From Candidatus Poribacteria bacterium (lineage in GTDB: Bacteria > Poribacteria > WGA-4E > GCA-2687025): a DNA stretch of 64,000 nucleotides. The stretch's first letter is position 1, and every line of letters begins with the position of its first letter. The stretch spans positions 174,289 through 238,288 of the forward strand of contig JAPPNK010000015.1 in assembly GCA_028818695.1 (NCBI GenBank), given 5' to 3'. A program made the position numbers and the translations under genes. Below the pieces are notes generated by a model, which had not been told where the DNA came from, ran no database searches, and worked only from the letters and a program-made list of their open reading frames with translations. Below are positions 1 through 64,000 of the stretch, one piece after another.

Positions 1-768
1 TCTTCCATGCGGGGGCGGCGGGTTCGCCCATTCCGCCTGCGCGCTCAGGTAGTGGACGACATAGCTTCGGCGGAATCGCCGGCTATGGTTGTCGGTGCTT
101 TTATGCAGCAGATGGCTATGGAACCAGACAACCGAGCCTGGCTCCGCTTCCAGCGGTATGCCGTCCTCGTCCCGCGCGCCGCGCGCCAAGCGAAACTCCC
201 GCTGTTGCGAGCCTTCCAGGTCGTCATGTTCATGGATGTCATGCTTGTGGCTTCCGGGGATCACATAGAGGCATCCGTTGCCTTCGTCGGCGGGGTCGAT
301 CGCCGTCCATGTGCCGACGGTCGTTTCGGTGTTGAAGCGGTTTCGGAAGTAAAACTTGTCCTGGTGCCATGGGAAGCCGAGGCCGATTTCCGGCGCCTTC
401 CATATGAACAGGTTGTTGATGCCGAGGATGTCGGGACCGAGGATGTCGACGAGCGGATCGGTAAGGCGCGGATCGCGGACTCGGTCCAGAAACTCTTGGC
501 AGAAGCAGCTTGGGTGATGGATTTTGTGCATGGCGTAGACGCCTTCGGCGTCCGCTTTGCCGTCCTTGACAAGCGCGTTCTGGTCAATGTGCGCGATTGG
601 AAAGGGGCGTTTTCCGTCGACGATGTCTTCGGCGGTTTTGCGCAGGATGTCGTTCTCTTCTGGGCTGAAGACGCCTCGGCGTACCAGAAACCCGTTTTCG
701 TTCCAGAACGCTTTTTCTTTCTCGCTCAATCGATGGCTGCGTTCTTGCGCGTTTGTTTCGTCGCTCAT
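1..768 (-). CDS. Phytanoyl-CoA dioxygenase (PhyH) family protein, 3' end cut by window
   Basis: The minus strand from an ATG at 768 stays open for 256 codons to base 1, so the C-terminus lies outside the window. The protein fits the PhyH family of Fe(II)/2-oxoglutarate oxygenases. The facial triad is visible as H135-Q-D137 and a distal H222 in a His-Ser-His-Leu-Leu-His stretch, followed by an Arg-rich segment that could bind 2-oxoglutarate. Substrate is unknown; family members hydroxylate many small molecules. A long plus-strand open frame covers the same bases but has no family features and is rejected. It is divergent from the oxidoreductase gene at 1068, with a repeat element between them. 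A second PhyH gene lies at 28026-28796. Confidence 0.88.
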   Translation of the reverse strand, partial: MSDETNAQERSHRLSEKEKAFWNENGFLVRRGVFSPEENDILRKTAEDIVDGKRPFPIAHIDQNALVKDGKADAEGVYAMHKIHHPSCFCQEFLDRVRDPRLTDPLVDILGPDILGINNLFIWKAPEIGLGFPWHQDKFYFRNRFNTETTVGTWTAIDPADEGNGCLYVIPGSHKHDIHEHDDLEGSQQREFRLARGARDEDGIPLEAEPGSVVWFHSHLLHKSTDNHSRRFRRSYVVHYLSAQAEWANPPPPHGR

Positions 769-874
769 GCGTCTCTCCGTATCGTCTAATTTATAATGTA
801 TCGCCCGATGAACCTCTAAGTTCAGCCCGCGCGCCAGTATAACTCGTTTCTTGTTGAAGATCAACCTCCGCCCT

Positions 875-995
875 CTGACCTTATGTCTTTAGTTGGGACA
901 GGTCGGCGGGCGGATGCGGACGGTTTCTGCGGCGTCTCTAGATTTCCGCTTGCGCGGGAGTAATCATGTAAATGACGGTCTGGTTGGCGGCGCTT
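875..995 (+). repeat. MITE-like intergenic repeat, copy 1
   Basis: The left end at 875-899 reads CTGACCTTATGTC...AGTTGGGAC and is a near inverted match to the right end of the copy at 53318-53558. The body shares GCGGACG, TTCTGCGGCG and CTCTAGATT-type blocks with that copy, and GGTTGGCG further right. No open reading frame lies in it and no right-hand end is recognisable. It fills most of the 299-base gap between the two divergent genes. Confidence 0.65.
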
Positions 996-1067
996 GCGTT
1001 TAAGCAAAAAAAGCGGTATGTTCTTTGAACTGGCTGTGAATGAGCAGGTCGAATCTTGGAGGATCAT

Positions 1068-2075
1068 GTGGCAGATTTCAAAGCGGCGATCATCGGATGC
1101 GGCGGGCGCGGACGCGCGCATGCGGGCGGATATCGAGCCTCAGAGGATGTTAAAATTGTGGCGTGCGCGGACCCGTCCGAGGCGAACGCGCAGCGCATGT
1201 CGAACGACTGCGGCGGCATCAACGTCTATGCCGACCACCGCGAGATGCTTGAAAAAGAGAAGCCCGACATTGTGAGCGTCACAGTTTGGACGGCGCTGCA
1301 CCTGGAGCTGATACGCGACGCGGCGCAAAGCGGCGTCAAGGCGATTCACGCCGAAAAACCGATGGCGCCCACCTGGGGCGAAGCGCGCGAGATCTACGAC
1401 GTTGTGACCGAAAACGGCGTTCTGACCACCTTTTGCCATCAACGGCGGTTCGGCGCCAACTTCGTCAAGGCGCGCGACCTGGTGAACGAAGGCGCTGTCG
1501 GCGATGTCCTGCGCTTTGAAGGCTTCTGCTCCAACATGATCGACTGGGGAACGCACTGGTTCGACATGTTCTTCTGGTACAACAACGACGAGCCTGCTGC
1601 CGCGGTTCTCGGACAGATTCATCTGGACGGCGCGCCGCGAAAGGCGTTCGGCTTGCCGATTGAGAATCAGGGAATCAGCCATGTTTGGTTCAAGAACGGG
1701 CGGAGAGGGCTGTTGTGTACGGGCATTGGCGGAGGCGGAGCGGGCAACCGCATCATCGGCTCAGACGGCGTCATTGAGATTGGCGGACCCGCGCCGATAC
1801 GAGTTCTGCGCGGAGACGGCAGCGGCTGGGAGCGCCCCAATCTGTCCGACATTCACCCAAGAGGCAACGACACGACGCTGTCCGTGTTGGACCTGATCGG
1901 CTGCTTGAAAGACGGCGGCGATCCGCGTTTGGATGTGCGCAAGGCGCTCGCGGCGACGGAGCTGATCTTTGCGACCTACGAATCGAGCCGCTCGCGCAAG
2001 CGCATCGATCTTCCGCTAGAGACGGAGGACAGCGCGTTTCTTTCCATGGTGGAAAGCGGGGAGATGGGCGGCTAA
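1068..2075 (+). CDS. Gfo/Idh/MocA family NAD(P)-dependent oxidoreductase
   Basis: The N-terminal Rossmann fold has the dinucleotide loop GCGGRG at residues 10-15, and the family EKP motif appears in AIHAEKPMA; a C-terminal alpha/beta substrate domain follows. Family members oxidise or reduce sugars, inositols and related cyclic alcohols; the substrate here is not predictable. GTG at 1068 is preferred because GGAGG sits 5 bases upstream; an in-frame TTG at 1056 would overlap that site. About 335 residues is normal for the family. The CotH-like gene follows after 24 bases with its own AAGGAG, so the two are probably co-transcribed. Confidence 0.85.
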   Translation: MADFKAAIIGCGGRGRAHAGGYRASEDVKIVACADPSEANAQRMSNDCGGINVYADHREMLEKEKPDIVSVTVWTALHLELIRDAAQSGVKAIHAEKPMAPTWGEAREIYDVVTENGVLTTFCHQRRFGANFVKARDLVNEGAVGDVLRFEGFCSNMIDWGTHWFDMFFWYNNDEPAAAVLGQIHLDGAPRKAFGLPIENQGISHVWFKNGRRGLLCTGIGGGGAGNRIIGSDGVIEIGGPAPIRVLRGDGSGWERPNLSDIHPRGNDTTLSVLDLIGCLKDGGDPRLDVRKALAATELIFATYESSRSRKRIDLPLETEDSAFLSMVESGEMGG

Positions 2076-2099
2076 AGCGAAACACAAAGGAGATAGACG

Positions 2100-4247
2100 A
2101 TGAGGCGAACGAGTCGATTTGCGGTTGCGGCCGCGGTGTGTGGAACGGCATGGCTGGCTTGGAGTCAGGGACCTGGAGGTCCGCCGAATGAGGGTCCGCG
2201 GATCGATCTTGTTGAGCAGTTTGACGCGGACGGGGACGGACGCTTGAACGACGCGGAGCGGGCTGAAGCGCGCGTGTTCGCGCAGCAAAATCCGCAGCGC
2301 AGAGGGCCGGGCAGACGCGGAGGCAGGCAAGAAACTCCCGCCGCGCCGGTCGTCTTAGAGCCGAAATCGACCCTTGAACAAGACCTGGAAGCGAGCCGTC
2401 AAAACGCGGTCGACGAAAGCGCCGAGCTTTATGACGATTCCGTCCTGCGCACCTTGTACTTGCGCTTTCCGAACAACGACTGGCATCAGGAGCTCGCCGA
2501 CTTTTACAACACGGGCGTGAATGTCCCCGCGGCGCTCATCGTGGACGGGCGGCGGTATGACGGCGTCGGCGTCCGTTTTCGCGGGAATTCGTCCTACTTC
2601 ACGCTCGGCGCTTCCCTCAAAAAATCGTTCAACCTTTCCATGAACCATGACGACCCTGACCAGCGGCTTTACGGGTATCGGACGCTGAACCTGCTAAACT
2701 CGCATGCGGATCCGTCTTTTTTGCGCGAGGCGCTGTTTAGCCGCGTCAGCCGGGAGTATATGCCGGCGCTGAAGGTGAACTTTGTGCGTCTTGTTGTGAA
2801 CGGCGAGAACTGGGGCGTCTATGTGAATTCGCAGCAGTTCAACAGCGATTTCATTGAAGAAGCGTACGGAGAACGGGGCGGCGACCGATGGAAGGTTCCC
2901 GCCAACCCACGAGGCGGCGACAGCGGACTCGCCCTGATGGAAGGCGGCGTGGAGGCGTATCGGCGGCGGTATGAGATCCGGTCAAGCGACAACGATGAGG
3001 CGTGGGAAAGCCTGATGGAGCTGTCGCGCGTTCTGAACGAAGCGCCGGCGGAGGAGCTGGCGGCGCAATTGGAGCCGATTTTGGATGTGGACGAGACGCT
3101 GCGCTTTCTGGCGCTGGACAATGCGTTCATTGATCAGGACGGGTATATGAGCCGCGCGAGCGATTATAACCTTTACCGCGGAACGGACGGGCGGTTTCAT
3201 CTCATTTCGCATGACAACAACGAGACGTTCCGCTTCGGCGGCCGCGGCGGCGGTCCGAGCGACACAGGCGGCGATCCGCAGGTTTCTCCGCTCGTTCATC
3301 TTGAGAACCCGGATCGTCCGTTGATACGGCGCTTGTTGTCGAACGCGGATTTGCAGGCGCGTTATCTGGGGTATGTGCGCTATATCGCGCAGGAGTGGCT
3401 TGACTGGGAGCGTCTTGGGCAGGTTGCGGAAGCGTACCGGTCGTTGATCAGCGCCGAGCTGGAGCGGGACGACAAGAAGCTGACCTCGTATGACGCTTTC
3501 AGGCGCAGCGTGGAGGAAGACATTGCGCGTGAAGGCGGAGGCAGTCCGCCGGGCGGCGCCCCCGCTCCGCCGCCGATCGATTTCAACCCGTTTGGACCGC
3601 CTCCTGAAGGCAGCGATCCGCCGACAGCGGCTCAAGGACCCCCGCCCGCCCCCGGCGGACAGAGCGGACGAGGCGGCGGACGAACAACTCCCGGGCTGAA
3701 ACGGTTCGCAACGGAGCGGCGCGCCTATCTGCTGGCGCAGACGGAAGGCGTCCCCGCCCTTGAGCCTCCGCAGACGCGCAGGCGCGTCGGCGATCCGATC
3801 CCGACCGTCGATTTCCCTGTCGTCATCAATGAGCTGATGGCGCTGAACCGCGCTGCGGTGGAAGGTCCCGACGGCGCATTTTCCGATTGGATTGAGCTCT
3901 ACAACCGCTCCGACAAGGCGGTCGATTTGAGCGGAATGGCGCTCTCGGACGATCCTGACGAGCGGGACAAGTGGCGTTTTCCTGACGGGACGGTCATCGC
4001 CGCCGGCGGTTATCTGATTGTCTGGGCGGACGGCGGAGCGAAGAATGCCGAAGGGCTGCATGCGTCGTTTCGGTTGAGCCGAGAGGGGGAGACGCTGCTG
4101 TTGACAGGTTTGGCGGACGACGGCTTCCCTGCGCTGGACGCGGTTCGGTTTGAGGAGCAGGAGGAGGATGTGTCGTTCGGGCGGACGGCGGACGGGGCGT
4201 TTGCGCGCCTGCGCCCTTCCCCAGGACAGCCGAACGAAGAGCTGTAG
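2100..4247 (+). CDS. CotH-like protein with N-terminal EF-hand and C-terminal lamin-tail domain
   Basis: The 715-residue product starts with a probable signal segment (residues 1-22), then an EF-hand-like calcium loop FDADGDGRLND near residue 41. The middle (about 100-480) matches the CotH kinase-like fold seen in spore coat CotH and many secreted bacterial proteins, including a GVRFRGNSS stretch and the SHDNNETF segment expected of the active site. A Pro/Gly-rich linker leads to a C-terminal lamin-tail domain (about 580-715; VVINELMALN, SDWIELYN). CotH proteins phosphorylate secreted proteins in known cases, but whether this one is active is not known. Likely secreted. The ATG is preceded by AAGGAG. 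Confidence 0.82.
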   Translation: MRRTSRFAVAAAVCGTAWLAWSQGPGGPPNEGPRIDLVEQFDADGDGRLNDAERAEARVFAQQNPQRRGPGRRGGRQETPAAPVVLEPKSTLEQDLEASRQNAVDESAELYDDSVLRTLYLRFPNNDWHQELADFYNTGVNVPAALIVDGRRYDGVGVRFRGNSSYFTLGASLKKSFNLSMNHDDPDQRLYGYRTLNLLNSHADPSFLREALFSRVSREYMPALKVNFVRLVVNGENWGVYVNSQQFNSDFIEEAYGERGGDRWKVPANPRGGDSGLALMEGGVEAYRRRYEIRSSDNDEAWESLMELSRVLNEAPAEELAAQLEPILDVDETLRFLALDNAFIDQDGYMSRASDYNLYRGTDGRFHLISHDNNETFRFGGRGGGPSDTGGDPQVSPLVHLENPDRPLIRRLLSNADLQARYLGYVRYIAQEWLDWERLGQVAEAYRSLISAELERDDKKLTSYDAFRRSVEEDIAREGGGSPPGGAPAPPPIDFNPFGPPPEGSDPPTAAQGPPPAPGGQSGRGGGRTTPGLKRFATERRAYLLAQTEGVPALEPPQTRRRVGDPIPTVDFPVVINELMALNRAAVEGPDGAFSDWIELYNRSDKAVDLSGMALSDDPDERDKWRFPDGTVIAAGGYLIVWADGGAKNAEGLHASFRLSREGETLLLTGLADDGFPALDAVRFEEQEEDVSFGRTADGAFARLRPSPGQPNEEL

Positions 4248-4249
4248 CC

Positions 4250-5671
4250 GTGTCGAAAAAGAGGACGCTTCTTGCTGTTGGAATTGCCGTTGCGGCGGCG
4301 TTGATTTATGTCGGCGCTCGGGTCGTCCTGCTCCGCTATGACTCTGTTGAGATGCCGTATGCAGATCTTCTGGAGACGGCAGAGCAAAAGTGGGGTCTGC
4401 ATTTTTTGAACGATTGGAGCGTCTGGGAAAAGCGGGTTGATCGGCATATCAAAGAGTTTTTTAAAACACAGAGGCGAAGAAAAAAGCCTCACGAAGTAGA
4501 GTATTTCAAATGGCGCTACCAGCGGCTTTGGGCTATGGACGAGGACCTGGACGATCTTCCGCTTCCCGCCAGCCTTGAGCCGGAGGGCGGGATAAGTGAA
4601 AATTCTGGAGGGACGATAGCGACCGGCGGCGGGAAGGGGAGAAGCGTCGAACCTGCCATGATCGTGGACCTGCGGGAAGGGAAGGTCCTTGAGGGCGGCT
4701 TGGTTGACGGCAGCAGAAGATTTGACGGCGGATTCAGCTTTGTCAGCAGCGGCAGCCTTGTTTTAACGGATGAAGAGCATTATCGGGCGATGTATTGGGG
4801 CCTCCCTCCCGTTCAGAAAATGTACATGGTTTCGGGTCAGCCTTATCTGACGGTTTATATTGGAAGCGCCGACCCGCTGGGGCATTCCATCGGCGAATTG
4901 CCGCCCGAGCTGGACCCTGCGGAACCGTTTAAGCAGATGGACGACGCCGAGCTGCAGTTGGCGGTTCGGCAGCTGGCGCAGATCGTGAACCGCCCGACGT
5001 CGCATCAAGAAAAAACGCTGCGCGCCGCGTCTCAAGACCCTGTCGACAGGATGTATGTCGCCGACCTGTTCAACGGCATTATGCGGGCATGGCGGGAGCG
5101 CCGATCTGCATGGGCGGATGTCTCGATGACGCCGCTGCTGCCCGCTTCAGCCGGCATTGAGCAAGCGAAAGCTGTCAAAGCCGACCCCGCGGAAGAGTCG
5201 AACCCTCCGCCCGAAGGGACGCCGTATCTCTACGCGGACGCCTATGCCAGCCCCATTCGCGCCGTCGGCAAGATTCATGGCAAGCTGAACGGATCGGCAA
5301 GGGGCGGGAGCGTAACGTATAAGGGCAGGGGGGTCGCAGACTCGTCCATCGCGTTCATCGACAACGGAGCGTCGCCTCCCATTTCCGAAACCTATTCTTA
5401 TCTAGGGAAGAAGTCAGGTCCCATTCGAGATGGCGATGAGGGGTATGGAGAGGCGCACATTCGATTATTTAACGGGTGGTCAAGGCAGGTCAAGAATCTC
5501 AACGCGCGGACATACTGCCCATGGGACAAGTTCTGGCTTTGGCTGAACGATCCCGCGCGTTATTCGATTTCAAGCCAAGCCAGCGCCATAATTCAAGATG
5601 ACGGCGCCTTTCCCGAAGTGTGGGGAAGCCGCGAGAGTCGAGCGCGTTATCCTTCAAAAGCGCCAAATTAA
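4250..5671 (+). CDS. Membrane-anchored protein of unknown function
   Basis: No family is recognised. The GTG start lies 2 bases after the CotH gene stop, so translation is probably coupled. The 473-residue product has one N-terminal membrane segment (about residues 7-27) after a short basic start, suggesting an exported domain held in the membrane. A basic Arg/Lys patch (about 73-82) follows, and the rest is soluble, rich in Gly, Pro, Trp and Tyr, with a single cysteine near the C-terminus. Sequence such as PLGHSIGELPPELDP and repeated Ala/Ser/Gly stretches gives no clear motif. Context suggests a partner of the secreted CotH-like protein. Confidence 0.6.
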   Translation: MSKKRTLLAVGIAVAAALIYVGARVVLLRYDSVEMPYADLLETAEQKWGLHFLNDWSVWEKRVDRHIKEFFKTQRRRKKPHEVEYFKWRYQRLWAMDEDLDDLPLPASLEPEGGISENSGGTIATGGGKGRSVEPAMIVDLREGKVLEGGLVDGSRRFDGGFSFVSSGSLVLTDEEHYRAMYWGLPPVQKMYMVSGQPYLTVYIGSADPLGHSIGELPPELDPAEPFKQMDDAELQLAVRQLAQIVNRPTSHQEKTLRAASQDPVDRMYVADLFNGIMRAWRERRSAWADVSMTPLLPASAGIEQAKAVKADPAEESNPPPEGTPYLYADAYASPIRAVGKIHGKLNGSARGGSVTYKGRGVADSSIAFIDNGASPPISETYSYLGKKSGPIRDGDEGYGEAHIRLFNGWSRQVKNLNARTYCPWDKFWLWLNDPARYSISSQASAIIQDDGAFPEVWGSRESRARYPSKAPN

Positions 5672-5869
5672 GCGGTCAGATCGGCGGGCTATCGTTTAAA
5701 AATGCGGGTTGCCGCCTGCATGCGCTGCGTTTTTGTGCGATTCCTTGCGCATTCAGCTTGCCATCGCCCGTCATTACAGCGTATATTAATTGACTGCGCC
5801 GCTGATCGGCATGGGCGGGGAAAGCGCCTGCGTTTATGCGTTTTAAAAAACGGCAAACGCAAACTTTGC
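5672..5869 (+). other. Intergenic region ahead of the ribosomal superoperon
   Basis: The 329-base gap between the anchored protein and rpsL holds the promoter at 5870-5898 and the leader hairpin at 5955-5980. Its first 198 bases show no convincing gene. A 93-codon open frame spans 5702-5983 but runs through the promoter, has no ribosome site and looks like chance. No clear terminator for the upstream operon was found. Confidence 0.5.
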
Positions 5870-5898
5870 TTGACGCATGCCAGAGTCGGCGTTACTAT
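5870..5898 (+). promoter_or_regulatory. Sigma70-like promoter of the str-S10-spc-alpha superoperon
   Basis: TTGACG at 5870-5875 and TACTAT at 5893-5898 are separated by exactly 17 bases. This is the best promoter match in the window and lies about 100 bases upstream of rpsL, where transcription of the ribosomal genes must start. It predicts initiation near 5905 and a leader of roughly 95 nucleotides. Confidence 0.75.
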
Positions 5899-5954
5899 TG
5901 TTTTCTTGGTATGGGCGGCGTGTTTTTTTGAACGCCGTTTGTTCAGCGCATGTT

Positions 5955-5980
5955 TGAAAGCCTCCTTGACGAGGCTTTCA
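5955..5980 (+). promoter_or_regulatory. Leader stem-loop just upstream of the rpsL ribosome-binding site
   Basis: TGAAAGCCTC (5955-5964) and GAGGCTTTCA (5971-5980) form a perfect 10-bp stem with a 6-base loop. It ends 10 bases before the GGAG at 5991-5994 that serves the rpsL ATG at 6001. There is no T-run after the stem, so it is not a simple terminator. Position suggests an RNA operator or a 5' stabilising structure; ribosomal operons are often autoregulated through such leaders, but the ligand is unknown. Confidence 0.55.
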
Positions 5981-6000
5981 TAATGAATATGGAGCGGTTT

Positions 6001-6369
6001 ATGCCTACGGTCAACCAGTTAGTTCGGAAGGGTCGCAAGCGTACGACCAAGAAAAGCAAATCGCCTGCGCTGGAAAGATCGCCGCAGCGTCAGGGCATCT
6101 GTCTGCAGGTGCGGACAAAGCCGCCGAAGAAACCGAATTCGGCGCTGCGCAAGATCGCGCGCGTGCGTCTCACAAACGGGCGCGAAATCACGGCGTACAT
6201 ACCTGGCATTGACCATAACCTGAACGAACACAGCTCCGTCCTTGTGCGCGGCGGAAATGTGCGCGACCTTCCGAATGTGGGCTACCATATCGTGCGCGGA
6301 ACGCGCGAATGCGACGGCGTTGAGAACCGCAAGCAGGGCCGCTCAAAATACGGCGCAAAGCGGCGGTAA
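6001..6369 (+). CDS. rpsL: 30S ribosomal protein S12
   Basis: 122-residue S12 of the decoding centre. The conserved [10 protein letters not shown] loop contains K43, and the second decoding loop reads RGGNVRDLP with Arg at position 88, where most bacteria have Lys. Lys-to-Arg at this position is a well-known streptomycin-resistance change. D89, the usual methylthiolated Asp, is kept, while position 92 is Asn instead of the usual Gly. The ATG at 6001 gives the standard [12 protein letters not shown] start and has GGAG 6 bases upstream; an upstream in-frame ATG overlaps that site. First gene of the superoperon. Confidence 0.98.
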
Positions 6370-6393
6370 TTTTTAAGCAGGAGAGGAATCGGC

Positions 6394-6867
6394 ATGCCGA
6401 GACGTAACGCAGCCGAACGGCGGCCAACGCCGCCCGACCCAGTGTACGGGAGCGTGGACCTTCAGAAGTTTATCAACAGCATCATGCTGAAGGGCAAGAA
6501 AAGCGTTGCGGAGCGCATCGTGTACGGCTCACTGGATGTGATCGGCGACCGGACGGGGCGCAATCCGCGCGAGGTGTTTGACGAGGCGCTGGACAATGTG
6601 AAGCCTGTGGTGGAGATTCGACCGCGGCGCGTCGGCGCGCAGACCTACCAGGTGCCGGTGGAGGTTCGGCCTGAGCGGCGCCTGTCGCTGGCGTTTCGCT
6701 GGATCATCACCGCGGCGCGGGAGGCGCGCAACGAAAAGACGATGTCGGCGCGTTTAGCCTCGGAGCTGCTGGACGCTTCCCGCTCCGAAGGGCATGCAAT
6801 TCGCCGAAAAGAAGAGACGCACCGCATGGCAGAAGCGAACAAAGCGTTTTCGCACTACCGCTGGTAG
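6394..6867 (+). CDS. rpsG: 30S ribosomal protein S7
   Basis: 157-residue S7, a primary 16S rRNA binder that nucleates the 30S head and contacts the E site. The start [10 protein letters not shown], the [12 protein letters not shown] segment and the conserved central QVPVEV-RP block are typical. Length is normal. It follows rpsL by 24 bases with AGGAGAGG upstream and precedes fusA by 12 bases, the classical str order. In E. coli S7 represses this operon by binding the rpsL-rpsG gap. The gap here is too short for a comparable structure, so regulation may have moved to the rpsL leader hairpin (inference). Confidence 0.98.
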
Positions 6868-6879
6868 AAGGGGCTGACC

Positions 6880-8994
<2,115 letters not shown>

Positions 8995-9024
8995 GACTAG
9001 AAACACCGCAAAGGAGTAGCCGAT

Positions 9025-10215
9025 ATGGCGCGCGGAAAATTTGAGCGGACTAAACCGCATGTTAACGTTGGAACCATTGGGCATGTCGATCATGGCAAGA
9101 CGACGCTGACGGCAGCCATCACCCTCATTCAGTCGAATCGGGGGCTTTCCGAAGTGCGCGACTTCGATAGCATCGACAACGCGCCGGAGGAACGCGAGCG
9201 CGGAATCACCATCCAGACCGCCCACGTCGAATATGAAACCGAGAACCGCCACTACGCCCATGTGGACTGCCCCGGTCATGCGGACTATATCAAGAACATG
9301 ATCACGGGAGCCGCCCAGATGGACGGAGCCATCTTGGTCGTATCCGCCGCCGACGGACCGATGCCGCAGACCCGCGAGCATGTGCTGCTGGCGCGGCAGG
9401 TGAACGTCCCCGCCCTTGTCGTCTTTCTCAACAAGGTCGATATGGTGGACGACGAGGAGCTGGTTGAGCTGGTCGAGCTGGAGGTGCGGGAGCTGCTGAG
9501 CGAGTATGAGTTTCCTGGGGACGACATCCCGGTTGTCATGGGCTCGGCGTTGAACGCTCTTGAGTCGGGCGACGCCGAGGGCGACGGAGCCTGCATCGTT
9601 GAGCTGATGGACGCTGTGGACGAGTATATCCCGGAGCCGGAGCGCGACATCGACCGCCCGTTCCTGATGCCGATTGAGGATGTGTTCAGCATCTCTGGGC
9701 GCGGCACCGTTGTGACGGGGCGCATTGAGCGCGGGAAAGTGACGGTCGGCGACGCGGTCGAAATCGTCGGAATTCAGCCGACCCGCGCAACGGTCGCCAC
9801 CGGAGTTGAGATGTTCAACAAGCAGCTGGACGAAGGCATCGCAGGCGACAACGCGGGAGTGCTTCTGCGCGGAACGGCGCGCGACGAGGTGGAGCGCGGG
9901 CAGGTGCTGGCGGCTCCAAACTCCATTCTGCCGCACAAAAGCTTCAAGGCGGAGGTGTATGTGTTGAAAGGCGAAGAGGGCGGGCGTAAAACCCCCTTCT
10001 TTTCCGGCTACAGGCCGCAGTTCTACTTCCGAACAACCGACGTGACGGGCGCGGTGACGCTGGATGAAAGCATCGAGATGGTCATGCCCGGCGACAACGC
10101 GACGTTCAACGTGGAACTGATCACCCCGATCGCCATGGACGAAGGTCTGCGCTTTGCAATCCGCGAAGGCAGCCGAACCGTTGGAGCCGGCGTCGTTACC
10201 GAGATACTCGATTAA
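9025..10215 (+). CDS. tuf: Elongation factor Tu
   Basis: 396-residue EF-Tu, which delivers aminoacyl-tRNA as a GTP complex. GHVDHGKT (19-26), the switch I region ending [13 protein letters not shown] and NKVD mark the GTPase domain; domains II and III follow with the expected [10 protein letters not shown] and [13 protein letters not shown] blocks. The start [20 protein letters not shown] is standard with AAGGAG upstream. Only 15 bases separate it from rpsJ, so the str and S10 operons are joined. The switch I segment [15 protein letters not shown] is shorter and more acidic than the usual form but keeps all key positions. No second tuf copy is in the window. Confidence 0.98.
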
Positions 10216-10230
10216 CGGCGGGGGAGCTGG

Positions 10231-10539
10231 ATGGCGACAACGATACGCATAAAGTTGGAGGCCTACGACCACCGTCTGCTTGACAGGTCCGTGTCGGAGA
10301 TATGCGACATCATCAAGCAGACGGGGGCGTTGGTGAGCGGTCCCGTTCCGTTGCCGACCCATCGCAAGGTCTGGACGGTGAACCGCAGCACATTTGTGGA
10401 TAAGAAATCGCGCGAACAGTTTGAGATGCGCATACATAAGCGCCTGATTGATGTGACTGACCATACGCCGAGAACGATGGACGCTCTCGGGCAGTTTGAT
10501 CTGCCGTCCGGCATCAACATCAAAGTGGCGTTGAAGTAG
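10231..10539 (+). CDS. rpsJ: 30S ribosomal protein S10
   Basis: 102-residue S10 (NusE), a 30S head protein that in E. coli also joins the NusB antitermination complex. [14 protein letters not shown] near the start and the [14 protein letters not shown] loop are diagnostic. Length is normal. ATG at 10231 has GGGGGAG upstream. It opens the S10 part of the superoperon, 15 bases after tuf and 11 before rplC, so there is no room for a separate S10 promoter or the long L4-controlled leader known from E. coli. Confidence 0.98.
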
Positions 10540-10550
10540 AGGATAAAACG

Positions 10551-11186
10551 ATGAGCATCGGCTTGATCGGTACCAAAATTGGCATGACGCGCGTGTTTGA
10601 CGAGACGGGGATTTCCGTGGGCGTTACGGTTATCCAGGCAGGTCCCTGTCCCGTCGCGCAGGTGAAGACGCCTGAGCGCGACTCGTATTCCGCCGTTCAG
10701 CTCGGCTACGGCTCCCGCAAGCGTCCGAACCGTCCAACGCGCGGGCATTTTGAAAAATCAGGCGCGGAGCCGACGCGCGCGCTGCGCGAATTTCGCATTG
10801 ACGATCCGTCCGAATACGCGGTCGGAGACCTGATTCGCGTCGAGGATCTGTTCGCTTCAGGCGAATATGTGGATGTGAGCGGCGTCTCAAAGGGGCGCGG
10901 GTTTGCGGGCGTTGTGAAGCGCTGGGGCTTTGCCGGACAGAAAGCGAGCCACGGCGCGGAGAAAAATCACCGCCGACCCGGCTCTATCGGCTGCAGCGCG
11001 ACGCCTTCCCGCGTTGTGAAAGGGCGCAAAATGCCCGGACGCATGGGCGGCGAGCGCAAGACGGTCCAGAACCTAAAGGTGATCCAGACGGACGCCGAGA
11101 ACAACTTGATTGTGGTGAAGGGCGCGGCGCCCGGACCGAACGGCGGCTTTGTGATTGTGCGCAAGGCGGCGAAACGGTCCAGCTAG
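10551..11186 (+). CDS. rplC: 50S ribosomal protein L3
   Basis: 211-residue L3, an early 50S assembly protein whose long extension reaches the peptidyl transferase centre. The start [16 protein letters not shown], the [16 protein letters not shown] block and the conserved [16 protein letters not shown] loop are typical. Length is normal. Start ATG at 10551 follows rpsJ by 11 bases. Confidence 0.98.
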
Positions 11187-11206
11187 CAGAGGAAAGACGT
11201 CCCAAG

Positions 11207-12034
11207 ATGGAATTGCGGATAGTAGATCAATCAGGCGCGGACGCAGGATCGGTGGCGGCGCCCGCTCTCTTGGCGGAGGGCGAGATTCACATGGCGGCGC
11301 TGCATCAGGTTGTGAACGCTTATTTGGCAAATAAGCGCAGCGGCACATCGAAGGTGAAGACGCGCAGCGAAGTGCGCGGAAGCGGACGCAAAATGTTCCG
11401 CCAAAAAGGGCTCGGCAGAGCGCGTATGGGCGACCGGCAGTCTCCCATACGGGTCGGCGGCGGAATCATCTTCGGACCGACGCCGCGCAGCTACCGCCAG
11501 AAGACTCCCCGAAAGATGAAACAGCTCGCGCTGCTCTCGGCTCTGCGCGATAAGCTGCAGAGCGGAGGAATCAAACTGGTCGAATCGTTCCCAGAGAACG
11601 GAGAGGTTCCAAAGACAAAGCGCGTCGTCTCTCTTTTGAAAAGCGTCGGCGTCAACCGGGAGAAGACGCTGTTGGTGACCGCCGAGAGCAACCCATGGCT
11701 GCTCATTTCGTCCCGAAATGTGCCGTATGTTGAAGCGGCGTTGAGCAGTCAGATACATCCGTATCAGATACTGACGCGCGACACGCTCATCTTTTCGGTG
11801 GAGGCTTGGGAAGCGCTGCTCTCCCGCTTGGGCGTGGAGGATGCGCCGGCGATAAAGCCTCCCTCTGAGGCGCAGGAAACGCCTGTTGAAGAATCTCCAG
11901 CTGAAGAGGCGGTTGAAGAAACGCCGGCGGAGCAGGAGCCTGTTGAAGAAGCTCCAGCGGAATCCGAAGAGGCGGAGCAGGAGGCGCCTGAAGAAGAGCG
12001 CAAAAACGATGAAGAAGAATCGGAGGCGCCCTGA
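11207..12034 (+). CDS. rplD: 50S ribosomal protein L4 with acidic C-terminal tail
   Basis: The first 205-210 residues are an ordinary L4, with the exposed-loop signature SGRKMFRQKGLGRARMG and the C-terminal LLITRD-like segment (ILTRDTLIFS). About 65 further residues follow, made almost wholly of Glu, Pro, Ala and Gln (repeats such as EETPAE and VEEAPAE). This tail is strongly acidic and probably disordered; a usual L4 ends near 205 residues. The gene overlaps rplW by one base (TGATG), so the tail is part of the coupled frame. L4 is an autogenous regulator in E. coli; whether this L4 regulates is unknown. Confidence 0.96.
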   Translation: MELRIVDQSGADAGSVAAPALLAEGEIHMAALHQVVNAYLANKRSGTSKVKTRSEVRGSGRKMFRQKGLGRARMGDRQSPIRVGGGIIFGPTPRSYRQKTPRKMKQLALLSALRDKLQSGGIKLVESFPENGEVPKTKRVVSLLKSVGVNREKTLLVTAESNPWLLISSRNVPYVEAALSSQIHPYQILTRDTLIFSVEAWEALLSRLGVEDAPAIKPPSEAQETPVEESPAEEAVEETPAEQEPVEEAPAESEEAEQEAPEEERKNDEEESEAP

Positions 12035-12384
12035 TGGCGATGGACCCCTATAAGGTTTTTCAGCGTCCGCTGATGACCGAAAAATCGACGATACAAAAAG
12101 ACAAATACCGCGAACGCTTGGGCGCCGAATCCTATGTGAAATACACATTGGAGGTGGATATGAGGGCGACGAAGCAGGATATTCGCCGCGCCATCGAGAC
12201 GCTGTTCCCCGAAACGGAGGGACAGATTATCAAGATCAACACGATGCGCAAGCAGGGAAAGCGGCGCGATTCGGGACGTTTGAGCCGCTTCCGCCGCTTT
12301 CGGCCGGGACGCTCAGCCGGGCAAAAAAAAGCGATCGTGACGCTGCGCGGCAACGTTACGATAACGCAATTTGAAGGAGCGTGA
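12034..12384 (+). CDS. rplW: 50S ribosomal protein L23
   Basis: 116-residue L23, which sits at the exit tunnel and docks trigger factor and [12 protein letters not shown] near the start and the [12 protein letters not shown] and [10 protein letters not shown] blocks are diagnostic. It is slightly longer than usual because of an insert after residue 22 ([15 protein letters not shown]). The ATG shares one base with the rplD stop; the stop overlaps the alternative upstream start codons of rplB. Confidence 0.97.
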
Positions 12385-12386
12385 TG

Positions 12387-13244
12387 ATGGCAAAGAAGCA
12401 CCGCCCCTATACGCCGTCGCGCCGTTTTATGACGACCTCCGAGTTTTCGGAGATCACCGCCTCAAAGCCGAAGAAGTCGCTCACGAGCGGCAAAAAACGC
12501 ATCAGCGGGCGCAATTCGAAGGGGCGCATCACAATGCGTCGGCGCGGAGGCGGACATAAACGCCGATACCGCGTCATCGATTTCAAGCGGAACAAGACAG
12601 GCATGCCGGCGTCGGTCGTCTCCATCGAATACGATCCGAACCGTTCGGCGCGGATTGCGCTGGTGCGGTATGAGGACGGCGAGGAGCGGTACATCTTGGC
12701 GCCACATGGTTTGAAGGTCGGCGATTCTGTCCAGTCGGGTCCGGGCGCCGGCTTCAATGTCGGCAACGCGATGCCTCTGGAGAACATGCCGCTCGGCAGC
12801 GTGATCCACAACATCGAAATGCGTCCTGGGAAGGGCGGTCAACTGGCGCGCAGCGCGGGCGGATTCGCTCGCCTCATGGCGCGGGAGGGCAGATATGCGA
12901 CGATCCTGCTGCCGTCCGGCGAACAGCGCATGGTGCTGTCGCGCTGCGTTGCGACGCTGGGACAGGTTGGAAACATTGACCATGAGAATGTGGTGATCGG
13001 AAAGGCGGGCCGCTCGCGCTGGCTTGGACGGCGCCCGAAGGTGCGCGGCGTAGCGATGAACCCTGTCGACCATCCGCACGGCGGAGGCGAAGGGAAAAGC
13101 TCCGGCGGCGGCAGCTCCGGCGGCGGCGACCACAAGAGCCGGCATCCGGTCACGCCGTGGGGCGTCCCGACGAAGGGGCGCAAGACGCGGAAGAAAAACA
13201 AAGCGTCGAGTCGATTGATTTTGTCGCGTCGGAAGAAGCGTTAG
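12387..13244 (+). CDS. rplB: 50S ribosomal protein L2
   Basis: 285-residue L2, needed for subunit joining and peptidyl transfer. Diagnostic blocks are [34 protein letters not shown] and the C-terminal [15 protein letters not shown] containing the conserved functional His. A Gly/Ser run (about residues 237-250) follows. Three start codons lie in a row (GTG 12381, ATG 12384, ATG 12387); the last is chosen because GGAG at 12376-12379 is then 7 bases away. Confidence 0.97.
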
Positions 13245-13258
13245 CAAGGAGTGTTGCG

Positions 13259-13537
13259 ATGGCGCGTTCATTGAAAAAAGGCCCCTATGTGGAGCCGAAA
13301 CTGCTTAAAAAAGTGCAGAAGATGGAAGAAGCGGGCGAGCGGGGCAGGGTGATACGCACCTATTCGCGCCGCTCCACCATTCTGCCTGAGTTTGTGGGTC
13401 ATACCTTTTCGGTTTATAACGGGAAAAAGTTTTGGCCCGTGTTTATTTTAGAATCGATGGTCGGCCATAAGCTGGGAGAGTTTTCTCCGACGCGGACATA
13501 CCGTGGGCTTCGGCTGACCAGCGGAACAAGCGGATAG
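13259..13537 (+). CDS. rpsS: 30S ribosomal protein S19
   Basis: 92-residue S19 of the 30S head, paired with S13. The start [18 protein letters not shown] and the blocks [14 protein letters not shown] and [13 protein letters not shown] are diagnostic. The frame is open farther upstream, but the ATG at 13259 matches the family and has AAGGA 8 bases before it. Confidence 0.98.
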
Positions 13538-13548
13538 GGAGCGCTGGA

Positions 13549-13908
13549 ATGAGCGCGCGAGCGATACATCGAAACGCGCCTGTTTCCCCGCGTAAAGCGC
13601 GGTTGGTGGCGGATATGATTCGCCGCAAAAAAGTGGAAGAGGCGCAGGATATATTAGAGTTCAATCCGCAGCGCGCGGCTTATCTTATAGGCCGTCTCTT
13701 GCGTTCCGCGGCAGCGAACGCCGCCGAGTTGAACGCAAACGACAATTGGCGCGGCGGAGAGGATCTGGATGAGAGCAATTTATATGTGAAACGGATCGTT
13801 GTTGACGACGGTCTGCGCTTCAAGCGCATGCGGCCGCGCGCGCGCGGGATGGCGTACGGCATCTTGCGCCGGCGGTGTCATATCACCTTGGAACTGGACG
13901 ATCGATAG
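13549..13908 (+). CDS. rplV: 50S ribosomal protein L22
   Basis: 119-residue L22, which lines the exit tunnel. The start resembles the family (RNAPVSPRKARLVADMIRRK) and the tunnel hairpin is seen as LRFKRMRPRARGMAYGILRR. Length is normal. The stop TAG overlaps the GGAG ribosome site of rpsC. Confidence 0.98.
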   Translation: MSARAIHRNAPVSPRKARLVADMIRRKKVEEAQDILEFNPQRAAYLIGRLLRSAAANAAELNANDNWRGGEDLDESNLYVKRIVVDDGLRFKRMRPRARGMAYGILRRRCHITLELDDR

Positions 13909-13918
13909 GAGTAGTTTT

Positions 13919-14680
13919 TTGGGTCAAAAGACGCATCCGCGCGGTTTACGGCTAGGCATCATACAGACATGGGACGCGCAGTGGTTTCCGAAACGCAAGA
14001 GCGATTACGCGGAATGGCTGCAGGAAGACATTGAAATCGAGAAGTTTATTCGTCAACGCATGGCGCGGGCGGCGATCGCGCGGGTGCGCGTTGAACGCTG
14101 GGACGAGGAGCGGTTCAAGATCCATGTGCATACGGCGCGCCCGGGCATCGTCATCGGGCGCCGAGGCGCAGATATTGAGAAGCTTCAGGAGGAGCTGGCG
14201 AAGAAGATCGGCAAGCCCTCCAAGATCGAAATACAGGAGATACGGCAGCCCGACCTGGAAGCGTATCTTGTGGCGGAGGGCGTCGCCGCGCAATTGGAGC
14301 GCCGCGCGCGTTACAGGGACGCGATGAAGCGCGCCGTCCAAAATTCGATGCGTTCTGGCGCTCAGGGCTGCAAGATCATGGTGAGCGGGCGTCTGGGCGG
14401 CAATGAGATTGCAAACTCGCATTACGAGATTCAGGGCAGAGTTCCGCTGCATACGCTCCGCGCCGACATTGATTACGGGTTTGCGGAGGCGAAGACGACC
14501 TACGGCGTCATCGGCGTCAAGGCGTGGATCTTCCGCGGCGAGGTGATTTCGGGCTTTGTCGGTCAGGACGACCTGCAGATGTTGAAAGCCCGTTCAGGTT
14601 TGGATTCGACGCCCCGCGGAACGCGCAGAAATCAAGACCGCGGGCGCGTGGGTTTTGGCAGACAGGGACGTTCGAGATGA
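13919..14680 (+). CDS. rpsC: 30S ribosomal protein S3
   Basis: 253-residue S3, part of the mRNA entry channel. MGQKTHPRGLRLGI opens the protein, and the KH domain is seen as GIVIGRRGADIEKLQEEL. The C-terminal block GVIGVKAWIFRGEVI is typical, followed by an Arg/Gly-rich tail. The start is a TTG at 13919 with GGAG 7 bases upstream; upstream in-frame codons overlap rplV and give no family match. Confidence 0.96.
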   Translation: MGQKTHPRGLRLGIIQTWDAQWFPKRKSDYAEWLQEDIEIEKFIRQRMARAAIARVRVERWDEERFKIHVHTARPGIVIGRRGADIEKLQEELAKKIGKPSKIEIQEIRQPDLEAYLVAEGVAAQLERRARYRDAMKRAVQNSMRSGAQGCKIMVSGRLGGNEIANSHYEIQGRVPLHTLRADIDYGFAEAKTTYGVIGVKAWIFRGEVISGFVGQDDLQMLKARSGLDSTPRGTRRNQDRGRVGFGRQGRSR

Positions 14681-14693
14681 GAGGCTCTAACAA

Positions 14694-15113
14694 ATGTTGA
14701 TGCCGAAACGGACAAAGTATCGTAAGTTGCGCCGCGGTCGTATGAAAGGCGTCGCCTCGCGCGGCAATAAGGTCGCCTTTGGCGAATACGGCTTGCAGGC
14801 TCTGGAGCCTGGGCGCATTTCCAACCGGCAAATTGAGTCCGGCCGTATTGCGATCACGCGGCATGTGCGGCGCGGCGGAAAGGTCTGGATCAAAATCTTT
14901 CCCGACAGGCCCGTCTGGAAAAAGCCGCTTGAGGTGCGTATGGGCAAGGGGAAAGGCTCGCTGGAAGGCTGGGTCGCCGTCGTTCAGCCGGGGCGCATCC
15001 TGTATGAGCTGGCAGGCGTGCCGGAGGATGTCGCCCGCGTCGCAATGACGCGCGCCAAGCATAAACTGCCCATCAAAACGCGGTTTGTGCGCCGCGGATT
15101 TGGAGGTCAGTAA
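14694..15113 (+). CDS. rplP: 50S ribosomal protein L16
   Basis: 139-residue L16, which organises the A-site tRNA elbow region. The start [12 protein letters not shown] and the conserved [26 protein letters not shown] block are diagnostic. Length is normal. The rpmC start follows after one base, with GGAGGT placed inside the end of rplP. Confidence 0.98.
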
Positions 15114-15114
15114 G

Positions 15115-15546
15115 ATGAGAATATCCGCAGACGAGATCGGCGCCGACTCCATTGACGAATTGCGCGAGCGGACGCCCGCCGAATTAAAAGAAAACCTGCA
15201 GACGCTGCGCCGCCTAAGGGTTGACCTGCGGTTTCAAACGGTGTACGGACAGGTCGAAAACACGCGCAGAATGGGAGACGCCCGGCGCAATACGGCGCGC
15301 ATCTTGACCGTTCTGCGCGAGAAGCAGATACAGAGCTTCTTGATGAGCGATCCTGACGTACAAGAAGGCTTGAACGAGGGCAGATACCATTTTTCAGCCG
15401 GCAAGCAGGACCCCAAGTCCGCAATCGGAATAGACGACATCTCCGGCAACGACGCGCGCTCCGTCACGTTGGCGATGCGGCTGTGGGCGTCGCTGCGCAA
15501 GGATCCGTCCTTTTTTGAACGGACGCGGCAGTTGCCGAAGGTGTGA
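15115..15546 (+). CDS. rpmC: 50S ribosomal protein L29 with long C-terminal extension
   Basis: Residues 8-65 carry the L29 helical hairpin (SIDELRERTPAELKENLQTLRRLRVDLRFQ and NTRRMGDARRNTARILTVLREK). An ordinary L29 is 60-75 residues long, but this frame continues to 143, with a hydrophilic tail (about 68-143) that resembles no domain I know. The position between rplP and rpsQ fixes the identity. GGAGGT lies 7 bases before the ATG. No internal stop or start suggests two separate proteins. L29 sits at the exit tunnel, so the tail would face the nascent-chain docking area. Confidence 0.93.
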   Translation: MRISADEIGADSIDELRERTPAELKENLQTLRRLRVDLRFQTVYGQVENTRRMGDARRNTARILTVLREKQIQSFLMSDPDVQEGLNEGRYHFSAGKQDPKSAIGIDDISGNDARSVTLAMRLWASLRKDPSFFERTRQLPKV

Positions 15547-15579
15547 GCGCGTATTTGATTTTGAAAAGCGGAGAAAAAG

Positions 15580-15843
15580 ATGAGCGGCATTGAGCGAGGC
15601 AACCGCAAAACCCGATCGGGCGTCGTGGTGAGCGACAAGATGGATAAGACCGTTTCGGTGCTGGTGGAGCGGGCGTTTCCGCATCCGGTATATGGAAAGA
15701 TTGTGCGCCGCTCCAAGCGGTATCTTGCCCATGACGAGCGCAATGAGGCGAACGCGGGCGATCGGGTGCTGTTGATGGAGACGCGCCCGTTGAGCCGCCG
15801 CAAGCGCTGGCGGGTGGCGGCTGTCTTAGAGCGGGCGCAGTGA
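15580..15843 (+). CDS. rpsQ: 30S ribosomal protein S17
   Basis: 87-residue S17, an early 16S rRNA binder of the 30S body. The segments [20 protein letters not shown] and [19 protein letters not shown] are diagnostic, and the length is normal. It follows rpmC by 33 bases with GCGGAG upstream, the expected order. Confidence 0.98.
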
Positions 15844-15872
15844 TTATTTGAAGCGATTTTAAGGACAGGGCG

Positions 15873-16247
15873 ATGATTCAACGCGAAACATACTTACAGG
15901 TCGCAGACAACAGCGGCGCCAAAAAGATCATGTGTATCGGCATTTTAGGCGGAACGCGCCGCCGTTACGCCCGAGTGGGCGACATTATCCGCGCAACCGT
16001 GAAGGAAGCGGCGCCGGACAGCAAGATCAAGAAAGGCGAGGTGGTGAGCGCGGTCGTGGTGCGAACTGCGAAAGAGTACCGGCGCCCGGACGGATCGTAT
16101 ATCAAATTTGACCAGAACGCGGCGGCGATCATCGACCCGGAGGACGACAACAAGCCGCTCGGCTCGCGCATCTTTGGTCCGGTGGCGCGGGAGCTGCGGG
16201 AACGCGATTTTATGCGCATCGTATCGCTTGCGCCGGAGGTGTTTTAG
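15873..16247 (+). CDS. rplN: 50S ribosomal protein L14
   Basis: 124-residue L14 at the subunit interface. [23 protein letters not shown] and the central [19 protein letters not shown] block are typical, as is the C-terminal [22 protein letters not shown]. Length is normal. GGACAGGG precedes the ATG. Confidence 0.98.
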
Positions 16248-16260
16248 AAAGGAAGGACGG

Positions 16261-16518
16261 ATGCCGAAACGGAAGCGTATGAAGTTTCGCGTCAAAGTGG
16301 GCGACCTGGTAAAGGTTGTCAGCGGCGACTGGATCGACGTTCAAGGGACGGTGACGGAGGTGGACCGCGTTCGCGGGCGCGTCGTCGTCGATGGAGTCAA
16401 TCTAAAGACGAAGCATATGCGTCCCAATCAGCGGTTCCCCGAAGGGGGAATTGTGGAGCGCGAGGCTTCGATACATATATCCAATGTTCGGGTGATTGAA
16501 GAAGCGGCCGATTCGTAA
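16261..16518 (+). CDS. rplX: 50S ribosomal protein L24
   Basis: 85-residue L24, a 50S assembly initiator with a KOW fold (KVGDLVKVVSGDWIDVQGTV). The Lys/Arg-rich block VNLKTKHMRPNQ is typical. It is at the short end of the family. The frame opens upstream inside rplN, but ATG at 16261 with AAAGGAAGG upstream fits the family start. Confidence 0.97.
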   Translation: MPKRKRMKFRVKVGDLVKVVSGDWIDVQGTVTEVDRVRGRVVVDGVNLKTKHMRPNQRFPEGGIVEREASIHISNVRVIEEAADS

Positions 16519-16524
16519 GGAGCG

Positions 16525-17106
16525 ATGATGGACAATTTGACGCGGGAACTCTATGAACGCGAGGCGGGAGCCGCTTTAAAAGAGCGGTTCGGCCTCCATA
16601 ACCCGATGCAGATACCTCGTTTAGACAAGATCGTTCTCAGCATGGGTCTCGGAGCGGCAGGCGCCGCCGGGGGCAATTCAGCCTTGATCGATTATGCGAT
16701 GAACGATATGGCGAAGATCACTGGGCAGCGGCCGTCGCCGAGAGCGGCGCGCAAACATGTTTCTAATTTCAAGATACGCGCGGGCGCTCGCATCGGATGT
16801 ATGGTGACGCTGCGCCGTCAACGTATGTATGCGTTTTACCATCGGCTGGTGAAGATCGCGCTTCCGCAGATACGCGACTTTCGCGGCGTGAATCCAAACT
16901 CGTTTGACGGGCGCGGAAACTATGCGATGGGCTTAACAGAGCAGATTATTTTTCCGGAGATCTCATATGACGATATGGAGCAGACGCTCGGTATGAACAT
17001 CGTCATCGCAACGACAGCCTCAACCGACGAGCATGCGCGGGAGCTGCTTCGGCTTCTCGGCATGCCGTTTCGAGACGACATTTCACAAACAGGCAGGGAG
17101 ATATGA
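16525..17106 (+). CDS. rplE: 50S ribosomal protein L5
   Basis: 193-residue L5 of the central protuberance, binding 5S rRNA. The segments [36 protein letters not shown] and the [21 protein letters not shown] block are diagnostic. Two adjacent ATGs (16525, 16528) are possible starts. The stop overlaps the rpsN start by 4 bases (ATGA), so the two are translationally coupled. Confidence 0.97.
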
Positions 17107-17288
17107 CACGAAAAGCGTTGTTGGAGAAATCGAAGCGAACGCCGAAGTTTTCGACGCGGAAGCGGAATCGCTGCGGGCAGTGCGGCCGCGCGCGCGGATA
17201 TATGCGTCAGTTTGGCTTGTGCCGGATCTGTTTTCGTCTGCTGGCGCGCGAGGGCCGCATTCCAGGCGTTGTCAAAGCGAGTTGGTGA
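17103..17288 (+). CDS. rpsN: 30S ribosomal protein S14, zinc-binding type
   Basis: 61-residue S14 of the C+ (type Z) class, with two CxxC pairs: CGQC and CRIC, separated by 12 residues. The C-terminal IPGVVKASW is typical. It overlaps rplE by 4 bases. The short zinc form is the common one in many phyla; zinc-free paralogues used under zinc starvation are not in the window. Confidence 0.98.
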
Positions 17289-17297
17289 GGTAAGCGC

Positions 17298-17696
17298 ATG
17301 TCAATGACCGATCCATTGGCGGATATGTTGACGCGGATACGCAATGCGGCGATGCGCCGCAAAGCCAGCGTGGACGCGCCCGCATCGAATCTGCATGAGG
17401 CGGTGGCGCGCATTCTGATTGAAGAGGGGTATATCCGCGACTACCGCCGTTTGGAGGACAACAAGCAGGGAATGCTGACGATCTATCTCAAATACGGCGA
17501 GAATCGCGAGCCTGTCATTGTCGGGCTAAAACGGGTGAGCAGCCCTGGTCGGCGCGTATATGCGAGCGCGCGCAAGATGCCGCGCGTGTTGAACGGCTTA
17601 GGCTCGGCGATTGTGTCGACCTCGCAAGGCGTCTTGACCGGCAGGGAGTGCGCCCGGCGCGGCGTCGGCGGCGAGGTGCTGTGTTATGTATGGTGA
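17298..17696 (+). CDS. rpsH: 30S ribosomal protein S8
   Basis: 132-residue S8, which binds helix 21 of 16S rRNA and in E. coli represses the spc operon. [15 protein letters not shown] at the start and the C-terminal [24 protein letters not shown] with the family signature are diagnostic. Length is normal. The first codons read ATG TCA ATG, so a start two codons later is possible. Confidence 0.98.
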
Positions 17697-17720
17697 ACCG
17701 ATAGACGAAGGGAAGAGCGC

Positions 17721-18293
17721 ATGTCGCGGATAGGACAGCTCCCAGTGCAGATTCCGTCGGGCGTGACGGTGACGATCGGCAATGCAGCCGTCGCGGTGAA
17801 AGGACCGAAAGGCGCGTTGGAGATGCCGACGAATCCTTATACGGAGGTGACGCAGGAGAGCGGCGAATTGCGGGTGACGAGACCGTCCAATTCGCGCCGT
17901 CACCGCTCCATGCATGGTCTAACTCGGACGCTGATTGCGAACATGGTGGAGGGCGTTTCGAAAGGTTTTGAAAAACGCCTGCAGCTGGTCGGTCAGGGTT
18001 ACCGCGCCCAGGCGCAGGGACGCAATTTACAGCTGACGGTCGGCTTTTCGCATGTGGTGAATTATACGGTTCCAGAGGGGGCTTCGGTGACGGTCGGAGA
18101 ATCGGGATCCATGACGGTTGGAAACAGTTCGGTGCCGTTCATTCCAATTGTGGTGTCGGGCATCGACAAGCAGTTTGTGGGAGAGACCGCCGCGGCGATA
18201 CGGCGCATCAAAAAGCCGGAGCCGTACACGCCTTCAAAAGGCATTCGTTATGAAGGCGAAGCGGTGCGCAACTTGGCGAAGAAGCAGTCCTAA
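17721..18293 (+). CDS. rplF: 50S ribosomal protein L6
   Basis: 190-residue L6 near the sarcin-ricin loop. MSRIGQLPVQIPSGVTV and the C-terminal IRRIKKPEPYTPSKGIRYEGE are diagnostic. It is about 10 residues longer than the usual 177-180, from a slightly longer loop before residue 135. Spacing and ribosome site are normal. Confidence 0.98.
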   Translation: MSRIGQLPVQIPSGVTVTIGNAAVAVKGPKGALEMPTNPYTEVTQESGELRVTRPSNSRRHRSMHGLTRTLIANMVEGVSKGFEKRLQLVGQGYRAQAQGRNLQLTVGFSHVVNYTVPEGASVTVGESGSMTVGNSSVPFIPIVVSGIDKQFVGETAAAIRRIKKPEPYTPSKGIRYEGEAVRNLAKKQS

Positions 18294-18311
18294 TTTAAAG
18301 GAGTATGGAGA

Positions 18312-18740
18312 GTGAGAAATACGGGGCGGCTGCGGAGAGAGGCGCGTATTCGTCGCCACCGCAGAATACGTCGAAAAATTAGCGGAACCGCGGACGCGCC
18401 GCGCCTGTCGGTGTTTCGTTCGTCGCGGCATATATATGCGCAGTTGATCGACGATGAGCGCGGGGAGACTTTGGCGGCGTCGTCAACGGTGGCGCAGGAT
18501 GTGCGCGACTCGGTGGAATCGACCGGCACCGTGGCGGCCGCGGCGGAAGTCGGAAAGAGGCTCGCGGAGCTAGCTGCGTCCAAAGGCATTGAGCGCGCCC
18601 ATTTTGACCGCGGCGGGTTCCAATACCATGGACGGGTGCGCGCTTTGGCAGAAGCGGCGCGTGAAGCGGGGCTGGACCTCGGAAGATCGCGCGAGCCGAA
18701 GCGGCTGCGCAGAGACGAAAGCGGCAATGAAGGCGCATAG
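18312..18740 (+). CDS. rplR: 50S ribosomal protein L18
   Basis: L18 binds 5S rRNA in the central protuberance. The Arg-rich N-terminus and the blocks [18 protein letters not shown] and the C-terminal [26 protein letters not shown] are diagnostic. The 142 residues exceed the usual 115-122 because of a basic tail after GLDLG. Start is GTG at 18312 with AAAGGAG upstream. Confidence 0.97.
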
Positions 18741-18758
18741 CGGGCAAGGAGAACGGAT

Positions 18759-19316
18759 ATGAGACAGAACAATCGGCGCGACAGGCGAGACCGCCGAAGC
18801 AATTTTGAGGAAGAAGACGACGGTTTTGAAGAGAAAACGGTGCATGTGAACCGCGTCACGCGCGTGCGCAAAGGCGGAAAGCGTCTGCGTTACAACGCGC
18901 TGACCGTCGTCGGCAATAAGAACGGGATGGTCGGGCTAGGGTTTGGCAAAGCAAACGAGGTGATGGAGGCGCGCCGCAAGAGTTTTCAAGACGCGCGAAA
19001 GAACCTGTTTAAGGTGCCGATTATCAAAGGCACGCTTCCCCATAGCATTGTCGGCGTCGCCGGTTCGACGCGGGTGGTGATGCGTCCGGCGTCGCCGGGG
19101 ACAGGCGTCGTGGCGGGCAGTTCGCCGCGGTATATTTTTGAAGCGGCGGGCGTTCAGGATGTGCTGAGCAAGATCATCGGCTCCCGCAATAAGATCAACG
19201 CTGCGCACGCGACCATCAACGGGTTGAAGCGAATGCGCAACGCCGAAACGATCGCCAAACTGCGCCATAGAAGCGTGGGTAAGATATTAGGAACCGAGTC
19301 GGACGACGAAAGCTAG
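18759..19316 (+). CDS. rpsE: 30S ribosomal protein S5
   Basis: 185-residue S5, a fidelity protein at the mRNA entry. A charged N-terminal stretch rich in Arg, then Asp/Glu, precedes the normal start of the fold (VHVNRVTRVRKGGKRLRYNALTVVG). The C-terminal RKINAAHATINGL-type segment is present. The next gene, rplO, begins 17 bases later, leaving no room for rpmD (L30), which usually lies here. Confidence 0.97.
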   Translation: MRQNNRRDRRDRRSNFEEEDDGFEEKTVHVNRVTRVRKGGKRLRYNALTVVGNKNGMVGLGFGKANEVMEARRKSFQDARKNLFKVPIIKGTLPHSIVGVAGSTRVVMRPASPGTGVVAGSSPRYIFEAAGVQDVLSKIIGSRNKINAAHATINGLKRMRNAETIAKLRHRSVGKILGTESDDES

Positions 19317-19333
19317 CAGATAGGAGAGGCTGA

Positions 19334-19776
19334 ATGCAGGCGCATGAATTGAAGTCGCCGCGAGGCTCCAAGCGCAAACGTAAGCGCGTCGGCCGAGGGG
19401 ACGGTTCAGGATACGGAACGACAGCGGGGCGCGGCACGAAGGGGCAGCGTTCCCGTTCAGGCGGACGCACGCGCCCGTTTTTTGAGGGCGGTCAGATGCC
19501 GCTGTTTCGCCGCTTGCCAAAGCGCGGTTTCAAGCCGTTTCGTCGAGTGCGTTATGCGGTGGTGAACCTTCATGGTCTTGAACAGACGTTTGAGCAGGGG
19601 TCGGCGGTCGGGCCGCCCGAATTGTATCAGGCGCGGTTGATTAGCCGCAAGAAAGGGCTTGTCAAGATACTCGGAACCGGTACCTTGACGAAGCCTTTGA
19701 CGGTGCGGGCGCATAAATTCTCGGCGGCGGCGGCGGCCGCTATCGAGTCGGCAGGAGGAAAAGTCGAGGTGATCCT

Positions 19777-19780
<4 letters not shown>
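19334..19780 (+). CDS. rplO: 50S ribosomal protein L15
   Basis: 148-residue L15, a late 50S assembly protein. ELKSPRGSKRKRKRVGRGDGSGYGTTAGRGTKGQRSRSG is the typical Gly/Arg-rich N-terminal region, followed by FEGGQMPLFRRLPKRGF. Length is normal. The stop TGA overlaps the GTG start of secY. Confidence 0.97.
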
Positions 19781-21129
<1,349 letters not shown>

Positions 21130-21141
21130 AGGACGCAGCGC

Positions 21142-21819
21142 ATGCGATTGGCGATACTAGGACCGCCCGGGGCGGGAAAAGGCACGCAGGCGACGCGGCT
21201 AGCCGCCCGTACCGGCATATGCCACATCTCGACCGGCGACGCGCTCCGCAACGCGGTGATGAGCGGAACTGGGACCGACCTGCATGCGGTTGTGCGGAGG
21301 GGTTCTATGGCTCCGGACGAGCTGGTGGCGGAGATCATTGAGAGCCGCATTAAGCGGAGCGAGTGCCGTAAGGGGTATATACTTGACGGATTTCCTCGCA
21401 CGGAGCGTCAGTTGGAGATGTTGAAGGCGTTGACATCCCGGCTCAGCCACCGCTTGGACGCGGCGCTGCTGCTGGACGCGCCGGAAGAAGAGCTGATACG
21501 CCGCATCGTCGGACGCTTGGTATGCTTGCGCTGTCGGCGCAGTTATCATGTGGAGCATGCGCCGCCGTTGGTTGATGGCGTCTGCGACACGGACGGAGAG
21601 CCGTTGACGCGGCGGTCGGACGACACGGAGGAGGTGGCGCGGAATCGTTTGCGGATTTACAAGCGGCAGACCCGCCCCCTGATCGAACGGTATCGAGCGG
21701 AGGGGCTGTTGGAAGAGGTTGGAGCGTTGGGCTGCCCAGACAAGATTGAGCGCGAGATCAACGCGCGCTTAGAAAAAAGAGCGCTGAAAGGGAGGTACAA
21801 TGGCGCAGGATTACATTGA
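21142..21819 (+). CDS. adk: Adenylate kinase
   Basis: 225-residue nucleotide kinase converting AMP and ATP to two ADP. The P-loop GPPGAGKGT is at residues 7-15; DGFPRT marks the AMP site. The LID carries CLRC and CDTD, so the likely zinc site has three Cys and one Asp, a known variant. It follows secY as in most spc operons. The map gene, usually next, is absent. The 3' end overlaps infA by 20 bases. Confidence 0.96.
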
Positions 21820-22045
21820 GGTCGAAGGCACTGTTCTGGAGAAGTTTCCGAACGCGCAGTATAAGGTGGAGTTGGAAAACGGTCATGAGGTGCTGGCGTA
21901 CATTTCGGGAAAGATGCGCATACGGTATATTCGTCCGATGCCGGGCGATCGGGTTCGGGTGAAGTTGTCTCCGTACGACTTGACCCGCGGGCGCATTTTT
22001 TCCATCGATTACTCCGCGCAGGACCGCGGAAAGGTTGAATCATGA
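21800..22045 (+). CDS. infA: Translation initiation factor IF-1
   Basis: 81-residue OB-fold factor binding the 30S A site. [40 protein letters not shown] and [18 protein letters not shown] are diagnostic. It starts inside the end of adk (20-base overlap, ribosome site GGGAGG within adk) and its stop overlaps rpmJ. It is slightly longer than the usual 72 residues. Confidence 0.98.
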
Positions 22046-22185
22046 AGGTGCGCGCATCTGTGAAGCCGATCTGTCCGCGCTGTCGGGTGGTGAAGCGAAC
22101 AGGAGTGGTTCGAGTGATCTGCTCAAACCCTCGTCATAAGCAGCGTCAAGGCGCTCGAAAGGGCGCCAGCAAGAAAAAGAGATGA
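22042..22185 (+). CDS. rpmJ: 50S ribosomal protein L36
   Basis: A 47-codon gene whose ATG overlaps the infA stop by 4 bases. The protein [14 protein letters not shown]... has the zinc ligands C11, C14, C27 and H32 of the zinc-type L36. About ten extra Lys/Arg/Gly residues follow the usual 37-38. The order infA-rpmJ-rpsM is standard. Confidence 0.95.
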
Positions 22186-22202
22186 TCTGAAGGAGCGACA
22201 GC

Positions 22203-22631
22203 ATGGCGCGTTTAGCGGGCGTGGAATTGCCGCGCAACAAGCGTATCGAAATTGCGTTGACCTACATCTACGGAATCGGTCATTTTACGGCAGGCAAGAT
22301 CATTGAATTCACCGAGGTGGACCCGGCGACCAAGGCGGGCGAGCTGAGCGAGGACGACATCAACCGGCTCCGCGACGCCCTGGAGCGGTTGGACGAGGTG
22401 ATGCCGCCGCATGAGACCTCGTTTTTCAACACGAAGATAGAGGGTGATTTGCGCCGTCAGCGCGAGATGGACATTCGCCGTTTGATGGACATCAACTGCT
22501 ACCGCGGGTTGCGGCATCGGGGCGGGGTTCCTGTGAGAGGGCAGCGCACCAGCACCAACGCCCGCACCCGCAAGGGCAAGGCGAAAACAATCGGCGTCGG
22601 GCGAAAGGCGAAAGTGAAGCACAAAGCTTAA
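22203..22631 (+). CDS. rpsM: 30S ribosomal protein S13
   Basis: 142-residue S13 of the 30S head. [26 protein letters not shown] and the C-terminal [25 protein letters not shown] are diagnostic. It is about 20 residues longer than usual, with a loop enriched in acidic residues (about 60-85, [18 protein letters not shown]) between the helical domain and the basic tail. GGAG precedes the ATG. Confidence 0.97.
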
Positions 22632-22645
22632 AAAAGGGGAGCGGA

Positions 22646-23038
22646 GTGAGAAGAAGAAGCAACCGACCGAAGCGTCGGACGCGCAAAAATGTGTTGAACG
22701 GCATCGCGCATATCAAGTCGTCGTTCAACAATACGATCATCACGATCACGGACGAGCGGGGCGACACGCTGGCGTGGGCGTCGGGTGGAATCGGCGGGAC
22801 GGTGAGCGGTTCGCGCAAAAGCACGCCGTTTGCCGCGCAGCAGGCCGCCGAGGCGGTCGCGGCGTCGGCCAAGGAGCATGGGATGCGGCGCATACAGGTA
22901 TGGGTGAAAGGTCCCGGCTCCGGGCGCGAGTCGGCGATTCGTCAACTGCAGGCGAGCGGTCTGGAGATCACGCTTATTAAGGATGTGACGCCGATACCGC
23001 ACAACGGCTGCCGTCCCCCAAAGCGCCGACGCATCTGA
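22646..23038 (+). CDS. rpsK: 30S ribosomal protein S11
   Basis: 130-residue platform protein. [30 protein letters not shown], the [15 protein letters not shown] block and the C-terminal [17 protein letters not shown] are diagnostic. The start is GTG at 22646 with GGGGAGCGGA upstream. The next gene is rpoA, so rpsD (S4), often between them, is not here. Confidence 0.98.
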
Positions 23039-23058
23039 GCAGGTCGAGAGGAGCATTT

Positions 23059-24039
23059 TTGTCCATGAAGCCTATTCATATGGAAATGCCGGAGCGTTTG
23101 CTGGCGGATGTCGAAACGCTGACGCATGAGTATGGTTGTTTTTATGCGGAGCCTCTGGAAAGCGGCTACGGCATCACGCTTGGGAACGCGCTGCGCCGCG
23201 TTCTGCTTTCGTCTCTGCCGGGCGCCGCGATAACGGCTGCGCGCATTGAGGGGGTTGCGCACGAGTTTTCCACCATGCCGAACGTTGTGGAGGATGTCGC
23301 GCAGATTGTGTTGAACCTAAAAGAGATACGTTTTAAGGTGAACGCCGAGGCGGACCGCTTTTTTGAGTGCCGCGTTGAGCGGGAAGGCGAGGGGGAGATC
23401 ACCGCGGCGAATATACAGATGCCGGCGGAGCTGGAAGCGGTGAACCCCGACCAGCATATCGCCTATCTGAATGAGGGCGCCTCGTTTCAGATGACGCTGG
23501 ATGTGGCGGTGGGGCATGGTTTTCAGGCGGCGTCGCATGATCTGCCGGAGAACCGCGCGATCGGCGTTGTGCCTGTGGACGCGATCTATTCTCCCGTCCG
23601 CAAGGTGAATTTTAATGTGGAGCCGACGCGCGTCGGCCATCTCACCGACTATGAGCGGCTCGTATTGGAAATCTGGACGGACGGCGCGATGACGCCGAAG
23701 GAGGCGTTGACGCAGGCGGCGGGGACGCTCATCAAGCATTTGGAGTTCTTCAGCGACTTTGACGAAACCTATGTGGAAGAGGTGGTCATCGAGACGCCTG
23801 AGCAGAAAGCCCTGCGCGAGACGCTTGACAAGCCGGTCGCCGAGCTGGAGCTGCCGGTGCGCGCCGCCAACTGCATGGAGTCGTACGGCATCCGCACCGT
23901 GCGCGACCTTGTCGTCCGCCTCGAAAAAGATATGCTTGAGATGAAGAACTTTGGGAAGAAATCGCTCCAAGAGGTGCGCGAAATTCTCCAAAGTATGAAT
24001 CTCGAATTCGGAATGACTCAATATAAAAAAGCGGAATAG
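23059..24039 (+). CDS. rpoA: RNA polymerase subunit alpha
   Basis: 326-residue alpha subunit. The N-terminal dimerisation domain carries [29 protein letters not shown], and the C-terminal domain (about 250-326) has the helix-hairpin-helix segment [12 protein letters not shown] and [12 protein letters not shown]. Start is TTG at 23059 with GGAG 5 bases upstream; an ATG at 23065 is an alternative. The alpha operon order rpsM-rpsK-rpoA-rplQ is kept except for rpsD. Confidence 0.97.
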
Positions 24040-24050
24040 ATCGGAACATC

Positions 24051-24425
24051 ATGCGGCATCGAAAGCGGTATCGAAAATTGAATCGGACGCCGTCGCACCG
24101 CCGGGCTATGCTGGCGAACATGGCGACCTCGCTCATCTACGAGGAGCGCATTCAGACGACTGAAGCGAAAGCGAAAGAGCTGCGCCCCTTTGTGGAGAAA
24201 CTGATCACCAAAGCGAAGCCGAGCGGCGAGGAGACCAACGTTCATCGGCGGCGGCTTGTCGCGCGGGTCATACGCGATAAAAAAGCGGCGAAAAAGCTGT
24301 TTGACGAGATCGGCCCGCGTTACGCCGAACGGCCGGGCGGATACACGCGCATCATCAAACTGGGGCGGCGCCTCGGCGACAACGCCCCGACGGCGCTCAT
24401 TGAACTTGTGCGCGAAAGCGTATGA
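24051..24425 (+). CDS. rplQ: 50S ribosomal protein L17
   Basis: 124-residue L17 at the exit-tunnel rim. [29 protein letters not shown] and the C-terminal [25 protein letters not shown] are diagnostic. Usually the last gene of the alpha operon, but its stop overlaps the start of a sulfatase gene by 4 bases (ATGA). Confidence 0.97.
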
Positions 24426-25864
24426 ACCAGCCGAACGTACTCTGGGTCTGCAGCGACCAGCAGCGGTTCGACATGGCGAGCGTGTACGGCAATCCGTTTG
24501 TGAAGACGCCGAGCGCGGAGCGGCTCGCCGAAGAGGGTACGCTGTTTGAGTACGCTTTTTCACAGAGTCCCGTCTGTTCGCCGAGCCGCGCCAGCTTTCT
24601 GACGGGGCGGTATCCGCGGACGACGCGCTGCCGTCAAAACGGGCAGGCGATCCCGCCCGACGAGCGGCTTGTGACGAAGGTTCTGGCGGAGAACGGGTAT
24701 ATCTGCGGGCTGTCGGGCAAGCTGCATATTGCGACCTGTTCGCCGCGTTTTCGTCCGGCGGGCGAGGAGCGGATCGACGACGGGTACGCCGAATTTCACT
24801 GGATGCATCATCCCGACCCGCACTGGACGACGCAGGAATACGCCCACTGGCTGCGGGAGCGGGGGGAGGCGTACCGCCGTCATTCGCGCCCAGAGTCGCG
24901 CTTTCTCCATACAACCATGCCTGCCGAGCTCCATCCGACGACATGGTGCGCCCAGAAGGCGATCAATTTCATTGAGGCGCATGAGGGGAAGAGCTCCCCT
25001 TGGCTGTTCAGCGTCAACTTTTTTGACCCGCACCATCCGTTTGATCCGCCTGAAGAGTATCTTGAGCGGTATATGTCTCGTTTGGATGAAATCCCGCTGC
25101 CGAACTATACGGACGGCGAGCTGGAAAACAAGCCCGTTTTTCAGCAGGCGAACCATCATGGCGCCTACAATCAGCCGCGCAACCTGCCTTACAGCAAGAT
25201 GGATGAGAACGATCATCGGTGCGTCCGCGCGGGCGCATGGGCGATGTGCGACCTGATCGACGACCAGCTCGGGCGCATGATGGACGCGCTCGAAGCGACG
25301 GGGCAGCGAGAGAACACAATCGTTATCTTCATGTCGGATCACGGCGAGATGCTGGGCGATCATGGCATCTATCTGAAAGGGCCGTTTTTCTATGAGGAGG
25401 CGGTGCGGGTTCCGCTCATCATTTCGTGTCCGAGCCGCTTTCAAAAGGGGGTCAAAAGCGGGGCGTTGACGGAGCTGACCGACATTGCGCCGATGCTGTT
25501 GGACGCCGCCGGCATTGAACGGGAGCCGGGCATGCAGGGAAGGTCGCTCCATCCGCTCCTGACAGGCGAAACCGCCGATGAGGAACATCGCGAGGATGTG
25601 TATTCGGAGTACTACAACGCGATGCCGCACCATCAGAATCCGCAGGCGCATATGACGATGGTTCGGACAGGGACGCATAAGCTGGTCGCGGCGCACGGGC
25701 TGGATGTGTGGGAGCTGTACGATCTGGAGAACGACCCAGGCGAGGTTGTGAACCGCTGGAACGATCCCGACTACGCGCGCGTCCAGACGGAGATGACGAT
25801 GCGCCTCGCCGATCGGATGGCATGGACGGTCGACCCGCTGCCCGAACGGATTGGCGCGTACTAG
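24422..25864 (+). CDS. Formylglycine-type sulfatase
   Basis: 480-residue alkaline-phosphatase-fold sulfatase. The metal-site Asp is in VCSDQQR (D12), the formylglycine signature is C52-S-P-S-R with [11 protein letters not shown] after it, and the second metal pair lies in SDHGE. Such enzymes hydrolyse sulfate esters, often on glycans; the Cys must be oxidised by FGE or an anaerobic maturase, neither seen here. There is no obvious signal peptide, so it may act in the cytoplasm. The ATG overlaps the rplQ stop, which ties its translation to a ribosomal operon. Confidence 0.93.
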
Positions 25865-25877
25865 GCGGAAGCAGATC

Positions 25878-27188
25878 ATGAAACGCCCGCATATCGTTCT
25901 CTACCTGTCGGACGATCACGGGGCTGAATTTGTCGGCTGCTACGGAAACGCGGACGTCCACACGCCGCATCTTGACGCGCTCGCCGGCGAAGGCATGCGT
26001 TTTGAGCGCATGTTCACAACGACGCCGACCTGCGCCCCGTCCCGCTCAACGCTTTACACCGGCCTTTATCCGCAGAGGCATGGCGCCATGCGCAACCACA
26101 CCGCCTGCCGAGACGGATTGACCGCCCTTCCGACGCGCATGCGCCGCCTCGGCTATCGAACGGCGCTGGCGGGAAAGAAGCATGCGTCTCCCGACGCGCT
26201 GTTTGACTTTGAGAAAGCGGGCGGATTCACGCCGCGCCCGCCTGAACAGCCCAGAAAATACCGAGCCGATGGGCTGGATGTGGAAGCGGCGGAGCAGTTC
26301 ATGGAAAAAAGCCTGGATGAACGCCCCGAAGAGCCGCTGTTTCTTGTTCTAGGCGATCCGTCCCCGCATGTTACATGGGAGAAGCGGCGCCGATTTGAGC
26401 CTGAACGCCTGACGCTGCCGCCGTATTTTGTGGACACGCCAATGACGCGACGCGCGCTGGCGAACTACTATCAGGACATCGAGACGCTGGACGGGCGGAT
26501 CGGGCAGATCATGGGGGCTATGGAACGGCTCGGCATCGCCGACGACGCGCTCTTCATCTACACAACCGATCACGGCTCCGAGTGGTACCGCAGCAAGTGG
26601 ACGCTCTACGACGCCGGCATACGGGTTCCGTTTATCGCGCGATGGCACGGGCGCGTCGAGGCAGGCTCCGTCTCCAACGCGATGGTCTCGTTTGTGGATC
26701 TGCTGCCGACCTTCATGGAGATCGCGGGCGGGAAGCCGGACGGCGACCTGGACGGCGCCAGTTTTTTGGAGGTTCTGTTGGGGCGGCGGCAAGGTTTTCG
26801 AGAGAAGATTTACGCGACGCACACAGGCGACGGCAAGATGAACGCGACCCCGCAACGGTGCGTCCGCGACAGGCGGCATAAGTATATTTTGAACCTGAAC
26901 CCTGGGCGCGCCTTCACATCTCATTTCACGGAGGTGGAGGGGCTTGAGGAATCGCACGGGGAGATCTGGAAGACATGGATCGAAAAGGCGAAGACGGACG
27001 CGGAAGCGGCGGCGCTGGTGGAGAAGACGACACGGCGCCCCAAAGAGGAGCTGTACGACCTTGAATCGGATCCGTTTGAGCTGAACAACCTGGCGGAGCG
27101 GACCGACCATCAAAAACGGCTTGAGACGATGCGCGCCGATTTGCAGGCGTGGATGGACGAGACGGCGGATCCTGGGATGGATGTTTGA
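25878..27188 (+). CDS. Formylglycine-type sulfatase
   Basis: 436-residue sulfatase. Paired aspartates of the metal site are in LSDDHG (D12, D13), the formylglycine motif is C52-A-P-S-R, and the distal metal motif is TTDHGS. The ATG at 25878 is chosen because GGAAG lies 7 bases upstream and the protein then opens like its neighbours (MKRPHIVLYLSDDHG). It lies 13 bases after the first sulfatase and is the last gene of the ribosomal superoperon, ending 4 bases from the convergent methyltransferase gene. It is only distantly similar to the other sulfatases here, so substrates probably differ. Confidence 0.92.
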   Translation: MKRPHIVLYLSDDHGAEFVGCYGNADVHTPHLDALAGEGMRFERMFTTTPTCAPSRSTLYTGLYPQRHGAMRNHTACRDGLTALPTRMRRLGYRTALAGKKHASPDALFDFEKAGGFTPRPPEQPRKYRADGLDVEAAEQFMEKSLDERPEEPLFLVLGDPSPHVTWEKRRRFEPERLTLPPYFVDTPMTRRALANYYQDIETLDGRIGQIMGAMERLGIADDALFIYTTDHGSEWYRSKWTLYDAGIRVPFIARWHGRVEAGSVSNAMVSFVDLLPTFMEIAGGKPDGDLDGASFLEVLLGRRQGFREKIYATHTGDGKMNATPQRCVRDRRHKYILNLNPGRAFTSHFTEVEGLEESHGEIWKTWIEKAKTDAEAAALVEKTTRRPKEELYDLESDPFELNNLAERTDHQKRLETMRADLQAWMDETADPGMDV

Positions 27189-27192
27189 GCGG

Positions 27193-28026
27193 TCAGTTCC
27201 GCCGCTGATGCCGGCTGTACAGCATGACCACCTCCGATTTGGCGAGCGACGGGTTGCCGGCGGTGCGCGCCGCCGCCTCTCTCCAGTCGATGCGGCGCAT
27301 GACCTCCGCGACGCCTGGAGCGTTGGCGGCGATGAAATAGTGCGAGGTCGGCGAGAGAGCGCGCGGGTTGAACTTGACGCGGCCCGCGTTCGCCCCGACG
27401 CGCTGTATAGCGAAATCTGCCTCGCCCGGCTTCGCAAAACGAAAATCGGGGTGCGTCAACGGCGGCGGCGTCATGGAGCGCGCCGACGGACGCTTCAACC
27501 AGATCTGAAAGACGCATGGAACGGCGTAAGGCGCGCCGTCCAGCGTGAACGAATCGCGCGGCAGAAGAAGCTCCGCTTCCAAATGAAAAAACCGATTCAA
27601 CCGCCGCGCCGTACTTTCTTTTTGAAAAGTGCGCGGATGAATCATGGCGACAGCGTCCGCAAAGCTGGCTGCATGGTTGAAGAACTTGACAGCGAGGCTC
27701 GCGTTTTTGCCGAACGGCGGATTTCCAACAACAATGATCCGCCCCGCCTCAACCGGCGGCGTCCACTCTAAAAAATCCGCCTGTATGATGTCAGGGCGGG
27801 GGGGCGGCTCAATGTCCAGCCCGATCTTCGGCTCCGGCATCAGATCGAAGAATGCGCCCGCCCCCGCCGACGGCTCTATCCACAAATCCCACTTCGCCGG
27901 GCAGCGCTCCGCCAAGAGCGCCATGCAGCGTTTCGCGGCGGATCTGTTTGTGTAAAAGCAGTCGCGCCGCCGTCGGCTCTCCGCCCCGCTTTTTTCTTCG
28001 CTGCCGACATCGAACAGCCGATTCAC
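27193..28026 (-). CDS. N6-adenine-type DNA methyltransferase-like protein
   Basis: 277-residue SAM-dependent methyltransferase. Motif I is EPSAGAGAFF (51-60), an acidic motif II follows (GLDIEP), and catalytic motif IV is NPPFG (102-106), the pattern of amino-methyltransferases acting on DNA adenine or rRNA/protein amide groups. No separate target-recognition domain or restriction gene is seen. The GTG start overlaps the stop of the PhyH gene by one base (TAGTG), so the two are coupled. An orphan DNA methylase is most likely; a methylase of RNA or protein is possible. Confidence 0.75.
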   Translation of the reverse strand: MNRLFDVGSEEKSGAESRRRRDCFYTNRSAAKRCMALLAERCPAKWDLWIEPSAGAGAFFDLMPEPKIGLDIEPPPRPDIIQADFLEWTPPVEAGRIIVVGNPPFGKNASLAVKFFNHAASFADAVAMIHPRTFQKESTARRLNRFFHLEAELLLPRDSFTLDGAPYAVPCVFQIWLKRPSARSMTPPPLTHPDFRFAKPGEADFAIQRVGANAGRVKFNPRALSPTSHYFIAANAPGVAEVMRRIDWREAAARTAGNPSLAKSEVVMLYSRHQRRN

Positions 28027-28796
28027 TACGCCGCTTCAGGCTTGTCTTTGAACCCTGCGACGACGATGTTGTTGTATGGATCCTCCGGCTTTTTGTTCGG
28101 CGGACGAAGCCGCGCGTCATGAAACCCGAACCGAACCGATTTGCGCCAGTCGCCCGTCCGGTTGCAGTCCGACCAGTGGATCATGTTGTAGCTGAAGAAG
28201 ATCATGTCGCCCGCTTTCGCCGGCACCAAGACCGTCTCGATGAAGTCCGGATGGTACTTGTCGGTCGGGAGGTGCGGAGCCGTGTGGGCGCCGGTGATGT
28301 GTTCCAGCGGCCCGCCGAGATGGCTGCCGGGGACGACCTGAAGACAGCCGCTCTCAATCGGCGTGTCGTCCAGATGAAGCAGGCAGTCGATGAACCCCGG
28401 TCCGTCATGCGGATAAAACGGATGGTCTTGATGCATCGGAAACGGCGTGCCGAGAGTCGGCGGCTTCGCATGCAGAACGGTATGGTGCCACTGCATGCAT
28501 GGCGCGACCAGCTGCTGAACGCAGCGCGTCAGCCCCTCGTGAAACAGAACGCGCCCCCATGCCGACGAGTAGAAATGCGGGTTGTGGAGAAAGACCGCTT
28601 TGGTCGATTGCTGCTCCTCTTTATTGAGGTACCGCTCGCGCCACGGCCCGTGCCAGCCGATCGTCTCCTGCCCCCATTCGTTGATGATGCGGATCATTTC
28701 GGAGCCGAGCTCCTCCGTCTCTTCGGGCGAGAACAGCCCCTCCACCTTCAGGTAGCCCTCGTCCTGGTATGCCTGGATCTGCTCTTGGGTCAACAT
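28026..28796 (-). CDS. Phytanoyl-CoA dioxygenase (PhyH) family protein
   Basis: 256-residue Fe(II)/2-oxoglutarate oxygenase. The facial triad is H122-Q-D124 in PMHQDHPFYPH and a distal His in NMIHWSDCNRTG, with an Arg soon after. The ATG at 28796 has GGAG 6 bases upstream; a TTG four codons earlier would bury that site. Substrate is unknown. It is distant from the partial PhyH at 1-768. It is co-transcribed with the downstream methyltransferase. Confidence 0.88.
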   Translation of the reverse strand: MLTQEQIQAYQDEGYLKVEGLFSPEETEELGSEMIRIINEWGQETIGWHGPWRERYLNKEEQQSTKAVFLHNPHFYSSAWGRVLFHEGLTRCVQQLVAPCMQWHHTVLHAKPPTLGTPFPMHQDHPFYPHDGPGFIDCLLHLDDTPIESGCLQVVPGSHLGGPLEHITGAHTAPHLPTDKYHPDFIETVLVPAKAGDMIFFSYNMIHWSDCNRTGDWRKSVRFGFHDARLRPPNKKPEDPYNNIVVAGFKDKPEAA

Positions 28797-28884
28797 GTTT
28801 TTCTCCAAAGACGTTGCGCTGTGAGCGTAAGATACGCAAAACGGGTTTGGATGTCAAGCGGCAGAGAATGGGCAGCCAGTCGGC

Positions 28885-29583
28885 TTAGAACTTTATACCA
28901 ATAGGATTTTGGCGAATCAAATTTAAGGCATGACAAATATCATGGACGTGCACGATACCAGTATTGTATAGGTAATAGCCGATTGGGGATTCCTTTCGCT
29001 CTTGATCTGGATAAACCTGTCCTAGAGCGTGGCGGAATCCATACACGACTCCGGCGACTGACAGATCGCTACTACGGTCATTCTTCGGATAGTAAACAAC
29101 AGGCCCTCCAGAAAACCCAGGGTTGTTATGACCGTCCAACATGATAGTGCCTTTGACAGTCTGAGATAGGATCGCCTTTTTCACGAATGGCAATGGAAAA
29201 TTTTTGTTAGATTCTAATGTAGCGTCGCTAACTATATCAAAAGGAAAACCAAGAAAATACACATCTTGTCCAAGGATCATCCCGGCTGCTGTAGGGTCCG
29301 AAGGCGGTAGGGTCAAAGAGTGTGTCGGTGAAATTAGAGTTTCAGCGGCTAGCACAGAAATATCAACATCCCCATCAGCGTGGCCGACCAACTTGATTGG
29401 AAGATTTTCCCATGTTCCCCCGCGTATAATTTCTATGCTGCTCTGACCGACAATACTTCCAACAAGATGCTTAGAAGCGATAATGTACTGGCGCTTTTCA
29501 AAGTCAATTGTAAAACAAGTCGCTCGTCTATTTCCAAATTGAATTTTGAACGTTCTTTCGAGAATATTTCTAGTAATCATCAT
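28885..29583 (-). CDS. Trypsin-like serine protease, AT-richer island gene
   Basis: 232-residue protein with the chymotrypsin-fold triad in order: H39 (ASKHLVG), D74 (GDVDISVLA) and S158 in NNPGFSGGPVVYY. There is no signal peptide or PDZ domain, so it is probably cytoplasmic, like proteases seen in bacterial conflict and signalling clusters. The start chosen is the first of two ATGs (29583, 29580), with GAGG 6 bases upstream. Base composition differs from neighbours: the 60 bases from 29161 hold only 21 G or C. This suggests recent transfer. Its leader is homologous to that of the repeat-protein gene at 29792-30175. Confidence 0.8.
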   Translation of the reverse strand: MMITRNILERTFKIQFGNRRATCFTIDFEKRQYIIASKHLVGSIVGQSSIEIIRGGTWENLPIKLVGHADGDVDISVLAAETLISPTHSLTLPPSDPTAAGMILGQDVYFLGFPFDIVSDATLESNKNFPLPFVKKAILSQTVKGTIMLDGHNNPGFSGGPVVYYPKNDRSSDLSVAGVVYGFRHALGQVYPDQERKESPIGYYLYNTGIVHVHDICHALNLIRQNPIGIKF

Positions 29584-29753
29584 TCCGTTCCTCTCTTTGA
29601 AGCGGGGCGAGCGTTGCTGTCCGCCCCTGTTTGATTCACATGGGGCGCAGTTTTCAGCGTAGAAATTTCTGCGCATGCGCGCGTCGCTTTGAGATCGACC
29701 TGTTTGCCAGAATGCGTATGTTCGTCCTTGTCGTTTGCGCTTGCGAAGTTCAA
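29580..29753 (-). CDS. Possible small upstream ORF coupled to the protease gene
   Basis: A 57-codon open frame begins with TTG at 29753 and its TGA overlaps the protease ATG by 4 bases. Its N-terminal half shares the pattern NDK-[DE]-x6-G-[KR]-QVDLK with the small frame at 30213-30329, and two of the compared codons differ only at the third base, which hints at coding. There is no clear ribosome site. It could be a leader peptide, a gene remnant, or chance inside a conserved leader. Confidence 0.3.
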   Translation of the reverse strand: MNFASANDKDEHTHSGKQVDLKATRACAEISTLKTAPHVNQTGADSNARPASKRGTE

Positions 29754-29791
29754 CAAGGCTGTGAATTGATACGGCTCGCGTCTATCTTCGC

Positions 29792-30175
29792 TTAGGCGCG
29801 TCGGTCAGTCAACACCATTATCACGTACGTGTACGTCTTTTTGTCCTCTGCGCCGATATCATTACCCATTATCTCAATAACATACCCTTCCTCCTCACGT
29901 TCATCCATCCACTTATCTAAGGCGGGTCCTTCATCTGACGCATTTACGTGCGTGATTCTGCGGTTTTTCATGTATCCGCCTTGATTTTCCTGAAGAGAAA
30001 GCTGTTGGACCATTGCCACATACTTGTACGATTTTTTGTCCTCCGCGCCGACATCAGTGCGCCATTTCTCAATAACATACCCTTCCTCCTCACGTTCATC
30101 CATCCACTTCCGTAAGGCGGGTTCTCCACCTGAATGCTTTACATGCGTGATTCTGCGGTATTCCATGTATTCCAT
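29792..30175 (-). CDS. Small protein of two near-identical 50-residue repeats
   Basis: 127-residue soluble protein made of two copies of one unit, residues 7-56 and 72-121. Each reads RRITHV..., then PAL-x-KWMDEREEEGYVIE, then D-x-GAEDKK-x-Y-x-YV-x-MV. The DNA repeats with a 195-base period and is almost identical over the central part. The shape (helix with E-E-E-G-Y-x-V-I, then an edge strand) loosely resembles DUF4177-type small domains, but this is a guess. ATG at 30175 is chosen for its upstream AAAGGGCGG; an earlier in-frame ATG at 30202 lacks one. Its neighbour is the trypsin-like protease. Confidence 0.7.
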   Translation of the reverse strand: MEYMEYRRITHVKHSGGEPALRKWMDEREEEGYVIEKWRTDVGAEDKKSYKYVAMVQQLSLQENQGGYMKNRRITHVNASDEGPALDKWMDEREEEGYVIEIMGNDIGAEDKKTYTYVIMVLTDRRA

Positions 30176-30212
30176 TGTATCCGCCCTTTCGGTTGTTTGC
30201 ATTCACAGCGAT

Positions 30213-30329
30213 TTAAGTTTCCTGAAGAGCGCGCTGCGCGCCATGCGAGGGCGGCTTGAGATCAACCTGCCGACCTTCTTGCATAAGCCCTTCCTTGTCG
30301 TTCTGCTTGCGAACCTCAATCTGTTTCAT
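30213..30329 (-). CDS. Possible small ORF in the repeat-protein leader
   Basis: A 38-codon frame from ATG 30329 to TAA 30213. The first ATG lies inside the extended -10 box, so translation more likely starts at the internal ATG 15 codons later, which has GGAAGGG just upstream, giving 23 residues. It shares NDK-E-x6-G-R-QVDLK with the frame at 29580-29753. Function unknown; it may be a regulatory leader peptide. Confidence 0.35.
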   Translation of the reverse strand: MKQIEVRKQNDKEGLMQEGRQVDLKPPSHGAQRALQET

Positions 30330-30336
30330 TATAACA
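30328..30336 (-). promoter_or_regulatory. Extended -10 promoter of the repeat-protein gene
   Basis: On the minus strand TGTTATAAT gives a perfect TATAAT with a TGn extension. The hexamer 17 bases upstream is poor, as is common for extended -10 promoters. It lies about 150 bases before the ATG at 30175. The matching place upstream of the protease gene reads CGTATCAAT, a weaker form. Confidence 0.55.
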
Positions 30337-30390
30337 TGCGTCTTGCCCGCGCAGTAGCTTTTTAGAGTAGAGATTTAAGGCGCGGGCGGC

Positions 30391-30440
30391 GACTCTGGAT
30401 TCCCGCTTTCGCGGGAATGACGGCCGCAGGAGCGCGGGGA
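30391..30440 (+). repeat. Core palindrome of the dispersed intergenic repeat, copy 5
   Basis: GACTCTGGATTCCCGC...GCGGGAATGACGG contains a perfect 8-bp stem, ATTCCCGC (30399-30406) and GCGGGAAT (30411-30418), with a TTTC loop. This is the same block found in the larger repeat copies, but without their 25-base ends. It sits in the 444-base gap between 30203 and 30646. That gap also holds the leader ORF and promoter at 30213-30336 and the terminator at 30594. Confidence 0.55.
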
Positions 30441-30593
30441 TGACGGAGAAGGCGCGGGGTGAAAATCGGCGGCGCATGAAAAAACTGGCGGAATCGGCTG
30501 TCAGATGCGATTTTTTCTGCGAAAGGTGTAACCGCGCGCGCTAAGGCGGCGTATAGGTGTTCAGTGGCATTGGAATCATCGCATTCATCACAT

Positions 30594-30626
30594 AAGGCCG
30601 GGCGTCATTGCCTGGCTTTCTTTTTT
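30594..30626 (+). terminator. Plus-strand Rho-independent terminator without an assigned gene
   Basis: AAGGCCGGGC (30594-30603) pairs with GCCTGGCTT (30610-30618) through two G-U pairs around a 6-base loop, followed by TTTCTTTTTT. The T-run is on the plus strand, yet genes on both sides are on the minus strand. It may end an unrecognised plus-strand transcript, possibly a small RNA starting within the preceding 200 bases. Confidence 0.5.
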
Positions 30627-30646
30627 AATCCCGTTCTTCTCCAGCC

Positions 30647-31606
30647 TCACATAACGCCCGCTCCGACAGCCGCTCCGTTCAACCGGACATGCTGAACCCA
30701 TTGCCGGGCAAAACTCGCATATTCAGGGTTCAGCTCGATGCCGACAAATTCAACGCCTATCTCTTCAGCCGCGGCGCACTCGGAGCCTGTCCCCGCAAAC
30801 GGAACGAGCAGCCGTCCGCCGTCCGCGCCGATGCGGGACAGGATCAGCCGTTTTGCGAGCTCCATCGGCTTCTGCGTCGGATGTTTCAGGATGTCATGTT
30901 CGCGGTGCGCTTTCAGTTCCGCCGGCGGAAACAGCTTGCCGCCGCAGTCTCGGCATAGAAACCAGCGCTGCGACCTTCCCGCCCCGCCCGCCAGCGCCGG
31001 CGTTTTGAGAACGTCGCGCGGCAGGGCGCCGTTTTCATGCGCGTTATAGACGGTTCGGCGCCCCGTTTTGCCGTAGCGGGAGGGGGTGTCTTTCCGCTCG
31101 CGCCCCGCGTTTTTCATGAAGGCGGGCGTGTACGGCTCGCGTATCTGGTCAATCTCAAGCCGAGGGCGCGGACGGCCGGGCTTCCATAAACACAGGATCG
31201 TTTCGTGGGAGCGCTGCCAAAACTTTGAGGTCGGAGCCGCCTTGTTTGTGTAGTGCCAAACAAGCCAGCGCTGCCGCTCTATCGGGTAGAGGGACGCGAT
31301 TCGCGCGACAATTTCTGGAAAGCCGTAGAGATAAAGCAGCCCGTTGTCGGCGAGCAGCTGCAGGCTGTCGTCGATCCAGCCGCGCGCCCATTCGATATAT
31401 CGCTCTATCGGCATGTCGGCGCAGTTGTTGCCGAAGTCTTTGCCGATGTTGTAGGGCGGATCGGCGATGACAAGGTCGAATCGCTCGCCGCGCTGTTTCA
31501 GCTCCTGCAGCGCCTCTACAGCGTCCGCTTGCAGTATCATGGAGGCAGGCTTGAATTTCATCGGCGCCGCCGCTTTGTTCGTTTCGTCCGCTCTTTGCTC
31601 TGTCAT
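30647..31606 (-). CDS. Beta-class DNA methyltransferase (N4-cytosine or N6-adenine)
   Basis: 319-residue methylase. Catalytic motif DPPYNIG (49-55) precedes a target-recognition region, then HPTQKP, and the SAM-binding motif PFAGTGSE near the C-terminus, so the motif order is that of the beta class (like HinfI or CcrM methylases). The recognition region contains WFLCRDCGGKL, which may bind zinc. No restriction endonuclease gene is adjacent, so it is likely solitary, with a regulatory or protective role. It lies 81 bases downstream of atpA, where the rest of the ATP synthase genes would be expected. Confidence 0.87.
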   Translation of the reverse strand: MTEQRADETNKAAAPMKFKPASMILQADAVEALQELKQRGERFDLVIADPPYNIGKDFGNNCADMPIERYIEWARGWIDDSLQLLADNGLLYLYGFPEIVARIASLYPIERQRWLVWHYTNKAAPTSKFWQRSHETILCLWKPGRPRPRLEIDQIREPYTPAFMKNAGRERKDTPSRYGKTGRRTVYNAHENGALPRDVLKTPALAGGAGRSQRWFLCRDCGGKLFPPAELKAHREHDILKHPTQKPMELAKRLILSRIGADGGRLLVPFAGTGSECAAAEEIGVEFVGIELNPEYASFARQWVQHVRLNGAAVGAGVM

Positions 31607-31687
31607 GCGTCCCGTCGGCGTTTTGTCAAGATGCGTTGACCGATACTATAAACGCTTCGACAGGGGCAAACGGTACGAGAGAATGCG

Positions 31688-33214
31688 TTATGCGGCGACG
31701 GCTTGGAACCCTTTTTTGCAGTTTTCGATGGCGGCTGCGATCTGATCCAGTTCCTCGTCCGACAGCTTTTCGCCCGTTTCGATGCGTTCCACCAGTCCCG
31801 TTTCATGTTCCTCGAAATGATCGTGCATGGCGGTTTCAAACGCGCGGATTTCGTCGGTCGGGATGTCGTCGCACAGCCCCTGCCGTCCGGCGAAGATGCT
31901 CAGCAGCTGCTTCCAGTGTGGAAGCGGTTCAAACTGGTTCTGCTTCAGAAGCTCCGTCAGCTGTTCGCCGCGGCGCAGCTGCTCCTGCGTGGAGGCGTCC
32001 AGCTGCTCCGACCCGAATTGCGCGAACGATTGTATTTCGCGGAAACGCGCCAGCTCCGCCCGCAGCGGTCCGGAGACCTGTTTCATGGCGTCCGTCTGCG
32101 CGTTTCCCATGAGGCGCGAGACGGAGAGGCCCACATTCACCGCGGGGCGGACGCCGCCGTAAAACAGCCCAGGTTCCATGATGATCTGTCCGTCGGTGAT
32201 CGACCAGACGTTTGTCGGGATGTAGGTTGTTACATCCTCCTCCTGCGTTTCAATGATCGGAAGCGCCGTCATGGAGCCTGCGCCTTTTTCGTCGCTCATT
32301 TTGGCGGCGCGTTCCAGCAGCCTTGAGTGCAGGTAAAACACATCGCCTGGGTACGCTTCGCGCCCCGCCGGCCGCCGCAGGTTGAGCGACATCTCCCGAT
32401 ACGCCCATGCGTGCTTCGTGAGGTCGTCGTAGATGACGAGCGAATGCATGCCGTTGTCGCGGAAATATTCGGCGATGGCGCAGCCGGAGTAGGGAGCCAG
32501 CCAAAGAATTGGAGCCGGCTCGCTGGCGGTGGCGGAGATGACGGTTGTGTATTCCATCGCGCCGCGGTCCTCCAGCGCCTTGACCAGCTTGGCGACCGTG
32601 GAGCCTTTTTGCCCAATGGCGACATAGACGCACCGGACGCCGCTCTCTTTTTGGTTGATGATCGCGTCAACGCAGATGGCTGTTTTTCCGATCTGGCGGT
32701 CGCCGATGATGAGTTCGCGCTGCCCGCGTCCGACAGGCGTTGTGCCGTCGACGATCTTCAGCCCCGTCTGCATCGGCTCGCGCACCGGCTGCCGATCAAT
32801 GATGCCTGGCGCCTTCCGCTCTACAGGAAGATAGAGGTCCGTTTCGATGGGACCTTTTCCGTCCAGCGGGCGTCCCAGCGGATTGACGACGCGCCCGAGC
32901 AGCGCTTCGCCGACGGGAACCTCGACGATGCGGTTCGCCCTTTTGACGGGGTCGCCTTCCTTCACATGCGCGCTGTCTCCAAACAGCACGGCTCCGACAT
33001 TGTCCTCTTCGAGGTTCAGAGCCATCCCGAGTACATCGCCTGGGAATTCAAGCAGTTCGGCTGCCATGACGTTCTGTAGTCCGTGAACCCGCGCGATGCC
33101 GTCTCCGACCTGCAGAACGCTGCCGGCGTCGTACACATCTATTTCGGTTTCGAACTGCTCTAGCGATTCCCGGAGGATGCGCGAGATTTCGTCGGGTCTG
33201 ACCTGTTGCGCCAT
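31688..33214 (-). CDS. atpA: F-type ATP synthase subunit alpha
   Basis: 508-residue alpha subunit of the F1 headpiece. The non-catalytic nucleotide site has the P-loop GDRQIGKT (171-178; most bacteria have Thr where this has Ile175), and GRGQRELI and [18 protein letters not shown] are diagnostic. ATG at 33214 is preceded by AAAGGA and gives the normal length; the open frame extends upstream into atpH. It is the last atp gene here: atpG, atpD and atpC do not follow. Confidence 0.97.
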
Positions 33215-33224
33215 ATTCGATCCT

Positions 33225-33773
33225 TTACGCTGAAGAAGGTTGAGAGAGAATCTTTCGTATGCGTTCCAGCTGCGTTCGGAGCGAGCCGTCGTACACGGTG
33301 TCGCCGACGCGGGCGGTGAAGCCGGCGATGAGGCTCGGATCGCGCGCGACATTGAGGATCGTCCTGCGCCCGACCGCTTTTGTGAGCGCGTCGGACAGCG
33401 CCGCCTGTTGCCGTTCCGTCAGAGGCGCCGCGCTGACGACCTCCGCCCGTTCAACGCCTTCCGCTTCGTCCAGCTGCCGCAGCGCTTCCTCGAGGACCGC
33501 TTCCAGCTCGCGCTCGCGTTTGCGTTCGATCAGAAGCGTCAGAAAGGCGAGCGCAATGGGCGGCGCCTCTTCGTCAACGAGCCGGCGGAGCGCTTCCTGT
33601 TTGGCGGAGGGCGCAATCATCGGGTTCGCCAGAAAATTGCGCAGCGGCTCCGAGGATTCGAGCGTCCGCTGTAGATTTTCGAGTGGCTGGCGCAGCTGGG
33701 ACGCGCTCTGTTCCTGTTTTGCCGCGTGTAGGAGCGCTTTGGCGTATGCCCTTGCAGCGCGCGTATGTTTCAC
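33225..33773 (-). CDS. atpH: F-type ATP synthase subunit delta
   Basis: 182-residue delta (OSCP-like) subunit joining F1 to the peripheral stalk. The N-terminal helical domain ([17 protein letters not shown]) and the C-terminal [26 protein letters not shown] are family marks. Normal length, 10 bases before atpA and 10 after atpF. Confidence 0.95.
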
Positions 33774-33783
33774 GTTTGCCGTC

Positions 33784-34344
33784 CTATTCGTCTGCGGCGA
33801 TCTGTTGAATCATCTGATCAACGATTTGCCGCCCTTGCTGTTCGTTGAGCGTGTCGCCGATGAGTCGCCTTGCGGCGTCGACAGCCAGGTCTGCCACTTC
33901 GGCTCTCAGGGCGAGGATCGCCTCGTTTTTTTCTCGTTCGATGGTCAGCCTTCCCCGCTCCATTTCGGCTTCTGCGGCGGCTCGGGCGTCCGCCGCGATT
34001 TGGGCGGCGCGGGCTTCTGCCTGTTCAACCGCCTCTTGGATGCGCCTTCTCGCTTCGTTTTGCGCGTCGGCGAGTTGCCGCTCCATCTCTTCTTTTGCGG
34101 CGGCCGCGTCCGCTTGGTCCTGCTCAATTTTGGCGAGGCGGTCGGCGATCGTTTGCTGCCGCGCGTCCAGCGTTTTTCCGACCCTCTTGAAAACCGCCTG
34201 CCAGAGAATGACAAACAGCACAAGGAACCCGACCGCCTGGGCGAGAAACACCCAAGGGTCGAAATGGATGTCGCTGGCAATTCCGCCGCCGTTCGATTCG
34301 GCTGCGGCTGCGTAAACAAGCGCAGCCCATTGGGTAGCGTTCAT
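33784..34344 (-). CDS. atpF: F-type ATP synthase subunit b
   Basis: 186-residue peripheral-stalk subunit. One membrane helix (about residues 32-52, FLAQAVGFLVLFVILWQAVF) is followed by a long charged coiled coil rich in Ala, Glu, Arg and Gln. A single b gene is present, so a homodimer is likely. About 30 residues precede the membrane helix, slightly more than usual. Confidence 0.94.
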   Translation of the reverse strand: MNATQWAALVYAAAAESNGGGIASDIHFDPWVFLAQAVGFLVLFVILWQAVFKRVGKTLDARQQTIADRLAKIEQDQADAAAAKEEMERQLADAQNEARRRIQEAVEQAEARAAQIAADARAAAEAEMERGRLTIEREKNEAILALRAEVADLAVDAARRLIGDTLNEQQGRQIVDQMIQQIAADE

Positions 34345-34398
34345 AAAACAGCTCTCATGTTAACGCCGCCCCGCGCTGAATGGCGGGGTTGTGTCGGT

Positions 34399-34731
34399 TT
34401 ATTCGCTTTGCGCCATATTCAGCGCCTGGGCGCGTTCCGTCTGTTCAGCGGCCGCTTCAGCCTGCGTCGCCTGAACCGCCTGCTCCGCGGTGATGGCCGG
34501 CATCTTGCCTTGTACAAGGAACGCAAGCACAAAGGCGAGAAGAATGAACAGCTCAATGAACGCGAGACCGATCAGCATCGCGGTTTGCAGCTGTCCTGTC
34601 AGTTCGGGCTGGCGAGACATGCTTTCAACGGTCTGCGAAATGGCGCGCCCCTGGGCGATGGCGGCGGCTAATACCGCTACGGGCAATCCAAATCCGACGG
34701 CAAGCGCCATCGCTACGAGATACAGTTCCAT
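34399..34731 (-). CDS. atpE: F-type ATP synthase subunit c, Ala-rich helix and long tail
   Basis: 110-residue c subunit. Two membrane helices flank the polar loop SRQPEL; the ion-carrying acid is E60 (GLAFIELF), and the absence of Ser/Thr after it suggests protons rather than sodium. The usual GxGxGxG of helix 1 is A22-x-A24-x-A26-x-G28, close to the AxAxAxA form of alkaliphilic Bacillus. About 30 extra residues, Gln/Ala/Glu-rich, follow helix 2; most c subunits end there near residue 80. Confidence 0.94.
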   Translation of the reverse strand: MELYLVAMALAVGFGLPVAVLAAAIAQGRAISQTVESMSRQPELTGQLQTAMLIGLAFIELFILLAFVLAFLVQGKMPAITAEQAVQATQAEAAAEQTERAQALNMAQSE

Positions 34732-34804
34732 GTGGTCGACTCCTGTCTGTTGGTGAATTGGAGCGGGCTTTCTGCCGCCCGCGGGTTCTTATATGTCCCG
34801 CGCT

Positions 34805-35647
34805 TCAATGGGGCGCGGGAGCCGTTTCTCCATGACTTTCTTCATGATGATGGCCGGCATGCTCCACAAACTGGCCAATATAAACCGCCGTCAAAATCGC
34901 AAAAATGAACGCCTGAACGAGGCTCGCCAGCAGACCGAAAAGCAGCACCGGCAGCTGTATCGGTATGAAAAACAGCTTCACCGCAAGCGCGTACAGCACA
35001 ATCAGAAGCATTTCTTTAGCGAAGATATTCGCAAAAAGCCGCAGCGACAGCGACACAACGCGCGACACCTGCGTGATCAACTCAATGACAAACATAAACA
35101 GCATGAACGGCAGCATCGGCAGCGAAAACTCAAGGGCGCACAGATGCTTGATATATCCGCCCAGCCCGAGCTCTTTGACCGCAATCAGTTGAACGGCGGT
35201 CAACGAAACGAACGCGAGCGCCAGCGTTGTGTTCAGCTCGGCGGTCGGCGACTGGAAGCCAGGTATCAACCCCGCAAGGTTCCAGCCGAGTATGAGAACG
35301 AAGTAGGCGTTGATGAACGGGACATATTTTTCACCGGCGGGACTCAGGATCGGCTTGAAGACGCCGTTGAGTCCCCCAACGATCCATTCGATGGCGGTCT
35401 GCGAGCGCGTTTCTGGGACCGCTTTGAGCCGTCGCGCCATCCAGATCAGAACGACGACGACCAGCAAGCCGAAAAAGACCGTGTTGGCGATGACGTCCAG
35501 CTGCCCCCAGTTTTCTCTGGCGTAGAGCGCGGCGCGCCATTTTTCAGGGGTTATGTACGCTAGCAAGGAGTTGTGCTTCTCGGCGGCGCCGGCTGTCCAT
35601 CCGCTGTAAAAGAGAGCGGCAAACGTTCCAAAAACCGCTTTTTTCAT
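34805..35647 (-). CDS. atpB: F-type ATP synthase subunit a
   Basis: 280-residue stator of the proton path. The essential Arg is in SLSLRLFANIFAKEM, and the last helix has the conserved Gln region (LASLVQAFIFAILTAVYIG). A signal-like or first helix opens the protein, and a His-rich tail (HAGHHHEESHGE) closes it. The ATG at 35647 overlaps the stop of the AtpI-like gene by 4 bases. Confidence 0.94.
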   Translation of the reverse strand: MKKAVFGTFAALFYSGWTAGAAEKHNSLLAYITPEKWRAALYARENWGQLDVIANTVFFGLLVVVVLIWMARRLKAVPETRSQTAIEWIVGGLNGVFKPILSPAGEKYVPFINAYFVLILGWNLAGLIPGFQSPTAELNTTLALAFVSLTAVQLIAVKELGLGGYIKHLCALEFSLPMLPFMLFMFVIELITQVSRVVSLSLRLFANIFAKEMLLIVLYALAVKLFFIPIQLPVLLFGLLASLVQAFIFAILTAVYIGQFVEHAGHHHEESHGETAPAPH

Positions 35648-36054
35648 GCGCCGCTTCTTTTCTGTTGAAACGCCTGCCGTATCAGCTGCGCGACGGAGGC
35701 GAAATAGACGACCGGCATGCCCCCCGCGACCGCCTCCAGCGGAACCGTCCCGCTCTGGACGACCGCCCACAAGGTTATTCCCAGCAGCGCGTATTTTCCA
35801 AGCGTGATGAGCGCGGCTCTGAGACGCCATTTTTTCTTGGCTGATCGGTTGAATGCCCAACGTATCATCCGTTCCAGTTGCCAAAACGCCGCGATGGCGA
35901 CCATCGTCCCCGCCGCGATTCCAATAGATAACGATAACCCAAAAGGCGTCGCTCCGGCGACTGCAATTGCCATTAAAATGAAACTATTTTGGTACACGCC
36001 GGCGACAAACGGGTCGCGCGCCGAGGCGGGGTTATGGTTCGCTGCGTTCGTCAT
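35644..36054 (-). CDS. atpI: AtpI-like ATP synthase accessory membrane protein
   Basis: 136 residues with four likely membrane helices (about 25-45, 45-65, 82-104 and 108-128), the layout of AtpI, which helps c-ring assembly or magnesium uptake in some bacteria. Sequence similarity is not obvious by eye; the call rests on topology and its place just before atpB. It overlaps atpB by 4 bases and atpZ by 23. Confidence 0.7.
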   Translation of the reverse strand: MTNAANHNPASARDPFVAGVYQNSFILMAIAVAGATPFGLSLSIGIAAGTMVAIAAFWQLERMIRWAFNRSAKKKWRLRAALITLGKYALLGITLWAVVQSGTVPLEAVAGGMPVVYFASVAQLIRQAFQQKRSGA

Positions 36055-36274
36055 TCGATCCGCCCGCGTTCATTTTGCGTACCGTCTTGATGAGCTCCCA
36101 TGCCGCCGCAAAGACGCCGATCATGAGTCCTATGACCGTCCCAAGATCGGCGTTTCCCAGCTTTCCGCCGATCCATCTCCCCCCAATAAACCCAATGAGA
36201 ACGCAGACCGCCAGCGTCATGGCGAGCGAGACCGCTTCTCCCGTTTGAATGGCTCTTTTCGGGTTCAATTTCAT
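36032..36274 (-). CDS. atpZ: AtpZ/AtpI-family small membrane protein
   Basis: 80 residues with two helices. The first carries the Gly-rich VLIGFIGGRWIGGKLG and the second GTVIGLMIGVFAAAWELIKTVRKM; this is the usual AtpZ pattern (Gly-rich helix, short loop, helix, basic end). AtpZ helps ATP synthase assembly and has been linked to magnesium or calcium transport. It starts 18 bases after nuoN and overlaps the AtpI-like gene. Confidence 0.82.
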   Translation of the reverse strand: MKLNPKRAIQTGEAVSLAMTLAVCVLIGFIGGRWIGGKLGNADLGTVIGLMIGVFAAAWELIKTVRKMNAGGSNDERSEP

Positions 36275-36292
36275 AGGGCAGGTTCATGCCGC

Positions 36293-37786
36293 TTACTGCG
36301 CCGCTTCGCTGGGAACGTTTTGAACGGCCGTCTCGGCGGCGTCGGTTGAAATATGAAAAGCGTTCATCATCGCCTTCGGCGCGGCGCCTCCGATGAAGAC
36401 AAGCGCCGCCGCGGCGATGAGCGCGGCCGCCGCCGTCTTATGTCGAATGGACGGGGCATGCGCCGGCTCTTTAGACGGCTGCGTCATATACATCTTGACG
36501 ACGACGCCGAGGTAGTAGTAAGCGGAGAGCGCGCTGTTGAGAGCGGCGACAATCACCAGCCAGCCGAGGCCGGCGGCGTAGGCGTCCTTGAAAAGCAGCA
36601 GCTTGCCTGTGAAACCGGCGGTCGGCGGCAAACCTGTCAGCGAAAGCATGAACAGCGTCATCCCGATCCCGACAAGCGGACGGCGGAAGCCGAGTCCCGC
36701 GTAATCGTTCAGCTCAGACATCTCATTCTCTTTAGAGGAGAGAGCCGAAGCGACGCCGAACGCGCCGACGCTCATGACAGCGTAGGCGGCAAGGTAGAAT
36801 AGAACGCTCTCGGACGCCCCGGCGGCGACGCCGACCAGCGCGTATCCGACATGCGCGACGCTGGAATAGGCGAGCATCCGCTTCAAATTTTTCTGCGTCA
36901 AGGCGATCAGGTTTCCGATAGTCATCGAAATGCAGGCGAGGACGGCGAAGATGGTCGACCATTCGGCTCGCATGGCGGATGCGGCTTGGAACAGATAGAG
37001 GAGAGCGGCGAAGGCGGCCGCTTTAGGCGCGGAGGCGAAGAAGGCGGTCACAGGCGTCGGCGCGCCGTGGTAAACATCCGGCGCCCACTGATGAAACGGA
37101 GCGGCGGCGATTTTAAACGCGAGTCCGACAAACACAAGCGCAAGCCCGATCGCAAACAGCGGAGACGAAACGCCGGTCAAATCCTGTAAAAGGGTTGAGC
37201 CGGTCGAACCGAAGATAAGCGCAATGCCGAACAGCAGGAACCCGCTGGAGAACGCTCCGAGCAGGAAGTATTTCATGGACGCTTCGCTGGACGCGCTCCC
37301 GCGTTGAAAACAGGCGAGGATGTAGAGCGGCAGCGACATGAGCTCAATGCCGATAAAGATGAGTATGAGGTCTTGGCTGCCGGCGATGATCGTCATTCCG
37401 AGGGCGCACAAAAGCGTGAGCGCGTAAAATTCGGGGCGCAGGGCGCCGCGCTGCCGCAGATAGCCGATGGAGAGCAGGATGCAGAGGGCGGTTGAGACAA
37501 GGCAGATGAGCATGAAGGAGCGCATCATGCTGTCGACGGAGAAGAGGGCGATCGGGTTCCCGTCGGCGTCTTGGGCGCCGAAGGAGAAGTACAGCGCGGG
37601 CGCGTCGCTCATGAGCGTCAAAACGGCCGCGGCGGCAACGCCAATCAGAGACGCCCAGGCGGCGCGTACCGCCGACGCTTGCGAATGTCCCATCGACAGC
37701 GCGCAGACGATCAGCGCGGCCGCTAGGAGCGTGAGACTTGGAGCGAAAGCGCCCCAGTCGAAGTCAATAATCTGCATCATCGTCAT
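36293..37786 (-). CDS. nuoN: NADH-quinone oxidoreductase subunit N
   Basis: About 497-residue antiporter-like subunit of complex I with some 14 membrane helices. Diagnostic pieces are the GIELMSLPLYIL helix with its essential Glu, LVFVGLAFKIAAAPFHQWAPDVYHGAPTPVTAF, and MLAYSSVAHVGY. ATG at 37786 is chosen because AAAGG lies 4 bases upstream; ATGs at 37780 and 37777 are alternatives. No other nuo gene is in the window. It leads the transcript into atpZ with an 18-base gap. Confidence 0.94.
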   Translation of the reverse strand: MTMMQIIDFDWGAFAPSLTLLAAALIVCALSMGHSQASAVRAAWASLIGVAAAAVLTLMSDAPALYFSFGAQDADGNPIALFSVDSMMRSFMLICLVSTALCILLSIGYLRQRGALRPEFYALTLLCALGMTIIAGSQDLILIFIGIELMSLPLYILACFQRGSASSEASMKYFLLGAFSSGFLLFGIALIFGSTGSTLLQDLTGVSSPLFAIGLALVFVGLAFKIAAAPFHQWAPDVYHGAPTPVTAFFASAPKAAAFAALLYLFQAASAMRAEWSTIFAVLACISMTIGNLIALTQKNLKRMLAYSSVAHVGYALVGVAAGASESVLFYLAAYAVMSVGAFGVASALSSKENEMSELNDYAGLGFRRPLVGIGMTLFMLSLTGLPPTAGFTGKLLLFKDAYAAGLGWLVIVAALNSALSAYYYLGVVVKMYMTQPSKEPAHAPSIRHKTAAAALIAAAALVFIGGAAPKAMMNAFHISTDAAETAVQNVPSEAAQ

Positions 37787-37863
37787 CAGGCCTTTCAGGG
37801 GCCGGTTCATACTTCATCCGTCGGCGGTTTATCCATCGGCGCCGGCGAATATCGACATGCATA

Positions 37864-37892
37864 AATCTAGCAGGTATTGCGCTCAGAATCAA
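37864..37892 (-). promoter_or_regulatory. Probable promoter of the nuoN-atp operon
   Basis: On the minus strand TTGATT (37892-37887) and TAGATT (37869-37864) are separated by 17 bases, about 80 bases upstream of the nuoN start. Each box matches four of six consensus bases. It is the only good pair in the gap before nuoN. Confidence 0.55.
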
Positions 37893-37988
37893 CGTGCGCT
37901 TTCTGGCCGGCGGCGCCTGAAATCGTCTCTAACGCCTCCCGAGGAGGGATCAAGATTACAGCGCCCCCTCCTGCTCACTCGTCCGGAG

Positions 37989-38717
37989 CTATCGTTTGTA
38001 CTTCTTAAACAGCGGATAAAGGATATAGGTCACGATGTCGGAGTCCAAATCGGGATGGCGGTTGACAATCCTTTTCAACAGCGCTGCCACAGAATCGCCC
38101 CACACTTCGTCATCTGCATGCTCCAATAAGAACGGGACGCTGGGCGCGCCCAAATCCACCAGAGCGCGGCTCCAGGAGGTACCTCCCGAGCTGTACTCGT
38201 ATAGGTATCGCGCCAGCAGTTCGGCGGAGCGAGGGTCTTTCAACGGGATCAGCTGATCAAACAGCGCGATCACCTGTTCGGACGCTTCCTCGTCATGGAT
38301 GAATTCGCCGCTCTCGGTAAATCCTGACTTTGCGTTTAAAAACCCGTCGGGCGGGGGCATCAATTGCGCGATAATCGCGTCGGCTTCCGGGTGGAATATC
38401 CCGTAGAGATGCAGGTTGTTGCGGATATGCTCCACTTTTTTCCAAGCAGCGGCGATCTGGTCGGAGTCCAACTGCGCGTCTGGGGCATCGGGGCTTTCGT
38501 TAGCCTCGACTGACGGCTTTGCCTCCGCCTCTCCTTCCGGTTCGGGAACGGGAGCTGACGGTTCCGGCTCGGGGGAGGGAGGCTGCGCCTTCGGCGTTTG
38601 GATGATTTCAGGTTCCAGCTCCGGTTTGCTTCCGGATTTGAGCACCGCGTATCCAAACGCCAACAAAACACAGATCCCTGCCGCCAACAGAATCACTGCA
38701 AGTGTGCGAATCATCAT
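37989..38717 (-). CDS. Anchored HEAT-like protein, tandem paralogue 3
   Basis: 242 residues. An N-terminal membrane segment (about 5-25) leads to a Pro/Glu/Ala-rich linker (about 30-75) and a helical domain. Within it DPRSAELLARYLYEY and ALVDLGAPSVPFLLEHADD look like HEAT repeats, followed by KRIVNRHPDLDSDIVTYIL. It is closely similar to the next gene (39491-38739) over its whole length. Likely exported and membrane-tethered. It is the last gene of the operon started by the M15 peptidase. Function unknown. Confidence 0.7.
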   Translation of the reverse strand: MMIRTLAVILLAAGICVLLAFGYAVLKSGSKPELEPEIIQTPKAQPPSPEPEPSAPVPEPEGEAEAKPSVEANESPDAPDAQLDSDQIAAAWKKVEHIRNNLHLYGIFHPEADAIIAQLMPPPDGFLNAKSGFTESGEFIHDEEASEQVIALFDQLIPLKDPRSAELLARYLYEYSSGGTSWSRALVDLGAPSVPFLLEHADDEVWGDSVAALLKRIVNRHPDLDSDIVTYILYPLFKKYKR

Positions 38718-38738
38718 TTCTAAGGCCCCGAGGAGGGA

Positions 38739-39491
38739 TCACTGCAGACCCGTCTTCTGAAGCCACCGTTTTTTCTTTTCAAACAGCGGCTCAAGGATAT
38801 AGGTCACGATGTCAGTGTCCAAATCGGGATGGCGGTTGACGATCCTTTTCAACTGCACGGCCACAGAATCGTCCCAGACTTTGTCATTCGCATGCTCCAA
38901 TAAGAACGGGACGCTGGGCGCGCCCAAATCCACCAGAGCGCGCGACCACGCGGCGCTTCTCGCTCCGTACTCGTAGCTGTATCGTACGAGCAGTTCTGCG
39001 GAGCGAGGGTCGTTCAACGGGATCAGCTGCTTGAACAGCGCGATCACCCGTTCTGACCCCTCCTCGTCATGAATGAATTCGCCGCTCTCGGTAAAACCCG
39101 CCTTTGCGTTCAAAAATCCGTCGGGCGGCGGCATCAATTGCGCGATGATTGCGTCGGCGTCCGGATGGAAGGTTCCGTAGAGATGCAGGTTGTTGCGGAT
39201 ATGCTCCACTTTTTTCCGAGCAGCGGCGGTCCGGTCGGAGTCTAACTTCACGTCTGGGGCGTCCGCGCTTTCGTTCGCCTCGACTGAAGGCTTTGCCTCC
39301 GCCTCGCCCTGCGGTTCGGGAACGGGAGCTGACGGTTCCGGCTCGGGGGTGGGGGGCTGCGCCTTCGGCGTTTGGATGATTTCAGGCTCTGGCTCCGGTT
39401 TGCTTCCGGATTTGAGAGCTGCGTATCCAAATGCCAATAAAACGCAGACTCCAGCCGCCAACATGATCATTGCGAGCGCGCGAGTCGTCAT
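38739..39491 (-). CDS. Anchored HEAT-like protein, tandem paralogue 2
   Basis: 250 residues with the same plan: membrane anchor, Pro/Glu linker with EIIQTPKAQPP, and a HEAT-like C-terminal domain. Most positions match paralogue 3 outside the segment YEYGARSAAWSR. The high identity, extending into DNA, points to recent duplication. It has its own C-terminal extension (KKKRWLQKTGLQ). Gaps of about 21 bases separate all three copies, so they are co-transcribed. Confidence 0.7.
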   Translation of the reverse strand: MTTRALAMIMLAAGVCVLLAFGYAALKSGSKPEPEPEIIQTPKAQPPTPEPEPSAPVPEPQGEAEAKPSVEANESADAPDVKLDSDRTAAARKKVEHIRNNLHLYGTFHPDADAIIAQLMPPPDGFLNAKAGFTESGEFIHDEEGSERVIALFKQLIPLNDPRSAELLVRYSYEYGARSAAWSRALVDLGAPSVPFLLEHANDKVWDDSVAVQLKRIVNRHPDLDTDIVTYILEPLFEKKKRWLQKTGLQ

Positions 39492-39512
39492 AGTTTAAGG
39501 CATCCCGAGGGT

Positions 39513-40274
39513 TCAGGGTTCCAGTATGCCATTCGGCAGTATGCCCCACTCCTGGCGAAGCTTGAACCAGCGTTTGTGCTTTTCAAACAGCGGCTCAAGG
39601 ATATAGGTCACAATGTCGGGGTCCAAATCGGGATGGCGGTTGACGATCTTTTTCAAATCTATGGCCACATCTGTACCCATCAAATCGTGATCTGCATACT
39701 CCAATAAGAACGGAATGCAGGGCGCGCCCAATGCTATCATTGCGTCCCCCCATGCGCCGCTGTTCGCCGGTCCCGCGGTTTGCCACCGCACAAGCGGTTC
39801 GGCGGCGCGCGGGTCGTTCAATGGGATCAGCCGCTCGAACAGATCAAGTATCTCCTGCGCCTCCGCCTCGTCCACACCCAACTCCTCCGGCGGAAGGGGG
39901 AGCAATTGATCAATTATCTCGTCCGCTTCGGGATGAAAAGTTCCGTAGAGATCCAGATTGTTGCGGATATGCTCCACCTTCTCCCATGCCGCCGCGACGC
40001 GTTCTGGGTCCAAAGGCGCAGTTTGTTGTGTCTCTTCGTCAATTCCAGCGTCGGAACTTCCCGCCTCTTTATGCGCCGGCGGCGCGTCTGCCGGCGGCGC
40101 AAGCGGCGTTTCAGAAACAGGCGCGGCGGATTCCGTAGGCTGAATCACAGGCGATTGAATGATCTTATGCTCCGGAGCGGGCGCGCCCCGGTATTTGAGC
40201 GCCGCGTATCCAAACGCCAATACAATGACGATGGCAACGCAACCCAAGACCGTGGCGAGGCGTCGGGTCGTCAT
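39513..40274 (-). CDS. Anchored HEAT-like protein, tandem paralogue 1
   Basis: 253 residues, the most divergent of the three. It keeps the anchor, a longer acidic/Pro linker, AAAWEKVEHIRNNL-type helix, LNDPRAAEPLVRW and ALGAPCIPFLLEYADHD, and the shared VNRHPDLDPDIVTYILEPLFEKHKRW end. The ATG at 40274 is chosen because GGAGG lies 7 bases upstream, inside the end of the peptidase gene, whose stop is one base away. Confidence 0.7.
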   Translation of the reverse strand: MTTRRLATVLGCVAIVIVLAFGYAALKYRGAPAPEHKIIQSPVIQPTESAAPVSETPLAPPADAPPAHKEAGSSDAGIDEETQQTAPLDPERVAAAWEKVEHIRNNLDLYGTFHPEADEIIDQLLPLPPEELGVDEAEAQEILDLFERLIPLNDPRAAEPLVRWQTAGPANSGAWGDAMIALGAPCIPFLLEYADHDLMGTDVAIDLKKIVNRHPDLDPDIVTYILEPLFEKHKRWFKLRQEWGILPNGILEP

Positions 40275-40275
40275 T

Positions 40276-41370
40276 CTAAGGCCTCCAATCCGAATGAACA
40301 TGGCTTTTGTAATACGAATGACCTTTTACGCCCAGAAACTCATGCGATTTTTTAGCGGCTTTCACCATCTCTATTTTATCGGCAGTCTTGCCGTACTTCT
40401 TATCGCCATTCATATCAACGTAGGCGGCACTGACATCTAGGGCGTCGCCGAATTGATGCCGGCTTAGCCAAACAGAGTTATATCCTTGCGCCCTCACATG
40501 CTCCCAGTTATGCTCCGGGTTCCGGTAACCGCTGTTGATTGGCAGGTTGTCCGCCGTGATGACGTACTCGTTCGCTTCCTCTCGGCTCATCCCCCGCAGT
40601 TTCATCAGGTTTTCTCTCATCTTAAACGTGCAGTGTTTCGCCCAGTGTTCGAGGTAAAACTGCATCCCTCTGTCCACCATCCAGTTGGGCGGATCCGAGG
40701 ACGGCGCGTAGAGAGAGTCTTTTGCCACAAACTCCATTCGGTCGGGAACGGTCAACCCATGGTCGACATACTCCTGCCGAATCTCGTCTATCGGGTCTTG
40801 TTTCAGCTCAAGCGGACAGCTCAAGGTTTTGCATTTGTCTCGCCAAGGACAATTTTGAGAGCAGCGCGAACAGTCAGATTCACACTTAAACTTGGCAGAG
40901 TACGTGAGATCAATGCCCATCGGCGCGTTGGCGCGGCCGTTACCAGGGCAGGCTTGGGAGCTATGCTTAGGTCCCTCGGCGACAGCGAAAAGAATGAAAC
41001 ACCCTATGCTCCATCCCTCCTCTTCAAACTCGAAGCCGTGCGTCATCTCGGCTTCCCATTCATACTGTATCGGGCTGATATGGGCGTCTGTGTCGTCTAT
41101 ATAGCCGACTTCTGCATAAACAGCGCACTTCGTCTCTTCATTCGTGATGAAAGTCATCGAGTCGAAGGGGGCTTGCCCAACTTTCCAGGTTTTGAATTCC
41201 AGACCATTCTCAGGGATGCATTGGCATTTGTTCGGATTCGGCGCGGCGCTGTGCGCAGCAGTGGACAGAAACCATCCACCAACTGCAACTGCGGCAAGGG
41301 CGGCGGTAAACAGAACCAAGCGAAGAGCGAATCGTTTCGTGTCAGCGCCTTGCGGCGTCCAGATCGTCAT
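40276..41370 (-). CDS. M15-type zinc peptidase with cysteine-rich N-terminal domain
   Basis: 364 residues. One membrane segment (about 15-37) anchors an exported protein. A Cys-rich region follows (CQC near 50, then CESDCSRCSQNCPWRDKC and CPLEL around 190-215). The C-terminal part is a peptidase M15-type domain: SGYRNPEHN, then RHQFGDALDV (His and Asp zinc ligands) and HVHSDW (third ligand). M15 enzymes cut D-Ala bonds in peptidoglycan. The ATG at 41370 has AAAGGA upstream. It heads the operon with the three HEAT-like proteins. Confidence 0.8.
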   Translation of the reverse strand: MTIWTPQGADTKRFALRLVLFTAALAAVAVGGWFLSTAAHSAAPNPNKCQCIPENGLEFKTWKVGQAPFDSMTFITNEETKCAVYAEVGYIDDTDAHISPIQYEWEAEMTHGFEFEEEGWSIGCFILFAVAEGPKHSSQACPGNGRANAPMGIDLTYSAKFKCESDCSRCSQNCPWRDKCKTLSCPLELKQDPIDEIRQEYVDHGLTVPDRMEFVAKDSLYAPSSDPPNWMVDRGMQFYLEHWAKHCTFKMRENLMKLRGMSREEANEYVITADNLPINSGYRNPEHNWEHVRAQGYNSVWLSRHQFGDALDVSAAYVDMNGDKKYGKTADKIEMVKAAKKSHEFLGVKGHSYYKSHVHSDWRP

Positions 41371-41398
41371 GTCGGCGTCCTTTCTTTCATCGCCAGCA

Positions 41399-41427
41399 AT
41401 TCTAAAAGGCATGATACACGAGCGCAA
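41399..41427 (-). promoter_or_regulatory. Promoter of the M15 peptidase/HEAT operon
   Basis: On the minus strand TTGCGC (41427-41422), a 17-base spacer and TAGAAT (41404-41399; five of six matches) lie 28 bases before the ATG at 41370. The same -35, TTGCGC, is found in the htrA promoter at 53568. Confidence 0.6.
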
Positions 41428-41482
41428 GGAGCGGCGCAACGTTTTCTTTGCTGGCGCTGTCCTTCTCACCGCATCCGCGCGT

Positions 41483-42733
41483 CTATTTGCCGTCCGCTTT
41501 CGTTTCGGCGATGTAAGCGGCGGCGACGGAGACCGCGCGTTTCTTCATCTCCCGCTGCCGCTCTATCGATAGACTCGCTTTGGCGAATTGAACGGCGCCG
41601 CACGCCTCCAGCAGCTCCAGCAGCTCCTTTGCGGCGGGCGAAGAGCTGCTCCGCAGCGTTTGGGCGGCGCCTCCGCTTGACGCGCACCGGCGTATGAGCC
41701 GCGCCAGCTCTTGGCAGAATTGCGCGTCGCCGCCTGTTTGAAGGGCGCGCATGCGCTCCAAGAGCGGATTCTCTGCCGCCGGCGCCGGTCGGCCGCGGTA
41801 GAGACGCGCCGCGCCCCATCCAACGACGCCCAAAAGACACGCCCCAAGTATCGTCAACAGCAGCCCTGTCCGCCAGCTGTCGTTCTTGGCTTCTTCCGCC
41901 TCCGCGGCCGCCGCTTCGACGGTCAGCCCAACCTTCTGGGGCGGCGAGGCGGCGTACCGCCCTTCGTCCGGCAGAAAGAAATGGACGGGGGGCAGCTCAA
42001 CCTCTACATATCCCTCTTGGCTTGGCGTGAACGGATAGGCGAAGATGCGCCGACCTCCGAGGAGGCGTTGCGGCGCGTCCCATTTATCCTCGACGCTGGG
42101 CGCATGGATATTTCCGCTTGAAACGGCGGGAGTCGGAATGTTTGTGAGGCTTTTGAGATAGCCTCTGCCTTCTACGGTCACGATGAGACGCGCCGCTTCT
42201 CCCATCGTCAACCTGTCTCGGCTGGACCGTATCCTCGTCTTGAAGTTGCCGACTCCGCCTGAAAAAGCGTCGGGAACGGGCTTCGGCAATGGACGAACAG
42301 ACACGGCTGCGGGTTTCGTTTCCAAGGTATATGGGGGACGCCCGGCGTAGGAGGGCAAGATCAAGCGCGCCGGCGGTATGTTTTTGCCGCCTTCAGTTAA
42401 AGGAAACAGCGCGGCGCGGATCTCCTCCACATAGTACGGCTTGCCGTCTACCATGACTTCGCGGGTGGAACTGCCTAGGTTTTGCGATTCAAAGTCGGGA
42501 AAGGCGGGGAAGGAGTAAGAGATATTTTCGGTCGTCGGGGGGTAATTCTCAAAGTAATAATGGAGCGTGTAGGTCGTCTGTTGGCGGATATACGGGTCGG
42601 GCGGGTCAACGGAGGCGCGGACGAAACGTCTGCCTGTCAAATCCTGCATGGAGTCGGGCGCGCCTTCAGCCGCAGAGGGGCAAAGGGACAGCGCCGCTAT
42701 GAGCAGCGGTATCAGTCGCCCTGGTCGAGCCAT
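41483..42733 (-). CDS. batD: BatD-like protein
   Basis: 416 residues: a signal peptide (1-24), a beta-rich exported region with two repeats beginning FVRASVDPPDPYIRQQTTYTLHYYF and FKTRIRSSRDRLTMGEAARLIVTVEGRGYL, a membrane helix (about 288-310) and a cytoplasmic helical tail. This is the BatD (oxygen tolerance) architecture. BatD normally works with von Willebrand-domain BatA and BatB and a MoxR ATPase, none of which are here. It overlaps ndk by 22 bases. Confidence 0.8.
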   Translation of the reverse strand: MARPGRLIPLLIAALSLCPSAAEGAPDSMQDLTGRRFVRASVDPPDPYIRQQTTYTLHYYFENYPPTTENISYSFPAFPDFESQNLGSSTREVMVDGKPYYVEEIRAALFPLTEGGKNIPPARLILPSYAGRPPYTLETKPAAVSVRPLPKPVPDAFSGGVGNFKTRIRSSRDRLTMGEAARLIVTVEGRGYLKSLTNIPTPAVSSGNIHAPSVEDKWDAPQRLLGGRRIFAYPFTPSQEGYVEVELPPVHFFLPDEGRYAASPPQKVGLTVEAAAAEAEEAKNDSWRTGLLLTILGACLLGVVGWGAARLYRGRPAPAAENPLLERMRALQTGGDAQFCQELARLIRRCASSGGAAQTLRSSSSPAAKELLELLEACGAVQFAKASLSIERQREMKKRAVSVAAAYIAETKADGK

Positions 42734-43167
42734 GGTTCGTCGCAGCGCATGTAGTCAAGAATCTCCGAAGGCTCAAAGAAGAGCGGTATCTCGCGCTCAG
42801 CCGATTCATCGGAGTCGGAGGCGTGCGCTAAGTTCAGGCGCGGATGGTTTCCCCAGTCGCCGCGGATGGTTCCTGGCTGCGCGTTCCAGGGCATCGTGTC
42901 GCCCAGCATGACGCGGACGCGCCTTGGCGCCTCGGCGCCTTGAACGATCATCGCAACAATCGGCTGCTCCGCCATGAATTCCATGAGCAGATCGTAGAAC
43001 GGCTTGCCTTTGTGTTCGGCGTAAAGCTTCTCGGCGGTTGAAGTTGACAGGCGCATCATTTTAAGGGCGGCGATCTTCAGCCCCTTTGCTTCAAAGCGCG
43101 CGATGATCTTTCCGACAAGACCTCTGTGGACGGCGTCCGGCTTGCATAAGACGAGCGATTTGTTCAT
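42712..43167 (-). CDS. ndk: Nucleoside diphosphate kinase
   Basis: 151 residues transferring the gamma phosphate of ATP to NDPs via a phospho-His. MNKSLVLCKPDAVHRGLVGKI opens the fold, and the catalytic H115 is in NLAHASDS, a slight variant of the usual N-x-x-HGSDS. RGDWG is present. It overlaps the TPR gene upstream by 4 bases and batD downstream by 22, so all three are coupled. Confidence 0.95.
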   Translation of the reverse strand: MNKSLVLCKPDAVHRGLVGKIIARFEAKGLKIAALKMMRLSTSTAEKLYAEHKGKPFYDLLMEFMAEQPIVAMIVQGAEAPRRVRVMLGDTMPWNAQPGTIRGDWGNHPRLNLAHASDSDESAEREIPLFFEPSEILDYMRCDEPWLDQGD

Positions 43168-44387
43168 TCAGACAGCTTTAGCCTCAAATCATGGATGTAG
43201 GTTTCGTCAATCTCGTTCGACTTGTGTTCAGGAGCTGCGTGCGGCTCCGGAAACATTTCAAGCATCGTTTTATATTCCTCGATGGCGCGCGAATCGCCCT
43301 CTTCTTCGAAGATATGAGCGATCTGATACTGCGCGTTTCGGCGAATGTCGTAGATGGCGCGGTCTTCCGTTTCGGCGGCGGCAAGCGGTATCGTTTCGTT
43401 GACGATGGCGCGGTAAGCGTCCACCGCTTCTTCGGGCTGGTCAAGCGCTTCGCTGTGAATCTTCGCCATGAAAACCTGGGCGGAGGGGGTGTTTCGGCTG
43501 TTCGGATGCGCCTCAATGGCGGTTTTGAGCGCGTCGACAGCGGCTTGATACTCTTTTATCCGCTCGTACGACCAACCGATTTGAAAGGCGCTGTCGACAG
43601 CGGACGCCGAATCGGGGTAGTTCTGGATCGTCTCTTCATAGGAAGCGATTGCGTCCTCATACGCGCGTTCGCTGAAGTAGGACTGCGCAATGTTGAACTG
43701 CGCTTCGGCGGCAAAATCAGGATTCCCAGAGTCGATGACGTTCCCAAAATGCTTCCGCGCGTCAGGAAAAGCCTGCTGTTCATAATGAACCATGGCTGTA
43801 TAAAACTGGGCGGCATGCTCGAAGTCTGCCGCGTCTGCCAGCTTCTCCAGCTCCGCGCGGGATTCGTCAAACTTGCCTTTTTTCATGAGGCATACGGCTC
43901 GGTTCAGCATCGCCTCATTTCGCAGCGGGCTGGTCGGATACGCTTCAAGGAACTGGTCAAACATATACATCGCGCGGTCGTAGTCCTCGCGGTGAAAATG
44001 CGCAACCCCGACAGCGTTCAGAGCCGGCGGCGCATGCTCGCTGTCAGGATAGTCGTTGATGAGCCGTCTATACAACGTGAGCGCGATGTCCGGCTGCTTC
44101 TTGTAGTCGATTCGGGACGCGATGGCGAAGAGCGCGTTGTCCGCGTACTCGCTGTCCGGATAATTGTCGAAGACGGATCGATAGAGCGCGATCGCTTTTT
44201 CCCACCGTTCAGGTTCATCGGAGCCGGCGGGCGGGGTGTCAACCTGGAGGGCGAGCTGGTACTGCTCCGCGGCTTTTTCGTAGTAGTTGGCGGAAGCTTC
44301 GCTCTCTCCGGACGAGCCGACGATGAGACCGACGATGAAAGCAAGGACGATCAGCAGCAGCGACAAAAACGGCCAAACGCGGGACAT
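43164..44387 (-). CDS. Membrane-anchored TPR repeat protein
   Basis: 407 residues: an N-terminal membrane anchor (about 5-24), then about nine tetratricopeptide units with the BamD/YbgF-like pattern (for example ALTLYRRLINDYPDSEHAPPALNAVG and AIASYEETIQNYPDSASAVDSAFQIG). Such proteins act as scaffolds in the envelope, but its partner is unknown. The stop overlaps the ndk start (ATGA). Confidence 0.82.
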   Translation of the reverse strand: MSRVWPFLSLLLIVLAFIVGLIVGSSGESEASANYYEKAAEQYQLALQVDTPPAGSDEPERWEKAIALYRSVFDNYPDSEYADNALFAIASRIDYKKQPDIALTLYRRLINDYPDSEHAPPALNAVGVAHFHREDYDRAMYMFDQFLEAYPTSPLRNEAMLNRAVCLMKKGKFDESRAELEKLADAADFEHAAQFYTAMVHYEQQAFPDARKHFGNVIDSGNPDFAAEAQFNIAQSYFSERAYEDAIASYEETIQNYPDSASAVDSAFQIGWSYERIKEYQAAVDALKTAIEAHPNSRNTPSAQVFMAKIHSEALDQPEEAVDAYRAIVNETIPLAAAETEDRAIYDIRRNAQYQIAHIFEEEGDSRAIEEYKTMLEMFPEPHAAPEHKSNEIDETYIHDLRLKLSE

Positions 44388-44417
44388 GGGGACTCTCCTT
44401 TTAACGTAACGCGTCGT

Positions 44418-45464
44418 TCAACGCAGTTCGGCCGCTAGTTTTTCGAAGTATGCATACGCTGCGTCGGCCGCGAAGGCAGCGTTTTCGTTTGAGACGTCGT
44501 TGTGAAAGACGAAGCGGAGCATGGCAGGTCCGTAGATGGAGGTCAGTATGCCGCGCTGTTTTAGAGCGTCTGAAGCTTCTGGGGCGGAGGCTCCAACGCG
44601 CTTCGTATGAACAATGACGATGTTTGTTGGGAAGTCGTCAGGGTTGAGACGCAGCTCCGGTATTGCTTGGAGCCGCTCTGCGAGGCGCCGCGCGTTGGCA
44701 TGGTCTTCATGGAGCCGCTTCGGCATCTCTTCAAGAGCGACGAGGGCTGCCGCGGCGATGACTCCCGCCTGCCGCATGGCGCCGCCGAGAAGCCTGCGGT
44801 TTCGCCGCGCCTGCTCAATAAACCCCGACGGGCCGGCGAGAGCCGAGCCGACCGGCGCGCCCAGTCCTTTTGAGAAGCAGAACTGAACCGTATCCGCATA
44901 CTGCGTCAGCTGGCGTACATGAAGGTCCAGCGCCGCCGCGGCGTTGAAGATGCGCGCCCCGTCCATATGGATCGGGAGGTTGACCTGTTCCGAGGCGCGT
45001 TTCAGCTCGGCGAGATCGTCCGGGGGGATGACCGCCCCGCCTCTTCGGTTATGCGTGTTTTCAACGCAGATGAGGCTGGCGGGCGGATAACGCAGAGCCG
45101 TTCGCCTCCCGTATTCCAGCACAAAATCGGTCGGAGGGCAGCCGTTCGGCGAGTCGCACAGGAGCGGATTCATCCCTGCTAGGGCGGCGTATCCGCCCTG
45201 TTCATAGACGTAGATATGGCATTCTTTGTCTAGGAGAATCGCGCCGCCCGGCCGTCCGCGCGTCAGGAGCGCGAGAGCGTTTCCCATCGTGCCGCTAGGG
45301 GTGAAAAGCGCCGCTTCTTTTCCCATCGCTTCAGCGGCGCGCCGTTCCAGCTCGGCGACGGTCGGGTCTTCTCGATAATGGTCGTCGCCCACTTTTGCGT
45401 TCGCCATGGCGGCGCGCATGGCGGGGGTCGGCTTCGTGACGGTGTCGCTGCGCAGGTCGATCAT
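44418..45464 (-). CDS. ltaE: Low-specificity L-threonine aldolase
   Basis: 348-residue PLP enzyme cleaving threonine to glycine and acetaldehyde. MIDLRSDTVTKPTPAMRAAM is the standard start, the cofactor Asp is in HMDGARIFNAA (D168) and the Schiff-base lysine is K199 in FSKGLGAPVGS. ATG at 45464 fits the family and overlaps the stop of the small TPR gene (ATGA). Confidence 0.94.
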   Translation of the reverse strand: MIDLRSDTVTKPTPAMRAAMANAKVGDDHYREDPTVAELERRAAEAMGKEAALFTPSGTMGNALALLTRGRPGGAILLDKECHIYVYEQGGYAALAGMNPLLCDSPNGCPPTDFVLEYGRRTALRYPPASLICVENTHNRRGGAVIPPDDLAELKRASEQVNLPIHMDGARIFNAAAALDLHVRQLTQYADTVQFCFSKGLGAPVGSALAGPSGFIEQARRNRRLLGGAMRQAGVIAAAALVALEEMPKRLHEDHANARRLAERLQAIPELRLNPDDFPTNIVIVHTKRVGASAPEASDALKQRGILTSIYGPAMLRFVFHNDVSNENAAFAADAAYAYFEKLAAELR

Positions 45465-45865
45465 TCGGCGTCCTCTTGCGGCTGCGGGTCGACGATGTCG
45501 AAGTAGCGCTGGATCGCCTCGGCGCGCCGTTTGGCGGCAGCTGTGAGGCAATGCTTATCGCTCATTTCCGCCACTTCCAAGAACAGCTGAGCGTTCTCGC
45601 GCGCGTAATTCTGCTGCGTCAGCGCTTCCGCTTTCCAGTAAGCAGCCTTGATCTTGCTCTCGCCGTCGTATTCATTGTCGTCCAGGACGGTCTGAAACTG
45701 TTCAACGGCGGCGGCGTAGTCCCCTTTATGGTAGGCGTTGATGCCGTCCGACAACGGCGACGCCGGCATCTGCGACATCTCAGGCGTGATTCGGGAGACA
45801 GGCTCCGGCTCTTTCTTTGAAAAAAGCTCGTCCTCCGGCAGCTGTTGGAATTCTTGAAACTCCAT
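45461..45865 (-). CDS. Small TPR-like protein
   Basis: 134 residues with no anchor. The middle has a TPR-like pair of helices (DGINAYHKGDYAAAVEQFQTVLDDNEYDGESKIKAAYWKAEALTQQ), with acidic, Pro-rich ends. It lies between the isomerase and threonine aldolase genes and overlaps the latter by 4 bases. No function can be assigned. Confidence 0.65.
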   Translation of the reverse strand: MEFQEFQQLPEDELFSKKEPEPVSRITPEMSQMPASPLSDGINAYHKGDYAAAVEQFQTVLDDNEYDGESKIKAAYWKAEALTQQNYARENAQLFLEVAEMSDKHCLTAAAKRRAEAIQRYFDIVDPQPQEDAE

Positions 45866-45885
45866 GCGTCTTCTCTCCGCGGGAT

Positions 45886-46716
45886 TTAACGGTTAAGGAT
45901 TGGGCGCATATACTCGTAATCTTCTTTGGTTTGGCGCAGAACCTCTTCGGTGTTCAGGTCTTTCCAGCTTCCCCAGCCCTGATATTCGGAGTGGAACGAG
46001 ACGACGCCGTCGAACGAGATGGAGCGCAGGCATTCGAACGCTTCCTTCCAACGTACGACGCCTTCTTTGAGCGGCACCAGTTTTTGGCGCCAGCGCGCAT
46101 TTCCGTTCGATTCTTCTCGAAACCATCCAAAGTCCTTGACGGCGACGAGGCGGATGCGGTCTTTCATTTCGTCCATCGCCAGTTTCCAGCCGGACAGCCC
46201 GCCTTCCAGCGTCAAATGTCCAGGGTCGATGTAGGCGCCGACAGCGTCCGGGTTCAACCCTTTCAGCAGGCGCGCGACGAGGCTTCCCGAAGCGGTCAAG
46301 TGCGCCCCAGAGTGGTTGTGGAGGCATGCCGTTACGCCGCGCTCTTCGGCGAGTTGCGCAATGCGTTCGATGGCGGCGCGCGCGTTCGCCATGTTTTCGT
46401 CCAGCTTTCCAAATCCGCCGTAGCTCCAGTACCCCAGCTTCAGATGCCGTATGCCGCATTCTTGGGCGGCGGCAAAGGTGTTTTGGGCGGTTTCGTCGTC
46501 GTCCGTGACGGCGGTGGTGATCATGGGTACTTCGGCTCCGACCGCTTTGAGCGCTTCAACCGCTTTCGGCAGCGTTTCTCGAACATTGTCGGGCTGCAGA
46601 TGACCGCCAGGCCGAACGGTCAGGTCTAGCCCGTCAAGTCCGATCGCCTTGACGGCGCGCCCCGCCTCTTCGACAGACAGCTCCTGAAGATGCTTTGAAA
46701 ACATGACGACTTGCAT
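45886..46716 (-). CDS. Sugar phosphate isomerase/epimerase family (TIM barrel)
   Basis: 276 residues of the xylose-isomerase-like/AP endonuclease 2 fold. Barrel segments include LDGLDLTVRPGGHL, ACLHNHSGAHL, GAYIDPGHLTLEGG, RLVAVKDFGWF and VSFHSEYQGW, with metal ligands expected in His and Glu/Asp of these strands. Substrate unknown, often keto-sugars or inositols. ATG at 46716 follows GGAGC. Such enzymes often pair with Gfo/Idh/MocA oxidoreductases, seen elsewhere in the window. Confidence 0.85.
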   Translation of the reverse strand: MQVVMFSKHLQELSVEEAGRAVKAIGLDGLDLTVRPGGHLQPDNVRETLPKAVEALKAVGAEVPMITTAVTDDDETAQNTFAAAQECGIRHLKLGYWSYGGFGKLDENMANARAAIERIAQLAEERGVTACLHNHSGAHLTASGSLVARLLKGLNPDAVGAYIDPGHLTLEGGLSGWKLAMDEMKDRIRLVAVKDFGWFREESNGNARWRQKLVPLKEGVVRWKEAFECLRSISFDGVVSFHSEYQGWGSWKDLNTEEVLRQTKEDYEYMRPILNR

Positions 46717-46783
46717 ACAGCGCTCCAAAGGTTTGATCGGTTCAATTTTAACGTCAAACGGGCGTTATGGCAAGGCGGCAGTT

Positions 46784-46918
46784 CTGACCTTAAGGCTTAA
46801 AGTTGGGACGCCGTCGCCAAGAATTGCTATGACCAGCGGAAAAGCCGCCGCGCCGCCTGCTATTGTACCCGCGCAAGCCATGTCTCCCTTGAAAACGGGG
46901 AACGAGGAGCGGGAATCT
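46784..46918 (-). repeat. MITE-like intergenic repeat, copy 2 (reverse orientation)
   Basis: Reads on the minus strand like the copy at 53318-53558: GATTCCC, CGTTCCCCGTTTTCA, AGACATGGCTTGCGCGGG, TTGGCGACG, then the terminal GTCCCAACTTT...AGGTCAG (46809-46784). It occupies the 358-base gap between the divergent isomerase and sulfatase genes. The rest of the gap holds only the sulfatase leader, with no clear promoter. Confidence 0.65.
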
Positions 46919-47074
46919 TAGCCGTTGTCTGGACTAGGATTATAGGATTGAAAGATTGACAGGATGATTGCCGAAAACCAAAAGGCAAATGACGAACCGC
47001 GGGGCGGCAAGCTTTACACGCGCCGCCGCATCGTGTATCGTCTTTACGCGGCTTAGCATAAAGGCGGGAGAAAA

Positions 47075-48460
47075 ATGGCTTCTTCTAAACCCAACATACT
47101 TGTTTTCCTGACAGACGACCACGGCCAATGGGCATTGCCAACCTACGGCAACTCCGAAATATCTGCCCCCAACATCGATTATCTAGCCGCAAACGGCGCT
47201 GTCATGGAGAACGGATTCACCCCTTGCCCCGTCTGTTCCCCCGCCCGCGCCAGCTTCTTTACAGGACTGCTTCCGTCCCAGCATGGCGTTCATGACTGGC
47301 TCCGAGAATCGGAGCAGGCGCTCACACATGACGGCATCGACAACAAGACGAACGTCGCCGAGCTGCTTCAAGCGGACGGCTACCACACCGGTCTTGTCGG
47401 CAAATGGCACTGCGGCCGCTCCTCCGAGCCGAAGCGCGGATTCGACCGCTGGTTCAGCTACCAGGTCGCCCAGTATCCTCATTTCGGCGTCCAAAACTTC
47501 TCCGATCAAGGAGAGCATATTCAGCGCAAAGGGCATCAATCCGCCCTCTTGACCGACGAGGCGTCCGCCTTTCTGCGCGGCAGACCTAAAGACCGCCCCT
47601 TCTTCCTGTTTGTTGGGTATGTCAACACGCACGGTCCCCACCGCGACCAGCCCGAACGGCTTGTCGACCATTACCGCCGAAACGCGGCGTTTGTCGACAT
47701 TCCGAAGGAGACCTTCGCCGAATGCCATGGGATTCGCGGGCGGCGCGTATGGCCGGCAGAACATGTTTACCGCGAGGAGCTGGCGCAGTACTACGCCTCC
47801 GTCACGATGATCGACGACCAGGTCGGTCGGCTCTTGGACGAGCTGGACGTGCAAAACGCAATGGACGACACCTTGATCGTCTATACGGGCGACCATGGAC
47901 ATATGAACGGGCATCATGGGATGTTCAACAAGGGGAACGGCACAGTCCCGCAAAATTTCATCGAGGAATCGATACGCATTCCTTATATCGCGATGTGGCG
48001 CAACGGGTTTGAAGCGGCGCAGCGGCGCGCGGAATCGGTCGACCTGTGCGACTGGCTGCCGACGCTGATGGACGCCGCCAGCCTTGAGACGCCGGAGGAG
48101 ATTCATACGCCTGGGCGTTCCTTTTTGCCGCTGCTAAAGGGAGAAGCGGTTGAGTGGCGGGACGCGCAATTCTGCGAATACGGCAACGCCCGCATGATAC
48201 GCACAGACGAATACAAGCTCATACGGCGTTATCCTGGACCGAACGGACATTTTCCGGATGAGTTGTACGATCTCAAGAACGATCCGCGCGAGCGGGAGAA
48301 TCGAATCGACAGGGCGGAGTATGCGGAAATCGCGGCGCAGCTGACCGCTCGATTGGACGCGCATTTTGAAACGTATGAGACGGATGAATGCTCAGGCCGC
48401 GACATCGCCGCGCGTCCAAGATGCAACGCGAATGAGCCGTGGTGCCGCGCTGTTTCTTAA
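47075..48460 (+). CDS. Formylglycine-type sulfatase
   Basis: 461-residue sulfatase. Metal aspartates are in FLTDDHGQ (D14, D15), the formylglycine motif is C54-S-P-A-R58, and YTGDHGHMNGHHGMFNKG carries the distal metal site. KWHCG contains the conserved Lys-x-His. No signal peptide is seen. GGCGGGAG precedes the ATG. A solute-binding lipoprotein gene follows 11 bases later. It is a separate subfamily from the two sulfatases at 24.4-27.2 kb. Confidence 0.93.
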   Translation: MASSKPNILVFLTDDHGQWALPTYGNSEISAPNIDYLAANGAVMENGFTPCPVCSPARASFFTGLLPSQHGVHDWLRESEQALTHDGIDNKTNVAELLQADGYHTGLVGKWHCGRSSEPKRGFDRWFSYQVAQYPHFGVQNFSDQGEHIQRKGHQSALLTDEASAFLRGRPKDRPFFLFVGYVNTHGPHRDQPERLVDHYRRNAAFVDIPKETFAECHGIRGRRVWPAEHVYREELAQYYASVTMIDDQVGRLLDELDVQNAMDDTLIVYTGDHGHMNGHHGMFNKGNGTVPQNFIEESIRIPYIAMWRNGFEAAQRRAESVDLCDWLPTLMDAASLETPEEIHTPGRSFLPLLKGEAVEWRDAQFCEYGNARMIRTDEYKLIRRYPGPNGHFPDELYDLKNDPRERENRIDRAEYAEIAAQLTARLDAHFETYETDECSGRDIAARPRCNANEPWCRAVS

Positions 48461-48471
48461 CAACAAGGAAA

Positions 48472-49539
48472 ATGATCATTCAGCGCCTAGATGTTTTCAG
48501 AACGCGAACAGGCTTCGGCGCATGCCTCATGGCGGCGCTGGCGTTCATCTTTATGGGCTGCGGTCAACTGCACGGTCTGCTTGAGCAGGACGACAAAACG
48601 GCCGCGGAATGTGTAGAAGCAGGGCGCGTTCTCAAGGTCGGCTTTTACGCCGATTTTCCCCCCGTCAGCTACAGCGCCGACGCCGATCCGAACGCCGGCG
48701 GCTTCAACGAGCATACGGGGTATGAAGCCGATCTGCTAACCGCGCTTGAGGCGGTGGACGACCTGGGCGCGACCTTCATCCGCAGCGGCATCGCTGAATG
48801 GCCGGGCATCTGGCTTAAATCGGCCGAGCCTGAATACGACCTGATCGGCGGCGGAATCACCATACTGGAGTCAAGGACGCGCGATGAAAACGGCGTCCCG
48901 AAAATCGCGTTCACATCGGGGCATATTACATTTCGTCAATCGCTCTTAGTCCGCGCCGAAGACGCCGACCGCCTCTCCGCGCACGCAGCGCTCGCCTCCG
49001 ATGTGCGCGTCGGCGTATTGTCCGCCACCACCGGCGAAGCGCGCCTGCTTCAACTTACCGGCATTGCGGACAGCGAAGGCGTCCTGACCAAAGGAACGCG
49101 CGTCTCAACGCCGAACGGAGAGGTTGAGGCTGACGGGACGGCCGATTACATGATCACCGCCGCTCAGGCGTCGCCCAGTCTGGAAGGGCGCGCGCTCATC
49201 ATCCCCGCCGCCGACCATATGCCGCAGGTTGTGTATCTCAGCGGCGACGCGGAATTGCTTGAAGCGCTGGCGGGCGGGAGCATTGACGCCATCGCGCGCG
49301 GCGAAATCGGCAACCGCGGCGCCTCCCATGTCTCCGGCGGCGCCTTCGTTGTCACGGCGTTGGACGATCAGGTGGAATACGGCGGGTTTACGCTCGCGCT
49401 GGAAGACGCCGACCTGCTCGCCTGCATAGACGAACGGCTCTATTTTTTGACGGACGGCGGCAACATCGGTTATGGAGAATGGCTAGAGAATCCGGCGGTC
49501 TTTCTTGAGCGCGCTGCGATGTGGAATGCTAAAGAATAA
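48472..49539 (+). CDS. Family 3 solute-binding lipoprotein
   Basis: 355 residues. A signal with an MGC-type lipobox (AFIFMGCG) suggests a lipoprotein. The body looks like an ABC-type amino acid binding protein or periplasmic cyclohexadienyl dehydratase: VLKVGFYADFPPVSYS, GYEADLLTALEAV, YDLIGGGITILESR, and VGVLSATTGEARLL. No transporter genes are adjacent. ATG at 48472 has AAGGA upstream; upstream in-frame codons would overlap the sulfatase stop. Confidence 0.78.
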   Translation: MIIQRLDVFRTRTGFGACLMAALAFIFMGCGQLHGLLEQDDKTAAECVEAGRVLKVGFYADFPPVSYSADADPNAGGFNEHTGYEADLLTALEAVDDLGATFIRSGIAEWPGIWLKSAEPEYDLIGGGITILESRTRDENGVPKIAFTSGHITFRQSLLVRAEDADRLSAHAALASDVRVGVLSATTGEARLLQLTGIADSEGVLTKGTRVSTPNGEVEADGTADYMITAAQASPSLEGRALIIPAADHMPQVVYLSGDAELLEALAGGSIDAIARGEIGNRGASHVSGGAFVVTALDDQVEYGGFTLALEDADLLACIDERLYFLTDGGNIGYGEWLENPAVFLERAAMWNAKE

Positions 49540-49614
49540 GCCCGCGCCAGCGTCTTGGAGCGGGCATGCTTCAACAGGTATGGAAGGAAGCCGAAGCTGC
49601 GTTTATTCGGCTTC
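49540..49614. terminator. Convergent terminator region
   Basis: Two stem-loops separate convergent genes. GCCCGC (49540-49545) pairs with GCGGGC (49560-49565) and on the minus strand is followed by TTATTCTTT. GAAGCCGAA (49587-49595) pairs perfectly with TTCGGCTTC (49606-49614), with the stop codon of the minus-strand gene in its loop. Confidence 0.5.
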
Positions 49615-50298
49615 GCTTGCCTCTTCAGCCTCAGGGTTCATTCTGGACTGGATTGACGCGCCGAGAGAACGCAGAGCCGCTTTCGCGTCATCGGTTGAAC
49701 CCGTATGGACAATCTTCGTCCCGTTCTCTGTATGCTGAACGGAAGTCTCAATGTTCGCCCGCTGGAGATACAGCCGCGCCGCTGTCGGCGTCAGGCGTCC
49801 GCCGCGCGCCGCCAACTTGGCAAGACGCGGCTTGCCTTTGCTCATCTCATGGCGCATTTCGGCATGCGCTTGGATGACAGGGACGCGCTCTTCGTTCTCG
49901 GTTGTGATGCGGAGCTCAAATCCGCCGTCGGTCAGCTGAACGGCGCGCGACACATCTTCCATGCCGCGCCTGCCGCGTTCGAAGCCTGGGCGTCCTTGCC
50001 GCCCGCGTTCTCTCGTCCTGCCGCGCGCGCTCTCTCTTGTCCTGCGCCGCTCGACGTTTCTTGGACCTCGGGGCGCATGGCTTCGGCGTCCTGGGCGTCC
50101 TCTGCGGTCGCCGCTTCTTGTTCTTCGGCGTTCCAGTCCTGGTCGTCCTCGCCGTTCGTGTCGTTTTGGACCTCTGCGGTCGCCGCTTCTTGTTCTTCGG
50201 CGTTCCAGTCCTGGTCGTCCTCGCCGTTCGTGTCGTTTTGGACCTCGCCGGCTGTTTCCTCGTCGCGTTTCTCTTTGTTGTGTTTCTCTTCTCAACAT
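49603..50298 (-). CDS. Repeat-containing protein with conflicting reading frames
   Basis: The C-terminal half (49603 to about 49965) is a convincing coding frame with two related beta units, AVQLTDGGFELRITTENEERV and IETSVQHTENGTKIVHTGSTDD, each followed by a helix. The N-terminal half in the same frame is extremely Arg/Gly-rich and uses AGA, CGA and GGA codons unlike its neighbours. A different minus frame there gives an acidic Gln/Ala/Glu/Asp sequence with normal codon use, ending at a TGA near 49937. This suggests one or two frameshifts, either in the genome or in the assembly. GGAGG lies 2 bases before the ATG. Function unknown. Confidence 0.45.
   Translation of the reverse strand: MLRRETQQRETRRGNSRRGPKRHERRGRPGLERRRTRSGDRRGPKRHERRGRPGLERRRTRSGDRRGRPGRRSHAPRGPRNVERRRTRESARGRTRERGRQGRPGFERGRRGMEDVSRAVQLTDGGFELRITTENEERVPVIQAHAEMRHEMSKGKPRLAKLAARGGRLTPTAARLYLQRANIETSVQHTENGTKIVHTGSTDDAKAALRSLGASIQSRMNPEAEEASEAE
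50099..50242. repeat. Perfect 72-bp tandem duplication
   Basis: Bases 50099-50170 and 50171-50242 are identical, each starting CCTCTGCGGTCGCCGC, and a partial third copy starts at 50243. The unit is 24 codons, so any frame is kept. It lies in the N-terminal half of the frame-conflicted gene and is a likely site of slippage or assembly error. Confidence 0.9.
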
Positions 50299-50506
50299 TT
50301 CCTCCGTTGATTTTGTTTCTTCGCCGCTCCGATGCGCATGCGATCATGCGTTTGGGCGGCTTTGTTTGCTTTCAACCGTCTTAGACGCAGCGGTCCGCTG
50401 AAAGGTTGAGCGCGTTCTGCGGCTTTCTCTCATCGGCGCCGTTCCCTATTGGGCGCAGTCTATGTTAAACTCGCTCTATAACATCAAAACGCGAGGGGGC
50501 GCAAAG

Positions 50507-51262
50507 ATGCGTTTGAAAGGCAAAAGAGCCTTTATCACAGGAGCGGGAAGCGGCATTGGATGGGAGACGGCGCGGCAGATGGTCTTGGAAGGGGCGCATG
50601 CCGCTCTCATCGGCCTCCCGTCAGACGAGGTGGAGCGCAAAGCGAAGCGCCTGCGCCCCTCCGCTCTCGGCGTCTTCGCGGATGTCTCGGACGAAGCGCA
50701 GGTGAAAAATGCGGTCGAAGCGGCCGTCAAAGCGTTCGGCGGCATCGACATACTTGTCGCCAGCGCCGGCATTCAGCTCCATCTCGAAGACCGCGACCTC
50801 CATACGCTCCAATCGGAAGCGTGGGACCGAACGCACAACGTCAATTACCGCGGCGTCTTTTTGACGGTCAAGCATGTCTTAAATGAAATGGTCGAATCGG
50901 GGAGCGGAGGCTCCGTCGCAATCGTCTCCTCCGTCACAGGTTTGAGCGGCTTTTCAGCAAACCCCGCCTATCTCAGCGGCAAGCATGGCTTGATCGGTTT
51001 GAGCCGACATGTCGCCGTCCATTACGGCAGATACGGCGTTCGCTGCAACGCGGTCTGCCCTGGAGCGCTTGAGCGGACGCCGAATCATGAAGAGCATCCC
51101 GACCCGAAGGGGCGCGCCGAGCGTTTTGAGGCGCGCGTGCCGCTGGGCCGTCTCGGCTCGCCGGCGGAGGTCGCCAACGCGCTTGTTTTTCTGTCCAGCG
51201 ACGAAGCCTCCTACATCAACGGCGCCTGTTTAACCATAGACGGCGGCCTCTCCTCGGCGTGA
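50507..51262 (+). CDS. Short-chain dehydrogenase/reductase
   Basis: 251-residue SDR with the cofactor loop TGAGSGIG (11-18), the ADVSD acidic site, ASAG in place of the usual NNAG, catalytic Ser in IVSSVTG and the YLSGK (Y-x-x-x-K) pair. The C-terminal YINGACLTIDGG is typical of the FabG-like classical group. Substrate unknown. ATG at 50507 has GCGAGGGGG upstream; an earlier in-frame ATG at 50462 lacks one. Confidence 0.9.
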   Translation: MRLKGKRAFITGAGSGIGWETARQMVLEGAHAALIGLPSDEVERKAKRLRPSALGVFADVSDEAQVKNAVEAAVKAFGGIDILVASAGIQLHLEDRDLHTLQSEAWDRTHNVNYRGVFLTVKHVLNEMVESGSGGSVAIVSSVTGLSGFSANPAYLSGKHGLIGLSRHVAVHYGRYGVRCNAVCPGALERTPNHEEHPDPKGRAERFEARVPLGRLGSPAEVANALVFLSSDEASYINGACLTIDGGLSSA

Positions 51263-51304
51263 ACGGACGGGAGAGCTGAACTTTGGCGGTTCTCTCTCGA
51301 TGAT

Positions 51305-51330
51305 GTTCCAAGTTTAGACATGAGGTCAGA
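51305..51330 (+). repeat. Solo right end of the MITE-like repeat, copy 3
   Basis: GTTCCAAGTTTAGAC...GAGGTCAGA aligns with the right terminal repeat at 53534-53558, differing mainly in the middle. No body of the element is visible to its left, so it may be a decayed copy or a deletion product. Confidence 0.5.
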
Positions 51331-51424
51331 AACTCGGCTTGAATTCCTGTCGCGGCGCTCTATCATATGCGCATAATCTGAAGAGCGCGGTTCATTTTTC
51401 ATCCCCTTAGCGAGGTTGGTTGGA

Positions 51425-52279
51425 ATGGCGGGGATCCGTCTGGCATTAGCCTATCTAATTGCCCATACCTTTTTGTCGGCGTTGGCGATTCGCCATGTAC
51501 AGATCCCCGTCTGGGTCTTTGCGGCAAATCTGACCGCAATCGCCGCTTTCGCTTACATCTTGGCGCGCGGTCGGAGCGGCGGTTTCAAAAGCGAATCTGT
51601 CCGCTGGTCGGTTTTATGGCTGCCGGTGTTGACATTCTGGATATGCTACGGCTGGTCCGAGTGGACGCTGCATGCGTTCCATCCGCCCGGCGAAACCTGG
51701 GACGCCGCCTTCATCGCAATTGAGCGGCAAATCGGACAACCGACGCTCTGGATGGCGAAAGGAGGCTCCTCGATCTTGACAGAGACTGCCTCTATATTTT
51801 ACGCCAGCTATTATCTGTATATGCTGACGCTTGGCGTTGCGTTAACCCGCCGAAAAGAGTATAAGGCGTTTGAGGAGGCGGTCTTCGCCGTCTCGCTTGG
51901 GTATGCCGCGTCCTATATCGTCTTTGCGCTCGTGCCGCTCTGGGGTCCGCGCTGGGCGTTTGTGGACGCCGGTCTGTTGGACGTTTCGGAACAGCAGCTG
52001 AGAGGCGGGTTCGTCACCGATTTATTGAACCAAATTCAGTACGGCGGAGTCGCGCTCAAGGGCGGAGCCATGCCCAGTTCGCACACCTCAACGGGAGTCG
52101 TCTTCGCCGTCTGGTGCGGACGCATCTGGGGCTGGAAGGCGGGAGCCGCCGCTTGGATCGTCGTCGCGGGGATGTGTTTCGGCGCGATGTACGCCCGTTA
52201 CCATTATGCGCTTGACATTGTGGGAGGCGCGGCGCTCGGCATGGCAAGCTTGCGCTTGGCTCGAAAGGCGGTTCCATGA
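51425..52279 (+). CDS. PAP2-superfamily membrane phosphatase or phosphotransferase
   Basis: 284 residues with about seven membrane helices. The PAP2 active-site motifs are visible: PLWGPRW, then PSSHTS (usually PSGH), then RYHYALDIVGG with the catalytic His and Asp. The layout resembles inositol phosphorylceramide synthase-like and lipid phosphate phosphatases. It overlaps the next gene by 4 bases and forms a three-gene lipid-related cluster. The ATG at 51425 follows GAGG by 10 bases. Confidence 0.82.
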   Translation: MAGIRLALAYLIAHTFLSALAIRHVQIPVWVFAANLTAIAAFAYILARGRSGGFKSESVRWSVLWLPVLTFWICYGWSEWTLHAFHPPGETWDAAFIAIERQIGQPTLWMAKGGSSILTETASIFYASYYLYMLTLGVALTRRKEYKAFEEAVFAVSLGYAASYIVFALVPLWGPRWAFVDAGLLDVSEQQLRGGFVTDLLNQIQYGGVALKGGAMPSSHTSTGVVFAVWCGRIWGWKAGAAAWIVVAGMCFGAMYARYHYALDIVGGAALGMASLRLARKAVP

Positions 52280-52713
52280 CAAGCTTCACGCACGCTGCTG
52301 TCGGCTTGGGCGTCGCCTCTTTTTTTAAAGAAGTTCCGGAAGTTCAGCCCGTCTACCTCTACGCGGTCGGCTTTTCGCTCCTGCCCGACTTAGACCATCT
52401 GCTGTTCCTAAGGACAATGAAGCTCAAGGTTGGAGGCATGCGCCATGCGCGCACCTTCATGCATGAGCTGCTTGGAACGGCGGTTTGGCTGGCGGTCGGG
52501 CTGTGCGTCATGCCGTTCAATTTTCAGCTCGGTTGTCTTTTCATCGCGTGTTTGTCGGCGCATCTGTTTTGCGATTTCATCAACGGATACAGCGAGCCGT
52601 TCAAGCGCATTCGCTCCGCGCCGGGCATCGACATGGGCAAGAGTTTGCCGACGCGCATCGCGCAAGAGGCGTTGATAGGGGGGTTGTCCCTGTGGCTCTT
52701 CTTCGCAGGTTGA
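52276..52713 (+). CDS. YdjM/DUF457-like membrane metal-dependent hydrolase
   Basis: 145 residues with about four membrane helices. THAAVGL near the start, LLPDLDHLLF and RHARTFMHELLG carry His/Asp residues typical of the YdjM (DUF457) group. The biochemical role of that group is poorly known. The ATG overlaps the PAP2 stop, and its end overlaps the next gene by 22 bases, so the three act together. Confidence 0.78.
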   Translation: MTSFTHAAVGLGVASFFKEVPEVQPVYLYAVGFSLLPDLDHLLFLRTMKLKVGGMRHARTFMHELLGTAVWLAVGLCVMPFNFQLGCLFIACLSAHLFCDFINGYSEPFKRIRSAPGIDMGKSLPTRIAQEALIGGLSLWLFFAG

Positions 52714-53129
52714 CCGACGTTCGCAAACAGCTTGCGGATCGAGCGCTAGGGGGCGGACCGCTTCCGTTTTCGGCTGAAGAGGTAACCCGCGTCAGCGCTT
52801 GGTGCTGCTTTTTGGCGGGCTGGGCATGCATGGGCGGACGGTTAGGCTGGGCGCTCGGTTTGTTGATTGCGTGCCTCCTATTAGACGTGGCGGACGGAGT
52901 CGCCGCCCGCCGCAACGACGAAGACAATCCGCATGTGGACTGGGCGGCGGACCGGTTCGGGGAGCTGGCTCTGATCGGAGGGCTGTTTTGGCGCGATTCG
53001 ATCTGGGTCGGCGGAGCGTATTCTGCCTGTTACGCGTTGAACATTTTTTTGCCTCGCTGGCGGATTCCTGTGCTTCCGCTTCGTCATGTCTTGGCGGCGT
53101 ATTGGGCGTATCGGATCTTAGCCGGGTAA
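52692..53129 (+). CDS. CDP-alcohol phosphatidyltransferase-like protein
   Basis: 145 residues with several membrane helices. DVADGVAARRNDEDNPHVDWAADRFGE matches the signature D-x2-DG-x2-AR-x(n)-D-x3-D; the Gly usually four residues before the first of the last two Asp is Asn. Such enzymes swap CMP of CDP-diacylglycerol for an alcohol. At this length it is shorter than most members (about 180-200), so part of the fold may be missing. GTG at 52692 is chosen for AGGGGGG 6 bases upstream; a TTG at 52710 is possible. Confidence 0.75.
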   Translation: MALLRRLTDVRKQLADRALGGGPLPFSAEEVTRVSAWCCFLAGWACMGGRLGWALGLLIACLLLDVADGVAARRNDEDNPHVDWAADRFGELALIGGLFWRDSIWVGGAYSACYALNIFLPRWRIPVLPLRHVLAAYWAYRILAG

Positions 53130-53161
53130 GGGCGGCGCGCGGCGTTCCCAGCTGTAAAGCT

Positions 53162-53256
53162 TGGCGGGAGCGGGTGGGAGTCGAACCCACCACAGACGTC
53201 TAACGCCCGTATCCGGTTTTGAAGACCGGTAGAGCCACCGGACCCTATCCGCCCCC
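53162..53256 (-). tRNA. selC: Selenocysteine tRNA (anticodon UCA)
   Basis: A 95-base minus-strand tRNA with encoded GCCA end. The acceptor stem is 8 bp (GGGGGCGG with CCGCTCCC, one G-U), the D stem 6 bp with a 4-base loop (AGGGTC/GGCTCT around CGGT), the anticodon arm CCGGT-CTTCAAA-ACCGG gives UCA, and a long variable arm pairs ACGGGCG with CGTCTGT. The T arm is GTGGG-TTCGACT-CCCAC. These are the special features of bacterial tRNA-Sec, which inserts selenocysteine at UGA with SelA, SelB and SelD (not in the window). Confidence 0.94.
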
Positions 53257-53317
53257 ATGCGCATGGCATGATACTCGAAAACAGGCGATGCCGCATGCGT
53301 CAAACTAGGATTGGCGT

Positions 53318-53558
53318 TTGAGCTGAGACATGTCGACATGCGAACGCGGACGTCTTCTGCGGCGCCTCTAGATTCCCTTCCCGTTTCCCGTTCCCCGTTT
53401 TCACGGAGACATGCTTCACGAGGACATGCTTCACTGGACATGGCTTGCGCGGGAATGCATGTCCTCGCGGAAGCGGGGAACGGCCTGGTTGGCGACGCCT
53501 TTTTCCCATGAATAAGGCTTTGGTCGTTCAACGGTCCCAACTTTCGGTATGAGGTCAG
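53318..53558 (+). repeat. MITE-like intergenic repeat, copy 4 (fullest copy)
   Basis: About 240 bases between the tRNA-Sec and htrA. The left end is a degenerate match to copy 1 (AGCTGAGACATGTCGAC against AGTTGGGACAGGTCGGC). The body has TTCTGCGGCG, CTCTAGATTCCC, CGTTCCCCGTTTTCA, several ACATG repeats and CTTGCGCGGGAATG. The right end is GTCCCAACTTTCGGTATGAG...CAG at 53534-53558. No coding frame. Together with the tRNA and the htrA promoter it accounts for the 500-base gap at 53130-53629. Confidence 0.7.
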
Positions 53559-53567
53559 AAGGTTGAG

Positions 53568-53596
53568 TTGCGCTCTCTCTAAAGCAGGTGTATGAT
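53568..53596 (+). promoter_or_regulatory. Promoter of htrA
   Basis: TTGCGC (53568-53573) and TATGAT (53591-53596) have a 17-base spacer and lie about 35 bases before the ATG at 53630. The -35 begins just 10 bases after the right end of the repeat element. Confidence 0.6.
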
Positions 53597-53629
53597 ACGT
53601 TAGAATAAGCAGGATTGGAGCGGACAATC

Positions 53630-55060
53630 ATGAAAAGGTCTCATCTGCTGTTGGCGCTGCTTCTGGGCGGCTCGTTGGTGTTGGTTTTCAGTCAGTGTCA
53701 GTCGGGGCAGCAACCGTCCACAGACATCTCCATCGCGGAGTCGTTTGAAACAGCGTTAGCCGATGTGGTGGAGCGGAGCCGGCCTGCAGTGGTATCGATT
53801 TCTGCCAATGCGAACGTCGGCAGTCGGTCTCGTTTTGGGTTTGAGTCGATCCCTGTCACCGGCGCGGGCTTCATCTTTCGTCCTGAGGGGTACCTTTTGA
53901 CAAATGAGCATGTGGTGAGCGGCTCCAGAACGGCGCGGGTGAGGTTCACGAACGGGAATGTCCGCAACGCCCGCGTGATCGGTTCCGATCCGAACACGGA
54001 CATTGCCGTATTGAAGATTGAGGCGATGGAGGGGGACGATGAGTTTCCGTCGCTGAAGCTGGGCGATTCCGATTCGGTCCGCGTCGGCCAATTTGCAGTC
54101 AGTTTAGGCAATCCGCTTCAGCTCAATTTTTCAGCAAACATCGGCATCGTGAGCGCCAAAGGACGGCAGAATCTGATCGGACGTCGAACGGAAGACGATA
54201 AGGTCATTCGCTATCAGGATTTCATTCAGACCGACGCCTATATGAATGTCGGCAACAGCGGCGGCCCGCTGCTCAATCTGCGCGGCGAAGTGGTCGGGAT
54301 CAACACCATGATACGCACCCGCCAAAGCTCCGATCAATATATCGGTCTCGGTTTTGCCATACCGAGCAACATCGCGCAGATCATCAGCGATCAGCTCATT
54401 GAGCGGGGCAGAATCGTGCGCGGCTGGCTCGGCATTGAATATCGGACCGAGCCAGAAGGCATTTTGGTTTGGGACGTAGTGAAAGAGTCGCCTGCGGGCG
54501 AGGCAGGCTTTCAACGCAACGACATCATCTTCGCTATCGATTCAAAACCCCTGAACGCCGCCGATCCAAACGAGCTTCAGAAACAATTTCAGTGGATGAT
54601 CGCCATGTCCCCTGTCGGAAAGAAGATGCGTTTCAAGACGCTGCGCGGCGGAGAGGAGATCGATATCGATGTGATTCTGAGCGAGATGCCGGCGAAGCAT
54701 GCTGGGCGCGAGGCGCCGCGTTATCCGTTGACGGCGCAGCTCGGTTTTCGAGGCGTCAAAAAGATGTGGCCTAATGTGGCGGCGGACTACCACTTTTTAG
54801 AAGGAGACGTCGGCGCGTATATCGGGAAGGTAACGGAAGACAGTGCCGCTGATCAGGCAGGCATTCGAGAAGGGGACCTTGTAACGGAGGTGAACGGAAA
54901 AGCGGTCAGCTCGCCCGCCGAGCTGGAAAGCGCGCTCTTCCATTTAACCAATGACGAAAAGGAAAAAACGGTCTCGTTCACAGTGAAGTCTCCTGGAGAG
55001 GCAATGTCGGAACCGTCCGCCCGCGAGGCGGCTATTCCGATTGAAGCGCTGCGAAAATGA
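53630..55060 (+). CDS. HtrA/DegP-type serine protease with two PDZ domains
   Basis: 476-residue envelope protease. A signal segment (1-23) precedes the trypsin-like domain with H94 (TNEHVV), D124 (NTDIAVLK) and S210 (GNSGGPL). The first PDZ lies about 265-355 and the second about 380-465. FSQC near residue 23 is not a good lipobox. It handles misfolded exported proteins. ATG at 53630 is chosen over an upstream TTG because GGAG is then well placed. The stop falls inside an alternative upstream start of the next gene. Confidence 0.92.
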   Translation: MKRSHLLLALLLGGSLVLVFSQCQSGQQPSTDISIAESFETALADVVERSRPAVVSISANANVGSRSRFGFESIPVTGAGFIFRPEGYLLTNEHVVSGSRTARVRFTNGNVRNARVIGSDPNTDIAVLKIEAMEGDDEFPSLKLGDSDSVRVGQFAVSLGNPLQLNFSANIGIVSAKGRQNLIGRRTEDDKVIRYQDFIQTDAYMNVGNSGGPLLNLRGEVVGINTMIRTRQSSDQYIGLGFAIPSNIAQIISDQLIERGRIVRGWLGIEYRTEPEGILVWDVVKESPAGEAGFQRNDIIFAIDSKPLNAADPNELQKQFQWMIAMSPVGKKMRFKTLRGGEEIDIDVILSEMPAKHAGREAPRYPLTAQLGFRGVKKMWPNVAADYHFLEGDVGAYIGKVTEDSAADQAGIREGDLVTEVNGKAVSSPAELESALFHLTNDEKEKTVSFTVKSPGEAMSEPSAREAAIPIEALRK

Positions 55061-55070
55061 AAGGACGGCT

Positions 55071-56048
55071 ATGGCAGAACCGGTCGGCGTCGGCATCTTA
55101 GGTCTGGGCGTTCATGGCGCCCGCTACGCAAATCATCTGCTTCAGGGGGATGTCCCAAACGGCCGTCTGATCGCAGTCCACCGCCGCAACCAGTCGCTAG
55201 GGAAAGCGTTTGCCGAGGAGCATGGCTGCCGTTTTGCGGCTGCTTCTCAAGGCGTTCTTGAGGATGAGCAGGTTCAGGCGGTCGTTGTCGCCGCGCCTCC
55301 AAATGCCCACGCCGAGCTGACCGAGCAAGCCGCAGACGCCGGAAAGCATGTCTTGTGCGAGAAGCCGATGGCGCGCTCATCGGAGGAGTGCCGGCGGATG
55401 ATCGCAGCCGCGGAGCGGAACGGCGTCCTGCTGGGAGTCGCGCAGACGATGCGCTTCACTCCGCTGCTCGGCGCGCTGCGCGGCCAGCTTTCGAGCGTTG
55501 GCGATCTATACGCCGTGAACGCGGCGATGCGCCATGAGCGGACGCAGAAGGAATGGCATCTAGACAAGGAGATCTCTGGCGGGGGCGCCGTCTTAGAGAT
55601 CGGTCCGCATCTTTTTGACACGGTTCGCTACCTGTCGGGCGAAGACATTGTACATGTGTATGGAGAAACGCGCGCCGCGCCTGGTCAAGAGGTTGAGGAG
55701 TATGCGAGAGGAGCCGCTCGGCTGGAAAACGGCGCTTCGGTCGGGTTTGAGATCGCAAAGTGTGTCAACGGCAGGGCGGCTTTCTTTGAGCTGGTCGGTT
55801 CAGAAGGGAGCGTCTGCGCAGACGTTCAACGCAACCTGTTGACGCGCATTCGCGGCAGGGAATCGGAGCCGCTGGAGACGCCTGAGAACGCATGGGCAAT
55901 CCCGCTTGTGTTGAGTCAATTCTGCGAGGCGGCGTTGAACGGGGGCGCACCCGCCGTGACGGGCGAGGATGGGCTGCATGCGGTGGCGGTCGCCGAAGCG
56001 TTTTACCGTTCCGCTGCTTCGGGAGCGTCCGAGGCGGTTGATCTCTAA
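55071..56048 (+). CDS. Gfo/Idh/MocA family oxidoreductase
   Basis: 325 residues with the Rossmann loop GLGVHG (11-16), the CEKPMA motif and a C-terminal domain with GGGAVLEIGPHLFD that contains the usual catalytic His. Substrate unknown. ATG at 55071 has AAAGGA upstream. It precedes the enolase-superfamily gene by 59 bases, which suggests a sugar or sugar-acid pathway. Confidence 0.86.
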   Translation: MAEPVGVGILGLGVHGARYANHLLQGDVPNGRLIAVHRRNQSLGKAFAEEHGCRFAAASQGVLEDEQVQAVVVAAPPNAHAELTEQAADAGKHVLCEKPMARSSEECRRMIAAAERNGVLLGVAQTMRFTPLLGALRGQLSSVGDLYAVNAAMRHERTQKEWHLDKEISGGGAVLEIGPHLFDTVRYLSGEDIVHVYGETRAAPGQEVEEYARGAARLENGASVGFEIAKCVNGRAAFFELVGSEGSVCADVQRNLLTRIRGRESEPLETPENAWAIPLVLSQFCEAALNGGAPAVTGEDGLHAVAVAEAFYRSAASGASEAVDL

Positions 56049-56107
56049 TCCCGCGCTGCGTTCAAGCGCGAACCCGCATTTAACCAAAAGAACGGAGCGA
56101 CTTGCCG

Positions 56108-57448
56108 ATGTCCAAGCCTACCGACATTCGCATCTTAGAAGCGTCCTACGATTTTGAGGAGCATCCCTACCGTACCCCGTTGAAGTTTGGGGGCGTCAAG
56201 ACGGATCGTTGCGTCCTGTTCAATGTCCGCTTGCGGGCGCAGACGCGGGACGGCAAGGAGGCGGAGGGGTTCGGCTCCATGCCGTTGGGGAATGTATGGG
56301 CGTTTCCGCCGAGGCATGTTCCGTTTGCGTCCAGCCTTGAGGCGATGAAAAGGCTCGCCGCGGAGGCAACAAAGACGGCGGCTGAATCGAACCTGCTCGC
56401 CCATCCGCTAGACCATTCGGAGGAGCTGCGCCCCGAGTTTGAACGGCTGGCGGCGCAGATTTCAACCGAACTGCAGCTGGAAACGCCGATGCCCGACCTG
56501 TGTATGCTTGTGACGACCAGCCCCATCGATGCGGCGATTCATGACGTTTTTGGCAAGGCGAACGGAGTCAACAGCTACAACGCCCTTGGCAGCGATTACG
56601 CTTCGCATGATCTCAGCCGCTATCTGGACGATCAGTTTGAGGGCAAGTATCTGGACGCCTATGTGCATGACCGCCCCCAGCCCGCGATGCCGCTTTACCA
56701 TCTTGTCGGCGCTCTAGACCCTCTGACGGATGCGGATGTGTCGGAGCCTGTCGGGGACGGGCTGCCGGAGACGCTCGCGGAATGGATCCAAGCGGACGGG
56801 CTGCGGCATTTGAAGGTGAAGCTGAACGGGGACGATATCGATTGGGACGCGCAGCGGTTGCTGGATGTGAACCGCGTCGCGTCGGAATGTCGGGACGGGC
56901 ATTGGCAGTATTCTGCCGATTTCAATGAGCGGTGCGAAAATGTGGAATATCTGCTGGAGTTTTTGAGCCGCGTTCGGGAGAGCGGCGCCGGCGCGTTTGA
57001 GCGTTTGGCGTACATTGAGCAGCCGACGGATCGCGACCTGCGGGCAAACCCAGAGAACCGCGTCGAAAAAGCCGCCGCTGTCAAACCTGTTGTGATTGAC
57101 GAGTCGTTGACCGATTACGAGACGCTGCTTCTGGCGCGCGATCAGGGGTATTCGGGCGTCGCGTTGAAGGCGTGCAAGGGGCAGTCCGAGTCGCTTGTGA
57201 TTGGAGCGGCAGCGATTGAGTTCGGGATGTTTCTTGCGGTTCAAGATTTGACCTGTCCAGGGGCGTCTTTTTTGCATTCAGCGGGTTTGGCGGCGCGCGT
57301 CAAGACCGTGACAGCGATTGAAGGCAACGGGCGGCAGTACTGCCCTAAAGCGAACGAAGGCTGGCAAGACCGCTTCCCAGGCCTGTTCCATATAACCGAC
57401 GGAACCGTCAAAACAGGCGAATTAAACGGACATGGCTTAGGGCATTGA
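56108..57448 (+). CDS. Mandelate racemase/muconate lactonizing-like enolase-superfamily enzyme
   Basis: 446 residues with the enolase-superfamily plan: an N-terminal capping domain and a barrel with HLKVKLNGDD (Lys-x-Lys acid/base), YSADFNER (Asp ligand), YIEQPTDRD (Glu ligand), PVVIDESLTD (Asp-Glu) and GVALKACKG (second Lys). Such enzymes dehydrate or isomerise sugar acids. ATG at 56108 is preferred; a TTG at 56102 is nearer to GGAG. It probably works with the neighbouring oxidoreductase. Confidence 0.85.
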   Translation: MSKPTDIRILEASYDFEEHPYRTPLKFGGVKTDRCVLFNVRLRAQTRDGKEAEGFGSMPLGNVWAFPPRHVPFASSLEAMKRLAAEATKTAAESNLLAHPLDHSEELRPEFERLAAQISTELQLETPMPDLCMLVTTSPIDAAIHDVFGKANGVNSYNALGSDYASHDLSRYLDDQFEGKYLDAYVHDRPQPAMPLYHLVGALDPLTDADVSEPVGDGLPETLAEWIQADGLRHLKVKLNGDDIDWDAQRLLDVNRVASECRDGHWQYSADFNERCENVEYLLEFLSRVRESGAGAFERLAYIEQPTDRDLRANPENRVEKAAAVKPVVIDESLTDYETLLLARDQGYSGVALKACKGQSESLVIGAAAIEFGMFLAVQDLTCPGASFLHSAGLAARVKTVTAIEGNGRQYCPKANEGWQDRFPGLFHITDGTVKTGELNGHGLGH

Positions 57449-57481
57449 CGCTAGCGTTCAGCGGTCAATCCGTCATTTTTG
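57444..57481 (+). terminator. Probable terminator after the enolase-superfamily gene
   Basis: ATTGACGCT (57444-57452) pairs with AGCGGTCAAT (57460-57469) with one bulged base, followed by CCGTCATTTTTG. The stem overlaps the stop codon. The remaining gap to 57624 shows only a small GCCGTAAGCGGC hairpin. Confidence 0.45.
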
Positions 57482-57624
57482 CCCCCGAGGGAAGCCGTAA
57501 GCGGCTCAAAACCGCTCGCGCACATGTTCAGAGACGTCCCAGCTCAAAGCCCATGTTCGTATTAATATGTAGCGTTGGGCGGTCGAATGACGTATGATAA
57601 GGCAAACATACACGAGAGGGTTTT

Positions 57625-59013
57625 ATGCCGTTCACTTCGAAATTTGCCCGTTATGCGACTATTTCGCTTGCCGTTCTCTTTTGTTCGCCGCTTTTTGCCT
57701 CATCTAAGAGCATGTCTGCGTCGCCTGATTTTCCGCTTCAAGGAATGGCGCAGAAGGTTGCCGCTGTTGAATCGCGCGGGGTGGAGTTCGGCATCTATAT
57801 TCAGGAATTGGGGGGAGCCGAAATTCTATCCTACCGCCCCAATACGCCGTATGTTCTTGCTTCTAACACGAAGCTGTTCACGACCGCGGCGGCTATTTTG
57901 GGGCTGCCGAAGTCGTTTCGGTGGAAAACGGAAGCCCGCGTGAACGGAAACGAGCTGTGGATCGTCGGCGGCGGCGACGCTGCGTTTCATATCATAGACG
58001 GCTATTCGTATCCCGATAAGTTTTTGGACGAGTTGGCTCTGAAATTGCGCGAGCGCGGTCAAACCTCGTTCCAAGAGATGGTGGTGGACGCGCGTTATTT
58101 TGACGATGTGTACCAGCACCCGCACTGGCCTGCAGATCAGCTGCGGAAGCGTTACTCCGCGCCGGTGTCCGGTCTGCCGTACGCGCGCGGGATGGTTCGC
58201 ATGAAGATTGGAAAATCGTCGGTGTATTCGGCGGCGTATAACCCGGTGTCCGTTGCGAAGACATTTTTGAAGCACGGTCTGCGGAAGCGCGGCATTCAGG
58301 TCGCCAACGCCCGCGAGGCGCATCCGAACGAAGCTGCCCCGCCTGTACAGAACCTGGTTTATGTTCAAGAGTCGGCGTTGTCGCTGCGCGAGGCGGTCGT
58401 CAAAACGAACGTGGACAGCGACAACTTTCTCGCCGAGCATCTTCTGAAAACTCTCGGCGCTGAATTGAGAGGCGACGGCAGTTTTGAGGGGGGAACCCAG
58501 GCGGTACAAGACGTTCTGGCGAACCTGGGCGCCCCGTTGACAACCTTTACGCAGATGGACGGCTCAGGCTTGGCGCGCAAGCGCAACAGCGGCAACCGCG
58601 CCTCTCCAAGGGAAGTGGTGACTCTGCTGCGCATGATGGGTTCCCACCCTGAGGGCGCCCCGTTTGTCGACTCGCTGGCGGTCAGCGGCCGCTCCGGCAC
58701 TCTCAAAAATCGCTTTTCGAACGGACCGCTGCGCGCTTCGGTCGTCGCGAAGACGGGTCTCATCAAGGGTTCCGTTTGCCTTTCCGGCTATCTCATTCGG
58801 CAAAAAGACCGCGCCGCCCTGTTTGCCATACTGGCGAACTACTCCGCCGCAGACACCTATGCGATCCGAGAGAGCGTCCGCGAGACGCAGCATGCGATCT
58901 TGCGCGCCGTTTGGCAGTATCTGGGTCAATCGCAGCGGCCGATCTCGGCGTCCTCGGCTCTCCTCGGCGAGCGGTTCGAGCGGATACGCGAGACCAATCG
59001 AGCGCTGCGCTAA
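57625..59013 (+). CDS. dacB: D-alanyl-D-alanine carboxypeptidase/endopeptidase, PBP4 type
   Basis: 462-residue peptidase of family S13. A signal peptide (1-26) precedes the penicillin-binding fold with S80-N-T-K83 (SxxK), SDN (SxN, in KTNVDSDNFLAEHLLKTLGAE) and AKTG (KTG box). It trims peptidoglycan cross-links in the periplasm. Length is normal. GAGAGGG precedes the ATG. The kinase gene follows after 10 bases. Confidence 0.94.
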   Translation: MPFTSKFARYATISLAVLFCSPLFASSKSMSASPDFPLQGMAQKVAAVESRGVEFGIYIQELGGAEILSYRPNTPYVLASNTKLFTTAAAILGLPKSFRWKTEARVNGNELWIVGGGDAAFHIIDGYSYPDKFLDELALKLRERGQTSFQEMVVDARYFDDVYQHPHWPADQLRKRYSAPVSGLPYARGMVRMKIGKSSVYSAAYNPVSVAKTFLKHGLRKRGIQVANAREAHPNEAAPPVQNLVYVQESALSLREAVVKTNVDSDNFLAEHLLKTLGAELRGDGSFEGGTQAVQDVLANLGAPLTTFTQMDGSGLARKRNSGNRASPREVVTLLRMMGSHPEGAPFVDSLAVSGRSGTLKNRFSNGPLRASVVAKTGLIKGSVCLSGYLIRQKDRAALFAILANYSAADTYAIRESVRETQHAILRAVWQYLGQSQRPISASSALLGERFERIRETNRALR

Positions 59014-59023
59014 GGAGATCCAC

Positions 59024-60565
59024 ATGGACTGCTTGATCGGGGTCGACATCGGAACGACCGGCGCCAAAACGATTCTGATGGACTCCAGCGGGCGTCAGCT
59101 TGCCAGCGCGACTGAAGAGTATCCGCTTTCAAACCCGCAGCCGAAATGGTCGGAGCAAGACCCTGAGCGGTGGGTTCAGGCGGCGCTCAACACGATACGC
59201 GACGCGCTCCGCAAGGCGGATGTGCCGGCGCGGCGCGTCAAGGGCGTCGGTTTTTCCGGCCAGATGCATGGACTTGTCCTGCTGGACGAAGCGGGCGGCG
59301 TCCTGCGTCCAGCGATCTTATGGAACGATGTCCGAACCACGGAGCAATGCCGCGAGATCGAGTCGGTCGTCGGGCGCGAGACGTTGTTTCAAGAGACATG
59401 CAACCCAGCGCTGGAAGGCTTCACGGCGCCAAAAGTTTTATGGGTGCGCCGGCATGAGCCTGAAATATATGAACGGGCGCGGCATATTCTTCTGCCGAAG
59501 GATTATGTGCGCTACCGCTTGACAGGCGAGCTGGCGATGGAGGCGTCGGACGCGGCGGGAACGCTGCTTTACAATGTGCGCGAGCGCCGCTGGTCGAAGC
59601 CTGTTCTGGACGCGCTCCAGATACCTGTCGAGTGGATGCCGCCCGCGTATGAATCGTCCGAAATTTGCGGCAGGGCGACAAGCGAAACCGCCGAAAAAAC
59701 AGGCCTTCCTGAAGGAACGCCCTTTGTAGGCGGAGGCGCCGACAACGCATGCGCCGCGGTCGGCAACGGCATCGTCGTTGAGGGCAAGGCTGCCGCGAGC
59801 CTCGGCACTTCCGGCGTCGTCCTGGCGCATACAGACAAGCCGCTTGTCGACCCTGATATGCGGGCGCATACGTTCTGCCATGCGGTTTCTGACAGATGGT
59901 ATTCGATGGGTGTGATGCTGTCGGCAGGCGGCGCGTTTCGCTGGCTGCGCGACGCCCTCTGCCAAGAAGAAGCGGCTGATGCTGAAAAGAGCGGCGTGGA
60001 CGTGTATGAGATCATGTCGCAAAAAGCGGCGGAGGCGCCTGTCGGCAGCGAAGGTCTGCTCTTCCTGCCGTATTTGACAGGCGAGCGAACCCCCCATGCG
60101 GACGCGAACGCGAAGGCGGCGTTTGTCGGCTTGACGCTTCGGCACGGGAAGGGCGAAATCATCCGCGCGGCGATGGAGGGCATCACCTACGGCATGCGCG
60201 ATTCGCTGGAGATCATACGCGGTTTGGGCGTCGAAGTGACGGAGATCGTCGCCACAGGCGGCGGCGGAAAAAGCGCGTTCTGGCGCCAAATGCAGGCGGA
60301 CATCTACGAGGCGGAGGTGACAGCCATCGCGCAGTCGGAGGGACCGGCGTTCGGCGCGGCGATCTTGGCGGGAGTCGGATCCGGCGTGTTTGGCTCATGC
60401 GAAGAGGCGGCGGAAGCGTTTATCAACGTCGAGTCGAGAACCGAGCCGAATCCAGATGTCAGGGATGCGTATAGGCGCGGATATTCGGCGTACCGCTCGC
60501 TCTATCCTGCGTTGAAGCCGTCGTTTGACGCGATCTCTTTAATGGTGGAAGAGGCGGCCGGTTGA
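59024..60565 (+). CDS. xylB: Xylulokinase
   Basis: 513-residue FGGY sugar kinase. GVDIGTTGAKT opens the fold, GFSGQMHGLVLLD carries the sugar site typical of xylulokinase, GGGADNACAAVGNG and ASLGTSG form the phosphate-binding part, and EIVATGGGGKSAFWRQMQADI is the adenosine motif. It phosphorylates D-xylulose, or a related ketose, for the pentose phosphate pathway. AAGGAG precedes the ATG. The end overlaps the HAD gene by 4 bases. Confidence 0.92.
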   Translation: MDCLIGVDIGTTGAKTILMDSSGRQLASATEEYPLSNPQPKWSEQDPERWVQAALNTIRDALRKADVPARRVKGVGFSGQMHGLVLLDEAGGVLRPAILWNDVRTTEQCREIESVVGRETLFQETCNPALEGFTAPKVLWVRRHEPEIYERARHILLPKDYVRYRLTGELAMEASDAAGTLLYNVRERRWSKPVLDALQIPVEWMPPAYESSEICGRATSETAEKTGLPEGTPFVGGGADNACAAVGNGIVVEGKAAASLGTSGVVLAHTDKPLVDPDMRAHTFCHAVSDRWYSMGVMLSAGGAFRWLRDALCQEEAADAEKSGVDVYEIMSQKAAEAPVGSEGLLFLPYLTGERTPHADANAKAAFVGLTLRHGKGEIIRAAMEGITYGMRDSLEIIRGLGVEVTEIVATGGGGKSAFWRQMQADIYEAEVTAIAQSEGPAFGAAILAGVGSGVFGSCEEAAEAFINVESRTEPNPDVRDAYRRGYSAYRSLYPALKPSFDAISLMVEEAAG

Positions 60566-61407
60566 AGGACATCCGCCTGATCGGGATCGACATTGACGGA
60601 ACGCTCTTGAATTCCGCGGGAAAAATCTCGAATCCAACGCTGGCTCAAATGCGCCGGCTGCACGATCTTGGGGTGCAGCTGGTCTTGGTTACGGGGCGCC
60701 GGTATTTGACGGCGGCAGACATCTGCCGACAGCTGAACCTGCCGTTGCTGGTCGCATCGAACAACGGGGCGTCGCTTCGTCCGTTGGGCGGCTCGACGCT
60801 TTACAGGGAGGAGTTGGATGAGGCGGCGACCCGTCAGGTGTGCGGGGAGGCGCGCAGATTGGGCGGTTTTCCGTGGGCGTTTATCGAAGTGAACGACGCG
60901 GGCGATTCGATCATCTACTGCGAGGAGCCTACCGACGCCGACTCAGAAGGATATGAGTACGACTATCTCCGCGCCTATTTTGAGTACTGGCGGCATTATA
61001 TGCGCGTCGTTTCGGACTTGAGCGCGGAGTTCGTCGGCGCGAGCGTGGAGGTGGTCGTCACCGTCCCCCCTAACCATGCCGATCGACTGGCGGACGCCTT
61101 GCGGGCGCGGTTCGGCGGGCAGATTAGCGTTATTCAGGAGCATTCGCGGGGGTATTCGCAGGTGGACGCGGCGCATCCGAGCGTCTCAAAGGCGCTTCCT
61201 TTGAAGCGTCTCGCGGAGAAGAACAACCTCCGCCCTGAGAATATCATGGCGGTTGGGGACAACCTGAACGACCTTGAAATGCTGGAGTATGCCGGCTATC
61301 CTGTTGCGATGGGGAATGCGCATCCTGGGCTGTTTGAGCTTGATTGCCGAATCGCCCCGACAAACGACGAGGACGGGTTAGCTCATATACTGGCGGAAAT
61401 CTCTTAA
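60562..61407 (+). CDS. Cof-type HAD-superfamily phosphatase
   Basis: 281 residues. The nucleophile motif GIDIDGTLL (D10, D12), the VTGRR motif II, the late Lys region and GDNLNDLEML mark a Cof-type (C2B cap) sugar or nucleotide phosphatase. The TTG start overlaps the xylB stop, so it may act on a sugar phosphate of the same pathway. Confidence 0.9.
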   Translation: MKDIRLIGIDIDGTLLNSAGKISNPTLAQMRRLHDLGVQLVLVTGRRYLTAADICRQLNLPLLVASNNGASLRPLGGSTLYREELDEAATRQVCGEARRLGGFPWAFIEVNDAGDSIIYCEEPTDADSEGYEYDYLRAYFEYWRHYMRVVSDLSAEFVGASVEVVVTVPPNHADRLADALRARFGGQISVIQEHSRGYSQVDAAHPSVSKALPLKRLAEKNNLRPENIMAVGDNLNDLEMLEYAGYPVAMGNAHPGLFELDCRIAPTNDEDGLAHILAEIS

Positions 61408-61430
61408 CAGCTGCCTTTTAACGGAAACCG

Positions 61431-62342
61431 ATGCCGACAAAAGACTCTGACAAGCTGAACCGGCGGCGTCTTTACAGCGTCCTGTTTGCGATTTCCGGCG
61501 TATTCACTGTGATTCTGCTCGCCTTTTTTCTCGCCTCTTCGCCGAAGCGTTCCGCCGAGATGTGCATATCGACCGAAAGTTCCGCCTGTCTCAGCTGCCA
61601 TTCCGCGCCGCATCTTGACGGGGGCGAATACCATATTCGGCGAGTCTCGGCGGACACGGGTCTCATTGAAACGGCGACGTCGGACGGCTCGCTGCGCGGA
61701 GACCGCGACGCCCGCGATTCAAACGGTTCGGAGTACGGCGTGTTGACGACTGCGCATGCAATCTGGAAGCGCAGCTCCGAAGAATCGGACGCCGAACTCT
61801 TTGCAGGGTCCATCATCAACGGGAAAGGGGTCAAGGGATTCAGCGGCGACGGCGGACCTGCCTCTAGAGCGCGTCTGAACCGGCCCTCTGCGGTCGCGTT
61901 GAATGAAAAGGGGGAGGCGTTTATCGCCGACACGGCGAACCACCGCGTGCGAATTGTTGACAGCGAGGGAATCATACGCACCTACGCGGGCAACGGCAAG
62001 CGCGGTTTCGACGGCGACGGAGGAGACGCGCTCGACGCCGCCATCGAAAATCCGGTCTCGCTTGCCTTCGACGCGGACGGAAATCTGCTTGTGGCGCATG
62101 GAAACGGACGAGAAGGCAGAGTGCGCAGAATCGACTCAAACGGACGCATTGAAACGGCGGTCGGAGGCGCCGCGGCGCTGCCCAAAAAAGGGGACGGCAA
62201 AAAAGCGGTTGAGGCGGAACTCAAGCGCATCGTTGAGGTGTCGGTGGACGAAGCGACGGGGGACATCTACACGGCAGAGAGCATACCCATTTTCAGACAT
62301 ATCAACATCGGCTCTTGCGCAGTTTGCCACCGGGAACCTTAG
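61431..62342 (+). CDS. Anchored NHL-repeat protein with two c-type heme motifs
   Basis: 303 residues. A membrane anchor (about 14-35) is followed by CLSCH at 53-57; then NHL-like beta-propeller units (for example FSGDGGPASRARLNRPSAVALNEKGEAFIADTANHRVRIVDSEG); and CAVCH at 296-300, close to the C-terminus. Each CxxCH can bind heme c covalently, so the protein is probably a periplasmic di-heme protein with a propeller between. No other cytochrome gene is adjacent. The plus-strand stop overlaps the convergent ppx stop. Confidence 0.78.
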   Translation: MPTKDSDKLNRRRLYSVLFAISGVFTVILLAFFLASSPKRSAEMCISTESSACLSCHSAPHLDGGEYHIRRVSADTGLIETATSDGSLRGDRDARDSNGSEYGVLTTAHAIWKRSSEESDAELFAGSIINGKGVKGFSGDGGPASRARLNRPSAVALNEKGEAFIADTANHRVRIVDSEGIIRTYAGNGKRGFDGDGGDALDAAIENPVSLAFDADGNLLVAHGNGREGRVRRIDSNGRIETAVGGAAALPKKGDGKKAVEAELKRIVEVSVDEATGDIYTAESIPIFRHINIGSCAVCHREP

Positions 62343-63874
62343 CCGCGCGCCAGTTTGATTTTCACAGGCCGTTTGAGAACTTTGCTCAGCGCCTCCGCAC
62401 GTTCCTGTCCGACGGTCGTTTCAAAGACGGCGTCTCCGTTCGGAACCGCTTCGATCAAAAGCCGATCCTCTTCAAGCGCGCACCGCAGCTCTCGGACGGC
62501 GCCATGGTGAAGCCTGTCAAGCCCTTCGGCGACGCGCAGAACGCTGGAAAGACGGTCGACGCAGGCGCGGTCTTTTTTGCTGAGCGAGCCGTACAGCTCA
62601 TGTTTTTTCTTCGGCTGAGCGCCGCGGTGGTAACGCGCGACATTGCCTAAGGCGCGCGCTTCTTGCGGCGTGAACCCCAGCAGGTCGCTGTTTTCGATGA
62701 TATACTGCGTGTGCCGATGATGGCTTGAAGCGTTGATGATCATGCCGATGTCATGAAGATAGGCGGCGTATTCAAGCAGGGCGCGTTCTTTCTTGTGCCA
62801 TTTCAGCGAAGGCGCGACAGCGTCAAAAATAGCGAGCGAGAGCGCCGCCACATGTCGGCAATGCGCCTCGTCCCACTGGCAGCGGCGCGCGAGCTGAAGA
62901 ACGCTGCGCAGGCGGACGTCGGGAAGCTGCTGCGCCGCTTGAATCTCTTCGCGCCGCCGGTCGACATGGTCGTACAGGACGCCCTCGCGCAGCGCAAAGG
63001 AGCAGGCGGCGATCTCCTCAATCTCAAACCGATTGAGCAGCTCCTCAAACAGAACCGTCCCCGGTATGATCGTATCGACGCGCGCCTCCTCAAGGTTGCC
63101 GCGGGATCGGCGCTCCTTTTTCTTCGTGGTGTAAAGATCGGTGAAGACGGTCCGCAGCGCTTCAGCGGAGAATCGTTTCTGATGCAGCGGACCGGAGTTC
63201 TCCTCTCCGTTCTCGTCTAAGGCGAGTCGGAAAAGCTGCAAAGCCGTTCCAGAAGTGGCGATGGCGTCGCCCCGTTCCAGATCGTTCAACGGAGCGGCTT
63301 GGTCCAGCTCGCCTCTGATGTGTTCCCGAAGAGCGTCCATCTCCTTCCGCTTGGGCGGGTTGGAGAGCGGAAACTGGTTGGCAAGGCGAAGAGCGCCCAG
63401 CTTGACCGTTTCCCACCGCCGCATCTCTTGACGATCGCCCCAGATCAGTTTGACGCTCCCGCCGCCGATATCGATGGCTAAAAACGCCCCGTTTTCAACA
63501 TGGACGCTTTCTCGGACGGCGAGATAGATCAGCCTCGCTTCGTCGCGATGGCTCAGGACGCGAATGGGCAAGCCGAGATTCTTACGCGCCTGCCTGACAA
63601 ATTCAACGCCGCCGGACGTCTCGCGGACGGCGCTGGTTGCGACAGCGAGGATATTTTCAGCATGGCGCCGTTCGCAAAGCGTTTTTGCCCTTTCGAGAAC
63701 TTTTAAGCCGTTTTCCAGCTCCAGCTTCTTGAGATTCCCCCATTTATCGACCGACTTGGCAAGGGGAGCCATCTCTTTTTCAGCGTCTAAAACGCGGATG
63801 TCCAGGTCCTCGCCCACCTCTGCCACCAGCGTATGGATAGAGTCGGAGCCGATATCGATAGACGCTAACCGCAT
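62339..63874 (-). CDS. Ppx/GppA-type phosphatase with C-terminal HD domain
   Basis: 511 residues. The N-terminal actin-like ATPase fold has SIDIGSDSIH and AIDIGGGSVKL, with ATSAVRET and catalytic Glu regions; the C-terminal half has an HD-type domain (AAYLHDIGMIINASSHHRHTQYII). This is the long Ppx/GppA form that hydrolyses polyphosphate or pppGpp. Start ATG at 63874 gives the standard MRLASIDIGS opening. A weak TATGAT lies upstream at 63906-63901. Beyond it, to 64000, no gene is certain. Confidence 0.9.
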   Translation of the reverse strand: MRLASIDIGSDSIHTLVAEVGEDLDIRVLDAEKEMAPLAKSVDKWGNLKKLELENGLKVLERAKTLCERRHAENILAVATSAVRETSGGVEFVRQARKNLGLPIRVLSHRDEARLIYLAVRESVHVENGAFLAIDIGGGSVKLIWGDRQEMRRWETVKLGALRLANQFPLSNPPKRKEMDALREHIRGELDQAAPLNDLERGDAIATSGTALQLFRLALDENGEENSGPLHQKRFSAEALRTVFTDLYTTKKKERRSRGNLEEARVDTIIPGTVLFEELLNRFEIEEIAACSFALREGVLYDHVDRRREEIQAAQQLPDVRLRSVLQLARRCQWDEAHCRHVAALSLAIFDAVAPSLKWHKKERALLEYAAYLHDIGMIINASSHHRHTQYIIENSDLLGFTPQEARALGNVARYHRGAQPKKKHELYGSLSKKDRACVDRLSSVLRVAEGLDRLHHGAVRELRCALEEDRLLIEAVPNGDAVFETTVGQERAEALSKVLKRPVKIKLARG

Positions 63875-64000
63875 ATTTCCCCCGCCCTGTAGACATGGGA
63901 ATCATACCATGAAAAGCGGGTGGGTAGAAAGGAGAGTCGGGTGCGGGTGGTACGCTCATGCGATGGTGATGGTAGAATCGGATTTAAATTGGTTCAACAG

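Follow-up and report, generated by a model that had tools for sequence, protein, structure and literature searches.

Two AT-rich genes sit side by side on the reverse strand of a 64,000-nucleotide stretch of a Candidatus Poribacteria contig (the window). One encodes a trypsin-like serine protease and the other a protein with two tandem repeats, and each is preceded by a homologous leader. The original prediction took the two genes for a candidate undescribed protease–partner module. The locus raises the question of whether the pair is such a module, or whether a stand-alone protease has come to lie beside an unrelated protein.

Locus layout and base composition

The protease and repeat ORFs are flanked by genes for a phytanoyl-CoA dioxygenase and a DNA methyltransferase, and about 210 bp separate the two ORFs. 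The features of the locus, in order of coordinate, are:

27193–28026, reverse strand: type II DNA-methyltransferase-like gene on the other flank of the pair (context)
28885–29580, reverse strand: stand-alone trypsin-like serine protease, 231 aa, with ATG at 29580–29578; predicted intracellular; triad His38, Asp73, Ser157
29580–29756, reverse strand: 58-aa TTG-start ORF in the protease leader; coding status weak
29628–29753, reverse strand: leader copy a, 5' of the protease (local alignment)
29792–30202, reverse strand: tandem-repeat protein, an orphan as far as searched; 136 aa from ATG 30202 or 127 aa from ATG 30175 (the length of database entry P0001)
29814–29975, reverse strand: repeat unit 2; predicted strand-helix-strand-strand, low confidence
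29981–30004, reverse strand: 24-nt likely relic of the leader 3' end in the inter-repeat linker; 79% match to 30213–30236
30009–30170, reverse strand: repeat unit 1; 83% DNA identity to unit 2
30194–30319, reverse strand: leader copy b, 5' of the repeat gene (local alignment)
30213–30329, reverse strand: 38-aa ATG ORF in leader b; coding status weak
30647–31606, reverse strand: N6/N4 DNA methyltransferase flanking the pair (context; not diagnostic, with 41 such matches in the genome)

The GC content of the protease ORF is 43.4% and that of the repeat ORF 47.5%, against 60.3–62.5% in four measured neighbour genes, which confirms the predicted AT-richer protease beside a same-strand repeat gene. 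The window's genome contains 41 N6_N4_Mtase (PF01555) matches in 3.57 Mb, and six genomes of the same class (4.6–5.8 Mb) contain 8 to 37; owing to this richness in methylases, the two that flank the pair are weak evidence. At 30647–33352 atpA is followed not by the gamma and beta genes but by a DNA methyltransferase gene. Of three genomes from the same family, L098 and L099 have a gamma-like gene, judged by eye, and a beta-like gene behind atpA, and L095 is without them. A short palindrome (ATTCCCGC...GCGGGAAT) lies at about 30397–30422, directly upstream of leader b; short palindromes of this kind are often dispersed in bacterial genomes.

Homologous leaders and the origin of the repeats

The leader is approximately 125 bp long, with one copy before each gene. 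The two copies align locally with a score of 35, compared with a maximum of 23 in 1000 base shuffles, and the predicted homology of the leaders therefore holds. Its extension to the start codon was not above chance, 340 of 1000 shuffles being as good. A shared promoter, also predicted, was not confirmed: no sigma-70-like site was called in leader a or leader b, and a lone TATAAT (30328–30333) lies outside the homologous segment. Each leader does hold a small ORF, as predicted, but the support for coding is weak, as the 38-aa and 58-aa ORFs are in a common frame only after a 1-nt indel and differ over 17 codons by 3 synonymous and 8 non-synonymous changes. The stop codon of the 58-aa ORF overlaps the protease start as TGATG.

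A DNA search with the leader in its own genome returned itself as the only strong match (the next was 29 nt at E 0.01), and as this search missed the diverged copy a, other diverged copies could escape it. A degenerate leader motif identified exactly two leaders in the genome and single matches in 4 of 79 other genomes, against 6 for a backward control, and a search of Rfam at E ≤ 1 gave no hit for the leader. When the leader was compared with the upstream regions of protease relatives at 54 other loci (108 comparisons, prophage loci excluded), the best excess over 60 shuffles was 2 points; the same measure gave 12 points over 1000 shuffles for the leader pair a/b. The leader, detected at this locus only, had been read as a sign of a mobile cassette or joint regulation, and it is most simply explained instead by a local duplication. 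With a duplicated copy in front of the protease, the two genes may have 5' control in common as a result of descent and not of design.

The repeats are in tandem, 162 nt each with a spacing of 195. The description of two near-identical 50-residue repeats was right as to their presence and overstated as to their likeness, which is 83% in DNA and about 70% in protein. They differ at 27 sites in 159 nt, with both frames open and no frameshift, and the values of dN (0.18) and dS (0.23) suggest that constraint between them is at most weak. Across 29814–30170, a central 43-nt block is identical in both repeats, with all 27 differences elsewhere, which suggests gene conversion or local constraint. 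A search of the rest of the locus for a relic of the repeat gave nothing clear; the best candidate, on the opposite strand upstream of leader b, was equalled by 6 of 300 shuffles and came from one of eight tests.

The degree of identity between the repeats, together with the 24-nt piece of leader end between them, is in keeping with a tandem duplication followed by a deletion. The protease would have arrived horizontally at a site where a single-repeat gene and its 5' region were already present. This 5' region and the repeat would then have been duplicated in tandem, and an internal deletion would have fused the two repeats into one protein. A leader copy would thereby have come to precede the protease, and any co-expression with the repeat protein would be a by-product of the duplication. 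The locus looks like a case of a two-repeat protein born from a single-repeat gene and its 5' region.

The repeat protein

Searches with the repeat protein recovered little beyond itself. A protein search gave two candidates, of which the sole match was its own entry, P0001, and none of eight candidates from a search with the trimmed repeat profile matched. Across the 97 genomes searched it was found only as itself (0 of 96 other genomes), and none was confirmed among 73 IMG/VR stretches. In the PDB, the repeat profile matched designed ankyrin proteins over a short stretch (three chains, E 5e-4) and gave two further hits at E 0.19 and 0.45, and a match to ComJ was weak and below the cut-off. 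Within the searches made, the repeat protein appears to be a local orphan.

Single-sequence structure prediction placed the secondary structure elements in the order strand-helix-strand-strand with a pLDDT of 47, and this model was left out of the fold search. DUF4177, similar by eye in this order of elements, found no support in the profile comparison, which was at the level of shuffles (hhalign 11.7, equalled by 14 of 100 column shuffles), with no Pfam match and none in the window's own genome. Peptidase inhibitor family I66 was rejected: the whole repeat protein matched its Pfam profile at 18.1 bits (E 0.0027) against a cut-off of 27, repeat 2 alone at 13.7 bits (E 0.059) and repeat 1 not at all.

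In the 7,031 ORFs of 72 fetched loci containing protease relatives (several being re-fetches of the same place), the repeat domain had no match at E < 1, the best being E 1.2. The neighbourhood survey that the original prediction had named as its refuting check found no conserved pairing, as far as it could be run. With the repeat protein also not found in the 96 other genomes searched, a conserved protease–repeat module is not supported, and the repeat protein is probably not a fixed partner of the protease.

The protease and its family

The likely start of the protease, and the one to which the family points, is ATG 29580, which gives 231 aa, the length of database entry P0002. The columns of the catalytic triad are conserved in a 53-row alignment (His in 50 of 53, with 3 gaps; Asp in 53 of 53; Ser in 52 of 53). 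The 236-residue translation matches Trypsin_2 (PF13365) at 27.2 bits, against a Pfam cut-off of 27.6 bits, and PF13365 is annotated in the database for P0002 and for the other listed family proteins. The predicted model has the S1 double-barrel, HtrA/DegS-like fold. The 231-aa protein ends at the protease domain, with no PDZ match at E ≤ 1 (hmmscan).

The N terminus is not hydrophobic (12-residue maximum of −0.1). The 120 family proteins listed, among them the entry of the window itself, all stayed below the value of 2.0 taken as hydrophobic, and two distant relatives that look secreted and served as controls reached 2.2 and 2.9. The protease thus lacks a signal sequence, as predicted. The distant prophage-borne relatives at L126 and L128 (29% identity) have a signal-peptide-like start, and the wider family may include secreted members.

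The family is large (about 1300 homologues), stand-alone with a length of approximately 230 residues, and patchy in occurrence. A quick tree required 22 changes of phylum label, compared with a minimum of 17 and 35.8 for shuffled labels; horizontal transfer, as judged from this clustering by phylum, is not rampant. The AT-rich composition and patchy distribution of the protease fit a mobile origin. Two loci, L044 and L046, carry an identical protease sequence, although one bin is assigned to Gemmatimonadetes and the other to Acidobacteria. Their isolate names are alike; the discrepancy is likely to be a binning artefact, and the two were counted once as context.

Genomic contexts of the protease relatives

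Relatives of the protease occur at eight IMG/VR loci in prophage-like contigs with phage-type genes nearby. All ten proteins tested at these loci, at least one per locus, match PHROG terminase, endolysin, integrase or tape measure families, the protein tested at L124, L126 and L127 being an integrase only. At L124 the end of the integrase gene and the start of the protease are 28 nt apart, and at L125 it lies on the opposite strand to the tail genes, with a GmrSD gene one gene away. Two of the eight (L122 and L124) are the same places as the GTDB loci L043 and L050, with identical rows. The protease is found in 3 of 50,697 phage records and 1 of 72,556 plasmid records.

Other relatives are embedded in restriction or candidate defence operons. 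At L101 (3105–12709) a type I restriction operon has the order hsdM-hsdS-protease-DUF4062/ATPase-hsdR; the DUF4062/HATPase_c_4/Fic-like_C protein there also lies between hsdS and hsdR. At L046 the protease is positioned between HmaA-like and HmaB-like genes, with an HmaC-like gene also around (NCBIfam matches below cut-off), and at L029 a type IIG-like restriction gene and an HKD-Snf2 helicase flank it, one per side. Further neighbours include an Eco57I-like gene (L105), an Mrr nuclease (L038) and an nSTAND1 protein (L041), and families of integrases (2 and 4 members), resolvases (2), MoxR of ternary conflict systems (2), TIR (2) and Fic (2). Of 216 large neighbours 213 were scanned; each family was present in at most four members of either half, and several neighbours are housekeeping. 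A scan of ten nearby genes left three without a match and assigned three to ordinary functions (carbamoyl-phosphate synthase, L,D-transpeptidase and FtsK). Recurrent small upstream ORFs were considered and rejected, as sharing of small proteins between neighbours was confined to the identical pair L044/L046 and one weak match over 63 residues. The predicted conflict setting for an intracellular trypsin-like protease is thus partly upheld, by relatives in prophage-like contigs and in type I, type IIG-like and Hma-like operons and by AT-rich composition and patchy occurrence.

In seven genomes of the window's class, a match to N6_N4_Mtase, Eco57I, N6_Mtase or GmrSD was counted within 5 kb of the protease at five of seven loci, at distances of 1127, 1468, 4976, 2468 and 1360 bp (1.01 expected, P 8e-4). 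Without GmrSD the count was 4 of 7 (P 0.008); within 3 kb it was 4 of 7 (P 0.002), or 3 of 7 without GmrSD (P 0.018). At the remaining two loci (in G032 and G053) none of the listed matches lies within 5 kb. As the families were partly chosen after the loci had been seen, the excess, and with it the association of the protease with defence genes, is suggestive.

Function of the protease and alternative explanations

On these contexts the protease is probably anti-phage, acquired by mobile elements and restriction operons. Our preferred reading of the locus, held tentatively, is of a stand-alone intracellular protease with a predicted role in phage–host conflict, beside a repeat protein that would be an unrelated local orphan. 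The protease would cleave a protein of phage or host origin when released by infection or by the failure of a DNA-based barrier. Such action on a breached barrier can be likened, from general knowledge and from gene position, to that of nested RNase guards, of which PrrC is an example; the guards in restriction operons known to us cut RNA or DNA. Against a role in conflict stand the diversity of the neighbours, several of them housekeeping, and the two secreted-looking distant prophage relatives. If the protease does protect against phage, it would be an easily tested defence effector of a single gene, with over a thousand homologues, and proteolysis would gain a direct link to restriction operons.

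The HtrA/DegS-like predicted fold and the ordinary neighbours at several loci would also suit a cytosolic HtrA-type quality-control protease with a housekeeping or stress role, spread by general horizontal transfer without selection for defence. We regard this as unlikely but worth keeping in view, given the patchy occurrence, the prophage-like contigs, the placement inside restriction and Hma-like operons and the lack of a PDZ match in the window protease.

It is also unlikely that only the protease matters and that the repeat ORF is a relic, non-coding or in decay. No homologue of the repeat protein was found and constraint between the repeats is weak, but both repeats and their linker still form one open frame, and entry P0001 is present on two contigs, the longest of 3.66 Mb (though this may be another assembly of the same species).

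Rather unlikely is a role as phage-serving cargo, in which the protease would let prophages alter competitors, shut them out or disable host defence, and the chromosomal copies would be remnants. The opposite-strand or integrase-adjacent position in several prophage-like contigs agrees with this, whereas the copies embedded in chromosomal restriction and Hma-like operons are unlike remnants.

An improbable alternative is a functional pair particular to this lineage, in which the repeat protein would be a predicted inhibitor, chaperone or substrate and the leader would coordinate both genes. The genes are adjacent, on the same strand and both AT-rich, with homologous leaders and a stop–start overlap before the protease; both repeats have stayed open without frameshift through their 27 differences, and the repeat protein has its weak match to inhibitor family I66. 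This match is however below the cut-off and missing from repeat 1, the ratio of dN to dS shows little sign of strong constraint, and the repeat domain is in none of the other fetched loci with a protease relative. Very improbable is the compound proposal that the solo proteases form a class of anti-phage guards not yet described, captured repeatedly by restriction and Hma operons and by prophages as a proteolytic counterpart of PrrC-type guards, and that here the freshly duplicated orphan, with a leader in common, has become the inhibitor or trigger dedicated to the protease.

Comparison with known systems

The stand-alone protease, as we prefer to read it, resembles HtrA, DegS and DegP (S1C) in the predicted fold of its protease domain and in its His-Asp-Ser triad. 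It differs from them in having neither a PDZ match nor a signal sequence, in being a stand-alone protein of approximately 230 aa, and in the mobile contexts of some relatives. An export signal or membrane anchor is usual in bacterial HtrA (S1C) members.

A literature search of titles and opening abstract lines, with subscription papers and preprints mostly outside its scope, gave no description of the stand-alone family. Trypsin-like proteases in anti-phage gene clusters are nevertheless described: in the available part of one report, protease-activated nucleases occur in Hachiman and AVAST, and a nuclease–protease gene pair also in Lamassu and DRT (PMC12799240). The window protease shares the trypsin-like domain with these and matches one PADLOC LmuA profile at E 1.2e-4 over the first 161 of 425 positions. 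In contrast to the pairs as set out in that part of the report, it is a stand-alone ORF without fusion to a defence enzyme, and the gene directly upstream of it encodes the repeat protein, which shows no match to the MBL fold (metallo-beta-lactamase) of the nucleases in those pairs.

A trypsin-like peptidase adjoining a small protein is likewise known from MoxR-vWA conflict systems, in which, according to the portion of the source available, it is paired with Trypco1 or Trypco2 (PMC7159879). An hmmscan of the repeat protein and of five further genes close by matched neither domain at E ≤ 1 (HMMER filters drop very weak matches). Hma is a candidate defence system of three genes, a helicase, a methylase and an ATPase, in the accessible text (PMC8565338). 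One protease relative (L046) lies between HmaA-like and HmaB-like genes; three genes are described in that text, and the words 'protease' and 'trypsin' are absent from the main text (PMC8565338). The involvement of trypsin-like proteases in bacterial conflict systems is already established, and the window protease, judged from its sequence and gene contexts, is a credible candidate for a new form of defence-associated trypsin-like protease.
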